From: Acidobacteriaceae bacterium
GTDB taxonomy: Bacteria; Acidobacteriota; Terriglobia; Terriglobales; Acidobacteriaceae
Assembly: GCA_003142935.1 (NCBI GenBank)
Contig: PLOG01000217.1
Span: 43,834 to 91,474 of the forward strand
Length of the DNA stretch: 47,641 bases
Direction of reading: 5' to 3'
Shown here: positions 1 to 47,641 of the stretch, piece after piece
Layout of the letters: each line of letters opens with the position of its first letter
How positions within the stretch are numbered: the stretch's first letter is position 1
Program-made: the position numbers and the translations under genes
Notes under the pieces: model-generated
What the model was told of the DNA's origin: nothing
What the model saw: only the letters and a program-made list of their open reading frames with translations
The model's database searches: none

Positions 1-3000
1 GCGCTGGCAGTTCTTCGGCGGGCCATCCCCCGGGCAACATTGGTTCTGACAACATTGGTTCTGGCAACATTGGTTCCATCGGCGCTGGTGGTTGCAGCGG
101 CCCGGCCGGCAACTGCGCAGGCGGCAGGTGCGGTTCAGCAGGCGCAAGCCAGAGCGCAACAGACGAATCTGCCTCCGCGCGTGATTCAGGCCCAGCGGTT
201 CCTGGCCGAGCGAGGCTGGACCTCTGCCCACGGGTTGGCCGCTAGGCATTCAGTCAGCAAAGTTGCGGCTGGGCAGACAAGAATGGCGGGAATCGAGGCT
301 GCAACCGCGGAAACCGCGACCTGGCAGCCCCTGGGACCGACGGCCGTGCAGACTCCAGGGTTTGGCCTGGTGACGGGCCGCGTGGCAGCAGTGGCCCTGG
401 ACCCTTCGGACGCGACCGGCAACCACCTTTACCTGGGAACAACCGGGGGTGGGGTGTGGGTGGCGCAAAATGCAGGAACCTCCAACGCTTCCTCAGTGGT
501 TTTTACGCCGCTTACCGACACACTGGCGGCATTGGGCGGAGCCGCGGACGCTTCCATCAGCATTGGCGCACTGACGGTTCAGCCGGGGGGGACGCGAGTG
601 ATTCTGGCCGGCACCGGCGATCCGAACGACGCGCTCGACTCCTACTATGGCGGCGGCATTCTGCGTTCGACCGATGGCGGAAATAGCTGGACCCTGATTT
701 CTGCAACCGACGACGCCGAACAGGGCCTGGGAGCCCAGAACTTCAGTTTTGCCGGGGAGGGATTCGCGGGGTTTGCCTGGAGCACCGTCAATCCGCAAGT
801 GGTGGTGGCGGCGGTGTCGCAGGCTTACGAAGGCACGCTGGTGAATGCGGAGCAGACCGGCAACAGCTACGAGGGGCTGTATTACTCATCCGATGGTGGC
901 GCCACGTGGCACCTGGCCACCGTTACGGATAGCAGCGGAAACTATGTCCAAGGGCCGCTGGCTGCTTTTGCAGCGCCCGATGGCAATGCCGCCACTTCAG
1001 TGGTGTGGAACCCGGTGCGGCAACTGTTTGTGGCGGCGGTGCGCTTCCACGGCTACTACCAGTCGCCGGACGGCGTGACCTGGACGCGCATGACAGCGCA
1101 GCCCGGCGCCGGCCTCGGCACGGCTCTCTGCCCGACGAGCCCGGGAAGCACAGGTTCGATCGCCTGCCCCATCTATCGCGGCACGCTGGCGGTCAATCCG
1201 TCTACCGGAGACACGTTTGCCTGGACCGTGGACGGGAACGACCAGGACCAGGGTCTGTGGCAGGACCAGTGCAACGTGAGCGGCGCGGCGTGCAGCAACC
1301 AGACCATGACATTCGCGCAGAACTGGAGCACGGCCGCCCTCGAGACCAACACATCGTTAGGGGCGGCGACGATCGCCGACGGCAGCTACAATCTGGCGCT
1401 GGCCGCGGTGCCGGCGGGCTTAGGGGCAGGGCAGGATACGCTGCTGCTGGCTGGCGCTAACGATCTGTGGAAATGCAGCCTAGCCCTGGGATGCGCGTGG
1501 CGCAACACCACCAATTCGACGTCGTGCATGAGCGCCCAGGTGGGCGAATATCAGCACGCCCTGGCCTGGAATACGGCCAATCCGCTGGAAGTGTTTGTGG
1601 GCAACGACAGCGGGCTCTGGCGCTCGACCGATGCGGTGGGCGAAAGCGGACAGGTCTGCTCGGCGGCCGATTCCAGCCATTTCCAGAACCTGAACGGTAG
1701 TCTCGGTTCGCTGGCCGAGGTGGTGAGCATCTCCGGGATTGTGACGACTCCCTACACCATGATGGCCGGGCTGGGAGTAAACGGGACCGCGGGCGTGAAG
1801 AGCATTTCGGCCACTATCGACTGGCCCCAGATTCTTGGCGGCTACGGCGGCCCAGTGGCCATCGACCCCCTCAACAGCACCAACTGGTATGTAAACAACC
1901 AGTCGGGAGTCTCCATCTACTTGTGCGCGCAATCGCCAGAGTGCACGGCGGCGAATTTTGGAGCGGCTCCGGTGGTGAGCGACGCGGATGTGGGTGGGGA
2001 TGGAGACACCATGCCCACGCCGGCGCCGTTTCTCGTGGATGCAATTGACCCGTCGCAGTTGCTGGTTGGAACTTGCCGGGTGTGGCGCGGGCCGGCCGAC
2101 GGAAGCGGCTGGAGCGCGACGAACGCCATCAGTCCGATTCTCGACAACGGCGCTACGAGCGGCGCTTGCAGCGGCGATTCCCTGATTCGCTCAATGGATG
2201 TGCTGGCTTTACCGGGTGACGTGGAGCAAGTCTACCTGGGCATGTACGGCTCCGCGAGTGGCGGCGGGAACCTGGCCGGCCACGTGCTGGGCGCAACCAT
2301 CAACCCGGCCTCGGGCGCTTTGCCGGTGTGGCAGGATCTTACGCTGGGCCCGGTGACCAACGACACCGACCCTCTGAACAAGGTCGGCATGGATATCTCC
2401 AGCATTTACATCGACAGCCACGACACAACCGGAAATACGGTCTACGTGACGGTCGAAGGAGCGGCGAGTTCGACTGAAAATGCGCGGGTGGCCTACCGCA
2501 CGACCGATGGAGGGGCGCACTGGTCGGATCTGACGGCAAACCTGCCGGAGACGCCAGTCAGCAGCATTGTGGTGGATCCCCAGGACGCCAACACGGTCTA
2601 TATCGCGACGGACGAGGGAGTCTATTTCACAACCCAGGTGGGAAGCTGCGCGGTTGCGGCGTCTAACTGCTGGTCGGTTTTTGGAGCTGGACTGCCGGAA
2701 GCGCCCGTTGTTGCGCTCAGCGCCGCTCCTATAAGCGCGGTGTCTCCGGTGTTGGTGGCGGCGACCTATGGGCGCGGAATATGGCAAACTCCGTTATCGA
2801 CAGCCGGAACAAGCCTGACCACCGCCGCGGCCAGTCCCACCGCTCTCACCTTTGCCAGCCAGGCGCTCGGCACCGCAAGCAGCGCGCAGACGGTGACCCT
2901 TCAGAATACGGGCGCTACGGTTCTGACGGTAACGACCATCGCCATGAGCGGTGACTTCAGCGAGACGGACAATTGTGTCAATTCGAGCGTGGCCGTGGGG

Positions 3001-4908
3001 TCGTTCTGCACGATCCAGGTGACGTTTACGCCCAGCGCGGCCGGAAGCCGCACCGGCCTGATGACCATCGGCGTCAACGTGGCTGGCGGGCAATTGGTGG
3101 TGGATATGAGCGGCGCCGGGGCTGCGGCGGGCGTGGTCAGCCTGACTCCCGGTAGCCTGGATTTCGGGCCGGTGGGGGTGGGTTCCACATCCGCGCCTCT
3201 CCAGGTTGAGGCCAGCAACAACAATCCGACCACGGCGGTTCCGATCAGCGGAGTTACCATTACTTCTCCCTTTACGATTTCGAGCAACTCGTGCGGGACA
3301 ACCACGCTAGCGGCAAACACCAGTTGCCAGGTGATGGTGACGTTTACGCCCGCGCAAGCCGGGGCGGCGACAGGCACGCTGACGTTTACCGATGGCGGCG
3401 GAACTCAGACGGTGGCGCTGGCCGGGACCGGGGCCGCACCGGCGACCGACGGCCTGAATCCGACGTCGTTGAGTTTTCCAACCACGCCGACGGGCACGCT
3501 GTCCGCGGCACAAACCGTTCAGCTGACGAACGCGGGGAACGAGGTGCTGACCTCGATCGGCGTGTCGGTGAGCGGAGCCTTTCAGACTTCCAACAACTGC
3601 GGAACGCAACTGACCGGGCCCGCGGCCTGCACTATCAGCGTGATCTTTGCACCAACTCAGTCGGGGAGCCAATCCGGCACCCTCACCGTTTCCGACGCTC
3701 TGCGCACGCAGACAGTGGCGCTTACCGGCACCGGCGTTACCGCGGCGGCTTTCGGCGTCAACCCTTCCAGTTTGAGTTTCTCGACGCAGCAGCCCGGAGT
3801 GCCGAGTGCGCCGCAGACGGTGACGGTGACGAACACCGGCGGAGCGGCGATGGCCAACGTTGGGTTTCAGATCACGGGCCCGGCGGCAGCCAGCTATTCG
3901 ATCGGTATTACCACCTGCGGAACTACCCTGAACGGCGGTGGCAGTTGCACAGTGCAGGTGATTTTTACCCCGCCGGCGACTGGAGCCACTGCCGCGACGC
4001 TTACGATTTCCTCTTCGACGCTTGGCGTGACGCCGGCCTCGGTGTCGCTCAACGGTTCCGGCCAGGGATCGGGCGGGTTGGGCGCCAACCCCGCGCTGTT
4101 GACCTTTCCCGAAGTGGGGGTAGGTCAATCGAGCGCCGCACTGCCAGTGACGATCGGCAATACCGGCAACATTGCAATCGGGTCGCTGGCGCTTGTGGTC
4201 AGCGGCCCGTTTCAACTGACGACGAACACCTGCGCCGCCAGCCTCGCCGCCGGAGCAAGCTGCGGCGCGACAGTCACGTTTCAGCCCATTGCCAGCGGGG
4301 CCGCGACAGGAGCGTTGACGGTGAGCTCAAGCGCCGCGGCTTCCGCAGCCAGCGTCGCGCTGTCGGGAACGGGCTTTGATTTTACGGTCGCAATCTCTGG
4401 ATCGAGCAGCATTTCCGTGGCAGCCGGCCAGACCGCTAACTATACGGTGACGATCACTCCTGCCAGCGGAGCCAAAGGGAGCTTCACTTACACCTGCGGC
4501 ACGCTTCCGGCCAATGCGCTGTGCCTGTTCAGCCCCGCCACGACGACGGTGAGCGCCGGCTCCACGGGAAGCGTGACAGTTCAGATTTCGACCGGGGCGC
4601 CCGGTTCGGCGCGCATCGAGAGCCCGGCTGGCTGGCGCATGATTCCAATGGTCTGCGGGCTGCTGCTGTTGCCGCTGGCGTTGGGGCGTCGCCGGAAAGC
4701 GCTCGTCAAAGCGCTCTTCCCGATCCTGCTGATGGCAGTAGTTTCGGCGGGCGTCTCCAGTTGCACCAGTTCAGGCGCGGGACTAAAACAGGGATACGGC
4801 GGCTCAGGCGGCGGCTCCGCTACCCCCACTGGAACCTACACGATTCCGGTCACCTTTACTTCAACCGGTATCTCCCACGCGGTAACCGTAACTTTGATAG
4901 TGGATTGA
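1..4908 (+). CDS. large secreted beta-repeat protein (BNR-like plus choice-of-anchor-D domains), 5' end open
   Basis: The reading frame is open to the left edge, so the TTG at 40 in the ORF track is probably not the true start. The N-terminus has an arginine pair and then a hydrophobic, signal-like run ending near PATAQA. Residues of about 90-900 carry BNR/sortilin-type motifs such as STDGGNSW, SSDGGATW and TTDGGAHW, which suggest a beta-propeller. Five repeats of about 100 residues follow, beginning PTALTF, PGSLDF, PTSLSF, PSSLSF and PALLTF; these are ASH/choice-of-anchor-D type Ig-like domains. An Ig-like segment is then interrupted by a hydrophobic stretch with basic residues (LLLLPLALGRRRK) and a second hydrophobic stretch ending SAGVSSC, after which a beta-strand-like tail closes the protein. 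Likely surface or extracellular; no enzymatic role can be assigned. Confidence 0.85.
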   Translation, partial: ALAVLRRAIPRATLVLTTLVLATLVPSALVVAAARPATAQAAGAVQQAQARAQQTNLPPRVIQAQRFLAERGWTSAHGLAARHSVSKVAAGQTRMAGIEAATAETATWQPLGPTAVQTPGFGLVTGRVAAVALDPSDATGNHLYLGTTGGGVWVAQNAGTSNASSVVFTPLTDTLAALGGAADASISIGALTVQPGGTRVILAGTGDPNDALDSYYGGGILRSTDGGNSWTLISATDDAEQGLGAQNFSFAGEGFAGFAWSTVNPQVVVAAVSQAYEGTLVNAEQTGNSYEGLYYSSDGGATWHLATVTDSSGNYVQGPLAAFAAPDGNAATSVVWNPVRQLFVAAVRFHGYYQSPDGVTWTRMTAQPGAGLGTALCPTSPGSTGSIACPIYRGTLAVNPSTGDTFAWTVDGNDQDQGLWQDQCNVSGAACSNQTMTFAQNWSTAALETNTSLGAATIADGSYNLALAAVPAGLGAGQDTLLLAGANDLWKCSLALGCAWRNTTNSTSCMSAQVGEYQHALAWNTANPLEVFVGNDSGLWRSTDAVGESGQVCSAADSSHFQNLNGSLGSLAEVVSISGIVTTPYTMMAGLGVNGTAGVKSISATIDWPQILGGYGGPVAIDPLNSTNWYVNNQSGVSIYLCAQSPECTAANFGAAPVVSDADVGGDGDTMPTPAPFLVDAIDPSQLLVGTCRVWRGPADGSGWSATNAISPILDNGATSGACSGDSLIRSMDVLALPGDVEQVYLGMYGSASGGGNLAGHVLGATINPASGALPVWQDLTLGPVTNDTDPLNKVGMDISSIYIDSHDTTGNTVYVTVEGAASSTENARVAYRTTDGGAHWSDLTANLPETPVSSIVVDPQDANTVYIATDEGVYFTTQVGSCAVAASNCWSVFGAGLPEAPVVALSAAPISAVSPVLVAATYGRGIWQTPLSTAGTSLTTAAASPTALTFASQALGTASSAQTVTLQNTGATVLTVTTIAMSGDFSETDNCVNSSVAVGSFCTIQVTFTPSAAGSRTGLMTIGVNVAGGQLVVDMSGAGAAAGVVSLTPGSLDFGPVGVGSTSAPLQVEASNNNPTTAVPISGVTITSPFTISSNSCGTTTLAANTSCQVMVTFTPAQAGAATGTLTFTDGGGTQTVALAGTGAAPATDGLNPTSLSFPTTPTGTLSAAQTVQLTNAGNEVLTSIGVSVSGAFQTSNNCGTQLTGPAACTISVIFAPTQSGSQSGTLTVSDALRTQTVALTGTGVTAAAFGVNPSSLSFSTQQPGVPSAPQTVTVTNTGGAAMANVGFQITGPAAASYSIGITTCGTTLNGGGSCTVQVIFTPPATGATAATLTISSSTLGVTPASVSLNGSGQGSGGLGANPALLTFPEVGVGQSSAALPVTIGNTGNIAIGSLALVVSGPFQLTTNTCAASLAAGASCGATVTFQPIASGAATGALTVSSSAAASAASVALSGTGFDFTVAISGSSSISVAAGQTANYTVTITPASGAKGSFTYTCGTLPANALCLFSPATTTVSAGSTGSVTVQISTGAPGSARIESPAGWRMIPMVCGLLLLPLALGRRRKALVKALFPILLMAVVSAGVSSCTSSGAGLKQGYGGSGGGSATPTGTYTIPVTFTSTGISHAVTVTLIVD
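35..79 (+). repeat. three tandem 15-bp in-frame repeats in the signal region
   Basis: The unit CAACATTGGTTCTGA occurs three times with minor changes. It keeps the reading frame and codes for a repeated five-residue hydrophobic unit (TLVLT/TLVLA) in the presumed signal-peptide core of the large secreted protein. Confidence 0.8.
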
Positions 4909-5040
4909 GGAAGGAGGCTGGGATCGCGGTGAGCGATCTGCAATGGTCTGCGGGCTATACTCTATCTTCGGGCTTTGCCGAGGCGAGCGCCGGCAGCGGA
5001 ACTCGCAGGCAGACGGGGTCCGATTAGACGGAGATCTCGA

Positions 5041-5352
5041 ATGGCCGCCAAAGTAACAGTAGAAGAAGTGCAGCGCGTGGCAGAACTGGCTCACCTTGAG
5101 CTAACTCCGGACGAGACCGGAGGCATGCTCACCGACCTGAATGCCATTCTGGACTACGTGGCGGAGCTGAATGAGCTTGACACGGCGGGCGTGGCGCCGC
5201 TGGCCCAGGTGAGCGAGTTGGGAGATTCGGCAGGCGCGAGCAAGCTGCGCGCGGATAAGGTGCAACCCTCGCTCGATCGGGCGGCCGTGCTGTCGCAGGC
5301 GCCGGAAAGCGACCAGGTCTTCTTTAAAGTTCCCAAGGTCATTGAGCGATAG
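5041..5352 (+). CDS. gatC: aspartyl/glutamyl-tRNA(Asn/Gln) amidotransferase subunit C
   Basis: GatC is the small stabilising subunit of the GatCAB amidotransferase, which converts Glu-tRNA(Gln) and Asp-tRNA(Asn) to the amidated forms. The start at ATG 5041 gives MAAKVTVEEVQRVAELAHLEL, the typical GatC N-terminus, with a GGAG about 8 bases upstream; the longer ORF in the track lacks family similarity at its N-terminus. Length is 103 residues, normal for the family. The C-terminus ends in the usual FFKVPKVIE-type motif. gatA follows at once, so the two are probably co-transcribed; gatB is not in the window. Confidence 0.93.
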   Translation: MAAKVTVEEVQRVAELAHLELTPDETGGMLTDLNAILDYVAELNELDTAGVAPLAQVSELGDSAGASKLRADKVQPSLDRAAVLSQAPESDQVFFKVPKVIER

Positions 5353-5404
5353 GCGCGGCAGCAGGCCTCGGGGAAGCAATGAAATTTCGATAAGGAAGGT
5401 TCGA

Positions 5405-6886
5405 TTGTCCAGCGAAGTCAAAGCAGCGGAAACGTTTGTGGAAAAGCCCAGGACTCTGGCTGCCTTGCGCGCCGAAATTGCCTCGGGCCGGGTCAAGGCT
5501 ACCGATCTGGCTGCCGGCTATTACCAACGCATTGCACAAATCAACCCGCGGCTGAACGTTTATCTGAGCCTGACCAAAGAGCGTGCGCTCGAACAGGCCG
5601 CTCGCGTGGACGAAGCCGCCGCCAAAGGCGATCCGCTTGCGCCTCTGGCCGGGATTCCGGTTGGAATCAAGGATGTGCTGGTGATGCAGGGAGCACCGGC
5701 CACGGCGGGGTCGAAGATTCTGAAAGGCTATCGGCCTCCCTACGACGCCACCGCTGTGGCAAGACTTGAAGCAGCGGGGGCGGTGCTGCTGGGCAAGATC
5801 AACTGCGACGAGTTTGCCATGGGCTCGTCGAACGAGAACTCGGCTTATGGGCCGGTTCGCAACCCGGTGGATACGGAGCGGGTTCCGGGCGGCTCAAGCG
5901 GCGGCTCGGCGGCAGCGGTGGCAGCCAACATGGCTGTGGCCACACTGGGTTCGGACACCGGCGGCTCCATCCGCCAGCCGGCCAGTTTTTGCGGAGTTGT
6001 GGGCGTATTGCCTACCTACGGGCGCGTGTCGCGCTACGGACTGATTGCCTTTGCCTCGTCGCTGGACCGCGTGGGACCGTTTGCCGCCAATGTGCGCGAC
6101 GCCGCTACGCTGCTGGGCGTGATTGCCGGCCACGACCCCAAGGACGCAACCAGTTCACTGGCCCCGGTTCCCGACTACGCGGCCGAAAGCGATAAGCCGG
6201 TCAAAGAATCGGGAAAGGCGGGTCTCCGCATCGGCGTTCCGACGGAGTACTTCGCCGAGGGGCTCGACCCGGAGGTGCGCGCGGCCATTGACAAGGGAAT
6301 TGCGGCTCTTGACAAGGCTGGCTGCGCCATCAAGCCGGTTTCGCTGCCGCACACAAAGTACGCTGTCCCGACATATTACTTGATCGCCACGGCTGAGGCC
6401 AGCGCTAACCTGGCGCGTTTTGACGGCGTGCGCTACGGCTATCGATCGCCCAAGTCGGAGACCTTGTCCGCGATGTACTCGCACTCCCGCGACGAGGGTT
6501 TTGGCGCTGAAGTGAAGAGGCGCATTCTGCTGGGGACATACGCGCTTTCGGCGGGCTATTACGACGCCTATTATCGGAAGGCTCAGCAGGTGCGGCGGTT
6601 GCTGGCCGAGGAGTATCTGCGCGCCTTCGCCGAGGTGGACGCAATCGTGACTCCCACGGCTCCCACGCCGGCGTTCAAGCTGGGCGAAAAGACCGGCGAT
6701 CCGCTGGCCATGTATCTGGCTGACATTTATACGGTGACGGCGAGCCTGGCGGGCATTTGCGGCGTGACCGTGCCCTGCGGCGCCACCAAGGCAGGTCTGC
6801 CGGTGGGGATGCAGGTATTGGCCGCGCACCTGAACGAAGGCGCGGCATTCAGGGTGGCGCGCGCCGTGGAGGCAGCGGAGCTGTAG
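5405..6886 (+). CDS. gatA: aspartyl/glutamyl-tRNA(Asn/Gln) amidotransferase subunit A
   Basis: GatA is the glutaminase/amidase subunit of GatCAB. I choose TTG 5405 because AAGGAAGG lies 5-8 bases upstream; the ORF-track start at 5342 overlaps the gatC stop and adds unrelated residues. The product is 493 residues, the usual size. The amidase-signature triad is visible: Lys89 in GIKD, Ser164 in PGGSSGGS and Ser188 in GSDTGGSIRQ. It lies 52 bases downstream of gatC, consistent with an operon. Confidence 0.95.
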   Translation: MSSEVKAAETFVEKPRTLAALRAEIASGRVKATDLAAGYYQRIAQINPRLNVYLSLTKERALEQAARVDEAAAKGDPLAPLAGIPVGIKDVLVMQGAPATAGSKILKGYRPPYDATAVARLEAAGAVLLGKINCDEFAMGSSNENSAYGPVRNPVDTERVPGGSSGGSAAAVAANMAVATLGSDTGGSIRQPASFCGVVGVLPTYGRVSRYGLIAFASSLDRVGPFAANVRDAATLLGVIAGHDPKDATSSLAPVPDYAAESDKPVKESGKAGLRIGVPTEYFAEGLDPEVRAAIDKGIAALDKAGCAIKPVSLPHTKYAVPTYYLIATAEASANLARFDGVRYGYRSPKSETLSAMYSHSRDEGFGAEVKRRILLGTYALSAGYYDAYYRKAQQVRRLLAEEYLRAFAEVDAIVTPTAPTPAFKLGEKTGDPLAMYLADIYTVTASLAGICGVTVPCGATKAGLPVGMQVLAAHLNEGAAFRVARAVEAAEL

Positions 6887-6897
6887 GAGAGCGGTAA

Positions 6898-7635
6898 ATG
6901 AGCAAGGGCCCCAGGGTTGCAATCCGGGTTGCCGTGGCGATGCTGAGTCTGGCGTCGATGCTGCTTGAAACTCCGGCCCATGCGGCTCCGCGCAAGGTGC
7001 ACGTTGTTGGGCTGGGCGCGACGAAGCGCGTGCCCTACTCGAAGGCAGGCGATCCGGGAGGGGCAGGCTCCAATGAAGATGCGCTCAAGATTCGCCCTCT
7101 GCTCGTAGACGCCGTTTTGAAGGAGTGGACCACCGGCGACTCTCACGACGTGACTGACCGCAGCTTTGTGGTCCGCAGAGCGATGCGCATCAACGACACG
7201 CTACCCGGAGACAAGCAGAGTCACTGGGTCTGGCAGCGCGGACCCTGGCTGATGGTGGACCGGGTGACCGGACGGGTGACGCCGCTCAAGCTGCCGGATT
7301 ACGATCCCGGCGTGAGCCAGGTGAGCTGGTTCCGCGACTACGGAGCCTACTGCGGAGTGACAACGAGCGGCAAGGGCCTCTACGCCGTCGTGGCTCAGTT
7401 GGCTGCCCGCAAGCCGGTGCTGTCTAAGAAGCTGGCGGCCTTCGACGAGCAAAATCGCCCGGATCCGGCCTGCGATGGAGCCGAGTGGCAGCGCGAGCCG
7501 CTGCGCATCACCTTTCACCCCACCGGCAAGGATGCCGTCAGCTTCGATATTGTTCCAGGGTCGGCGGTTCTGGTCGAGGATTCGGGCGACGATGCGGAGA
7601 CTCCGGTCGCGGCTCAGGAAACGCCGGCAAAATGA
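6898..7635 (+). CDS. exported hypothetical protein
   Basis: A 245-residue protein with a clear signal peptide: a basic N-terminus, a hydrophobic core (VAVAMLSLASMLL) and a likely cleavage after PAHA. GGAGAG precedes the ATG by about 6 bases and the gene begins 11 bases after gatA, so it may be read through from gatCA. The mature part contains a Trp/Arg-rich motif (HWVWQRGPWLMVD) and an SWFRDYGAYCGV segment, and ends with a low-complexity acidic/Ala tail. I do not recognise a family. A periplasmic location is inferred from the signal sequence. Confidence 0.8.
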   Translation: MSKGPRVAIRVAVAMLSLASMLLETPAHAAPRKVHVVGLGATKRVPYSKAGDPGGAGSNEDALKIRPLLVDAVLKEWTTGDSHDVTDRSFVVRRAMRINDTLPGDKQSHWVWQRGPWLMVDRVTGRVTPLKLPDYDPGVSQVSWFRDYGAYCGVTTSGKGLYAVVAQLAARKPVLSKKLAAFDEQNRPDPACDGAEWQREPLRITFHPTGKDAVSFDIVPGSAVLVEDSGDDAETPVAAQETPAK

Positions 7636-7691
7636 TGAGTTGGCAAGTCCGCACGGCAGTTCAAGAGAGGCCCGACAAAGGTCTGCAACTC

Positions 7692-7973
7692 CTAGCGCTT
7701 GATCTCTCTGTGCAGATTCCAGAGCATCCATAACATGAACCCTATGGCAATCGCAGCTGGAACCAGCCACAGATACTCGGGTTTTAATTCGTATGTGATG
7801 GCGACTCCCCTTCCTGTTTTTTGCGGCTCCATCCAGGCTTGCTTCAAGCGCGCCCGGAGCGGAAAGCGTTCTGATTCCAGATGAAACCCGAGCCAGTAAA
7901 AATGGAGTAGCCAACCTGTAAGGGCTTTATAAAGGGTTGGGACGGCCTGGGCGGAGGCCAATTCCCGCGCCAT
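7692..7973 (-). CDS. small hypothetical membrane protein
   Basis: A 93-residue ORF on the minus strand (ATG at 7973; a GTG four codons upstream is an alternative start). It has an aromatic-rich semi-hydrophobic stretch near residues 20-33 and a strong C-terminal transmembrane segment (LWLVPAAIAIGFMLWMLW) followed by a basic tail (HREIKR), which fits a small inner-membrane protein. The ribosome site is weak (AAGG close to the ATG). It is divergent from the yajC promoter. No family recognised; the membrane-like composition with a positively charged end is the main argument that it is real. Confidence 0.5.
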   Translation of the reverse strand: MARELASAQAVPTLYKALTGWLLHFYWLGFHLESERFPLRARLKQAWMEPQKTGRGVAITYELKPEYLWLVPAAIAIGFMLWMLWNLHREIKR

Positions 7974-7978
7974 GCGCC

Positions 7979-8006
7979 TTGACACGCAACCGGGGGGGCG
8001 TATCTT
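7979..8006 (+). promoter_or_regulatory. predicted sigma-70 promoter of the yajC-secD-secF operon
   Basis: TTGACA at 7979-7984 is followed after 16 bases by TATCTT at 8001-8006. The -35 is a perfect consensus and the -10 is good. It points toward yajC, which begins about 340 bases downstream. Confidence 0.6.
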
Positions 8007-8012
8007 ATCTTT

Positions 8013-8350
8013 CTAGGCATTCTTTTGGGATCCGGGCAGACAGGGAAAAGATTGTACGGTCAAATTCCCGCCGCTGGAGCGCAAAAGGAAAGCTGTGTCG
8101 AACAGGAAGCAGACGGCGGCAGGGTTTTTGAGGGACGGATGCAGGCACGCGATGGGAATCCGATTCCCGTCACACGCCAGTCAGGCCGTCCATTCCGGCG
8201 TTTGGCCAGAGCCTGGGCTGGATTTGAACCGACAGCCAGGACCGTTCCCGGAGACAAATTCATTTCCAAGGCACCCGGCGAAAGGCCGTGTGTGCCTGTG
8301 CCCTGACGAGCGGCAAGTTTTTTAGGCTTGGGGGCGAGCAAAGGATAAGT
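8013..8350 (+). other. long 5' leader upstream of yajC with hairpins
   Basis: This stretch has no convincing gene; ORFs in it lack a ribosome site or family features. It can form at least two hairpins: one at about 8151-8171 around GGGAATCCGATTCCC, and one at about 8212-8240 pairing CCTGGGCTG with CAGCCAGG (one bulged base) around a 12-base loop. It would be the untranslated leader of the operon if the promoter at 7979 is used. Confidence 0.4.
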
Positions 8351-8671
8351 GTGGCGACGAGTTTCGCGTTGATTTTGGCAGGACCCGGACCAGCAGGTGG
8401 CGGGCTGACGGTGCTGTTGCCCTTGCTGTTGATTCCGATCCTCTACCTGTTGATGATCCGTCCGCAGCAAAGGCGGCAAAAGCAGTGGCAGGCGATGCTC
8501 GGGTCGATCAAGACCGGCGACCGCGTAACCACCGCCGGCGGCATTCGCGGCATCATCATGTCCATCAAGGACGATACGATTATTATTCGCGTAGCCCCGG
8601 ACAACCTTAAACTGGAGATAGCCAAGAACGCGATTGCCTCCGTTACCCAGGAAGACGCTTCGGGTTCATAG
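8351..8671 (+). CDS. yajC: preprotein translocase accessory subunit YajC
   Basis: YajC is a single-span inner-membrane protein that associates with SecDF-YidC. GTG 8351 is preferred because AAGGA lies 5 bases upstream and the product then starts MATSFALILAG; the longer ORF adds a non-conserved N-terminus. The 106-residue protein has one transmembrane segment (LTVLLPLLLIPILYLLMI), the hallmark RPQQRRQK motif and the conserved GDRVTTAGGIRG segment. It heads yajC-secD-secF, the usual order. Confidence 0.95.
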   Translation: MATSFALILAGPGPAGGGLTVLLPLLLIPILYLLMIRPQQRRQKQWQAMLGSIKTGDRVTTAGGIRGIIMSIKDDTIIIRVAPDNLKLEIAKNAIASVTQEDASGS

Positions 8672-8737
8672 CACGCGCCTTCGGGTTTTCAAGACTCGGA
8701 CGGGCTTTTTAGCGATTTGAAGTAGAGAAACGGAATC

Positions 8738-10378
8738 ATGAAGAAGAATCTCAAGAACAAGATTGCTCTAATTATTGCAGTGCTGCTGATTTGCCTCTAT
8801 GGAATCTTCGGGATTCCGTCGGGCCTGAGCGGAAAGGCCCTGCTCGAGGGGATGAGTGGCAGAATTCACCTCGGCCTGGATCTCCGCGGCGGCGCCCACC
8901 TGATTCTGCAGGTGAAGGTTGAGGAAGCGGTAAGCGCGGAGACAGATAACGTGGTGGCCCAGATTCAGCAGGATCTGAAGGGGGCCAGCCTCACCTATTC
9001 GCAGGTATACAAACCCGATCCAGCCAAGCCGACGCTCATTCGGGTTGAAGGCACGCCGGTGGCCAGCTCGAATGCTGTCCGCACGCTGCTGGACACCAAG
9101 TATTCCAACGAATACAACCTGGATAGCGGGTCAGACAACGCCTGGACGCTGAACATGAAGCCGACCGTGCTGAAAGCTCTCGAAGAGAAGACAGTGCAGC
9201 AGGCCATTGTTGCCCTCGGGGATCGCGTGAACGCGCTGGGCGTCAGCGAGCCTGTGATTCAGGAGTATGGCCTGGGCGCCAACGAGATTCTGGTCGAGCT
9301 GCCGGGCGTCGAAAACGAGAGCGAGATCGAAAAAATCATCCAGGGAACCAACCGCCTGGAGGTCCACGCCGTTGTCGGCGGCCCTTATAAGGACGAGCAG
9401 GATGGGCTGGCCAGTGTGGGCGGCAATTTACCGGCGGACGAGGAGTTGAAGACCTTCTCTCCCGTTTTGGCGGGCGGTTCGGAGACCGGAGGCGTGTACG
9501 TTCTCCATCGTCAGTATGTGGTGGGCGGCAGCGACTTTCGCTCCGCCGATCCTGGTGTCGATTCGAACACCGGGCGGCGGCAGGTGCAGTTCACCCTCAC
9601 CAACGAAGCCGGCGACCGGTTCTACGACTACACAAGCAAGAATGTGGGCCAGAGCATGGCCGTGGTCATGAACGACCAGGTTCGCGAGGTGGCCACCATC
9701 CAGAGCGCCATCCGCGACCGAGGCGAAATCACGGGCAGCTTTACGCAGGATGAAGTGGCCGCGCTTTCGAAGCTCCTGAGCACCGGCGCATTGCCGGCCT
9801 CTCTGGTGCAATTGGAAAAGCGGTTTGTCGGCGCGTCCCTGGGCGCGGATTCGATTCGCGAGGGAGTGATGGCGGCCGTGGTGGGCGTGCTGGTTGTAAT
9901 GATATTCATGCTCATCTATTACCGCGGCTCGGGCATCAACGCCGATCTGGCGCTGATCTTGAACCTGGTGATTTTGCTGGGCGTGCTGGGCCTTTCCAGT
10001 GCCATGTCCGGTGGCGCCAACGCGCTCACCTTGACTTTGCCGGGAATCGCCGGAGTCATTCTGACCATCGGTATGGGCGTCGACTCGAACGTTCTGATCT
10101 TTGAGCGCATTCGTGAAGAGGTGCGGGCCGGCAAGGCGCCCTCCGCTGCCGTGGACCAGGGCTTTGCCCATGCCTGGGTCACTATCGTGGATACGCACGT
10201 CACGACCATCGTTTCGGCGGCCATTCTATTCATGTTTGGCACCGGCCCGGTGAAGGGCTTCGCGGTCACCTTGACAATAGGTTTGGCCGCCAACCTTTTC
10301 ACGGCGGTGTATGTCTCCAGGGTGATCTTCGAGGCGCACCTGAACAGATTGAAGCCAGGGGAAATGGTGTCTATCTAG
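8738..10378 (+). CDS. secD: protein translocase subunit SecD
   Basis: SecD uses the proton-motive force, with SecF, to complete protein export through SecYEG. The 546-residue product has an N-terminal membrane segment, the family motif LGLDLRGGAHLILQV, a large periplasmic domain, and a C-terminal five-helix membrane domain with GMGVDSNVLIFERIREE. It lies 66 bases downstream of yajC and is followed by secF. Size and order are typical. Confidence 0.97.
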   Translation: MKKNLKNKIALIIAVLLICLYGIFGIPSGLSGKALLEGMSGRIHLGLDLRGGAHLILQVKVEEAVSAETDNVVAQIQQDLKGASLTYSQVYKPDPAKPTLIRVEGTPVASSNAVRTLLDTKYSNEYNLDSGSDNAWTLNMKPTVLKALEEKTVQQAIVALGDRVNALGVSEPVIQEYGLGANEILVELPGVENESEIEKIIQGTNRLEVHAVVGGPYKDEQDGLASVGGNLPADEELKTFSPVLAGGSETGGVYVLHRQYVVGGSDFRSADPGVDSNTGRRQVQFTLTNEAGDRFYDYTSKNVGQSMAVVMNDQVREVATIQSAIRDRGEITGSFTQDEVAALSKLLSTGALPASLVQLEKRFVGASLGADSIREGVMAAVVGVLVVMIFMLIYYRGSGINADLALILNLVILLGVLGLSSAMSGGANALTLTLPGIAGVILTIGMGVDSNVLIFERIREEVRAGKAPSAAVDQGFAHAWVTIVDTHVTTIVSAAILFMFGTGPVKGFAVTLTIGLAANLFTAVYVSRVIFEAHLNRLKPGEMVSI

Positions 10379-10482
10379 GTTTTGGAACAATGCCGCCGGT
10401 CACAGTTTGCTGGCCGCCGGCGAAACAGAATTGAGAGCTGGGGCGCCGAGAGCCTCCAGCCTCCAGGAAGCGGAGAAAACCA

Positions 10483-11469
10483 GTGGAATTGTTTCACGGC
10501 GTAAATGTGGATTGGCTGGGGAAGAAGTGGTACTTCCTCGCCTTTTCAATGATTTTCAGCATCGCGGGCATTGTTTCGATGAGCATGCACTGGACGCACC
10601 CGGTCGGCGGAATGCATAGTCCTGTTCCTCTTGGCGTGGACTTCCGCGGCGGCACGGATGTGCGGGTGCAGTTCGCCCAGACTCCAAACATCGAAGCGAT
10701 TCGCCAGGCGATCGCGGCGGCCGGCATCAAGGACGCGACCATCCAGAGCATCCAGGAGGAGGTCAGCGCGGCTCCCGGCAATGACGTGCTTATCAGCCTG
10801 CCCGAGCAGACCAACGAGAACGCGCTCGACGCCGGGCGCCAGCAGATTGTCAATGCTTTGCAGGCGCACTACAACAACCCGTTCACGGTGCAGAATGTCC
10901 AGATTGTCGGCCCCACTGTAGGCCGTCAGCTTGAGACAAAGGCCGGTCTGGCCACGCTCTACTCCATGGCGGGCATGCTGGTGTATCTCTGGTTTCGTTT
11001 TCAATTGATCTATGGCGTAGCCGCGGTGGTGGCCTGCTTCCACGACACGCTGATTACCGTGGGCTTTTTCGCGCTTACCAATCAGGAGATCAGCCTGACT
11101 GTCATTGCGGCCATTCTTACCCTGGTCGGCTACTCGATGAACGACACGATTGTGGTGTTCGACCGCATTCGCGAGAACTTGCGCATGAGCCGTCGCGAGG
11201 CCCTGCCGGATGTAGTCAACCGCAGCATTAACCAGACGTTGAGCCGAACCGTGCTTACGTCGGGGCTGACCTTCCTGACGGTGCTTTCGCTGTATATTTT
11301 TGGCGGTCCAGTGTTAAAAGGCTTTTCATTCGCGCTTGTGGTGGGTATTCTAATCGGTACCTATTCATCGATCGCCGTGGCCGCTCCAATGTTGGTCGCT
11401 TGGCAGGAGTGGCGCGGGAAGCGTGGCACATCTACGGCTCTACCGGCCGCCAAGCGCGCGCGAGTGTAG
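10483..11469 (+). CDS. secF: protein translocase subunit SecF
   Basis: SecF is the partner of SecD in the RND-like motor that promotes late steps of export. GTG 10483 has GCGGAG upstream and begins MELFHGVNVDWLGKKWYF. Family motifs include GVDFRGGTDV, the D4-like segment GYSMNDTIVVFDRIRENL and the C-terminal GPVLKGFSFALVVGI. Length is 328 residues, normal for stand-alone SecF. A gap of about 100 bases separates it from secD. Confidence 0.96.
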   Translation: MELFHGVNVDWLGKKWYFLAFSMIFSIAGIVSMSMHWTHPVGGMHSPVPLGVDFRGGTDVRVQFAQTPNIEAIRQAIAAAGIKDATIQSIQEEVSAAPGNDVLISLPEQTNENALDAGRQQIVNALQAHYNNPFTVQNVQIVGPTVGRQLETKAGLATLYSMAGMLVYLWFRFQLIYGVAAVVACFHDTLITVGFFALTNQEISLTVIAAILTLVGYSMNDTIVVFDRIRENLRMSRREALPDVVNRSINQTLSRTVLTSGLTFLTVLSLYIFGGPVLKGFSFALVVGILIGTYSSIAVAAPMLVAWQEWRGKRGTSTALPAAKRARV

Positions 11470-11529
11470 GGATTGGCAGTGCGTCCTGAGCAAACGGGTA
11501 CAGACAACCGTGCGCAAGGGGAGGTTTTC

Positions 11530-11652
11530 TTGAGTCAGGCGCCACTTGATTCAACCGGCTTTGGGCGCGGTAACGGGATCACGTCGGTGCAGCCATGGGA
11601 AGATGTGGGAGACAAGAATTGCACCAGTTTTTGCAGCAGGCTTTGCAGGTGA
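11530..11652 (+). CDS. possible 40-residue ORF with three Cys near its end
   Basis: This ORF is too short for the track. A very strong ribosome site (AAGGGGAGG) sits 5 bases before TTG 11530 and the frame runs to TGA at 11650. The C-terminal part reads NCTSFCSRLCR. It has no recognised family and lies between secF and tonB. An overlapping frame further on (QFLQQALQV) also looks protein-like, so this may be a decayed gene rather than a working small ORF. The surrounding 11470-11768 gap holds nothing else I can support. Confidence 0.3.
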   Translation: MSQAPLDSTGFGRGNGITSVQPWEDVGDKNCTSFCSRLCR

Positions 11653-11768
11653 GGCGTTGTTCTGATAAGGTGAACACGCTTCTAAAGGGACGATTTTTGA
11701 GCACGGGAACATTTGCGGTTCTCGCGGTGTCTAATTAGAAGTAACCAACACCCGATTCGAGGCTGGCC

Positions 11769-12485
11769 ATGTTTGAAGATTCTACGTTTGAATCCGGAGG
11801 CAGGATCAAGACCAAGAGCGGCCGTTGGATGATGTTCACAGGCATCGTCAACGGTTCCATCCTTGTGCTTCTTATCCTTATTCCGCTGATCTATCCCGAG
11901 GCGTTGCCCAAGGGCGCCATGCAGACCTTGCTTTTTGCTCCGCCTCCGCCGCCCCCTCCGCCTCCGCCTCCGCCTCCACCCGAGGTCGTGCACATTGTCC
12001 ATGTGCAGTCGGAGATGATGAACAACCAGCTGACTGCGCCCACGCGAATTCCACATAACATCACCATCGTGGCCGAGAAGGAAGCCCCACCCTCCACTTT
12101 CGGCGTGGCCGGAATGGAAGGCCTTGGTGGAAGCGCCAGCGGCGTGACCGACAGCATGTTTAACCAGGCCAACAAGGTAAAGGTCGCCCCGCCCAAAAAA
12201 GTGAGCATCTCGGCCGGCGTCATGGTCGGCATGCTGATCCAGAAGACGCAGCCGATCTATCCGCCGATCGCCAAGGCTGCCCGCGTCTCTGGCACGGTGG
12301 TGCTCCAGGCTACCATCTCCAAGGCGGGAACGATTGAAAACCTGCACGTCATCAATGGGCCGGCCATGTTGCAGCAGGCTGCGATGGATGCCGTGAGGTC
12401 CTGGCGCTACAGACCCTACCTGCTCAATAATGAGCCGGTAGAGGTAGAAACCACGGTGAACGTGATCTTCACCCTGGGCGGATGA
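11769..12485 (+). CDS. TonB-family energy transducer
   Basis: TonB couples the ExbB-ExbD proton motor in the inner membrane to outer-membrane receptors. The 238-residue protein has a short cytoplasmic N-terminus, one transmembrane segment (FTGIVNGSILVLLILIPLIYP), a run of 14 prolines that should span the periplasm, and a C-terminal TonB domain (IYPPIAKAARVSGTVVLQATI and AMDAVRSWRYRPY). GAGG stands about 7 bases before the ATG. The gene is closed by its own intrinsic terminator, while exbB-exbD follow, so the motor and transducer can be expressed separately. Confidence 0.92.
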   Translation: MFEDSTFESGGRIKTKSGRWMMFTGIVNGSILVLLILIPLIYPEALPKGAMQTLLFAPPPPPPPPPPPPPPEVVHIVHVQSEMMNNQLTAPTRIPHNITIVAEKEAPPSTFGVAGMEGLGGSASGVTDSMFNQANKVKVAPPKKVSISAGVMVGMLIQKTQPIYPPIAKAARVSGTVVLQATISKAGTIENLHVINGPAMLQQAAMDAVRSWRYRPYLLNNEPVEVETTVNVIFTLGG

Positions 12486-12495
12486 CAGACACCCT

Positions 12496-12533
12496 GGCTC
12501 CCTGTTGATTCTTGACAGGGAGCCTAGCTTTTG
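12496..12533 (+). terminator. intrinsic terminator of the tonB gene
   Basis: A perfect 10-bp stem (GGCTCCCTGT / ACAGGGAGCC) with a 9-base loop is followed by TAGCTTTT, starting 11 bases after the tonB stop. Confidence 0.8.
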
Positions 12534-12628
12534 ACCTGAATGCGAATCGTCAAAGAGCCGCATTCCCAGCAGTCCGCCGCGGCGGATAGTCTTCAGTTCA
12601 CAAGAAACTCCTTAGGAGGAACGATTCA

Positions 12629-13369
12629 GTGATTCTCGCTCAACTCGCACACTTCGCTACGCATACGGTCAGCAGCCTGGCACTTTTCCAGGATGAGCAG
12701 ACGGTCAGCTTCAGCCCCATGGGGCTGTGGGATCATATGGGATGGGCTGTTCGCGCCATCGCCATCACGCTTTTCATCGAGTCGATCTGGTCGCTGGCCG
12801 TTATGATCGACCGTTACCTGTACTTCTCTGCCGCCCGCAAGCAGTCGCGCGAGTTCGCGCCTAAGGTTGCCGGCGCATTGAAGGACAGCAAGCTGGAAGA
12901 GGCGATCAAGATCGCCGACCGTAACAAGAAGTCCCACCTGGCCGAGGTCGTCACGGCTGGTTTGCAAGAGTTCCGCGCTTCTGGTGGCACCGCTACCGAG
13001 GAGACCATCGCGAGCTCCGGCCGTGCGTTGGAGAGGGCTGAGGCCATCGTTCACGCCAAACTGAAGAGGGGCCTCTCGGTTCTCGCCACCATCGGCGCAA
13101 CCGCTCCCTTCGTCGGACTGCTCGGCACCGTCATCGGCATTCTGCACGCCTTTCAGCAGATCGCCACTCAGAAGACTTCGGGCATCGGCGCAGTTGCCGG
13201 CGGCATCTCGGAAGCCTTGGTCACCACCGCCTTCGGGTTACTGGTCGCCATCCCCGCCGTCATGACCTTCAACTACTTCACCGGTCGTGTCGAGAATTTC
13301 GACGTGGAGATGGATAACTCCTCCAGCGAACTCGTCGACTACTTCATCAAGCAGAGCCACAAGCGCTAA
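12629..13369 (+). CDS. exbB: MotA/TolQ/ExbB proton channel family protein
   Basis: ExbB forms the pentameric inner-membrane scaffold of the TonB motor. GTG 12629 is preceded by a near-perfect AGGAGGA 8 bases upstream. The 246-residue product has three membrane segments (near residues 35-60, 145-170 and 190-215), with the family signature GATAPFVGLLGTVIGI and the third-helix motif ISEALVTTAFGLLVAIPA. exbD genes follow. A TolQ role cannot be excluded from sequence alone, but the adjacent tonB and TonB-dependent receptor favour ExbB. Confidence 0.93.
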   Translation: MILAQLAHFATHTVSSLALFQDEQTVSFSPMGLWDHMGWAVRAIAITLFIESIWSLAVMIDRYLYFSAARKQSREFAPKVAGALKDSKLEEAIKIADRNKKSHLAEVVTAGLQEFRASGGTATEETIASSGRALERAEAIVHAKLKRGLSVLATIGATAPFVGLLGTVIGILHAFQQIATQKTSGIGAVAGGISEALVTTAFGLLVAIPAVMTFNYFTGRVENFDVEMDNSSSELVDYFIKQSHKR

Positions 13370-13404
13370 GCGAGGCGACTGTCGGTTCGAGCGAGAACCT
13401 TCGG

Positions 13405-13434
13405 GGGCGGGAGAACCTGAAATCTCTCCTGCCC
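13405..13434 (+). other. stem-loop between exbB and exbD
   Basis: GGGCGGGAGA pairs with TCTCCTGCCC (10 bp including one G-T) around a 10-base loop. No T-run follows, so it is not an obvious terminator; it could set the relative expression or stability of the exbB and exbD parts of the transcript. Confidence 0.45.
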
Positions 13435-13525
13435 ACCGCTTTCGACCTCGCGCAGACTACGCCTGCTTTCCAGCAATGCCGGAAGCCATCCGGGACGGAA
13501 ATTCAAAGGCAACGGAGTTTTAACA

Positions 13526-13966
13526 ATGGGAATCGCGGTTCGTAACGAAGGCTCCAAGGTTAACTCGAATATCAACGTCACACCCATGGTGGATGTGATG
13601 CTGGTACTGCTGATCATCTTCATGGTGATCACCCCCATGCTCCAGAACAAGGTCCAGATCGATATGGCGCAAGTGGACAACGCCGTTGCCATGCCCGACG
13701 CTGACAAGGAAGACGCCATTGTGGTCGCTGTCACTCGCGATGGTGGTTTGTTCCTGGGGCAGGACAAGGTCGCTCCCGATCAGCTCGGCCGGATGGTGGC
13801 AGACAAGCTGGCTGATAAGCCAGGCAAAACGATCTATGTTCGCGCGGATGCGCGGGCGCAGTATAAGGCGGTCGAAGACGCCATCGACGACGTTCGCACT
13901 GCCGGCGTGGATGAAGTGGGCTTGCTGACCCAGAAAAAGGCCGGCGACCTCGCAGGTGGCGAATAA
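13526..13966 (+). CDS. exbD: ExbD/TolR family biopolymer transport protein (first copy)
   Basis: ExbD is the single-span protein that sits in the ExbB pore and carries the protonatable Asp. The 146-residue product has a polar N-terminus, then INVTPMVDVMLVLLIIFMVI, in which the Asp of MVDV is the conserved pore residue, and a periplasmic ExbD/TolR domain. GGAG lies 8 bases upstream of the ATG. A second, non-identical exbD follows 54 bases downstream. Confidence 0.94.
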   Translation: MGIAVRNEGSKVNSNINVTPMVDVMLVLLIIFMVITPMLQNKVQIDMAQVDNAVAMPDADKEDAIVVAVTRDGGLFLGQDKVAPDQLGRMVADKLADKPGKTIYVRADARAQYKAVEDAIDDVRTAGVDEVGLLTQKKAGDLAGGE

Positions 13967-14020
13967 GTCTGCCGTTGTGCTGGCTCTTAACGATTTCAAG
14001 TAAACGAGGAGTTTGAAACC

Positions 14021-14458
14021 ATGTCAATGACGACTGGAGGCGGGGGAGGCTACTCGTCCGACATCAATGTTACGCCCATGATCGACATTCTGCTGGTGCT
14101 GTTGATCATCTTCATGGTCATCGTGCCGGTGACTCCAAAGGGCCTGGATGCGCTGGTGCCCCAGCCGCCCAAGAACCCTGAGAAGCAGCAGCAGCCCAAT
14201 GACCGCACCATCGTCGTTCAGGTTCTGTATCGTCCCGGCGCGCCGCCGGCATACAAGATCAACGAGACGGATGTGGCCAAGACCGATTTGCTGTCCAGGC
14301 TGACAGAGATTTACGCCAACCGTGCCGAGCGCGTCATGTTCGTCAGGGGCGACGACGATCTCAACTTCGCCTATATTGCCGAAGTGATCGATATCGGCCG
14401 TGCGGCCAACGTGGATCACATCGGGTTGATGACGCCGAAGATTCAGGCTGGCCAATAG
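14021..14458 (+). CDS. exbD: ExbD/TolR family biopolymer transport protein (second copy)
   Basis: The 145-residue product repeats the ExbD plan: a Gly-rich N-terminus, then INVTPMIDILLVLLIIFMVI with the conserved Asp, and a periplasmic domain. Outside the membrane segment it differs clearly from the first copy, with a Pro/Gln-rich insert (KNPEKQQQPNDR) just after the membrane helix. This points to an ExbB-ExbD1-ExbD2 motor, a layout known from some other bacteria, rather than a recent duplication. CGAGGAG precedes the ATG. Confidence 0.93.
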   Translation: MSMTTGGGGGYSSDINVTPMIDILLVLLIIFMVIVPVTPKGLDALVPQPPKNPEKQQQPNDRTIVVQVLYRPGAPPAYKINETDVAKTDLLSRLTEIYANRAERVMFVRGDDDLNFAYIAEVIDIGRAANVDHIGLMTPKIQAGQ

Positions 14459-14762
14459 CTAGGCGCCGCAGGGATTCCCAATGCAGAGGGAGTCGCTGGG
14501 TTAGCCGGTATCGGTCATGCGGTCGGCGCAGACAGAGAGTTTCAGGTGCAAGATTCAGGCTGGACGGCTGAGAAAGAGGGATGGATCGAGTTTCCCTGAT
14601 TTTCCAGAGTTTAGCCAGCCACGTCCGGAAGCGGTAAAGCCGGACGGAAACGGGAGTACAATTTTTCAATCCTGGTTTTGGGTGCTCCCGCCCGCGGCCA
14701 GTTGTAAAAAGATTCCGGGCGCGCAACCGATAGGCTCTCGCCCGAAGGAGAAGGATACGATC
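14459..14762 (+). other. gap between exbD2 and the TPR lipoprotein gene
   Basis: About 300 bases with no gene I can support; the long ORF that covers it is an upstream extension of the TPR gene without a signal peptide. A TACAAT at 14657 could be a -10 element but lacks a good -35. A small hairpin (GTCCGG / CCGGAC) lies near 14620-14642. Confidence 0.4.
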
Positions 14763-15599
14763 ATGAATGGACCCGCACGTATTACGGCGTTAGCGGTTAC
14801 CCTTGCCGGCATGGTGCTTTCCATGAGCGGGTGCGACCAGCTTCAAGCCCGCGACCAGTTGAACAAGGGAGTGGAAGCGTACAAGAGCGCCCACTATGAA
14901 GAGGCGATCGGTCACTTCCAGAAAGCGACGCAACTTGACCCAAGCCTGCCTATGGCAAAGACCTATCTAGCCACCGCGCTGGCCCAGAACGTTGTGCCCG
15001 GCCTGGATACCGTGGAGAACCTGAAGACCGCGAATCAGGCCATCGATATCTTCAAGGATGTTCTGGTCAAGGACCCAAGCGATGTCAATAGTTTGAAGCA
15101 GGTCGCGGGTATTTATTTCCAGATCAAGAAGCTGGATGACGCCAAGGAATGGCAGAAGAAGGTTTTGGCCGTGGACCCGAAGGATCCCGAGGCCGCATAT
15201 ACGATTGGCGTTATCGACTGGACCGAGGCACATGAAAACACTCTGACAGCCCTGCAGTCAGCCGGCGTTAACGACGATGGCGAAGGCAATTTAAAGGCGC
15301 CCAAGAAGGTGATGGAGCCTCTCAAGGCCCAGAATGGTCCGCTGGTTGACGAGGGCTTGAAGTACCTCAACGATGCGGTGGCGAATCGGGCCAACTATGA
15401 CGACGCCATGGCCTATCTCAACCTGATTTACCGGCGCAAGGCTGACGTGGATTATGGCGACACCGCCGCAGTCAAGGCAGATCTCGCCGCTGCGGAGGAT
15501 TGGCGCACCAAGGCGATGGGTACGCGTAAAGCCAACGAAGAGAAGAAGAATGCGGGTCCTGGCGGTATCACCATGGATTCGAGCGGCAACCTGAAGTAA
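14763..15599 (+). CDS. TPR-repeat lipoprotein
   Basis: The start at ATG 14763 gives a lipoprotein signal (VTLAGMVLSMSGC) and follows AAGGAGAAGGAT; the ORF-track start at 14517 would bury this signal. The mature 278-residue precursor contains tetratricopeptide-like units, for example NKGVEAYKSAHYEEAIGHF and a later KKLDDAKEWQKKVLAVDPKD, so it probably scaffolds protein contacts at the outer or inner membrane. It directly follows the exbB-exbD-exbD block and ends in a strong terminator, so it may be the last gene of that operon. The specific partner is unknown. Confidence 0.88.
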   Translation: MNGPARITALAVTLAGMVLSMSGCDQLQARDQLNKGVEAYKSAHYEEAIGHFQKATQLDPSLPMAKTYLATALAQNVVPGLDTVENLKTANQAIDIFKDVLVKDPSDVNSLKQVAGIYFQIKKLDDAKEWQKKVLAVDPKDPEAAYTIGVIDWTEAHENTLTALQSAGVNDDGEGNLKAPKKVMEPLKAQNGPLVDEGLKYLNDAVANRANYDDAMAYLNLIYRRKADVDYGDTAAVKADLAAAEDWRTKAMGTRKANEEKKNAGPGGITMDSSGNLK

Positions 15600-15624
15600 G
15601 CAATTTCGGTTCGTTCTTCAAAAG

Positions 15625-15660
15625 AAACGGCCCTTCTCTAACTGAGGGGGCCGTTTTTCT
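15625..15660 (+). terminator. intrinsic terminator after the TPR lipoprotein gene
   Basis: AAACGGCCC pairs with GGGCCGTTT around a 14-base loop, followed by TTTCTT, beginning 26 bases after the stop codon. Confidence 0.85.
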
Positions 15661-15735
15661 TGCGCCTTCTTTCGGCTGTCGAGGGTTTCCGAGAAGTCGA
15701 GTCGACGGCGCAGGGGACGCCATTGAGGGTTGAGA

Positions 15736-15764
15736 TTGACGCCGATTCCCGGTTTAGATATATT
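15736..15764 (+). promoter_or_regulatory. strong predicted promoter for the leader of the TonB-dependent receptor
   Basis: TTGACG at 15736-15741, a 17-base spacer, then TATATT at 15759-15764. The predicted transcription start, about 7 bases beyond, coincides with the A of an ATG at 15771, so the first transcript would be leaderless. Confidence 0.75.
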
Positions 15765-15770
15765 TGACCG

Positions 15771-15839
15771 ATGGAGATTCGAATCATCCCGGCTGTGAGC
15801 GACGCAAGTTGTTGCGTGCAGTTCAGGCTGTGTGGGTGA
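15771..15839 (+). CDS. candidate leaderless Cys-containing leader peptide 1
   Basis: A 22-codon ORF ending SDASCCVQFRLCG then TGA. Its ATG sits 6 bases after a TATATT -10 box, the geometry of a leaderless message, and no ribosome site is present or needed. Cys codons are TGT TGC at 15810-15815 and TGT at 15831. The paired Cys codons lie inside hairpin ACGCAA/TTGCGT (15802-15817), and the third Cys codon is in the outer stem TGTGG/CCACA (15831-15835 with 15863-15867). An intrinsic terminator follows 30 bases after the stop. The arrangement is that of an attenuator; function is inferred. Confidence 0.5.
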   Translation: MEIRIIPAVSDASCCVQFRLCG

Positions 15840-15869
15840 ATCCGAAAAGATTCAACGATTCTCCACATG

Positions 15870-15903
15870 GCCGCGTTTCAGCCTCAGCTGACGCGGCTTT
15901 TCT
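15870..15903 (+). terminator. intrinsic terminator between leader peptide 1 and leader peptide 2
   Basis: GCCGCGT pairs with ACGCGGC, extended inside by CAGC/GCTG around a CTCA loop, followed by TTTTCTATTT. No conventional gene lies between the previous terminator and this one, so it probably ends the short leader transcript. Confidence 0.8.
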
Positions 15904-15955
15904 ATTTCCAGCGTAAGAAAAAATCGCCCCATTCCGGAATACACATCAAGGTGCA

Positions 15956-16030
15956 ATGAGCTTCGCTTCTTCCCCTTCCCGGCTACACGCCTCCGCCCAG
16001 CAGCGGAGCGCTTGTTGTTGTTGTCGCTAG
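15956..16030 (+). CDS. candidate polycysteine leader peptide 2 (CCCC before stop)
   Basis: A 24-codon ORF from ATG 15956 to TAG 16028, ending QQRSACCCCR. The four consecutive Cys codons are all TGT and stand one codon before the stop. AAGG lies 4 bases before the ATG. It is located between the terminator at 15870 and the TonB-dependent receptor gene start at 16157. The QRS-Cys-run end resembles the leader before cysD (QRRSCCC). A role as a cysteine sensor is inferred. Confidence 0.55.
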   Translation: MSFASSPSRLHASAQQRSACCCCR

Positions 16031-16035
16031 CTCAC

Positions 16036-16156
16036 GCCCGTCCCCACACAAACTGAATGTTGAGCGCAAGACCAGGGAATCCACCGGTCCCACGCTCACC
16101 TGAACGCGCCGGCCTCTCGATAGGCCGCACATGCAACCCACTTCCTCGGAGGCAAC
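16036..16156 (+). other. structured region before the receptor start codon
   Basis: TGAGCG pairs with CGCTCA and encloses GACC/GGTC; further on CGGCCT pairs with AGGCCG. GCCTC of the second stem could instead pair with GAGGC of the receptor ribosome site (GGAGG at 16148). These mutually exclusive pairings could control receptor translation, but they are read by eye only. Confidence 0.3.
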
Positions 16157-19100
16157 GTGATTCTCACCACAAAGCTGCATCGCATATTGGCCGTTCTGCC
16201 GCTGCTTGTTCTTTCAGTGGCCGCACACGCACAGATCGTTGGTGGATCCATCAGCGGCCTGGTCAAGGATTCAACTGGGGCGTCGCTGGCCGGCGCAACG
16301 GTAACCGTGCGCCAGATTGAAACCGGCGCGACACGCATACTTGCCACCAACGGTGACGGCCGGTTCTACGCTCCTTCCGTGCCTGTCGGCGATTATCTGG
16401 TCTCGGTGGCCCATGACGGGTTTGAGACCGGACGGCAAAGCGGCATCTCTCTGGCCATTGGACAGAGCCTGCAATTGAACTTCGCGCTGGGCGTAGAAAA
16501 GAGCCAGCAGCAGATCGTTGTCAACGCCGAACAAAGCAGCGTGAATACTACAACTCAACAGACTGCCGGCCTCATCAATGAACGCGCGGTCAAAGAGCTG
16601 CCCCTGAACGGCCGCAGCTTCGATGAACTGCTCACACTGAATCCGGCAACGGTCAATTACACCAACCAGCGCTCCGGCGGCATCGGCACCTCGAATTCCT
16701 CTGTCGGCAACATGTTTGCCGTCAGCGGACGCCGCCCCCAGGACAATGTCTTCCTGCTCAATGGCATTGAATACACCGGCGCCTCTCTTATCAATGTCAC
16801 GCCGGGCGGCACCAGCGGCGAACTTCTGGGCGTGGATGCTGTTCGCGAGTTCAACGTGGCCACCGATACTTACGGCGCGGCCTTCGGCAAGCGCGACGGC
16901 GCTCAGGTCAGCATCGTCACCTCTTCCGGGACCAACAAGCTGCACGGCGCGGCGTTCGAGTTCATCCGCAACAGCGCGCTCGACGCCAGGAACTACTTCG
17001 ACGTTGGATCGATCCCCGAATTCCAGCGCAATCAATTCGGCGGCTCGCTCGGCGGACCCATTCGCCACGACAAGTTCTTTCTGTTCGGCAACTACGAAGG
17101 CTTCCGGCAAAACTGGGGACTGAGCGCGGTCACGCTGGTTCCGGACAACGAGGCGCGGCTGGGGTATCTGCCCAACTCGGCGGGTGTCGAGCAGCATATT
17201 GGCGTCAACGCCGCCGTGCAGCCGCTGCTGGCGCTATGGCCGGTTGCGAATGGTTCCGAACTTGGCGGCGGCATTGCGGAAGCCTTCAGCCATCCGCAGC
17301 AAAAGATCCGCGAGAACTTCGGCACCGCTCGTTTCGACGACAATCTCGCCGCCAACGATTTGCTCTTTGGCGTCTACACCGTTGACGACAGCAGCGCCAA
17401 CACGCCCTCGCAGAATCCGCTCAGCCTGATCAACGAGAGCCTGCGCGAGCAGGTGGCCAGCATTCAGGAGCAGCATGTATTTTCTCCTTCGCTGCTCAAC
17501 ACGGCGCGCTTCGGCTACTCGCGCGCCAGCTTCTTCTTCACCGGGTACACGCCGATCAATCTGTCCGGTTGGGTCAGCGGCAAGCCCATCGGAGCCATCG
17601 TCATCAGCGGCAGCACCGCATCGAATGGCGCATCGGCAATCACGCAGGCCGGCCTGAACGTGGGCAGCAACAACACCACGGCACGCAATCTTTTCACTGT
17701 CGACGATCACGTTTACTGGTCGCATGGCAAGAGCCAGATCGAAGCGGGCGTCTGGCTGCAGCGCCTCCAATCCAACGACTTGCTTGCGCAGGACCAGTAT
17801 GGACAGGCTTCGTTCGGCACGCTCGCCACTTTCCTGCAAGGCACGGTGAAGACCTTCACCGTTGTCCCCTCCCCTACCGAGCTAGGCTGGCGTTCCTTTG
17901 AGGGCGCCGGCTTCGTCGAAGACACGGTCAAAGTGACGCCAAGGCTCGAGCTGCGCGCTGGATTCCGCTTCGAGTCGACCGACGGTTGGAACGAAGCACA
18001 GGGGCGCGCGGCCAACTATGCTCTCGTCAACGGCGTCCTGCAGACGCAACCGATTGTCGGCAGTTCGGCGCTCACAAACAACCGTGCTAAGTTTCTGCCT
18101 GCGCCGCGCGTCGGATTTGCCTGGGACGTGTGGGGCAACGGCAAGACCGCAATCCGCGGCGGCTTCGGCCTCTATCATGGCCTGCTGGATACGCTCGATT
18201 ATCGCCTCGATCAGACGGCGCCTTTTAACACCGCCGAATCCATCAAGAACATCGCCGTCTCCCACCTCTCCTTCACCCCCGGAACTCCCCCGCCTGCCGG
18301 CGCGCTCGTCTCGCCCAGCAACGTGCAGCCCGACATTGCCACGCCCGCGGTGCTGGAGTGGAGCCTGCGTGTCGAACAGCAGGTTGAGTCGAACACCTCG
18401 CTCACCGTTGCCTATGTGGGTTCGCACAGCTATCATCAGATTCTCTCTGAAGACATGAACGAGCCTGTGCCGACCTATCTCGCCAATGGATCGCTCTTCT
18501 ATCCCACAAACGCCGCGAATGCGAATCCGAGTCTCGCCAACTCCACATCATGGGTATCGCAGGGCGTGGGTCTCTACAACGCGCTGGAAGTGGATGTGCG
18601 CCGCTCCTTTGCAAACGGTTTTCAGTTCCGCGGCAACTACACCTGGTCAAAGAACCTCGACGACGGCTCGGCATGGAACACCAGCGTCAGCGGCAACACG
18701 CCCGCCTTTGTCGAGTTCCCGTTAGATCCCAAGTTGGACTGGGGCCCCGCGGCCACCGACGTGCGTAACGCAGCCTCCATCAATGGCAGTTACGAGCTTC
18801 CCTTCGGACCGCAGCATCGATTCCTCAACCACGCATCGAAGCCAGTCGATTTCCTGGCGGATGGTTGGACTGTCAGCACCATTGTCGCCCTCGAAACCGG
18901 CTTTCCTTTCACACCGCAGCTGGGCTATAACCCCACCGGTAATGGCGACACACGCAATCCGGTACGGCCCAACTGGAACCCGGCATTCCACGGAAACCTC
19001 TATCCGCGCACGGCCAGCCAATACTTCAACCCCGCTGCGTTTCTTCCCCCGGCCACCGGAACTTACGGCAATGTTTCGCGTGATTCCCTGACCGGGCCGG

Positions 19101-19330
19101 GACTATCGGAGCTTGACCTCTCGGCGACAAAGAACTCGCACATCACGGAACGGCTTGGCTTGCAGTTCCGTGCGGAGTTCTTCAACATCATCAACCGCAC
19201 AAACTTCCTGACGCCGAACGAGGTGGTCTACTCTGCGGCGGGCTCGGGCATCTCGCCGACCGCCGGCCTGGTGACAGCGACGTCCACAACCTCCCGGCAG
19301 ATTCAGTTCGGGGCAAAGCTACAATTCTAG
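16157..19330 (+). CDS. TonB-dependent outer-membrane receptor, Oar-like
   Basis: GTG 16157 is preceded by GGAGG 4 bases upstream. The 1057-residue precursor has a signal peptide (ILAVLPLLVLSVAAHAQ), an N-terminal carboxypeptidase-regulatory-like Ig domain (residues about 30-110, GGSISGLVKDSTGASLAGATV), a plug-like segment with ELPLNGRSFDELLTLNPATV, and a long beta-barrel ending in a terminal Phe (QFGAKLQF), as expected for BAM-assembled barrels. Such Oar-like receptors are abundant in acidobacteria, mostly with unknown ligands. Here the upstream cysteine-rich leader ORFs suggest a sulfur-containing ligand or Cys-responsive expression. The tonB-exbB-exbD block nearby would energise it. Confidence 0.92.
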   Translation: MILTTKLHRILAVLPLLVLSVAAHAQIVGGSISGLVKDSTGASLAGATVTVRQIETGATRILATNGDGRFYAPSVPVGDYLVSVAHDGFETGRQSGISLAIGQSLQLNFALGVEKSQQQIVVNAEQSSVNTTTQQTAGLINERAVKELPLNGRSFDELLTLNPATVNYTNQRSGGIGTSNSSVGNMFAVSGRRPQDNVFLLNGIEYTGASLINVTPGGTSGELLGVDAVREFNVATDTYGAAFGKRDGAQVSIVTSSGTNKLHGAAFEFIRNSALDARNYFDVGSIPEFQRNQFGGSLGGPIRHDKFFLFGNYEGFRQNWGLSAVTLVPDNEARLGYLPNSAGVEQHIGVNAAVQPLLALWPVANGSELGGGIAEAFSHPQQKIRENFGTARFDDNLAANDLLFGVYTVDDSSANTPSQNPLSLINESLREQVASIQEQHVFSPSLLNTARFGYSRASFFFTGYTPINLSGWVSGKPIGAIVISGSTASNGASAITQAGLNVGSNNTTARNLFTVDDHVYWSHGKSQIEAGVWLQRLQSNDLLAQDQYGQASFGTLATFLQGTVKTFTVVPSPTELGWRSFEGAGFVEDTVKVTPRLELRAGFRFESTDGWNEAQGRAANYALVNGVLQTQPIVGSSALTNNRAKFLPAPRVGFAWDVWGNGKTAIRGGFGLYHGLLDTLDYRLDQTAPFNTAESIKNIAVSHLSFTPGTPPPAGALVSPSNVQPDIATPAVLEWSLRVEQQVESNTSLTVAYVGSHSYHQILSEDMNEPVPTYLANGSLFYPTNAANANPSLANSTSWVSQGVGLYNALEVDVRRSFANGFQFRGNYTWSKNLDDGSAWNTSVSGNTPAFVEFPLDPKLDWGPAATDVRNAASINGSYELPFGPQHRFLNHASKPVDFLADGWTVSTIVALETGFPFTPQLGYNPTGNGDTRNPVRPNWNPAFHGNLYPRTASQYFNPAAFLPPATGTYGNVSRDSLTGPGLSELDLSATKNSHITERLGLQFRAEFFNIINRTNFLTPNEVVYSAAGSGISPTAGLVTATSTTSRQIQFGAKLQF

Positions 19331-19424
19331 GGTCGAGTGGCCTTTGAGGGATCTCCGCACAGTTTTCAGTACGGGGATCCCGCTAGGGGCTACGGCCGCG
19401 CTAGTTCAAAACTACGAGGTGTTT

Positions 19425-19865
19425 TCAGGCGGGTCGCTGGGCTTCTTCGTAAATCACGCCGGCCTCGCGCAACATGGCTTGCGCGATCTCGCATTCTGCC
19501 AGCCAATGGGCGGGAGTTGCGCCTGCAATGGTGACCACCCTGACGATCCCAGCCTGAATCAGCAGCGCCGCGCATTGAGGGCATGGACAGAAAGTAACGT
19601 AGGCTGTGGCGCCCTTCAGGCCGTGACCGTTGCGGGCCGCGGCGGCAATGGCGTTGGCTTCGGCGTGGACGATGAGGCGATACTTCATCTCCCGCCGATG
19701 AAGGCGCTCGTCGTCGGCAATGCCGCGCGGAAACCCGTTGAAGCCCTCGGAAAGCTGGGCGTGGTCAGAGTCGGCAATCACGCAGCCAACCTTCGTCGAG
19801 GGATCTTTCGACCACGAACTTACCAGCGCTGCCATTTCAATAAACTTGCGATCCCATCCGTTCAT
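19425..19865 (-). CDS. dCMP deaminase family protein (zinc-dependent cytidine/deoxycytidylate deaminase)
   Basis: This enzyme family deaminates dCMP to dUMP for thymidylate synthesis. ATG 19865 gives MNGWDRKFIEMAALVSSWSKD, with AGAGGG just upstream; the longer ORF start lies inside the neighbouring gene's region. The 146-residue product shows the zinc site HAEANAI (His and catalytic Glu) and CPCPQC (two Cys ligands), and the substrate-contact segment DPSTKVGCVI. It is convergent with the TonB-dependent receptor and divergent from the MBL-fold gene. Confidence 0.92.
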   Translation of the reverse strand: MNGWDRKFIEMAALVSSWSKDPSTKVGCVIADSDHAQLSEGFNGFPRGIADDERLHRREMKYRLIVHAEANAIAAAARNGHGLKGATAYVTFCPCPQCAALLIQAGIVRVVTIAGATPAHWLAECEIAQAMLREAGVIYEEAQRPA

Positions 19866-19985
19866 GCAGCCCTCTTGCGCTCGCGTGCGAGCCGTAATCC
19901 ACATGATCGCATGACGGTGTGCCGCCGGAGTACTTGAGTGTGGCCTTTCTCCGAATCTCGATCTACAATTCGCCATCAAACAGGC

Positions 19986-20981
19986 ATGACCCTTCTTCCA
20001 GCCGAGCGGATTGGCCGCAGATACCTCAACCCGGTGCCGACCCAGGTGGGTGGGCTATCGATAATTTTCAAGATCGGCCCGCGATTCTTATTTGGAGCGG
20101 CGGCGCGGTCGCCGAAGCAGGCGCCGGGGCCGTTTCACACCGACCCGCGAATTTATCAAACAAGCCCACAGTCCGGGCTGCGCGTGACCTGGTTCGGGCA
20201 CTCTTCGTCCCTGGTTGAAATTGACGGCGTGCGCGTGCTCATCGATCCGGTGTGGGATGAGCGCGCGGCTCCGACGCAGTGGGCCGGTCCGAAGCGGTTC
20301 TTTCCGCCTACGCTTGCGCTTGAAGCTTTGCCGGCGATCGATGCGGTGCTGATCTCGCACGATCATTACGATCATCTGGGGGAAGGCACGGTTCGGCGTC
20401 TGGCGCAGATGGAGAACCTGCGGCAGGCGCGATGGATTACCCCGCTGGGAGTGGGGGCTATTCTGGCGCGCTTCGGCGTCGATGCGGGGAAGTGCACGGA
20501 ACTGAATTGGATGAAGCAGGTTAAAGTTGGCTCGCTGACCATTACGGCGCTGCCGTCGCGGCATTTCTCGGGACGCAGCCTCTTCAATCGCTTTGAGACG
20601 CTGTGGGCTTCGTTTGTTCTTGCCGGTCCGGAGCATCGCGTCTATTACGGGGCCGACTCGGGAGAGTGGTCCGGCTTCAGCGAGATTGGCGAGACGTATG
20701 GCCCGTTCGATTTGACCATGCTTGAAATCGGCGCTTCGAATCCGCTGTGGGCCGATGTCCATATGGGGCCGGAAGGAGCGGTGCGGAGCTTTCGCGCACT
20801 AGGTGCCAGCGGGAAGCTGATGCCGATTCACTGGGGACTTTTCGATCTGGCACTGCATCCGTGGGCAGAGCCGATTGAGAGGGTCTTCGCAGTGGAGGAT
20901 CTCAAGTTGTGGTCGCCCGAACCGGGGATGCCGTGCGAGGTGGTTGCGGAGCAGGAGATTCGGTCGCAGTGGTGGCGGTGA
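19986..20981 (+). CDS. MBL-fold metallo-hydrolase (NAPE-PLD/UlaG-like)
   Basis: The protein belongs to the metallo-beta-lactamase superfamily, with the metal motif SHDHYDHLG (HxHxDH), a later His in SRHFSG, an Asp in YYGADSGEW and a C-terminal His in PIHWGLFDLALH. WFGHSSSLVEIDGVRVLIDPVW is typical of the NAPE-PLD/YtnP-like group, whose members hydrolyse phosphodiesters or lactones; the substrate cannot be told here. I prefer ATG 19986 over 19938, as the extra residues look non-coding. A possible -10 TACAAT lies at 19964. Product about 331 residues. Confidence 0.85.
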   Translation: MTLLPAERIGRRYLNPVPTQVGGLSIIFKIGPRFLFGAAARSPKQAPGPFHTDPRIYQTSPQSGLRVTWFGHSSSLVEIDGVRVLIDPVWDERAAPTQWAGPKRFFPPTLALEALPAIDAVLISHDHYDHLGEGTVRRLAQMENLRQARWITPLGVGAILARFGVDAGKCTELNWMKQVKVGSLTITALPSRHFSGRSLFNRFETLWASFVLAGPEHRVYYGADSGEWSGFSEIGETYGPFDLTMLEIGASNPLWADVHMGPEGAVRSFRALGASGKLMPIHWGLFDLALHPWAEPIERVFAVEDLKLWSPEPGMPCEVVAEQEIRSQWWR

Positions 20982-21004
20982 GGGATTGGAGTTTGATCCC
21001 ACTC

Positions 21005-21053
21005 ATGCGCAAAGAACGCCGACCCAGAGGGTCCCCCGAATGGGGCACCCAGC
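21005..21053 (+). repeat. dispersed hairpin repeat, copy 1
   Basis: GGGTCCCCC-GAAT-GGGGCACCC (21029-21050) forms a stem with one mismatch. The flank AAGAACG and the GACCC core match the copy near 30504. It sits in the gap between convergent genes. Confidence 0.6.
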
Positions 21054-21116
21054 ACGCCGACGTCAAAATGGGGTTCCCAGCACTCAGACGATGAGTGGGG
21101 TTCTGAGACGCGCAGG

Positions 21117-22160
21117 TTATTGCGCGCCTTGCTTGAGAATCTGGTCGGCGAGGTAGTTCTGAATCTTGGCCTCATTCTGGAGTTTCTCGAAGTAGGCGTT
21201 CTCAAGCAGTTGCACCCGGTTGTTGTGCAGGGTGGTGTGGATGGCCTGCTGGACGCGCGGGTCGTTCAGTTCCCGCTGGCCGGCGGGGTCGCGGGAGAGG
21301 AGCCTGTAGATGGCGTAGCCGATGGGCTTGTTTCCAGGTCCAGCGAGAGGCATAACATCAGTGAACTGTCCGGGCTTGAGCTTATTGAGGGCGTCATAGA
21401 CCTGGGGGTCGGCCTTTAGCGCCGACTCCGCCACAAAGCCCATGTCGCCGCCATTGGAGGCGGTATTTGGATCTTCAGAGAAGTTCATGGCCACGGCGCC
21501 AAAATCCTCGCCGCTTTCGAGCCGGTTGTGCAGAATCTGGATCTTCTTTCTGGCGTCGGCATCGTTGGAGGCCTTGCTGTTTTGCAGGTTGCCGGACTGC
21601 TGCGCGGGCGCGCTGGTAACGATAATCTGGGCCAGGTGATATTGCGGCTCAATTAGATTGAACTCCGCCTTGTGGGCAGCGTAGTAGGTGGAGATTTCAG
21701 CGTCGGTAATGTTGACTCGGGACTCGATCTCCTTGTTGATCAACTTGTCTTTGGTCAGGGAGCGGCGAATGTTGCGCTTTAGGTCGTCCAAAGTCATGTC
21801 GCGCTGCTTGAGCTGGTTGTCGAACTCCTCCTGCGTGTAAGGCGCCTTGAGCTCCGTGATCTTGGCGTTCACATCCTCATCGGAGGCGGCAAGGTTTAGC
21901 TTGCCGGCACGCTGCTCCAGAATTTCGTCGGTGATCATCTGGTGGAGAATGGTGAGGCGCCGAATGTCGGCTTCCTCCGGGGAGAGCTTCTGCGGCGCAT
22001 CGCCCAGGCTAGCTTTGTAGTTGCGGTCCAGCTCCGCGCGCATCAGCTCCTTGCCGTTTACAGTGGCCACTACGTCCGCGGACGGCGAACGATGGCATCC
22101 GGCGATACCGGCCAGGGACGCTCCGGCGATGAGAATCAAGAAAGCAACGCGCAGACGCAT
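21117..22160 (-). CDS. SurA-like peptidylprolyl isomerase lipoprotein
   Basis: A periplasmic folding factor. ATG 22160 gives a lipoprotein signal (FLILIAGASLAGIAGC); the longer ORF hides it. Residues about 30-180 form a SurA N-terminal-like chaperone region (ADVVATVNGKELMRAELDRN and the helical stretch with QMITDEILEQRAG), followed by a parvulin-type rotamase domain (YHLAQIIVTS, the GEDFGAVAMNFSEDPNTASNG segment and GQFTDVMPLAG). It follows the DsbA-like lipoprotein gene on the same strand and lies 2.3 kb from the lptD end; SurA and Dsb proteins are known LptD-assembly factors. Confidence 0.9.
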   Translation of the reverse strand: MRLRVAFLILIAGASLAGIAGCHRSPSADVVATVNGKELMRAELDRNYKASLGDAPQKLSPEEADIRRLTILHQMITDEILEQRAGKLNLAASDEDVNAKITELKAPYTQEEFDNQLKQRDMTLDDLKRNIRRSLTKDKLINKEIESRVNITDAEISTYYAAHKAEFNLIEPQYHLAQIIVTSAPAQQSGNLQNSKASNDADARKKIQILHNRLESGEDFGAVAMNFSEDPNTASNGGDMGFVAESALKADPQVYDALNKLKPGQFTDVMPLAGPGNKPIGYAIYRLLSRDPAGQRELNDPRVQQAIHTTLHNNRVQLLENAYFEKLQNEAKIQNYLADQILKQGAQ

Positions 22161-22280
22161 TCGAGCAATCGATTCAACTTGCGATTCAACTTGCAACCTG
22201 GTGACTCCTGCGGGACCCGTGAAGGCCCCGGCACTCAAGGATAAATCCACAGACCGGTTTTCCGATAGCATGGCGAGCAC

Positions 22281-23234
22281 CTATTTAGCGGCTCCGGCTT
22301 TACCAGCTCCGTCGGGCATGGGCGGGGCTGCCGGGGATGCGGCCGGTTCGGCTGGAGGCTTTTCGCCCTCGGCGCGCAGCGCGCGGTCAATTGCCATCCA
22401 GACCTCTTCCTCAGCGACGGCGCCATTGATGCGTTCGCCGTCGATAAACAAGGCCGGGGCTCCATCGAGGCCAAGAGCCGATGCCTCCTTCAGCGAACCG
22501 TTGACCGCGGATTCGTCCTGCTTGGCGAGGCAGGCGTCCAGCTTGGTGGAGTCCAGCTTGGCCACGGTGGCCTCCTGGCGGGCGATGCGGTCCAGGGCCG
22601 CGAAGCTTCGGGTCTGATCGCGGTCCGGGCCGCTGACCTCTTCGCCATGCGAATGGAGGTAATCGACGTAGTTCCAATAGACATCGCCGCTCTGGGCGGC
22701 CAGGCAGTTGGCGTCCACTGACGCATGCATGGCCCAGGGGTGAATCTCGCTGAGCGGAAAGTCCTTGTAGACGAACCGCACCTGGTCTTTGTAGCGCTTC
22801 AAGGTGGCCGGGAACAGCGCCTGGTGCATGCGCGCGCAGTAGGGACATTCAAGGTCGTCAAAGCTGATGACGGTGACCTTGGCGGCCGGATTGCCGCGGA
22901 TCGGCCGGCCGGCGATGTCGATGTCGGAGCCGGGGGCCTTGGTCAGGTCGAACGTCCCAAGATGCGCCAGCGTCTTGCCGTCAGCCGAGATCAGGAAGTC
23001 CACGACCTGCGAATGATCGCCGTGGGAGAGAGTGATGGGCAAATCGTCGTAGCCGGTAAACGAGCTTGGCTTGCGGACGCCGAGGACAACGTTGTAATCC
23101 TGCGGGACGTTGAATTGGGAGCGAACCGTGACCTCGATGCGGCGGTCGAGCGTGGGGTCGGACGCGGTCTGGGCTTTGCAGCCGGCGGTGAGCGAAAAAG
23201 CCAGCAAAACCGCCAAAAAACGTAGGTGCGACAA
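22281..23234 (-). CDS. DsbA-family thioredoxin-fold lipoprotein
   Basis: Probably a periplasmic thiol oxidoreductase. TTG 23234 is chosen because AGAGGA precedes it and the product then starts LSHLRFLAVLLAFSLTAGC, a lipoprotein signal; the ORF-track start at 23597 would translate a tandem repeat and has no signal. A small N-terminal domain (about residues 25-110) precedes the thioredoxin fold with the active-site motif ECPYC (CPYC) and the later cis-Pro region GAPALFIDG. The C-terminus is Ala/Pro-rich. It is upstream of the SurA-like gene on the same strand, about 120 bases apart, so the two are likely co-transcribed. Confidence 0.9.
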   Translation of the reverse strand: MSHLRFLAVLLAFSLTAGCKAQTASDPTLDRRIEVTVRSQFNVPQDYNVVLGVRKPSSFTGYDDLPITLSHGDHSQVVDFLISADGKTLAHLGTFDLTKAPGSDIDIAGRPIRGNPAAKVTVISFDDLECPYCARMHQALFPATLKRYKDQVRFVYKDFPLSEIHPWAMHASVDANCLAAQSGDVYWNYVDYLHSHGEEVSGPDRDQTRSFAALDRIARQEATVAKLDSTKLDACLAKQDESAVNGSLKEASALGLDGAPALFIDGERINGAVAEEEVWMAIDRALRAEGEKPPAEPAASPAAPPMPDGAGKAGAAK

Positions 23235-23672
23235 ATTAAGTTCCTCTGAGGAAAGGATACTCCAGCGGGGGGACTTGAGCCCGGCCGGGGGAGACGATTT
23301 TCCAGGCGATAGGGAGTGGACGCGGAAGGGAGGGAAAGGTGATGGGAATAGGGAACAGGGAATAGGGAACAGGGAATAGGGAACAGGCTGGTTCGGGGGC
23401 TCTCGATTGAGGGAAAGATATCGCTCACGGATTCTGGCATCTACTTTGTCAAACCGCGGGGAATGAGCGGTTGGGCACACGCAAAGCTCGGGTATTATCA
23501 GGTGCCAGTATCGGCCATCACACTCATCGCCGACAAGATCTAGTAAACACTCACTCGGTGCGCCAACCTGCACTGTCGGAGCGGGAATCGAGCGCATAAT
23601 CCCACGGTCGCGCTATTCCCATCCCGCGTATTCCAGGCTCTCTCGGGAGGGAAATCTGCCAGGAGGAACCCT
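23235..23672. other. divergent intergenic region with a tandem repeat
   Basis: About 440 bases between the DsbA-like gene (minus) and the DUF1579-like gene (plus). It contains the 7-bp repeat tract at 23344. I see no convincing ORF or RNA gene, and no clear consensus promoter. Confidence 0.5.
23344..23385. repeat. heptamer tandem repeat tract A (GGGAAYA x6)
   Basis: GGGAATA and GGGAACA alternate three times each, giving six 7-base units without interruption, in non-coding DNA. Confidence 0.9.
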
Positions 23673-24230
23673 ATGCATCGATTCAAGCTCTTGCCTTCGC
23701 TTCTCGCCGCAACGTTGCTCTTTGCCATGGGGGCCATGGCATCTGCCCAGCAAAGTCCCAAGCCCGATCCTGAACTAACGAAATTGCATGCGTTCCTCGG
23801 ACATTGGAAGTACGAAGGAGAGGTCAAGCCCGGGCCCTGGGGACCTGGTGGCGAGATCGCAGGCGAAGCCACCACTCAAATGACTCTAGGCGGTTTCGTC
23901 ATGAGGACGATTGAGAAGCAAAAGGGATCGGGTATGACCGTCGCCCTTGGCATAGACACATACGATTCATCAAACAAAGACTTTTCAAGTAACTGGTACT
24001 ACGCCGATGGAACTATATTCTCAGGAACATTAGTCCCTAACGGAAATACATTCACCTGGACAGGAAAGTTCATCCTTGCGGGCAAGCAATATCTGTTGAA
24101 GATGCCACTCGTAATTTCCCCGGACTCGATGAGCGCGACCGAGACCGGCGAAGTCTCAGTTGATGGGAGGACATGGGCGCCCTTTATCGAAGCCAAAATG
24201 CTCAGAGCTATTCCCTCAGCGAAGAAGTAG
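23673..24230 (+). CDS. exported hypothetical protein, DUF1579-like
   Basis: The 185-residue product has a signal peptide (LLPSLLAATLLFAMGAMASAQ) and a perfect AGGAGG 9 bases before the ATG. The mature part begins PELTKLHAFLGHWKYEGEVK and contains GEATTQMTLGGFVMRT and SSNWYYADGTIFSG, a lipocalin-like beta pattern resembling the DUF1579 group, for which no general function is known. Base composition is less GC-rich than the flanking genes, which may reflect separate origin. It is convergent with lptD. Confidence 0.75.
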   Translation: MHRFKLLPSLLAATLLFAMGAMASAQQSPKPDPELTKLHAFLGHWKYEGEVKPGPWGPGGEIAGEATTQMTLGGFVMRTIEKQKGSGMTVALGIDTYDSSNKDFSSNWYYADGTIFSGTLVPNGNTFTWTGKFILAGKQYLLKMPLVISPDSMSATETGEVSVDGRTWAPFIEAKMLRAIPSAKK

Positions 24231-24239
24231 CTACAATCG

Positions 24240-24290
24240 GCGAATCGAGCGGCGATCCTTCGACTGCGTTCGGAATGACGAGCGCTTTCG
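24240..24290. repeat. possible dispersed intergenic repeat
   Basis: GATCCTTCGACTGCGTTCGG followed by AATGACGAGC resembles a motif I associate with intergenic repeats in GC-rich soil bacteria. Only one copy is in the window, so this is by resemblance only. Confidence 0.25.
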
Positions 24291-24416
24291 CGGTTGCTGG
24301 CGGATCACCGGTACCCGTCGCCAATCCGGAAGTCACTTTTTCGCCGATGTTGTCTCAACAGATTACGCTGAGCATTTTCAGCAAGGGTGAGATTTGCGGT
24401 TCTTGCCGGTTTCACT

Positions 24417-26990
24417 TCAATAGGCAGGCGGCAGGGTGGGATCGCGGAAGATGGAGTTGGAGCGGCGGATGTCGCCTACGGAGCCGAAGTTCGCCAGGGT
24501 AAAGCTGTAGAGATATTGGGTTTCGTCGCGAACGGAGCCGAGCTGGAAGCGGCGGTAGCCGAAGGTGAGGCCGCAGCAGCCCCAGTTGTAGGTTGCCTGG
24601 ATGCCGGCATATTGCAACTGGCCGAGGACGAAATCGTAACCGCCATTGGCGGCGAGGTTGAAGCCGGCGCCAGTGGGCTTGCCGATGGCGAGGAAGGGCT
24701 GCAACTGCTGGCTCTTGATGGTGGAGGCCGCGCCCCGGCTTTCGTCGACGGCGTTGAGCAGGGCATGGCCCAGGCCCACGGTGGTCCGGCCCCAACTGTA
24801 ACCGGCGTAGAGGTTGTCGGAGCTCAGTTGGCCCAGCTTGGGATCGTAGTCCAGATCCCACTGGATGCGCAGGTTGTCGATAGCCTCGAAGCGCAGGCGC
24901 GAGGTGATGGGCGCCAGGTTCCGCGGCGAAGTGAGGAAGGCCACGGCGCTCATATCGAGCGTGGAGTCGAAGACGTTGCGGCGGCCGGGGATGAGCGCTC
25001 CGCCAAAGTTGGGATCGATAAAGACATTCTGGGCAATCTGCCAACTGGCCCACTCGCGGGCGCGCGCCGGGCACGGGCCGGAGGCGTCGGCGCTCGAAGC
25101 GTTGGTGCTGGAGACGTCGGCTCTTGTGCAGGGCTGCTCGTTTCTGGGGCGGAGGTAAAAACGCTGGGTGAGCGAAAAACCGGCTTCGTTGGTGTCGGTG
25201 GCCGTGTCCGTGGTGTCGACCAGGAGCACGTTCTGGGCCTGCTTTCCGATGCCGCCCACATACCGGTAGGTCAGCTCGGGTTCGATGACATGGCGCAGGA
25301 CGCGGTTCCAGCGGGCCAGCACAAAGTCGCGCTCAATGGCCGGCGGCCGGATGTCCACGGAGGCCTCGGCATCGATGCGGTCGAGCGGATCGTGGCTGAT
25401 GGTGGGGACGCCGTGGCGCAGGTCGGCAAGGTCTGGGATCTGGCTGATGGAGTAGGCGGTGAGACGGAAGGCGCCTTCGGGGACGAAACTCCAGCCGCCG
25501 GCGCTGAAAGGCAGGGCAAGATGAGGATAGAGGTCGAAACGGCCCACGTTGCGGGCATGGAAGCGGGGCTCGGAGCGGCTGAGGTAGGCGAGCGAAGAGC
25601 CGAGGCCCCAGTAAACAGGCGAGGAACCTAAAGGCCGATCGAGCACGTCGTAGCGCAGGCTGGGCAGGTGCAGAATCCTCGCCTCGTCGCCGTTGGCCGA
25701 GCTGGCGAAGGTCTCGAAGCGGTCCAGCGAAATGGACGGGATTCGTCCATTGCGGTCGTGCGTAAGCGAGACGTCGCTGGCCACTTCAGAGCTGATGGCC
25801 TGTGAGAAGTTGTCATTGAAGACCAGCCGGTAGAGATAGCTGGAAAGATATTCGACAGTGCCGGCGGCATGGAGTTGGGGCGTAAAGTCCTTGCGCCCCT
25901 CGGCCACTGTATCTACTCCGCCCTGGTTCACGCGTTCATAGCCAATGGGACCTGGCAGCGTGGCGAAAGGCTGCGTGCCTGGCTGTGTTGCGCCTGTGGG
26001 CAGAGTGTTTCCAATCTGTTGTTCGACGCCGCGGTCGAGCAAGGCATTCCAGCGCACGATCAGGTGGTCGAGGTTCCGGCCCTTGTAGCGGAAGTCGCCG
26101 TTAGGCGCCCAGCCGCGCTTGCTGTAGAGTTCCATGCCGGCGACCATGTCCATGCTGCGGTTGATGACCCAGTAAACCTGCTCGCCGACGATGAAGCCCT
26201 TGATGGACGAGTTGCTGAGGACCGGAATCAGCAATCCGCTCTCGCGGCCGTTCTCGTCCACCGGATGACGAAGGTAGGGCAGATAAAACACGGGAATGTC
26301 CAGAAGCTTGAATATGGAGTTCGATGTAGACGCCGTGTTGTTTTCCAGGTTGATGGAGCGGGAAATGATCTTCCAGTCGGGCCTGGGAAAGCGGCAGTTG
26401 GTCATGGTGCCGTCAATGAGGCGGTATTGGTCGTCGCCAGTCTGCAGCACCACCCTCGCGGTAAACAGGAACGGGGTGGATGTGGAGTAGACGGTGGTGC
26501 GGCCGCCGGAGTGGATGCCCTGCGAGCCGCTTACGTTGTAGTAGCGCGCGGTGTGCATGTTGAGGCGCATGTCGCCGTGAGTGGCGTTGATGAGCACGCT
26601 GTTGGGGCCGCCGGAGACCTGGAGATGGCCGTCCGCCTCAAGTTCCGATGTCGACTGGTGATAGACGACCTTATCCGCGCGGAGAATGTAGTCCTGGTAG
26701 TGCACCACCACATTGCCGTCCAGGGTGACCACGTCGCCTACATGCGTTTGGCCGTCGGCGTCAAGCTGAACGGGCACGCCGCTGGGCGGAGCTGGCTCGG
26801 CCTGGGCAACGGGAATCATCTCCTGGCCGGGGTCGTCAGGGAGTTGCGCGGCCGGGCCGTCAGTTGGATCGGCAATGACCACGGAGGGCTGTTCGGGGGG
26901 CGCGGGTAACGCATTGGTCAACGCCTGCCCCGAAAGTTGCGCGTGACAGAGGGCGATCAGCGTGATAATTACTAAGTTACGAGGATGCAT
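24417..26990 (-). CDS. lptD: LPS-assembly protein LptD
   Basis: LptD is the outer-membrane barrel that inserts lipopolysaccharide. From ATG 26990 the product is 857 residues: a signal peptide (NLVIITLIALCHAQ), an N-terminal OstA/LptA-like jellyroll (GDVVTLDGNVVVHYQDYILRA), the conserved LptD segment with IPVFYLPYLRHP, and a long C-terminal barrel. An upstream TTG (27014) is the ORF-track start; which is used is unclear. An N-terminal-side Cys (MTNCRFPRPDW, about residue 200) and a CC pair near the end (NWGCCGLTF) parallel the disulfide-forming cysteines of proteobacterial LptD. SurA-like and DsbA-like genes lie nearby. Confidence 0.93.
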   Translation of the reverse strand: MHPRNLVIITLIALCHAQLSGQALTNALPAPPEQPSVVIADPTDGPAAQLPDDPGQEMIPVAQAEPAPPSGVPVQLDADGQTHVGDVVTLDGNVVVHYQDYILRADKVVYHQSTSELEADGHLQVSGGPNSVLINATHGDMRLNMHTARYYNVSGSQGIHSGGRTTVYSTSTPFLFTARVVLQTGDDQYRLIDGTMTNCRFPRPDWKIISRSINLENNTASTSNSIFKLLDIPVFYLPYLRHPVDENGRESGLLIPVLSNSSIKGFIVGEQVYWVINRSMDMVAGMELYSKRGWAPNGDFRYKGRNLDHLIVRWNALLDRGVEQQIGNTLPTGATQPGTQPFATLPGPIGYERVNQGGVDTVAEGRKDFTPQLHAAGTVEYLSSYLYRLVFNDNFSQAISSEVASDVSLTHDRNGRIPSISLDRFETFASSANGDEARILHLPSLRYDVLDRPLGSSPVYWGLGSSLAYLSRSEPRFHARNVGRFDLYPHLALPFSAGGWSFVPEGAFRLTAYSISQIPDLADLRHGVPTISHDPLDRIDAEASVDIRPPAIERDFVLARWNRVLRHVIEPELTYRYVGGIGKQAQNVLLVDTTDTATDTNEAGFSLTQRFYLRPRNEQPCTRADVSSTNASSADASGPCPARAREWASWQIAQNVFIDPNFGGALIPGRRNVFDSTLDMSAVAFLTSPRNLAPITSRLRFEAIDNLRIQWDLDYDPKLGQLSSDNLYAGYSWGRTTVGLGHALLNAVDESRGAASTIKSQQLQPFLAIGKPTGAGFNLAANGGYDFVLGQLQYAGIQATYNWGCCGLTFGYRRFQLGSVRDETQYLYSFTLANFGSVGDIRRSNSIFRDPTLPPAY

Positions 26991-27299
26991 CCCAGGAACC
27001 CATAACCGGTGCAAGGCTTAGCTTAGCAAAAGCGGGCCGCATTGGATGGGACGCTCTCCCCGCAGCTCTGGCAGCAGGATAAATTCGGCCTGTTCTTACC
27101 GGTCACGGATCTCAGGATTCGGACCGCACCCCCGTTTTTCCCGCGAACCTCCTTTTCTCGATTGCAAGGCATGTCTGAGTTGCCCTGGTGGCCGTCTAGG
27201 CTCCAACTGGGACCGAAACACTGTACGTTCTCCTCGATGCCCGGTCAGATGCCGGACAGAGGGCGAGCCGGGAGCCGAATCGGAAGGGACACAGAAGCT
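26991..27299. other. divergent region between lptD and the RDD gene
   Basis: About 300 bases covered by an ORF extension that looks non-coding. TAAGCT on the minus strand, 5 bases before TTG 27014, could be a -10 element for a leaderless lptD, but this is weak. Nothing else supported. Confidence 0.35.
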
Positions 27300-28655
27300 T
27301 TGAGCACATTGCCGAACCAGGTCAACATCTCATCCACGTGGAAACAGGAAGTAAACCAGATTGTTGCCGCGCATAAGGACCGGAAGGCCTCTTCCTTTGC
27401 GGAGCCGGGAGCCGTCTCCGCGGCCCACCACGCCGCCGACGCCCGGGCTGTGGCTGCCGCGGCCCGGGTTGCCGCCCGCTTTGCCAGGGCGCCCAGCTAC
27501 AGCGAGATGCTGGCCGCAGAAGCCCGCGCCGCCGTGCGCGCCGCCGAGGCCGCGTCCAAGGCCGCGCTCGAGGCCCAGGCCGCCGCTGAATCGGTACTGG
27601 CCGGGCTTGAGGCTGCCTCTGCCGCTGAGCCGGTATGGGAGCTGCGGAGCACTGAAGTTGAGGTCCTGCAGTCGGATCAGGGAGCCCAGACCGCCTGCTC
27701 CAATGCATTTCCCGGCGAGTTGACAGTCGATGGGCAGAACCCCGAACCGGAGGGTTTCAAAATTCGCTGGGAGCCGGATATGCCAACGCGGCAGACAGAG
27801 CCCGCGGCGATCCGCGCAACCCACGGGGACGAAATTCCGGATCCGGCCCTGGATAGCTGGATGGATCGGCAGTGGCCCAGGCAACCCGGCCCTGGCAGCG
27901 ATGCAATCGAGGCCGTGGAACCCGGACTGCCGATTCATGCCAACCTCATCGAGTTTCCTCGCGAGATTGTGGCGACGCGCAAGGTGCGTCCGCGGCTGGT
28001 TGAAGGGGCGTTTGCCGCGCCCGAAGGTCAGTTGAGCATCTTCGAGGTTGACCCCAATTCAATTTCGATGGAACCCTCGGCGGTGAGTGCAGTCGATGTG
28101 GAGACAGAATCCTGCTTGCCGGGACCGGAGTGGTCGGGCATTGAGCTTGATGCGCAACCAAGGAGTGAATTTCCGGAGCACGATCCCGATGCGCCATTGA
28201 CGGGGCCAATGCTCGAGACGGACGAACTCCCGGATGAGGCGCCGGATGCACAGCTTGCGCCGATGAGCTTGCGGCTGATGGCCGCAGTGGTGAATGGCTC
28301 GCTGATTGTGGGCGCATTCCTTGCTGCCGTCCTGGTGGCTGCGGCCAGCGTGAAAGATCTGCCGCCGCTTCGCGGAATTGAAGTGGGTTTAACCGTAGCG
28401 CTCGCGGTGATTGCCGCGCTTTACCATGGGCTTTTCTGCGCCTGTGCCATGGGTACGCCGGGAATGCATTACGCCGGCCTCTCCCTGAGCACCTTGGAAG
28501 GCCGGAAGCCGACGCGCGCGCGACGGTTCTGGCGGCTGATGGCGATGATGCTGTCGGTGGCGCCCATGGGACTTGGCGTGATGTGGGCCATCTTTGACGA
28601 AGACCGCCTGAGCTGGCACGATCGGCTGTCGCAGACTTATCTGCGGAAGCGCTAA
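27300..28655 (+). CDS. RDD-family membrane protein with Ala/Glu-rich N-terminus
   Basis: From TTG 27300 the product has 451 residues. Residues about 30-115 are very Ala-rich and charged (AARVAARFARAP, AAEARAAVRAAEAASKAA), likely helical or coiled-coil. A long acidic, Pro-rich linker follows to about residue 320. The C-terminus is an RDD domain of three membrane helices: SLRLMAAVVNGSLIVGAFLA with the first conserved Arg, then GIEVGLTVALAVIAALYHGL, then WRLMAMMLSVAPMGLGVMW, closing with SWHDRLSQTYL. RDD proteins are mostly uncharacterised, some linked to ion exchange. The start is uncertain; upstream ATGs at 27171 and 27237 are alternatives. Confidence 0.8.
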   Translation: MSTLPNQVNISSTWKQEVNQIVAAHKDRKASSFAEPGAVSAAHHAADARAVAAAARVAARFARAPSYSEMLAAEARAAVRAAEAASKAALEAQAAAESVLAGLEAASAAEPVWELRSTEVEVLQSDQGAQTACSNAFPGELTVDGQNPEPEGFKIRWEPDMPTRQTEPAAIRATHGDEIPDPALDSWMDRQWPRQPGPGSDAIEAVEPGLPIHANLIEFPREIVATRKVRPRLVEGAFAAPEGQLSIFEVDPNSISMEPSAVSAVDVETESCLPGPEWSGIELDAQPRSEFPEHDPDAPLTGPMLETDELPDEAPDAQLAPMSLRLMAAVVNGSLIVGAFLAAVLVAAASVKDLPPLRGIEVGLTVALAVIAALYHGLFCACAMGTPGMHYAGLSLSTLEGRKPTRARRFWRLMAMMLSVAPMGLGVMWAIFDEDRLSWHDRLSQTYLRKR

Positions 28656-28662
28656 AGACAGA

Positions 28663-28690
28663 GATCAGGGATCAGGGGTCAGGGGTCAGG
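28663..28690. repeat. heptamer tandem repeat tract B (GRTCAGG x4)
   Basis: GATCAGG twice followed by GGTCAGG twice, 7-base period, immediately after the RDD gene. Confidence 0.85.
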
Positions 28691-28844
28691 GCGCCCCTTG
28701 GCTGGTGAGAGCGATCCTCCCTGTGACCGGTTTCGACTTGGGTACCGGGTTGGCGGCATCGACAAACCCCGAAAATCTGGAACTATGGATCGCGGGGACA
28801 CGTACCCCAATTTGAGCGAAATACTGCTCGGAGCGGGAGAACGT

Positions 28845-29225
28845 ATGAAGCGAATTGCGATTGCCACTCTGTTCGGCGTGGGTGCGGGTGTGATTTGCGG
28901 GACACTGTTATTCACCTTCGGCATCATGAAATTTAGCGTTGTCACCCTGGTGTTTGTCTTGCTGAACAGGGCGGTGATGGGCTTTGCGATCGGCATATCC
29001 AGGCTGACGGTGCACTGGGCCTGGAACGGCATCGCCGTCGGGCTCGTCGTGGGTTCGATCTTCTCTTATTTCCTTTTCATGAGCCTGGGAGCGGGGGCGC
29101 TGCCGGTCATCAACTTCCTTGTTAACGGGCTGTTTGGATTGATCGTCGAGTTCTTTACGACCGTGGTGTGCAAGCAGCGGGCTGTGGCGATCGCGCAGAC
29201 GAAAGAACGCGCATTGGCGATTTAG
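28845..29225 (+). CDS. small integral membrane protein
   Basis: ATG 28845 is preceded by GGGAG 6 bases upstream and gives 126 residues starting MKRIAIATLFGVGAGVICG; the ORF-track start at 28698 begins in repeat DNA. There are four hydrophobic segments (IATLFGVGAGVICGTLLF, SVVTLVFVLLNRAVMGFAIG, WNGIAVGLVVGSIFSYFLFM and VINFLVNGLFGLIVEFFTTVV), so it is almost entirely membrane-embedded. No family recognised. Confidence 0.75.
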   Translation: MKRIAIATLFGVGAGVICGTLLFTFGIMKFSVVTLVFVLLNRAVMGFAIGISRLTVHWAWNGIAVGLVVGSIFSYFLFMSLGAGALPVINFLVNGLFGLIVEFFTTVVCKQRAVAIAQTKERALAI

Positions 29226-29323
29226 GACTCGCCGCGACCCTGCAGGCGGTTTTTTATTCTCTCTGGTCTCATCCATCGCGGTGGACGAGACCTGGGGCGA
29301 CGGGCTGGCGCCGCGCCGGGCAG

Positions 29324-29351
29324 TTTGGCATATACTGGTGTATATGCCAAA
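29324..29351. promoter_or_regulatory. palindromic operator of the vapBC operon
   Basis: TTTGGCATATAC and GTATATGCCAAA are a perfect 12-bp inverted repeat separated by TGGT. The left arm contains TATACT (29331), a good -10 box, so binding here would block transcription. It lies 16 bases before the antitoxin ATG. VapB-type antitoxins autoregulate by binding such palindromes with VapC. Confidence 0.85.
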
Positions 29352-29367
29352 CGTGAGGGAGGCCTCT

Positions 29368-29595
29368 ATGCAGCGGATAGCGAAGGTTTTCATGAACAAC
29401 CGCAGCCAGGCGGTCCGGATACCGAAGGAGTTTCGCTTCTCGGTGGCAGAGGTCTACATCCGCAAGCAGGGCGACGATGTGATTCTGTCCCCGAGGCCCA
29501 AGGACTGGTCTGCCTATCTTTCTTCGCACGCCATTGCCTCTGAAGAGTTTATGGAAGGGGTCGAGGATCTTCCGTTTGAGGAGCGTTCGTTTTGA
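29368..29595 (+). CDS. vapB: VapB-type antitoxin (AbrB-like DNA-binding)
   Basis: ATG 29368 is chosen for its ribosome site (GGGAGG, 6 bases upstream) and because an earlier ORF start would read through the operator. The 75-residue product begins MQRIAKVFMNNRSQAVRIPK, the usual swapped-hairpin AbrB/VapB DNA-binding N-terminus, followed by EVYIRKQGDDVILSPRP. The C-terminal acidic tail (EEFMEGVEDLPFEERSF) should wrap the toxin. Its stop overlaps the toxin start as TGATG, so the two are translationally coupled. Confidence 0.92.
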   Translation: MQRIAKVFMNNRSQAVRIPKEFRFSVAEVYIRKQGDDVILSPRPKDWSAYLSSHAIASEEFMEGVEDLPFEERSF

Positions 29596-29999
29596 TGGCG
29601 GAGTACATGCTCGACACGGACATTGCCTCCTACATCATGGGGAGCAAAAGCCGGACCGTTTTGGAAAAGCTGCAAACCGTGCCCACCAGCGCGGTGTGCA
29701 TTTCGGCAATTACGAAATCGGAAATCACGTACGGCGTGGAGATTTCCCCGCGACGAGAACGAGACCGTGCGGCACTGGAGTTCTTGTTGCGCCATGTCCA
29801 GGTGCTCGATTACCCCGTGGAAGCAGCGGCAGATTACGGCCAGATTCGCGCCGCGCTCAGGAAGCTTGGAGCACTGATCGGACCCAATGACACACTCATC
29901 GCCGCGCACGCCCGCTGCCTGGGGCTGACGTTGGTAACCAACAATACGCGCGAGTTCGGACGGGTTCCTGGGCTCAAGATTGAGAACTGGACCGAGTAG
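29595..29999 (+). CDS. vapC: VapC-type PIN-domain ribonuclease toxin
   Basis: VapC toxins are Mg-dependent ribonucleases, often cutting tRNA or rRNA. ATG 29595 overlaps the antitoxin stop. The 134-residue product carries the PIN acidic residues: Asp7 in MLDTDIAS, Glu in TKSEITYGV and Asp in GPNDTLIAAHA, and the family end motif TNNTREFGRVPGLKIENW. Everything expected of an intact module is present, with no truncation. Confidence 0.93.
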   Translation: MAEYMLDTDIASYIMGSKSRTVLEKLQTVPTSAVCISAITKSEITYGVEISPRRERDRAALEFLLRHVQVLDYPVEAAADYGQIRAALRKLGALIGPNDTLIAAHARCLGLTLVTNNTREFGRVPGLKIENWTE

Positions 30000-30075
30000 A
30001 GCATCTGCAAGGCGGCAGGTCACGGGGTGAAGTCTCGGCAGGGTGTAAGCTCTCTCCGAGGAGGCGCTCCCCAGG

Positions 30076-30354
30076 ATGTGGACCGTTGAACTGACCAAAC
30101 AAGCGCGCGCGGCTGCGATTACCTCGGTGCAGCGCTATTTCGAAGAGAACCTGCCGGAGCCGATCGGCAATCTGCCTGCGGGCCTGCTGCTGGACTTCTT
30201 TATCGAGGAAGTGGGGCCTGCAATCTATAACCAGGCCATTGCCGACGCACAGGCGCGCCTGCAGCAGCGTGTAGCCGACCTCAGCGGAGAGCTTTTCTCC
30301 GATGAATTTCAGTATTGGCCCCGAGCGGACAGCAAACGAAAGAGCCGGCGGTGA
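30076..30354 (+). CDS. DUF2164 family protein
   Basis: A 92-residue protein that matches the DUF2164 pattern well: an N-terminal VELTKQARAAAITSVQRYFEE helix, then LPAGLLLDFFIEEVGPAIYN and a QAIADAQARLQQRVADL segment. GAGGAGG lies about 11 bases before the ATG, a wide spacing. The function of the family is not known. It follows vapC by about 75 bases on the same strand, but it is not a usual part of vapBC systems. Confidence 0.85.
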   Translation: MWTVELTKQARAAAITSVQRYFEENLPEPIGNLPAGLLLDFFIEEVGPAIYNQAIADAQARLQQRVADLSGELFSDEFQYWPRADSKRKSRR

Positions 30355-30403
30355 GAATGGGCTCGATTCAGGGTCTGGGGGGAAAAGCTAGGTCCGTGTA
30401 CTC

Positions 30404-30441
30404 CCTGGTCTCAAATGCGAGACCTGGGGCACCCGGTTTGG
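30404..30441. repeat. dispersed hairpin repeat element (GGTCTC/GAGACC type), copy 1
   Basis: GGTCTC-AAATGC-GAGACC followed by TGGGGCACCCGG. A related sequence, GGTCTC-AAAATC-GAGAGA, occurs at 31571. The trailing GGGGCACCC matches the other hairpin repeat family in this window. Confidence 0.5.
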
Positions 30442-30479
30442 TGTTGGAGTTCATCGAATCCCACCCTAGCGACAAAAAC

Positions 30480-30536
30480 AAGAACGTCGTGCCCCGACCC
30501 GGAGGGTACCCCGGCGCCCAGATGGGGCACCCGGAC
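30480..30536 (+). repeat. dispersed hairpin repeat, copy 2
   Basis: GGGTACCCC (30504) and GGGGCACCC (30524) pair with one mismatch around an 11-base loop. The flanks (AAGAACG, CGACCCGGA) match the copy at 21005-21053, where the loop is only 4 bases. Confidence 0.65.
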
Positions 30537-30537
30537 G

Positions 30538-31437
30538 TTACTGCGTCAGTGCCCACAATGCCGACACGCCGGCGCCGAGGAACGCGATTTCGTCGTCGGG
30601 GGGAAGGATCTCGAGCGAGAAGCTTTGCAGCGGCGTCATCTTGACCATGGATTCGATATGCGCGCGCAGCCGCGGGAGTTCGACGTAGCCTACGTTGTGG
30701 CCGGTGAAGTAGAAGCGGCCGGGGCCGGCGATGTGGATGAACGACGCGGTGGCCGCGGCCAGGGCGCGATGCCATAGGTCGACGAACTCGAGGCAGCGCT
30801 GGTCGCCGTGCTTGGCGTTGGCGAAGACTTCTTCCGGTTCGAGGTCGAGGAAGCGCATGCGCATGGCTCGATAGCCCATGATGCCTTCAAGATGGCCGAT
30901 GCCGCCGCAACCGCAGTAGCGCTCTTTGGGGTCCAGGGTGACGGTGATGTGGCCGCCCTCCCAAACGCCCTCGGCATAAGGCCAGCGGCCGTATCCGATG
31001 CCGTTGCCGATGGTCCACACGCGGGTGAGTTTCTCAAGCCGGCCGTGGGTCGCGGCTACGCCGGCGGCAATGGCGTCGGCATCGTTGGCGATGTGCACGG
31101 GGGTGGCGATGCTCCGGGCGGCCAGCGATTTTTTCAGATCGTGGGCCAGGCGCATTCCCTTGACCTGGGTCAGGTTCGGCGAGTCCTCGACCACGCCGTC
31201 GCGGATGATGCCGGGGATTGCGACGCCGATGGCGTCGATCGGCTTTGGATCGGTTTTGGCCAGGTAGGCGATCTGGCCGGCCAGGATCTCCACCAATTCG
31301 CTGGGGGGAAGCGCGGCAAGCGCGTCAGGCTCCGCGGGGTCGGCGGGGAAGCGCAGCGGCTTGGCCGTGAGGCGATGGTCCTCAAGCCTGCCGGCGACGA
31401 TGTGGTCCGTAATCACGATGCCGATGGCGGTGGTCAT
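30538..31437 (-). CDS. ROK family protein, phosphate motif degenerate
   Basis: The 299-residue product matches ROK sugar kinases/regulators in its middle and C-terminus: VAIPGIIRDGVV, HIANDADAIAAGVAATHG with the catalytic-type Asp, and the zinc-site segment ERYCGCGGIGHLE. However, the N-terminal phosphate-binding DxGGT loop is replaced by AIGIVITDHIVAG, so kinase activity is doubtful. No helix-turn-helix is present. GGAGGG stands 6 bases before the ATG. The gene is downstream of sthA on the same strand with a gap of about 195 bases containing a heptamer repeat. Confidence 0.82.
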   Translation of the reverse strand: MTTAIGIVITDHIVAGRLEDHRLTAKPLRFPADPAEPDALAALPPSELVEILAGQIAYLAKTDPKPIDAIGVAIPGIIRDGVVEDSPNLTQVKGMRLAHDLKKSLAARSIATPVHIANDADAIAAGVAATHGRLEKLTRVWTIGNGIGYGRWPYAEGVWEGGHITVTLDPKERYCGCGGIGHLEGIMGYRAMRMRFLDLEPEEVFANAKHGDQRCLEFVDLWHRALAAATASFIHIAGPGRFYFTGHNVGYVELPRLRAHIESMVKMTPLQSFSLEILPPDDEIAFLGAGVSALWALTQ

Positions 31438-31459
31438 GAAAAAGCCCTCCGGGTATTGG

Positions 31460-31492
31460 CAGCTTCTAGCTTTTAGCTCCTAGCTTTTAGCT
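31460..31492. repeat. heptamer tandem repeat tract C (TAGCTYY-type)
   Basis: CAGCTTC, TAGCTTT, TAGCTCC, TAGCTTT, TAGCT: 7-base period, nearly five units, upstream of the ROK-like gene. Confidence 0.85.
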
Positions 31493-31632
31493 GCGCTGGA
31501 GCAGGTGAGGAACGCATTGACCTCACCAAGTCTCTGACCGCGTTTGTTGTACCAACTGTCGGCGCCCCAGGGTCTCAAAATCGAGAGATGGGAAAGCAAG
31601 AACTCAAAGCACGAAATCACATGGCCGGAAAC

Positions 31633-33036
31633 CTAGTCCGACTGGTAGCGGTGCAGACGGCCAAGGCCGTTGAAGGCGGCTACTTTGTAACATTCGGCCA
31701 GGGTGGGGTAGTTGAAGACCGTGTCGATGAAGTAGTCCACCGTGCCGCCCAGGGTCATCACGGCCTGGCCGATGTGGACCAGCTCGGTGGCGTCTTCGCC
31801 GATAATATGCACGCCCAGCACCTTGCGGGTATCGCGGTGGAAGATGAGTTTGAGGCGGCCGGTGGTGTCGCCGCGAATCTGGCCGCGCGCCACTTCGCGA
31901 TAGTAGGCCATGCCGACCTCGTAGGGAACGTCTTCGCCGGTCAACTGCTCTTCGGTCTTGCCTATGAAGCTGATCTCGGGAATGGTGTAAATACCGTAGG
32001 GATAAAAGCCGGGATTGGAAGTGGCTGCCTGGTCGTTGAAGGCGCGGGCAGCGGCGATCCGGCCCTGTTCCATCGAGACTGAGGCCAGGGCGGGAAAGCC
32101 GACCACGTCGCCGGCGGCGAAGATGTGCTCGACCTTGGTCTGGTAATGCTCGTCGACGGCGATGCGGCCGCGGTTGTCGGCTTCCAGGCCAGCGGCGGCA
32201 AGGTTCAGGTCGTCCACGTTGCCCTGGCGGCCTACGGCGTAGAGCAGAGCGTCGCCGGAGACCTTCTTCTTGCTCTCGAGGTTCGCGACCACGGTGCCCG
32301 GAGACGGCTCTTCAACACTCTCGACCTCTTCGCCAAGGCGCAGCGTGACACGGGCGTCGCGGAGATGGTAGCTGAGAGCCTCAATGATCTCGCGGTCGGC
32401 GAACTCCAGCAAACGGTCGCGCTTTTCGATCAGCGTGACGCGCACGCCGAGCACCGCGAACATGCAGGTGTATTCGACGCCGACCACGCCGCCGCCCACA
32501 ACGATGAGTGTGCGGGGCAGCTCGGGGATATCGAGAATTTGGTCGCTGTTCACAATGCTGCGGCCGTTCACGGGCACCTTGGGCGAGCAGGCGGGTTTGG
32601 TGCCCACGGCGATGATGATGCGATCGGCTTCGAGAGTGGTTTCGGTCTGCGGACCCGTGACGCGCACCGTGTGGGGATCGACAAAGCTGGCGATGCCGTG
32701 CACCACGTCGATGCCATTGCGCGAGAGCTGCGCTTCGGTCACATCGACCTCGGTCTTGATGACGGCCTGAACGCGAAATGCCAGGTCGGCCATGGTGATT
32801 TTTTCCTTGACCCGGTAATTGATGCCGTAGATGGAGCGGTAGTTATAGCCGGAGAGGTGGAGCACCGCTTCGCGCATGGTTTTGGAAGGGATGGTGCCGG
32901 TGTTGACGCAGACACCGCCGACGACCGTCCGGGCCTCGACGACCGCCACGCGTTTGTTCATCTTGGAGGCAGCCACAGCGGCGCGCTGGCCGGCGGGTCC
33001 GGAGCCAATGACGATCAGGTCATACTTAACGCTCAT
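31633..33036 (-). CDS. sthA: Si-specific NAD(P)(+) transhydrogenase (soluble pyridine nucleotide transhydrogenase)
   Basis: SthA is an FAD enzyme that exchanges hydride between NADPH and NAD in the cytoplasm. ATG 33036 gives MSVKYDLIVIGSGPAGQRAA, the FAD Rossmann motif at the very start; the longer ORF adds unrelated residues. The segment GGVCVNTGTIPSK replaces the second Cys of the CxxxxC redox disulfide of lipoamide dehydrogenases with Thr, the expected difference for SthA. A second Rossmann motif (VVGGGVVGVEY) binds the nicotinamide cofactor, and the C-terminus has the dimerisation domain (NYPTLAECYKVAAFNGLGR). Product 467 residues, typical. Confidence 0.93.
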   Translation of the reverse strand: MSVKYDLIVIGSGPAGQRAAVAASKMNKRVAVVEARTVVGGVCVNTGTIPSKTMREAVLHLSGYNYRSIYGINYRVKEKITMADLAFRVQAVIKTEVDVTEAQLSRNGIDVVHGIASFVDPHTVRVTGPQTETTLEADRIIIAVGTKPACSPKVPVNGRSIVNSDQILDIPELPRTLIVVGGGVVGVEYTCMFAVLGVRVTLIEKRDRLLEFADREIIEALSYHLRDARVTLRLGEEVESVEEPSPGTVVANLESKKKVSGDALLYAVGRQGNVDDLNLAAAGLEADNRGRIAVDEHYQTKVEHIFAAGDVVGFPALASVSMEQGRIAAARAFNDQAATSNPGFYPYGIYTIPEISFIGKTEEQLTGEDVPYEVGMAYYREVARGQIRGDTTGRLKLIFHRDTRKVLGVHIIGEDATELVHIGQAVMTLGGTVDYFIDTVFNYPTLAECYKVAAFNGLGRLHRYQSD

Positions 33037-33174
33037 GGAGGGGTATCTCCCAGGGTTCGGTGCAGGTTTTGGCCGCAAGCGCATGCCGCCGGGCCGCGGC
33101 GATTGTTGTTAACCGGAGGCTATCACAGCGGCGGTGACTGGACGAGAAATTGGGATCAGAGAGCCTCAGAAGAG

Positions 33175-33209
33175 AAAAAACAACGCTGCCGGAGGGGAGT
33201 CCGGCAGCG
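33175..33209 (-). terminator. intrinsic terminator of the chemoreceptor gene
   Basis: CGCTGCCGGA and TCCGGCAGCG form a perfect 10-bp stem with a 6-base loop; on the minus strand it is followed by TTGTTTTTT. It lies about 110 bases past the chemoreceptor stop and separates that gene from sthA. Confidence 0.85.
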
Positions 33210-33317
33210 CGGTGAGAGAGGTGGTACAGGCGGGAGCCCCGGCGAAAGATGAAAACCGGCCGCCGGGGCCGCTGATCTGGGGATCCCCGCCTGGCTTGAT
33301 GTTCCGTTCTTGGAAGC

Positions 33318-35030
33318 TCAGTTGTGCGCCGGCTGCATGGGCCGCTGGCGCACAGGGTGCGTTCCGGAGGTAAACTTTCCTCCGGGTTGCCTGTCTCCTT
33401 CGAGGCGGAACTGGCGAATGATGCCGTCCAGGTCGCTGGCCAGCGAGGCCATGCCCTTGAGCGCTTCGACGGCCTCTTCGGCGCCCTGCGCATTTTGGTT
33501 GGACAGGGACGAAATCTCTCCGGCGGACTCTGAGATTTCACCGGAAGCGGAGGTTTGCTCGGTGGCCGCGGTGGCGATCAGGTTGATCTGTTGCTCCACC
33601 TGTTTTGACGACTCGATAATGGCATCGAGACTCTGCCGGGCGCGCGAGGTTTCTTCCATTCCGCTTTCCACGGCGCTGCGGCTCTGGTGCATCACCTCAA
33701 GGGTTTCGCGGGTCTCATCCTGAATGCTGCGGATGGTGCCTGCGATCTCTTCCGTGGCGCCTTTGGTGCGTTCGGCCAAGCGGCGAACTTCGCCGGCGAC
33801 GACGGCAAAGCCGCGTCCATGTTCACCGGCGCGGGCAGCTTCAATGGCGGCGTTCAAGGCCAGCAGGTTGGTTTGCTCGCTGATCTCCTGAATGACGTTG
33901 ACGACCTTGCCGATTTCTTCGGAGCGATGGGCGAGGGAGGTCATTTTGTCGGAGACGGAGCTGGTGGCGGCGGCAATCTTCTCCATGGTGACGGCGGCTG
34001 CCTGCATCACGGCTCCGCCCTGATTGGCGGTTTCGGCCGAGATGCGGCTGGCGGCAGCGGCGCCTTCCGCGTTGTGACTGATCTCGCCGATGGTGGCTGT
34101 CATCTCCTGTGCCGCGGCGGCAATCTGGTTGATCTTGCTGGACTCGTTGTGCGCGTCGCCTGCGCTCTGCACCGCGCGGGCGCTGATCTCGATAGTGGCT
34201 GCGGAGAGGGTATCCGCGCCTTGAGCTACGGACTCAAGCACCGAGCGCATGGAGGCGACGCTGGAGTTGAGTGCTTCGCCGAGCTGGCCTATTTCGTCGG
34301 TGCCGGTGACCGTAACGTTCGCCGTCAGGTCTTTGGCTGCCATGGTTTCCAGTGCATTCTTGAGCCTGTTCAGGCGAGGTGCGATTTCGCGGGTAAGAAC
34401 CAACCCAATCAGCGCACAAAGGAAAACAATCAGCAGCGTGGAGGCCACGTTGATCCAGGTTGCGCGGGTGCTTTGCGCCGTGGCGTCCCGAGCCGACTTC
34501 ATTCCCTCCTCCACGTTTAGATTCTTGCCGTCATTCGAATCCTTGAGGGCGTTCCGAAGTTCCTGAGTCACAGCGTCCGACATCACCAGACCCTGGGCAT
34601 CTCCGGTTTTGCCCGAGGCCAGAAGTGCACTGGCTCGGTCGCTGTTTTCCTGGTATTGCGCAAAATCCGACGTGAACTTCTGGTAGAGTTCGCGCTCGCC
34701 CGGATAGGAGATGTAAGGCTCGTAAGCCTTGACCGCCGTTTGATAGTCGGCCAAAGCCTTTACGCGCATGTCGCGGTAACTGGCCCGACAGTCGGGTGTG
34801 GCGCAAAGAAGCTGGGCGAGGTCCGCGCGGCGCTCCGTGTTGATCGCGGAACCAACCTCCGCAAGTAGTACCACAGAGGGAAAACCGTTTTCGCTCACGT
34901 CTCTGTTGATGGTAGCGATGCCGCGAAATGTTACAGAGGAGTAGGCTCCAAGCAACAAACTGAGAGTACACACGATGCCGAAGGCAAAGAGGAACTTACG
35001 GGAGATAGGGAGATTGCGGATTACAGACAT
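33318..35030 (-). CDS. methyl-accepting chemotaxis protein
   Basis: A membrane chemoreceptor that would control a CheA kinase. The 570-residue product has an N-terminal membrane segment ([19 protein letters not shown]), a periplasmic four-helix-bundle sensor (residues about 35-190), a second membrane segment ([19 protein letters not shown]), a HAMP domain, and a cytoplasmic signalling domain with the hairpin tip [27 protein letters not shown] lies upstream of the ATG. There are no che genes next to it, so it is an orphan receptor; its ligand is unknown. The C-terminal tail after FRLEG lacks the usual CheR-binding pentapeptide. Confidence 0.93.
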
Positions 35031-35198
35031 TGAAGAGATCCTTTCTCTTTTCCGGCTGGCAATATTTCTTTTTGGCAGCCCTGGCGCGATGGGATGCGGT
35101 GATCGTCAGCCCCAGACAAGTCCGTCATCGGCGAAAACCGGGAAAACATGATGGGAGGCCGGCTGCCGTGGGTCGGCGGCTTGGCGCGGTCTCGGTCA

Positions 35199-35227
35199 TT
35201 GACGCGCGGTTGTCTGCGCCGTAGGCT
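35199..35227 (+). promoter_or_regulatory. predicted promoter of yceD-rpmF-plsX with leaderless geometry
   Basis: TTGACG, a 17-base spacer, then TAGGCT ending 6 bases before the ATG of yceD. The predicted start of transcription falls on the start codon; no ribosome site is visible. Confidence 0.6.
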
Positions 35228-35233
35228 CATAAC

Positions 35234-35785
35234 ATGGAGTTCAAAGTTAGCGAGCTGGAGCGGGAGCCGATCGATTTTGACCTGGAACTGGCTCCGGGGG
35301 TGGTCGATCTGGGCGAGGAGGCCACGCAGGTCGGGGCTTTGGCCACGTCCGGGCATGCAGAGGTGCTGCACGAGCATCGCGGGCCCAGGGATATTGTGGC
35401 CGACATCCGGCTGCGGGGGAACTTTGCCGGCAAATTCGAGGTTCCGTGCGCGCGCTGCGTGGAGCCGGTCGAAATTCCACTCGGCGCCGACTTCGACCTG
35501 ATTTTCCGGCCGGCAGCAGCCGACGCCGAGGCCACCGAACGGTCGATTACAGCGCCGGAAACGGAAATCGGTTATTATTTAAAAGACAGTCTGTTGCTTG
35601 AAGATGTGCTGCGGGAGCAGGTGCTTTTGTCCCTGCCGGTCAGAACATTGTGCAAGCCCGACTGCAAAGGACTTTGTCAGCGCTGCGGTGCAAACCGTAA
35701 CAGTCAGGCCTGCTCGTGCGATGAGGGTCCGAGCGACCCCCGCTGGGAGGCACTGTCCGGGCTTCGCAGCCGGATCAAGTCCTGA
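35234..35785 (+). CDS. yceD: YceD family (DUF177) protein
   Basis: YceD/DUF177 proteins are encoded beside rpmF in most bacteria and are linked to 23S rRNA/ribosome biogenesis. The 183-residue product shows the conserved segments VPCARCVEPVEIPL and LCKPDCKGLCQRCGANRN, the latter with four Cys that probably bind a metal. rpmF and plsX follow on the same strand, the classic conserved order. The message appears leaderless. Confidence 0.92.
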   Translation: MEFKVSELEREPIDFDLELAPGVVDLGEEATQVGALATSGHAEVLHEHRGPRDIVADIRLRGNFAGKFEVPCARCVEPVEIPLGADFDLIFRPAAADAEATERSITAPETEIGYYLKDSLLLEDVLREQVLLSLPVRTLCKPDCKGLCQRCGANRNSQACSCDEGPSDPRWEALSGLRSRIKS

Positions 35786-35905
35786 AGATAACCCCCTGAA
35801 CATCAATTCAGGATATTGAGGGTGTTCTGCCGAGCCAAGTGGCTTTGAAGGCTGCTTGCGGCCTGTAGGTTGAGCAAACCGGCGGGACACGAAAGGAATT
35901 GCATC

Positions 35906-36094
35906 ATGCCTAATCCGAAAAGGCGCCACTCGACGCGCCGCACCGCACTTCGCCGCTCCCACGACTTTCTGACCGCTGTGGGACTCTCCGAGTGCCCCAC
36001 CTGTCACGAAAAGAAGCTGCCCCACCGCGCCTGCCCCAAGTGCGGCGCCTACAAGGGCCACCAGGTGCTTGACGTAAAGGAAGCAGCCAAGTAG
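35906..36094 (+). CDS. rpmF: 50S ribosomal protein L32
   Basis: ATG 35906 follows AAAGGA and gives 62 residues beginning MPNPKRRHSTRRTALRRSHD; the ORF-track start at 35870 is an upstream extension. The zinc-ribbon form is present: CPTC and CPKC. Located between yceD and plsX as usual. Confidence 0.97.
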   Translation: MPNPKRRHSTRRTALRRSHDFLTAVGLSECPTCHEKKLPHRACPKCGAYKGHQVLDVKEAAK

Positions 36095-36105
36095 TCTGAG
36101 CACCC

Positions 36106-37173
36106 ATGCTCATCGACATTGCTCTTGACGCCTTAGGTTCCGACAAAGCTCCCGAGCCGGAGATTCGCGGGGCGATTCTCGCTTGCCGTGCTCTGCCTGT
36201 GCGTGTCCACCTGATTGGACCGGAGGCGGAGTTGCGCGACGTTCTGGACGAACACCTGGAAAACGAAGACCTGCCCATCGTGATTCACCATGCCTCCGAA
36301 CGCATCGGCATGGAGGAGAAGGCGGCCCATGCGGTGCGGACCAAGAGAGACAGCTCCATACGGGTGGGGCTCAGGCTGGTGCGCGAAGGCAAGGCTGCCG
36401 GCTTTGTGACCGCGGGCAACACCGGCGCGGCCATGGCCACGGCCAAAATGGTTCTGGGCGCGCTGCCCGGCGTGGACCGGCCTGCCTTGGCGACCCCGAT
36501 GCCCAGTTCGACAGGGAATCCGTGCGTGCTGCTCGATGTGGGCGCCAATGTCGATTGCAAGGCTCACAACCTGGAGCAGTTCGCCGTGATGGGCGAGATG
36601 TATGCCCGCACTGTGCTCAAGATCAACGAGCCGCGGGTGGGGCTGCTTTCCATCGGCGAAGAAGAGACCAAGGGCAACGACCTGACGCGCGAGGCCTATC
36701 CGCTGCTAAAGGCGCTGCCGATCAAATTTATCGGCAATGTGGAAGGGCGCGACATCTTCAGCGGTCTGGCGGACGTAATTGTCTGCGACGGGTTTGTAGG
36801 CAACGTGGCGCTGAAGACCAGCGAGGGCGTGGGCCGCTTTGTGCGCGACGTGCTGCGCGAGTCGCTGACGCGCACGGTGACCGCCCAGGTGGGCGCGCTG
36901 CTGTCGCGGCGGGCGTTCAACGACTTCCGCCAGCGTCTGGATTACCGGGAGTACGGCGGAGCGCCGCTGCTGGGCGTGCGCGGCGTGTGCATCATCGGCC
37001 ACGGCTCCTCGAACGATCGTGCCATCTTCAACGGGATTCGCGTGGCCTATGAATTTGCCAAGGGCGGAACCGTCGAACGCATCGAGCGGGAGTTTGCCGG
37101 CCATGCGAAACGGAACGCAGTGCGTCCGGACGCCGGCCAGGACGACAAGGCGGATACGGCTTCGATACAGTGA
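36106..37173 (+). CDS. plsX: phosphate acyltransferase PlsX
   Basis: PlsX makes acyl-phosphate from acyl-ACP, the first step of the PlsX/PlsY route to phosphatidic acid. The 355-residue product starts [20 protein letters not shown] and contains [31 protein letters not shown] and [15 protein letters not shown], all family signatures. It starts 11 bases after rpmF, consistent with the conserved yceD-rpmF-plsX operon. Unlike in many bacteria, no fab genes follow; repeat-rich DNA does. Confidence 0.96.
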
Positions 37174-37222
37174 TTAGGCGGCGCGCATAAATAAGTGCTT
37201 CACATGCGTGGGGCTGTGTCAG

Positions 37223-37242
37223 GGCACGACTTTAGTCGTGCC
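37223..37242. repeat. palindromic intergenic element GGCACGACT/AGTCGTGCC
   Basis: A perfect 9-bp inverted repeat with a two-base loop, followed at 37260 by AAGGGCTTTAGCTCC, which is itself nearly palindromic. No T-run on either strand, so it is not a terminator. It resembles REP-like elements of acidobacterial genomes. Confidence 0.55.
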
Positions 37243-37323
37243 GAAAAGGGCCTCAAAAACCAAGGGCTTTAGCTCCTGTGGAATTGCGGCCAGAATCTGC
37301 TGAACCAATTTTGAAACACGCTC

Positions 37324-37348
37324 TAGTGATTAGTGGTTAGTGATTAGT
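37324..37348. repeat. heptamer tandem repeat tract D (TAGTGRT x3.6)
   Basis: TAGTGAT, TAGTGGT, TAGTGAT, TAGT: 7-base period, just before the Trm112-like gene. Confidence 0.8.
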
Positions 37349-37369
37349 TTTCAGCGGCCGGCCAATCTC

Positions 37370-37564
37370 ATGGAACCAAAACCAAAACTGCAATCGCAAT
37401 TTGACCTCGCTCAAATGAGCCAGTTGGCTTGCCCCGCCTGTCTTGGGGAATTGCTGGTAGAGGAAACGCGCCTGCTCTGTGTGGGCTGCGGACGGGGCTA
37501 TCCGATTGTGGATGGAATTCCGGCTTTGATTGCGGAACGGGCTTCGGCTCCTGGAGCGTGCTGA
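37370..37564 (+). CDS. Trm112-like zinc-ribbon protein
   Basis: A 64-residue protein with the Trm112/YcaR pattern: MSQLACPACLGELLVEE, then LLCVGCGRGYPIVDGIPALI, giving CxxC pairs for one zinc and the typical YPIxDGIPxLL end. Bacterial members are small stand-alone proteins of unclear role. ATG 37370 is chosen because the longer ORF begins inside a tandem repeat; no ribosome site is visible. Confidence 0.85.
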   Translation: MEPKPKLQSQFDLAQMSQLACPACLGELLVEETRLLCVGCGRGYPIVDGIPALIAERASAPGAC

Positions 37565-37614
37565 GATCGGAAATAATCACCCGACTCAAGAGTCGTTTCG
37601 GTCGCGCAAACCGC

Positions 37615-37779
37615 TCACCGCCGCAAATAAAACGGCATCACGATCAACAGAGCAAAGACGATGGCCGCCACCAGGGCCAGCGCGATGAGGCTGTAGATCA
37701 GGACCAGATTCGGTCCCTGGCCCGGTCCCTGGGATGGGGCCTCTTCCGGGGCGGACGGATTCGGCTCCGGGCTACTCAT
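37615..37779 (-). CDS. 54-residue membrane protein overlapping the permease stop
   Basis: Not in the ORF track because it is too short. ATG 37779 lies inside the last codons of the upstream permease gene, sharing the sequence ATGAGTAG, so translation is probably coupled. The N-terminal 24 residues are Pro/Gly/Glu-rich (SSPEPNPSAPEEAPSQGPGQ) and a single transmembrane helix follows (LVLIYSLIALALVAAIVFAL), ending FYLRR and TGA. A small subunit or regulator of the permease is a reasonable inference. No family recognised. Confidence 0.7.
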   Translation of the reverse strand: MSSPEPNPSAPEEAPSQGPGQGPNLVLIYSLIALALVAAIVFALLIVMPFYLRR

Positions 37780-39046
37780 ATTTAAGCGCGTCGACGGGAT
37801 CCATCTGCGCGGCGCGTGTCGCCGGAACGGTGCCGAAAATCACCCCCACGGCTACCGCGGCTGTGAGAGCAATAATCACCGACCAGGGCGAGATGGGCAG
37901 ATCGTAGTCGGTAAAGAAGCGGATCGACAGCGGCACTGCCATGCCGACCAGTGTGCCCACAACTCCCCCGGTAAACGAGATGATAAGGGCCTCGGCAAGA
38001 AACTGCAGCTTGATTTCGCGGTTGGTGGCGCCCAGCGCCTTGCGAATGCCGATTTCGCGGATGCGCGAGCGCACGTTAGCCAGCATGATGTTCATAATGC
38101 CCACGCCGCCCACGGCCAGGGTGACGGCGGCCACCAGCACCAGCACCGCGGTCAGCGCCAGCGCGCTCTGGTTCGCCACGTCCAGCAGTTCCTTCAGCGT
38201 TTGCGCCTTGTACACCGAGTTGCCGCGGTGACGCGCCTGGATGATGCGCACGATTTCCTTGGCGGCGTCCGGCACTTCATCCATATTGCGCATGGAAAAG
38301 TAAATCTGATTCACGCGCTCGGTTCCGGTAAAGTAGCGCACCACGGAATAGGGAATCAGGATGGTCTGGTCGGCGATCTCCGACTGGCCAAAGTCGTTCA
38401 CGCTCATCTTGAAGACGCCGATTACGGTAAACGGGATGCCGCTGATCTCGAAGGTGCGGCCAATCGATGCATCCGCATTGCCATACCGTTCCCTGGCAAA
38501 CAGCTCGCTGACCACGGCGCATTTCTGGTGGGTCGCATCGTCGGTATCGTCGAAGAAGCGCCCCGCGGTGACGATGAGATTGTGGATCAGCAAGTATTCC
38601 GGACTGACGCCCAGCACCAGCGTATCCTTCACCACGCCGCTGCCAAAGCTGATGCGGTCGTGCATGTCCATCACCGGCGAGGAGTACATGACGCCGGGCA
38701 ACTGCGCGTCCACGGCCTTTTCGTCTTCGCGGGTAAGGTAGTCGGAGTAGCGCACGCGCTCGGCGTTGGTTGCGCCGCCGCCGACGTACTCCACCTCCAC
38801 CGAGTTGGTGCCGAATTTCTGAATCAGTTGCAGAACATATTGCCTGCCGGTCATGCCGATGGTGACCACCAGGATTACCGAGGCGGTTCCGATCACCATG
38901 CCCAGCGCGGTGAGCGCAAACCGCGTCTTCGAGGCGCGGAAACTGTCCATGGCCAGCTTGAGAATCTCGCTTAGCAGCATGGTGCGCCGGGCGCTCAGCA
39001 GCGTCTGTTCGAAGGAGGTATGGGGCCTGTGAACGGTCGGATTCAT
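37772..39046 (-). CDS. MacB/FtsX-type ABC transporter permease
   Basis: The 424-residue protein has the MacB permease plan: an N-terminal membrane helix (ALTALGMVIGTASVILVVTI), a large periplasmic MacB core domain (residues about 65-285), and three C-terminal helices of the FtsX domain, with GGVGIMNIMLANVRSRIREIGIRKALGA and PATRAAQMDPVDALKYE. These systems use mechanotransmission rather than classical transport. No ATPase or periplasmic adaptor gene is adjacent, so it is an orphan permease here. A small membrane ORF overlaps its stop codon. Confidence 0.9.
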   Translation of the reverse strand: MNPTVHRPHTSFEQTLLSARRTMLLSEILKLAMDSFRASKTRFALTALGMVIGTASVILVVTIGMTGRQYVLQLIQKFGTNSVEVEYVGGGATNAERVRYSDYLTREDEKAVDAQLPGVMYSSPVMDMHDRISFGSGVVKDTLVLGVSPEYLLIHNLIVTAGRFFDDTDDATHQKCAVVSELFARERYGNADASIGRTFEISGIPFTVIGVFKMSVNDFGQSEIADQTILIPYSVVRYFTGTERVNQIYFSMRNMDEVPDAAKEIVRIIQARHRGNSVYKAQTLKELLDVANQSALALTAVLVLVAAVTLAVGGVGIMNIMLANVRSRIREIGIRKALGATNREIKLQFLAEALIISFTGGVVGTLVGMAVPLSIRFFTDYDLPISPWSVIIALTAAVAVGVIFGTVPATRAAQMDPVDALKYE

Positions 39047-39747
39047 TGCTTCCTTCTTAAGATGCGCGAATGCGCTCCGCGGCTTCCGGAATTGCCGGGC
39101 GCAACCCTATCCGGCCAAACCCGCAGTGCCTCTCTAAACATAGCTTACGCTCGCCCTATTGCGCCGAGAGAGTCCGCTGCCCAGGCGCCACACAGGCCCT
39201 GGGACGTACAGAGGATTCGCCTTCTCTGAGGCGGTCTCCAAGAGCCCGCGGCAACTTCCAGTTCTCAGCCTCCGAACGTTGCAGAAAATTACGGACCACA
39301 AGCGCAAGATGAATGTATCGGCCCGTTCGAACTTATGCTGCCGTCTCACCGTTTTTCCCGGTCGGAAAGGCTCGATTTTTGCCCGATCTTCACCTTTTCC
39401 CAGGCATGGGAGGGTACCCCCCCCAGCGTAGGGGCATATTTCGGTTCGCGACTGGCAGGTAACATTAATAAAATGAATAACTTGATAGTTTACGCCTAGT
39501 TACTGACCGGTAAACAAAGTTCCGCGATTTTGGGCCGTTTAGGCCGGAAAATGCCCGCTTCTGCCTCGGAAATGGCCGCCTCGAAGGGAAAAACCCGGTC
39601 TTTCGTTCGCGTCGGCCGGCTTTGTCGCCGCACCTGCGCAAGAGCGCCTAAGATAGGTCTTCCGGCCCAATCGCACGGCAAACGGTTTGAACCACCCGAC
39701 TCGATCGCGGTTGAGCGAATGCCAGTTGTTCAAGTGAAAGAGGCTCC
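39047..39747. other. 700-base divergent intergenic region
   Basis: No gene is supported here. It contains GGAGGGTACCCC followed by GGGGCA (about 39410-39436), which looks like a decayed third copy of the hairpin repeat, and an AT-rich patch at about 39460-39520 with GTTTAC/GTAAAC inverted arms. The rest shows no recognisable RNA gene or clear promoter. Confidence 0.45.
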
Positions 39748-40731
39748 ATGCGCGCCCTGGTCTATACGGCTCCGCGCCACCTGATTGTCGAGGACTATCC
39801 GCGCCCAAATCCGGCAGCGGGAGAGGTAGAGATCGCTGTCGCCGCTGCCGGAATTTGCGGTGCGGACATTTCGGGATTCCTGGGCCGCAGCCGCCACCGC
39901 ACTCCGCCGCTGATTCTGGGCCACGAACTGGTGGGCCGCACGCCTAAAGGGCAGCGCGTGATCGTCGATCCCGTGATCGGTTGCGGGCGCTGCGCGCATT
40001 GCCGGAGCGGCCAAAAGAATCTCTGTCCCAGCCTGCGCCTTCTGGGCATGGATCCTCTGGCCGGCTGCTTTGCCGAGTTTGTCGCCGTTCCCCAGTCGCA
40101 GGTGTACGAAATTCCGGACGCGCTGGACGATTCGCAGGCAATTCTTGCCGAGCCGCTGGCCAACATCGTTCATCTGTTCCGGCTAGCCGCGCCACAGTCT
40201 CGTTTCCGCATGGGCATTGTCGGCGCGGGCACCATGGGTTCGCTGGCTCTGAAGATGGCGCTGCGCCTTGGGGCGAGCGAGGTGCTGGTTGAGGATGTGC
40301 AGGAAGTGCGGTTGGCCGCAGCAAGGCGGATGGGTGCAACACTGGCCGTGAATCCCAAGACTGACAGCGGCGAATCACGTAGCTTTGCCGGAGACGGTCT
40401 CGACCTGGTGCTCGATGCCTGCGGCGAGGAAAAGGCGCGGCAGCGGGCCTTCGACCTTTGCCGGCCGGGAGGCACGGTCGTGCTGCTGGGCATGGCGAAG
40501 GCACGAAGCGAAATTGACATCGCCGCCAGCATCCGCAAAGAGCACCGCGCGCTGATGTCGTTCGGCTACACGACAGAGGATTTCCGGCGTTCGCTCGATC
40601 TGCTCGTTGCCGGGGAGATCGACATGAAGGAATGGACCGCGGAGCTGCCGCTCGAAGATGGGCAAGCCGCCTTTGAGCAAATGGCCGGCTCACGCGGCGA
40701 CACGCTCAAGATGGTGCTGCGCGTGCGCTGA
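39748..40731 (+). CDS. zinc-dependent medium-chain alcohol dehydrogenase
   Basis: The 327-residue product is an MDR-family oxidoreductase. The catalytic zinc site is formed by Cys in AGICGADI and by LGHELVG; the structural zinc by the four Cys in GCGRCAHCRSGQKNLC. A Rossmann fold follows (GIVGAGTMGSLALKMALRLGA), with ending VEDVQE suggesting NAD preference. AGAGG is 5 bases before the ATG. It resembles the threonine/sorbitol dehydrogenase-like group; the substrate is unknown. It ends just before a convergent small secreted protein gene. Confidence 0.9.
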   Translation: MRALVYTAPRHLIVEDYPRPNPAAGEVEIAVAAAGICGADISGFLGRSRHRTPPLILGHELVGRTPKGQRVIVDPVIGCGRCAHCRSGQKNLCPSLRLLGMDPLAGCFAEFVAVPQSQVYEIPDALDDSQAILAEPLANIVHLFRLAAPQSRFRMGIVGAGTMGSLALKMALRLGASEVLVEDVQEVRLAAARRMGATLAVNPKTDSGESRSFAGDGLDLVLDACGEEKARQRAFDLCRPGGTVVLLGMAKARSEIDIAASIRKEHRALMSFGYTTEDFRRSLDLLVAGEIDMKEWTAELPLEDGQAAFEQMAGSRGDTLKMVLRVR

Positions 40732-40775
40732 TGCCGCAGAGCCGTGGGGATGCAGAGCACGCCGATGCTGAATGA

Positions 40776-41117
40776 CTACTGAACGCTCTTGCCTTTGCCC
40801 CTCGAGCATTGCAGGGTTTCGTTATGGCTCCATGTCTGAATCTGGATTGGAGTTCCCTGCGTGCAGGTGGTCATGCCGCTGAATGGTGCACCGGCAAAAT
40901 CGATTCCGGCTCCAATGGCGGGCTTTGCACCCTTGATCAGCAAGCTAAAGAGTTTGCCGTTTTGCGAGTCTTTGACCACCAGGCAACCGGCCTCTACGCC
41001 GGCCTGAACACATCCCTTCCCTTTCACCTGGTTTGCATCAGGCGGAGGAGGCGCGCCTGCCGCCGATGCTACTCCGGCAAAAACCAACAATGCCGCTGCC
41101 AACGCAAATGTTTTCAT
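40776..41117 (-). CDS. small secreted hypothetical protein
   Basis: A 113-residue precursor with a signal peptide (FALAAALLVFAGVASAAGA) and a good ribosome site (AAAGGAG, 7 bases upstream). The mature protein has four Cys, near GKGCVQAGVEAGCLVV, MTTC and LQCSRG, probably forming two disulfides. I do not recognise a family. It is downstream of rsmA on the same strand, with a gap of 135 bases. Confidence 0.8.
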   Translation of the reverse strand: MKTFALAAALLVFAGVASAAGAPPPPDANQVKGKGCVQAGVEAGCLVVKDSQNGKLFSLLIKGAKPAIGAGIDFAGAPFSGMTTCTQGTPIQIQTWSHNETLQCSRGKGKSVQ

Positions 41118-41252
41118 GCCCGTACTCCTTTGTACCCAGTCTGGTTTGTGCCCCTTGTTGTTTGTGCTTTGTCAAATACTCTAATGCTTTTCCGCCTCGC
41201 GGGTGAAGGGGTGAATGACCCACACTGGTTACCTCCGTCAGGCGGGCGACGG

Positions 41253-42056
41253 CTAAGATGGAGGGCGTGCTGAATTCAGACTCTTCCAGATCGCGGCCAA
41301 TGATTCGATGGACAAGGCTTCGGCGCGAGCCTGGGGATCGATAGCTGCCTGCGCCATTGCCGCGGCCGCGTCCGCGGGCGCGAATCCGGTGGCGCGGAGG
41401 TTGTTGGCGAGCGTCTTGCGTTTTTGCGCGAAGGCACTGCGCACGAAAGGAAGAAAACTGGTTTCCTCGACGCCCAACTCGGCAAAGCGCGGCGCAAACC
41501 GCCAGCGGAAGACCGTGGAGTGAACGTCGGGCGGCGGCGAAAAGGCGTCCGGCGGCAGCGTGAAGAGTGATTCGGCGGGGCCGAACATTTGGATCGTGAC
41601 AGAGAGCAGGCCGTAGTCGCGCGAGCCGGGCCGGGCGGTGACGCGATCGGCCACCTCCCGCTGCACCATGAGTACGGCAACGTCGAGCGCGGCATGGCTT
41701 GCCGCGAGCTTGAGCAGGATGGGAGAAGTTATGTAGTAGGGCAGGTTGCCCACGACGGGCAGACGCTCGCCTGCGATGGCTGCAACTTCAGCGAAATTGA
41801 AATTGAGGGCATCCTGCTCAACGACAGTCACTTTGTCCGGAGGAAACTGCACGCGAAGGCCGAGGGCGAGTCGGTGGTCCAGTTCAACGGCAACGACGCG
41901 GCCCGCCCGCACGGCCAGTGCCCCAGTGATGACGCCGCCGCCGGGTCCGATCTCGATGACGGTGCGTCCGGAAAGATCGCCAAGCGAGGCGACGATCCGC
42001 TCCACGGCTTGCGCATCGTCGAGGAAGTTCTGCCCGAGCTTGGGCTTGGTTGCCAT
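41253..42056 (-). CDS. rsmA: 16S rRNA (adenine(1518)-N(6)/adenine(1519)-N(6)) dimethyltransferase
   Basis: RsmA (KsgA) dimethylates two adjacent adenines in helix 45 of 16S rRNA. ATG 42056 gives MATKPKLGQNFLDDAQAVER, the family N-terminus; the longer ORF extends into the divergent leader region. SAM-binding motif EIGPGGGVITGAL and the catalytic NLPYYITSPIL are present. The 267-residue size is normal. No clear ribosome site. Confidence 0.95.
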   Translation of the reverse strand: MATKPKLGQNFLDDAQAVERIVASLGDLSGRTVIEIGPGGGVITGALAVRAGRVVAVELDHRLALGLRVQFPPDKVTVVEQDALNFNFAEVAAIAGERLPVVGNLPYYITSPILLKLAASHAALDVAVLMVQREVADRVTARPGSRDYGLLSVTIQMFGPAESLFTLPPDAFSPPPDVHSTVFRWRFAPRFAELGVEETSFLPFVRSAFAQKRKTLANNLRATGFAPADAAAAMAQAAIDPQARAEALSIESLAAIWKSLNSARPPS

Positions 42057-42213
42057 GAGCTGTCTAGATGGTAGATGAACGCGGAAGGCTGATTGCGGGG
42101 ACGGCGAAAACATTGGAACTTTCCAGGCTGGGGCCAGCCCTCGGAAACGGAAAGAGTGGTTTAACGACTGAGAATCAAAGGCCGGCAGAGACCCGCAGCG
42201 CGACCGAGCCACA

Positions 42214-42242
42214 TTGTGCAGACTCCGGCTTTTTGCTACTAT
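42214..42242 (+). promoter_or_regulatory. predicted promoter of the cysDNH operon leader
   Basis: TTGTGC, a 17-base spacer, then TACTAT. Transcription would begin near 42249, a few bases before the leader-peptide ATG at 42253. Confidence 0.5.
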
Positions 42243-42252
42243 GGTGAGACAC

Positions 42253-42321
42253 ATGAACCGCGAAACCCAACGCCGCTCTTGTTGTTGCCTGTCGAACATC
42301 TTCGACGGGTGTCCCCGCTAG
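42253..42321 (+). CDS. polycysteine leader peptide of the cysD operon
   Basis: A 22-codon ORF, too short for the track, ending RRSCCCLSNIFDGCPR. The Cys codons are TGT TGT TGC and later TGT. In-frame ATG 42241 and GTG 42244 are possible earlier starts, but the promoter -10 box overlaps the first. The last Cys codon lies in ACGGGTGT (42305-42312), which can pair perfectly with ACACCCGT (42355-42362), bridging the stop codon. It precedes cysD by 115 bases. The resemblance to cysteine-responsive leader ORFs known in mycobacteria supports a role in attenuation. Confidence 0.65.
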   Translation: MNRETQRRSCCCLSNIFDGCPR

Positions 42322-42399
42322 TCTCTGATCCCAAGCACAATCGATTCAGAAGACACACCCGTAGCTGACATGCCGGGCGAGTCTTCACGTTGCACCGGC
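42305..42399 (+). promoter_or_regulatory. leader stem-loops between the Cys peptide and cysD
   Basis: ACGGGTGT/ACACCCGT (8 bp) includes the final Cys codon of the leader; a second stem GCCGG/CCGGC lies at 42372-42399. No T-run follows either, so control through translation or Rho is more likely than an intrinsic terminator. Confidence 0.45.
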
Positions 42400-42436
42400 C
42401 TTCAGCATTCACCTTCAAGTTAAATGAGGTCATGCA

Positions 42437-43393
42437 ATGCCGGCAGCCGAAACACAAACAGGTCCACAATCGCCGCACGTCACAGGCAACGCGCCGCCGC
42501 GGCTGAGTCACCTGCGCCTGCTTGAAGCCGAGAGCATCCACATCCTGCGCGAGGTCGCCTCGGAGTTTGAGCGGCCGGTGATGCTCTACTCCGTCGGCAA
42601 GGACTCGTCGGTGATGCTGCGGTTGGCGCAGAAGGCTTTTTATCCTGCGCCGATTCCTTTTCCGCTGCTGCATGTCGACACCGGATTCAAGTTTGCGGAG
42701 ATGCTGACATTCCGCGACGAGATGGCCCGCTCCATCGGCGCGGAGTTGCTGGTGTGGCGCAATGAACAGGCCATAGCCGCGGGGACAAATCCGATTGCGC
42801 TCGATACCAAACGCTGCTGCGGACTGCTGAAGACGCAGGCGCTGTTGGATGCGTTGCGGCACTACAACTTTGACGCCGCTTTCGGTGGCGCGCGCCGCGA
42901 CGAGGAGAAGTCGCGCGCCAAGGAGCGCATCTACTCGTTCCGCGACAGCGCGGGGCAGTGGGACCCGAAGAATCAACGTCCCGAGTTGTGGAACCTCTAC
43001 AACGCGCGCATCCATCCCGGCGAAAGCATTCGCGTCTTCCCGCTCTCCAACTGGACGGAGATGGATGTTTGGCAATACATCCACGAAGAGAAGATTCCGG
43101 TGGTCGATCTCTACTTTGCGAAGGAGCGGCCAATGTATGTCCGCGGCGATGAACTGCTGCCCATCGAGCAATCTTTTGTAGCGCGCCTCGGCGAGCAGCC
43201 GCAGATGGTGAAGTCGCGGCTGCGTTCGCTGGGCTGCAGCCCGTGCACGGGTGCTATCCGTTCCGATGCGGAGACCATTCCCGCGATTATCTCGGAGCTG
43301 ATTTCGTTCCGCTCTTCCGAGCGCGCCAACCGCGCCATCGACCACGATCAGGAAGGGTCAATGGAGATCAAGAAGCGGGAGGGATATTTCTAG
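42437..43393 (+). CDS. cysD: sulfate adenylyltransferase subunit 2
   Basis: CysD is the catalytic ATP-PPi-lyase subunit that makes APS from sulfate and ATP. The 318-residue product has the PP-loop [14 protein letters not shown], the segment [14 protein letters not shown] and the conserved [20 protein letters not shown], and ends in the usual [15 protein letters not shown] is 7 bases before the ATG. cysN follows with no gap (its ATG directly after the stop). Expression is probably controlled by the upstream Cys-rich leader. Confidence 0.96.
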
Positions 43394-45163
43394 ATGTCGA
43401 TGCTGGCGGCTCCCACATTCTCCATTGACGAGTTTCTGCAGCAGGAGCGCGAGAAGGACCTGCTGCGCTTCTCGACAGCCGGCAGTGTGGACGACGGAAA
43501 GTCCACACTCATCGGGCGGCTGCTTTACGATACGCAATCCGTCTACGAAGACCAGGTGCGCTCGATTGAAGGAAAGGGAACGACCGCGCCGGGACAGATC
43601 GATTTCGCGCTGCTTACGGACGGGCTCCGCGCCGAACGCGAACAGGGCATCACGATCGATGTTGCCTACCGCTATTTCTCCACGGCGCGGCGCAAGTTCA
43701 TCATCGCCGATACGCCCGGCCACGAGCAGTACACGCGAAATATGGCAACCGGCGCGTCGACGGCCGATGCGGCGGTGGTTCTGATCGACGCCAGCAAGGG
43801 AGTGCTGATCCAGTCGCGCCGTCACGCTTACATTGCGTCGCTGCTGCGCGTGCGTCACGTTCTGGTGGCGGTGAACAAGATGGATTTGATCGGCTACGAC
43901 GAAGCGGCCTTCCGCGCCATCGAGGCGGACTTCAGCGCCGTTCTGGATCAGATTGCGGCCGATACCGGCAACCCGGTGGAGCGGATCGTTGTGCCGGTGA
44001 GCGCGCTGAAGGGCGACAACATCGTTCACAAATCGAATGCGATGGATTGGTACAAGGGACCATCGCTGCTGGAGTTGCTGGAGACCGTGCCGCCCTCGGT
44101 CGACACGCGCACTGCGCCGTTTCGATTTCCGGTGCAACGCGTGCTGCGGCCTGACCACACGTTCCGCGGATTTGCAGGGCAGATTGCTTCGGGAACCATT
44201 CGTTCCGGCGATGCGATCACCGTGTTGCCTTCGGGTAGAAGCGCAAGAGTCGAGCGCATTGTTACCTGGGACGGCGATTTGACCGAAGCCATTGCGCCGC
44301 TTTCCGTCACGCTGGTGCTCGATCGAGAACTCGATATCAGCCGCGGCGATCTGGTTGTTTCTTCCGAGACTCCGGCGACGGTTTCGAAGAGCGCGAAGGC
44401 CGCGCTGGTGTGGATGGATCAAAGGCCGCTTGAGCTGCATCGCCGCTATCTGCTGAAGCACACCAGCCAGACGGTGCCTGTGTTCGTTACCTCCATCGGT
44501 CACCGCACCGACCTGGGCACGTTGAATCACGAGCCGGCGCGAACGCTGCACATGAACGACATCGGCTCTGTGACCGTGAACCTGCTGCGGCCCATCGCGC
44601 TCGATGCTTATGAAGAAAACCGCAGCACCGGCGCCTTTATTTTGGTTGACGCAGAGACCAACGGGACGGTTGCGGCGGGCATGATTTCCGCGGCGTACAG
44701 CGAGACGGCAGCGGGTGCGCCGTTGCTCGCCGACGCGTGGGGCCCTTTGACGGCCGGGGAAAAGGAGGCGCGTTGGGGGCATCGCGGCGCGATTCTCGAA
44801 CTGAAAGGACCGAAGGAATTGGTGGACGCGATTGAACGCTCGCTGTTTGCGGCCGGCGCTGTTCCGGTTCGCATCGAGGCCGGCGACGATGCCTTCGTGC
44901 TTCATCCGAGCCTGCTGGAGATTGCGACCGCATTGCAGGTGCGGGCCGGGCTGCTGGCGCTGGTTGTCGACGCGAACGAAGCCAGTACGCTGATTGCGCG
45001 AATTGAAGGCCGGGAGGCGATTGTGAATGCGGCTGACATGCGCGATGCGGACGATACCGACGATGCGAACGATGCCAGGCGAGCAGGCAAGGCCGTCGCG
45101 GCCGTTCACCAGCTGCTGCGCGATGCGGGAGTTTTTATCTCTTCGGAAATGGCGGGGTTGTGA
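43394..45163 (+). CDS. cysN: sulfate adenylyltransferase subunit 1 with degenerate APS-kinase-like tail
   Basis: CysN is the GTPase that drives APS synthesis by CysD. GTPase motifs are intact: GSVDDGKSTLIGRLL, DTPGHEQYTRNM and NKMDLIGY, followed by EF-Tu-like beta domains to about residue 440. The last 140 residues begin EARWGHRGAILELKGPKELV, aligning in position and pattern with the CysC domain of CysNC fusions, but the P-loop GLSGSGKST is replaced by LKGPKEL, and the rest is shortened and ends in an Asp-rich loop. APS kinase activity is therefore unlikely. Its stop overlaps the cysH start (TGATG). Product 589 residues. Confidence 0.93.
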   Translation: MSMLAAPTFSIDEFLQQEREKDLLRFSTAGSVDDGKSTLIGRLLYDTQSVYEDQVRSIEGKGTTAPGQIDFALLTDGLRAEREQGITIDVAYRYFSTARRKFIIADTPGHEQYTRNMATGASTADAAVVLIDASKGVLIQSRRHAYIASLLRVRHVLVAVNKMDLIGYDEAAFRAIEADFSAVLDQIAADTGNPVERIVVPVSALKGDNIVHKSNAMDWYKGPSLLELLETVPPSVDTRTAPFRFPVQRVLRPDHTFRGFAGQIASGTIRSGDAITVLPSGRSARVERIVTWDGDLTEAIAPLSVTLVLDRELDISRGDLVVSSETPATVSKSAKAALVWMDQRPLELHRRYLLKHTSQTVPVFVTSIGHRTDLGTLNHEPARTLHMNDIGSVTVNLLRPIALDAYEENRSTGAFILVDAETNGTVAAGMISAAYSETAAGAPLLADAWGPLTAGEKEARWGHRGAILELKGPKELVDAIERSLFAAGAVPVRIEAGDDAFVLHPSLLEIATALQVRAGLLALVVDANEASTLIARIEGREAIVNAADMRDADDTDDANDARRAGKAVAAVHQLLRDAGVFISSEMAGL

Positions 45164-45861
45164 TGAGCACAGTTGAGATCAATTCAGAAGTGAACGCGAA
45201 GCTGGAGCATGTGCGCGCCACGCTCGCTCGGGAGATCAAGGGCAAAGGGGACGTGTGCCTCACTTGCAGCTTTCAAGCCGAGGACGTGCTGCTGACAAAG
45301 CTCGGGATCGCGCTCGATCCAGGGGTTCCGATTCTCTTTCTCGATACCGGCTATCACTTCAAAGAGACCTATGAGTATCGGGATCGGATTGCGCGCGAGT
45401 GGGGTCTGAACCTGATCAACCTGCTGCCGGAAAAGACAGTGGCCGAACAGGAGGCAGAGTTTGGCTTGCTCTATCAGACCGCGCCGGACCGTTGCTGCGG
45501 GCTGCGCAAGGTAGAGCCGCTGTTCAAGGCGGTTGCAAATTATCGCGTATGGCTTACCGGGCTGCGCCGGGAGCAGGCAAAGAGCCGCGCGGCACTTGAG
45601 GAATCGGCGATGTTTGCGTTGCCGGGGGGCAAGCAGGTGCTGAAACTTGCGCCGCTGGCCGAGTGGACCACGCGCGATGTGTGGTATGCGTGCGAGCAGT
45701 TGTCGATTCCGCTGCTGCCGCTTTACGAGCGCGGCTACTCTTCGATCGGATGCGAGCCTTGCACGACTCTTCCACTCGACCCGAACGATCCACGCTCGGG
45801 GCGCTGGGCCGGGCGCAAAGTGGAGTGCGGAATTCACATTCAGGCTGCGCCGGCACAGTAA
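45163..45861 (+). CDS. cysH: phosphoadenylyl/adenylyl-sulfate reductase, APS type
   Basis: CysH reduces activated sulfate to sulfite. ATG 45163 overlaps the cysN stop. The 232-residue product has a PP-loop-like start (VCLTCSFQAEDVLL), the LDTGYHFKETYEYRD segment, and two cysteine motifs, DRCCGLRKVEPL and GCEPC, that bind the [4Fe-4S] cluster of APS reductases; PAPS-type enzymes lack them. The catalytic Cys is in KVECGIH near the end. This fits direct reduction of APS, in line with the non-functional kinase tail of CysN. Confidence 0.94.
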   Translation: MSTVEINSEVNAKLEHVRATLAREIKGKGDVCLTCSFQAEDVLLTKLGIALDPGVPILFLDTGYHFKETYEYRDRIAREWGLNLINLLPEKTVAEQEAEFGLLYQTAPDRCCGLRKVEPLFKAVANYRVWLTGLRREQAKSRAALEESAMFALPGGKQVLKLAPLAEWTTRDVWYACEQLSIPLLPLYERGYSSIGCEPCTTLPLDPNDPRSGRWAGRKVECGIHIQAAPAQ

Positions 45862-45890
45862 GACGCGAACGGAGAGATCGGGGCTAGGGG

Positions 45891-46658
45891 ATGCAGTACA
45901 TTATCGGGTTCATCATCGCACTGTTCATTGCGCTCACCGGCGTAGGCGCGGGAACTGTCACGGTGCCGATTCTAGTGCTGTTTCTCGGAGTCCCCGCGCC
46001 GGAAGCGGTTGGCATTGGACTGATGTTCGCCACGGCTGTGAAATTGATTCTGGTGCCCGCGCAGATTCTGCGCCGCAACGTGGCGTGGCGCACGCTGGGC
46101 TTTATGCTCCTTGGCGGAGTGCCGGGCGTTTTGCTGGGGTCTCTGTTTTTGAAACACCTGGTCACCACGGGCTCGCAAAATCTTCTCAATGCATTGCTGG
46201 GCACGATCCTGGTGAGTACGGCAAGTTGGCAGATCTTCTATGCTCTCCGTCCGGCGAGGGAGAATCACGATTCCCGCGACCGCAGTCCGCTGCTTGCGTG
46301 GCTGATGTTTCCGGTTGGCGCGGAGGTGGGCTTTTCCTCCGCAGGAGCGGGCGCGCTGGGCAGCGCTGCCTTGCTGAGCCTGACTCCACTGGCGCCCGCG
46401 CAGATTGTCGGCACCGACATCGCCTTTGGATTCACGGTCTCGCTCATCGGCAGCGGCGCGCATTGGTTTTCGCACGCGGCCAATCAGGAGTTACTGATTG
46501 CGCTCATTGCCGGCGGCGTCTTCGGGGCCATCACCGGGACGGTGTTGAGCACGCACATTCCGCGCCGGCCCTTGCGGTTTGCGCTCTGGGTCTGGCTGCT
46601 GATTCTGGGCGGGGAGTTCATATTCAATAGCTATCACGTGTGGGCGGCGACGCGGTAG
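45891..46658 (+). CDS. TauE/SafE family sulfite exporter or anion permease
   Basis: The 255-residue protein has about eight membrane helices and the TauE/SafE fold: an N-terminal helix pair with FIALTGVGAGTVTVPILVL and the second half starting LLAWLMFPVGAEVGFSSAGAG, showing the internal duplication. It is 29 bases downstream of cysH on the same strand, so it likely belongs to the operon and handles sulfate or sulfite. Direction of transport cannot be read from sequence. Confidence 0.9.
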   Translation: MQYIIGFIIALFIALTGVGAGTVTVPILVLFLGVPAPEAVGIGLMFATAVKLILVPAQILRRNVAWRTLGFMLLGGVPGVLLGSLFLKHLVTTGSQNLLNALLGTILVSTASWQIFYALRPARENHDSRDRSPLLAWLMFPVGAEVGFSSAGAGALGSAALLSLTPLAPAQIVGTDIAFGFTVSLIGSGAHWFSHAANQELLIALIAGGVFGAITGTVLSTHIPRRPLRFALWVWLLILGGEFIFNSYHVWAATR

Positions 46659-46898
46659 GCGCTTGCCGGGAAACACTCAAATGCCGCCCAGCCCGATATG
46701 ATTGAGTAAAGATCACCTTCGCGAAACCGTCTTTCAGTATTTCCCGTTACATGAACTCGCTGCGCAGGCCTTCGGTTTAGCCAATCTGGACCAGCGGGGG
46801 GAGTTTAACGAGTGCGCCATTGGGCGTGTGAATTCGTTGTATTATCTAGAAAACCCATTTTATGAGTCCTTCCATACGAGCTACCCGGAGAGAATGAA

Positions 46899-47641
46899 AT
46901 GGAATTACTGACTTCATCCATACCGACGACGAATAAACACCTGATCCGCTGGGTCGAGAAGATGGCTGACCTCTGCCAGCCGGAAAAAATCTACTGGGTC
47001 GATGGTTCCCAGGCCGAGTACGACCACCTCTGCGATGTGCTCGTCAAGGCCGGCACTTTCACCAAGCTCAATCAAGAGCTCTGGCCGGGCTGCTTCTACG
47101 CCCGATCGGCGCCCAACGACGTGGCCCGCGTGGAAGACAGGACTTTTATCTGCTCGCTTTCGAAAGACAACGCCGGGCCCACCAATAATTGGGAAGACCC
47201 GTTCACCATGCGCAAGAAGCTCAGGGGACTGTTCAGCGGCTGCATGCGCGGGCGCACCATGTACGTGATGCCGTTCAGCATGGGGCCGGTGGGATCGCCG
47301 ATGTCGCAAATCGGCGTGGAGCTTACCGACTCTCCCTACGTGGTTGTCAATATGCGGATCATGGCGCGGATTGGGGCGCCGGTGTTTGCCGAGATCGACA
47401 AGGACATCAAGCGGGTGGTTCCCTGCCTGCACTCGGTGGGCGCGCCTCTTGAACCCGGCGAGAAGGATGTGCCGTGGCCCTGTAACGACGTGAAATATAT
47501 CGTCCATTTTCCCGAGACGCGCGAGATTTGGAGTTACGGTTCGGGGTATGGCGGCAACGCGCTGCTGGGCAAGAAGTGCTTTGCCTTGCGCATCGCTTCA
47601 AACATAGCGCGCGACGAAGGCTGGATGGCCGAGCACATGCT
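46899..47641 (+). CDS. pckG: phosphoenolpyruvate carboxykinase (GTP), 3' end beyond window
   Basis: PckG converts oxaloacetate to phosphoenolpyruvate using GTP, a key step of gluconeogenesis. Missing from the ORF track because it is open at the right edge. ATG 46899 has GGAG 8 bases upstream. The 247 visible residues begin [20 protein letters not shown] and include [34 protein letters not shown] and [20 protein letters not shown], diagnostic of the GTP enzyme. The GTP-binding region lies beyond the window. The 46659-46898 gap has an ORF (46702-46911) that I regard as spurious. Confidence 0.95.

Follow-up and report, generated by a model that had tools for sequence, protein, structure and literature searches.

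A Cys-rich leader ORF upstream of cysDNH

The window analyzed here, a stretch of 47,641 nucleotides from an Acidobacteriaceae bacterium (contig PLOG01000217.1), carries on its forward strand a sulfate assimilation operon whose three genes were assigned by NCBIfam matches. These are cysD, encoding sulfate adenylyltransferase subunit 2 (42437-43393, TIGR02039), cysN, encoding subunit 1 with a C-terminal extension (43394-45163, TIGR02034), and cysH, encoding a (P)APS reductase (45160-45861, NF002537). CysN is 589 aa long, about 150 aa more than the subunit 1 model, and its extension fits the bifunctional CysN/CysC model only partly. A 255-aa open reading frame (ORF) after cysH has by eye the look of a TauE/SafE-type permease and gave no NCBIfam match.

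Upstream of cysD on the same strand lies a short ORF of 22 codons (MNRETQRRSCCCLSNIFDGCPR*, 42253-42321), recognized from its sequence and its conservation in relatives. It starts with ATG at 42253 and ends with TAG at 42319-42321, 115 nt before the cysD start. Cys is encoded at codons 10 (TGT), 11 (TGT), 12 (TGC) and 20 (TGT), and the adjacent TGT TGT pair of codons 10-11 (42280-42285) is the predicted stall site. The leader core TGTTGTYGCCTGTCGANNNNNTTCGACGGGTGY is present in one copy in the window and in none of the shuffled sequences, even allowing 3 mismatches. An NCBIfam HMM search with the leader peptide returned no matching family, and an Rfam covariance-model search at gathering and relaxed thresholds yielded no relevant match (T-box, SAM or other riboswitches).

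The promoter-like sequence noted earlier in front of the ORF was recovered as a putative promoter (42214-42242, forward strand) composed of a TTGTGC -35 element (42214-42219), a 17-nt spacer and a TG-extended -10 box TACTAT (42237-42242), with TTG and TGyTAcnAT kept in relatives. The leader ATG is located 10 nt past the -10 box, and this spacing implies that the mRNA probably starts 2-4 nt 5' of the ATG. The original prediction had compared the ORF to leaderless ones; it is predicted here to be near-leaderless, with a 5' UTR of probably 2-4 nt.

Conservation of the leader among close relatives

Relatives were collected by their CysD, 30 loci at first and then more from the genus and family. 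Because CysD and not the leader served as query, the resulting sample of loci is unbiased for leaders. Leaders of the window's type, referred to as type A, comprised 54-55 sequences. An alignment of cysD upstream regions had been proposed as a check on the original prediction, and it shows the Cys codons and the frame kept while flanking codons vary: TGT TGT is invariant (51/51), while codons 2-9, 21 and 22 differ among relatives. The nearest ATG is 27 nt 5' of TGT TGT in 47 of 55 sequences and the stop 39 nt after the start of TGT TGT in 51 of 55; the distance from the stop to the downstream RNA segment termed region 2 (see below) is free, ranging from 30 to 56 nt. The expected conservation of the whole Cys run holds for codons 10-11 and fails for the third, where half of the relatives have Arg instead. 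At codon 12, CGC (Arg) is as frequent as TGC (Cys), an alternation explained by the location of the triplet in RNA hairpin 0:1, described below.

In a collection of 84,980 species, the exact type A core was found in 35 contigs, all acidobacterial and labeled mostly Acidobacteriaceae and in some cases Terracidiphilus. Thirty-three copies directly precede cysD; of the other two, the first sits at the end of a contig and the second (L210) precedes cysH. At the latter locus, from position 4580 onward, a type A leader is retained before a cysD stub and cysH, and cysD was not found in the genome. The core is single copy per genome with the exception of genome G020, where a second, partly degenerate type A leader (L245, around position 289) lies upstream of a porin-like gene and could be a relic or stem from contamination of the assembly by a foreign contig. 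A phylum-wide search with the degenerate pattern RR-S-CCC-L-S gave mostly noise, the reversed control matching about as often.

Cys leaders across acidobacterial cysD loci

A leader was scored at cysD when an ATG-started ORF of 10-35 codons containing CC and at least 3 Cys was located no more than 330 nt upstream. Such leaders are present in 120 of 146 cysD loci, compared to 1-5 in dinucleotide shuffles and 19 on the reverse strand. Judged from sequence, Cys leaders before cysD are widespread in Acidobacteriota. The 26 upstream regions without a leader by this definition include several from family members in which cysD is single copy, and also an assembly gap (L062). No Cys leader was scored before cysD of a sister family (L026-L030), nor at six second-copy cysD loci (L102, L103, L105-L108) in genomes whose first copy has one.

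Leader peptides of other clades differ (CCACCCAPRRTMG, QLRCCCPFNVEQACRLTR, CCCSNDACRRGCEHCR, ACCCCRMLPCPCARCCR and others), and outside type A they have little in common except Cys. The preference for TGT in the leader over TGC in the genes, first noticed in the window, generalizes: Cys codons are 498 TGT to 160 TGC in all leaders (76% TGT) versus 8 to 197 in cysD genes (4% TGT). In 81% of the 120 leaders the ORF follows a good -10 box at a distance of 3-14 nt, versus 5% at random positions; the box is usually 6-12 nt from the ATG, with a mode of 10 (6-8 nt in type B), and an SD-like sequence precedes the leader ORF in only 13 of the 120. The strongest evidence that selection acts on the Cys codons themselves, and not on one RNA motif, is that Cys density, TGT bias and -10 spacing are common to unrelated types. 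Short ORFs are common and could in principle arise by chance in a GC-rich divergent promoter region. The probability of such an origin is here close to nil, as it is refuted by conservation; the 22-codon Cys ORF before cysD is real, its conservation, position and codon bias being far above those of shuffles.

At cysD, type B and type D leaders carry intrinsic terminators (L019-L022, L090-L101, L150-L172), which suggests that cysD is controlled by transcription attenuation in these sister clades. Among type B leaders, L020 alone gave a clear antitermination fold. AGACTCA, located behind the stop codon in type B leaders such as L020, is the complement of the 5' end ATGAGTCT; pairing of the two may also govern whether the near-leaderless start is accessible.

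A second Cys leader upstream of sulfite reductase

The source genome contains another near-leaderless Cys leader ORF (L249, G000:C55), ATGGACGGTAGGACTTGTTGTCGCTTCTGTACGCTGCTGTGCGCGCACAGGTGA (MDGRTCCRFCTLLCAHR), about 105 nt before the start of sulfite reductase. TACCAT is located about 7 nt before its ATG and an intrinsic terminator, CCCGCGATACAGCCTAGCTGCCGCGGGTTTTCTTTT, follows the ORF; terminators of this form are also seen at cysD in types B and D. Within the genus, 27 of 30 sulfite reductase loci (L260-L289) have a Cys leader, with 0-1 in mononucleotide shuffles, and the Cys codons number 79 TGT and 18 TGC in these leaders versus 31 and 278 in the sulfite reductase genes. Elsewhere in the source genome, the PALP (cysK-like) genes examined have no Cys leader upstream, and the search for a SulP transporter was negative.

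The cysD leader RNA is a ladder of alternative helices

The leader RNA at cysD consists of a conserved ladder of mutually exclusive helices, designated 0:1, 1:2, 2:3 and 3:4, all on the forward strand. Hairpin 0:1 (42286-42311, RNAalifold consensus) has arms at 42286-42295 and 42302-42311 and extends from the third codon of the Cys run to the last Cys codon. Region 1 (42305-42328, comprising 42305-42312 and 42321-42328) has two alternative partners, regions 0 and 2, and region 2 (42346-42362) can form a helix with either region 1 or region 3. Region 3 (42364-42386), made of GCTGA (42364-42368), GCCGG (42372-42376) and GTCTTC (42381-42386), has region 2 or region 4 as partner; region 4 (42395-42406), with arms CCGGC and TCAGC, pairs with region 3 or, if free, with the area of the cysD Shine-Dalgarno (SD) sequence GAGGTC (42426-42431), itself recognized by sequence and kept in relatives. 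The 8-bp stem said to include the last Cys codon is part of this ladder, formed by ACGGGUGU (42305-42312) and ACACCCGU (42355-42362), and the 1:2 pairing extends further through GUCUCUGA (42321-42328) with UCAG-a-AGAC (42346-42354).

RNAalifold applied to 49 leaders returned hairpin 0:1 (YGCCUGUCG/CGACGGGUG) together with the core of 3:4. Hairpin 0:1 has 97% of cells paired and the 3:4 helices 92-95%; the figures are 90% for 1:2 plus 3:4 and 82% for 0:1 plus 2:3, versus 33-52% for slid controls. The covariation score of 0:1 plus 2:3 was reached by only 8 of 500 shuffles. That of 1:2 plus 3:4 was not above shuffles, these helices being so conserved that they hardly vary. We also compared the pairing energy of each region with its own partner to that with a partner from another species (matched-pair permutation). 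The own partner was lower in energy for 0:1 (z -4.5), 2:3 (z -4.5) and 1:2 (z -2.5), with control pairs at +1.2 to -1.7; 3:4 (z -0.7) and direct pairing of region 4 with the SD (z -1.0) were not above permutation. Neither an intrinsic terminator nor a conserved U-tract was found in type A leaders before cysD.

These helices bear on two further explanations. A riboswitch or protein-bound structured RNA with an incidental ORF would account for their strength and for nucleotides in codons 12-20 that are more conserved than the amino acids demand, but other clades, with unrelated RNA and peptide, still have Cys-rich, TGT-biased, near-leaderless ORFs, the sulfite reductase leaders likewise retain them and Rfam has no relevant match; we regard this explanation as very improbable. 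Alternatively, the peptide itself could cause arrest in response to thiols, redox state or metals, a role suggested by the CC and C-x(n)-C motifs and by LSNIFDGC, which is conserved in type A. That conservation is, however, accounted for by the RNA hairpin, in whose loop the codons vary in amino acid; moreover, peptides outside type A are alike in little but Cys and the targets are sulfur-assimilation genes, which makes an arrest peptide very improbable. Selection on the Cys codons of a leader ORF is the preferred reading, and comparison of sequences bears out the ORF, its Cys codons and their bias, the promoter spacing and the conserved helices.

Predicted effect of ribosome position on folding and SD access

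Folding ensembles were computed for 54 sequences with the RNA under the ribosome masked. Hairpin 0:1 forms with a probability of 0.90 when no ribosome is present. With a ribosome stalled at codon 11 or 12, the probabilities are 0.76 for 1:2, 0.72 for 3:4 and 0.12 for 2:3, and with a ribosome at the stop they become 0 for 1:2, 0.21 for 3:4 and 0.62 for 2:3. The computed cost of SD opening is 4.9 kcal/mol with the ribosome stalled versus 5.8 with it at the stop (55 sequences, Wilcoxon p 5e-5, this and the other p-values being indicative only because relatives are not independent). The cost in the stop state falls to 4.7 with region 2 removed and 5.3 with region 2 shuffled, and pairing of the SD with the upstream stretch increases in that state. 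In an earlier accessibility model with a short 3' context, the difference between stalled and stop states was not clear. In these computations the helices switch with ribosome position and the modeled effect on the SD is modest, about 1 kcal/mol, so that SD exposure as the output is only moderately supported.

The proposed mechanism is as follows. A ribosome would initiate at the ATG beside the mRNA 5' end and translate the leader peptide. With charged tRNA-Cys in short supply, it would stall at TGT-TGT and mask region 0, allowing 1:2 and 3:4 to form and leaving the cysD SD more open (ON). When cysteine is plentiful, it would reach the stop codon and mask region 1; 2:3 would then form, and region 4, once freed, would pair with the SD area so that cysD is poorly translated (OFF). 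Since the stall site is 5' of region 1, stalling would select 1:2 plus 3:4, a parity opposite to that of trp. Starvation would be expected to switch a biosynthetic operon ON, and 3:4 should therefore be the permissive state, which agrees with the missing U-tract and with the SD computation.

The main rival retains the same cysteine-sensing ORF but places the output in transcription, with 2:3 or exposed unstructured RNA letting Rho terminate before cysD. Rho-dependent attenuation has been suggested for actinobacterial Cys leaders that lack a terminator (PMC1262725), and intrinsic terminators do occur in the sulfite reductase and in the type B and D cysD leaders. Against a transcriptional output, type A has no intrinsic terminator or conserved U-tract, and SD opening shifts with ribosome position in a manner dependent on region 2. 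We consider the Rho-based output possible, if doubtful. Attenuation probably acts on translation at cysD and on transcription at sulfite reductase. The cysteine-responsive attenuator originally predicted is supported by Cys-codon and frame conservation, TGT bias, promoter spacing, switching helices and the sulfite reductase leader. We are accordingly quite confident that the cysDNH leader is a cysteine-responsive leader-peptide attenuator; its sensing of tRNA-Cys, its transcription start and its translational output at cysD are what we infer.

Relation to known attenuators

In the work of Canestrari et al. (2020), predicted ribosome stalling reportedly exposes the ribosome-binding site of mycobacterial cysteine operons. 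As in those polycysteine attenuators, the leader described here is a Cys-run short ORF, predicted to be near-leaderless, that forms the first gene of a cysteine operon, has adjacent Cys codons directly upstream of cysteine-metabolism genes and occurs at more than one operon per genome. Unlike them, acidobacterial leaders belong to another phylum and show no apparent peptide similarity, contain the conserved multi-helix switch 0:1/1:2/2:3/3:4 (in type A) and TGT-biased Cys codons, and carry intrinsic terminators before sulfite reductase and, in sister clades, before cysD. Experiments in M. smegmatis published in 2020 demonstrated attenuation by a Cys leader (Canestrari et al., as cited in PMC13236596, PMC9094748 and PMC9031893). 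Cys-run leader peptides without terminators had already been predicted in 2005 for cys operons of Mycobacterium and Propionibacterium and for cbs of Bifidobacterium (PMC1262725); these share with the cysD leader a run of Cys codons in a short ORF before sulfur genes and the absence of an intrinsic terminator, but no conserved terminator-like hairpin was found in them, in contrast to the conserved multi-helix structure seen here.

Trp-type attenuators likewise use alternating RNA segments to read out ribosome position on regulatory codons. At cysD, by contrast, the stall site is 5' of region 1 owing to the extra region 0, stalling favors 3:4 over 2:3, 3:4 lacks a U-tract and no intrinsic terminator separates the leader ORF from cysD. 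Translational attenuation of the ermC type also involves a stalled leader ribosome that rearranges helices and frees the SD, but the signal proposed here is amino-acid supply rather than a drug, and the helix order is different. The best reading is that the acidobacterial leader works like the mycobacterial polycysteine attenuators, but in another phylum and with another RNA switch, one absent from Rfam. As of 2010, almost none of the predicted acidobacterial attenuators had an assigned function (PMC2965389), and 10-19% of genes in three Acidobacteria genomes are predicted to be leaderless (PMC3160421). A literature search covering few subscription journals found no published Cys leader attenuator in Acidobacteria.

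On balance we lean toward a broader view, in which Acidobacteriota have their own family of cysteine attenuators, forming in the genus a two-operon 'ribulon' where one codon-sensing input would act through a five-segment translational switch at cysDNH and through an intrinsic terminator at sulfite reductase. Peptide and RNA would have been replaced between clades, with nothing kept but neighboring Cys codons, mostly TGT, and the near-leaderless start. The leader offers a concrete, testable function for an acidobacterial attenuator, namely sulfur assimilation in abundant soil bacteria, and cysteine attenuation by leader ORFs would thereby reach beyond Actinobacteria. With the cysD and sulfite reductase leaders, two outputs of a single sensor may be compared in a natural setting, and near-leaderless, TGT-rich short ORFs containing CC provide a search rule for further controls of this kind.
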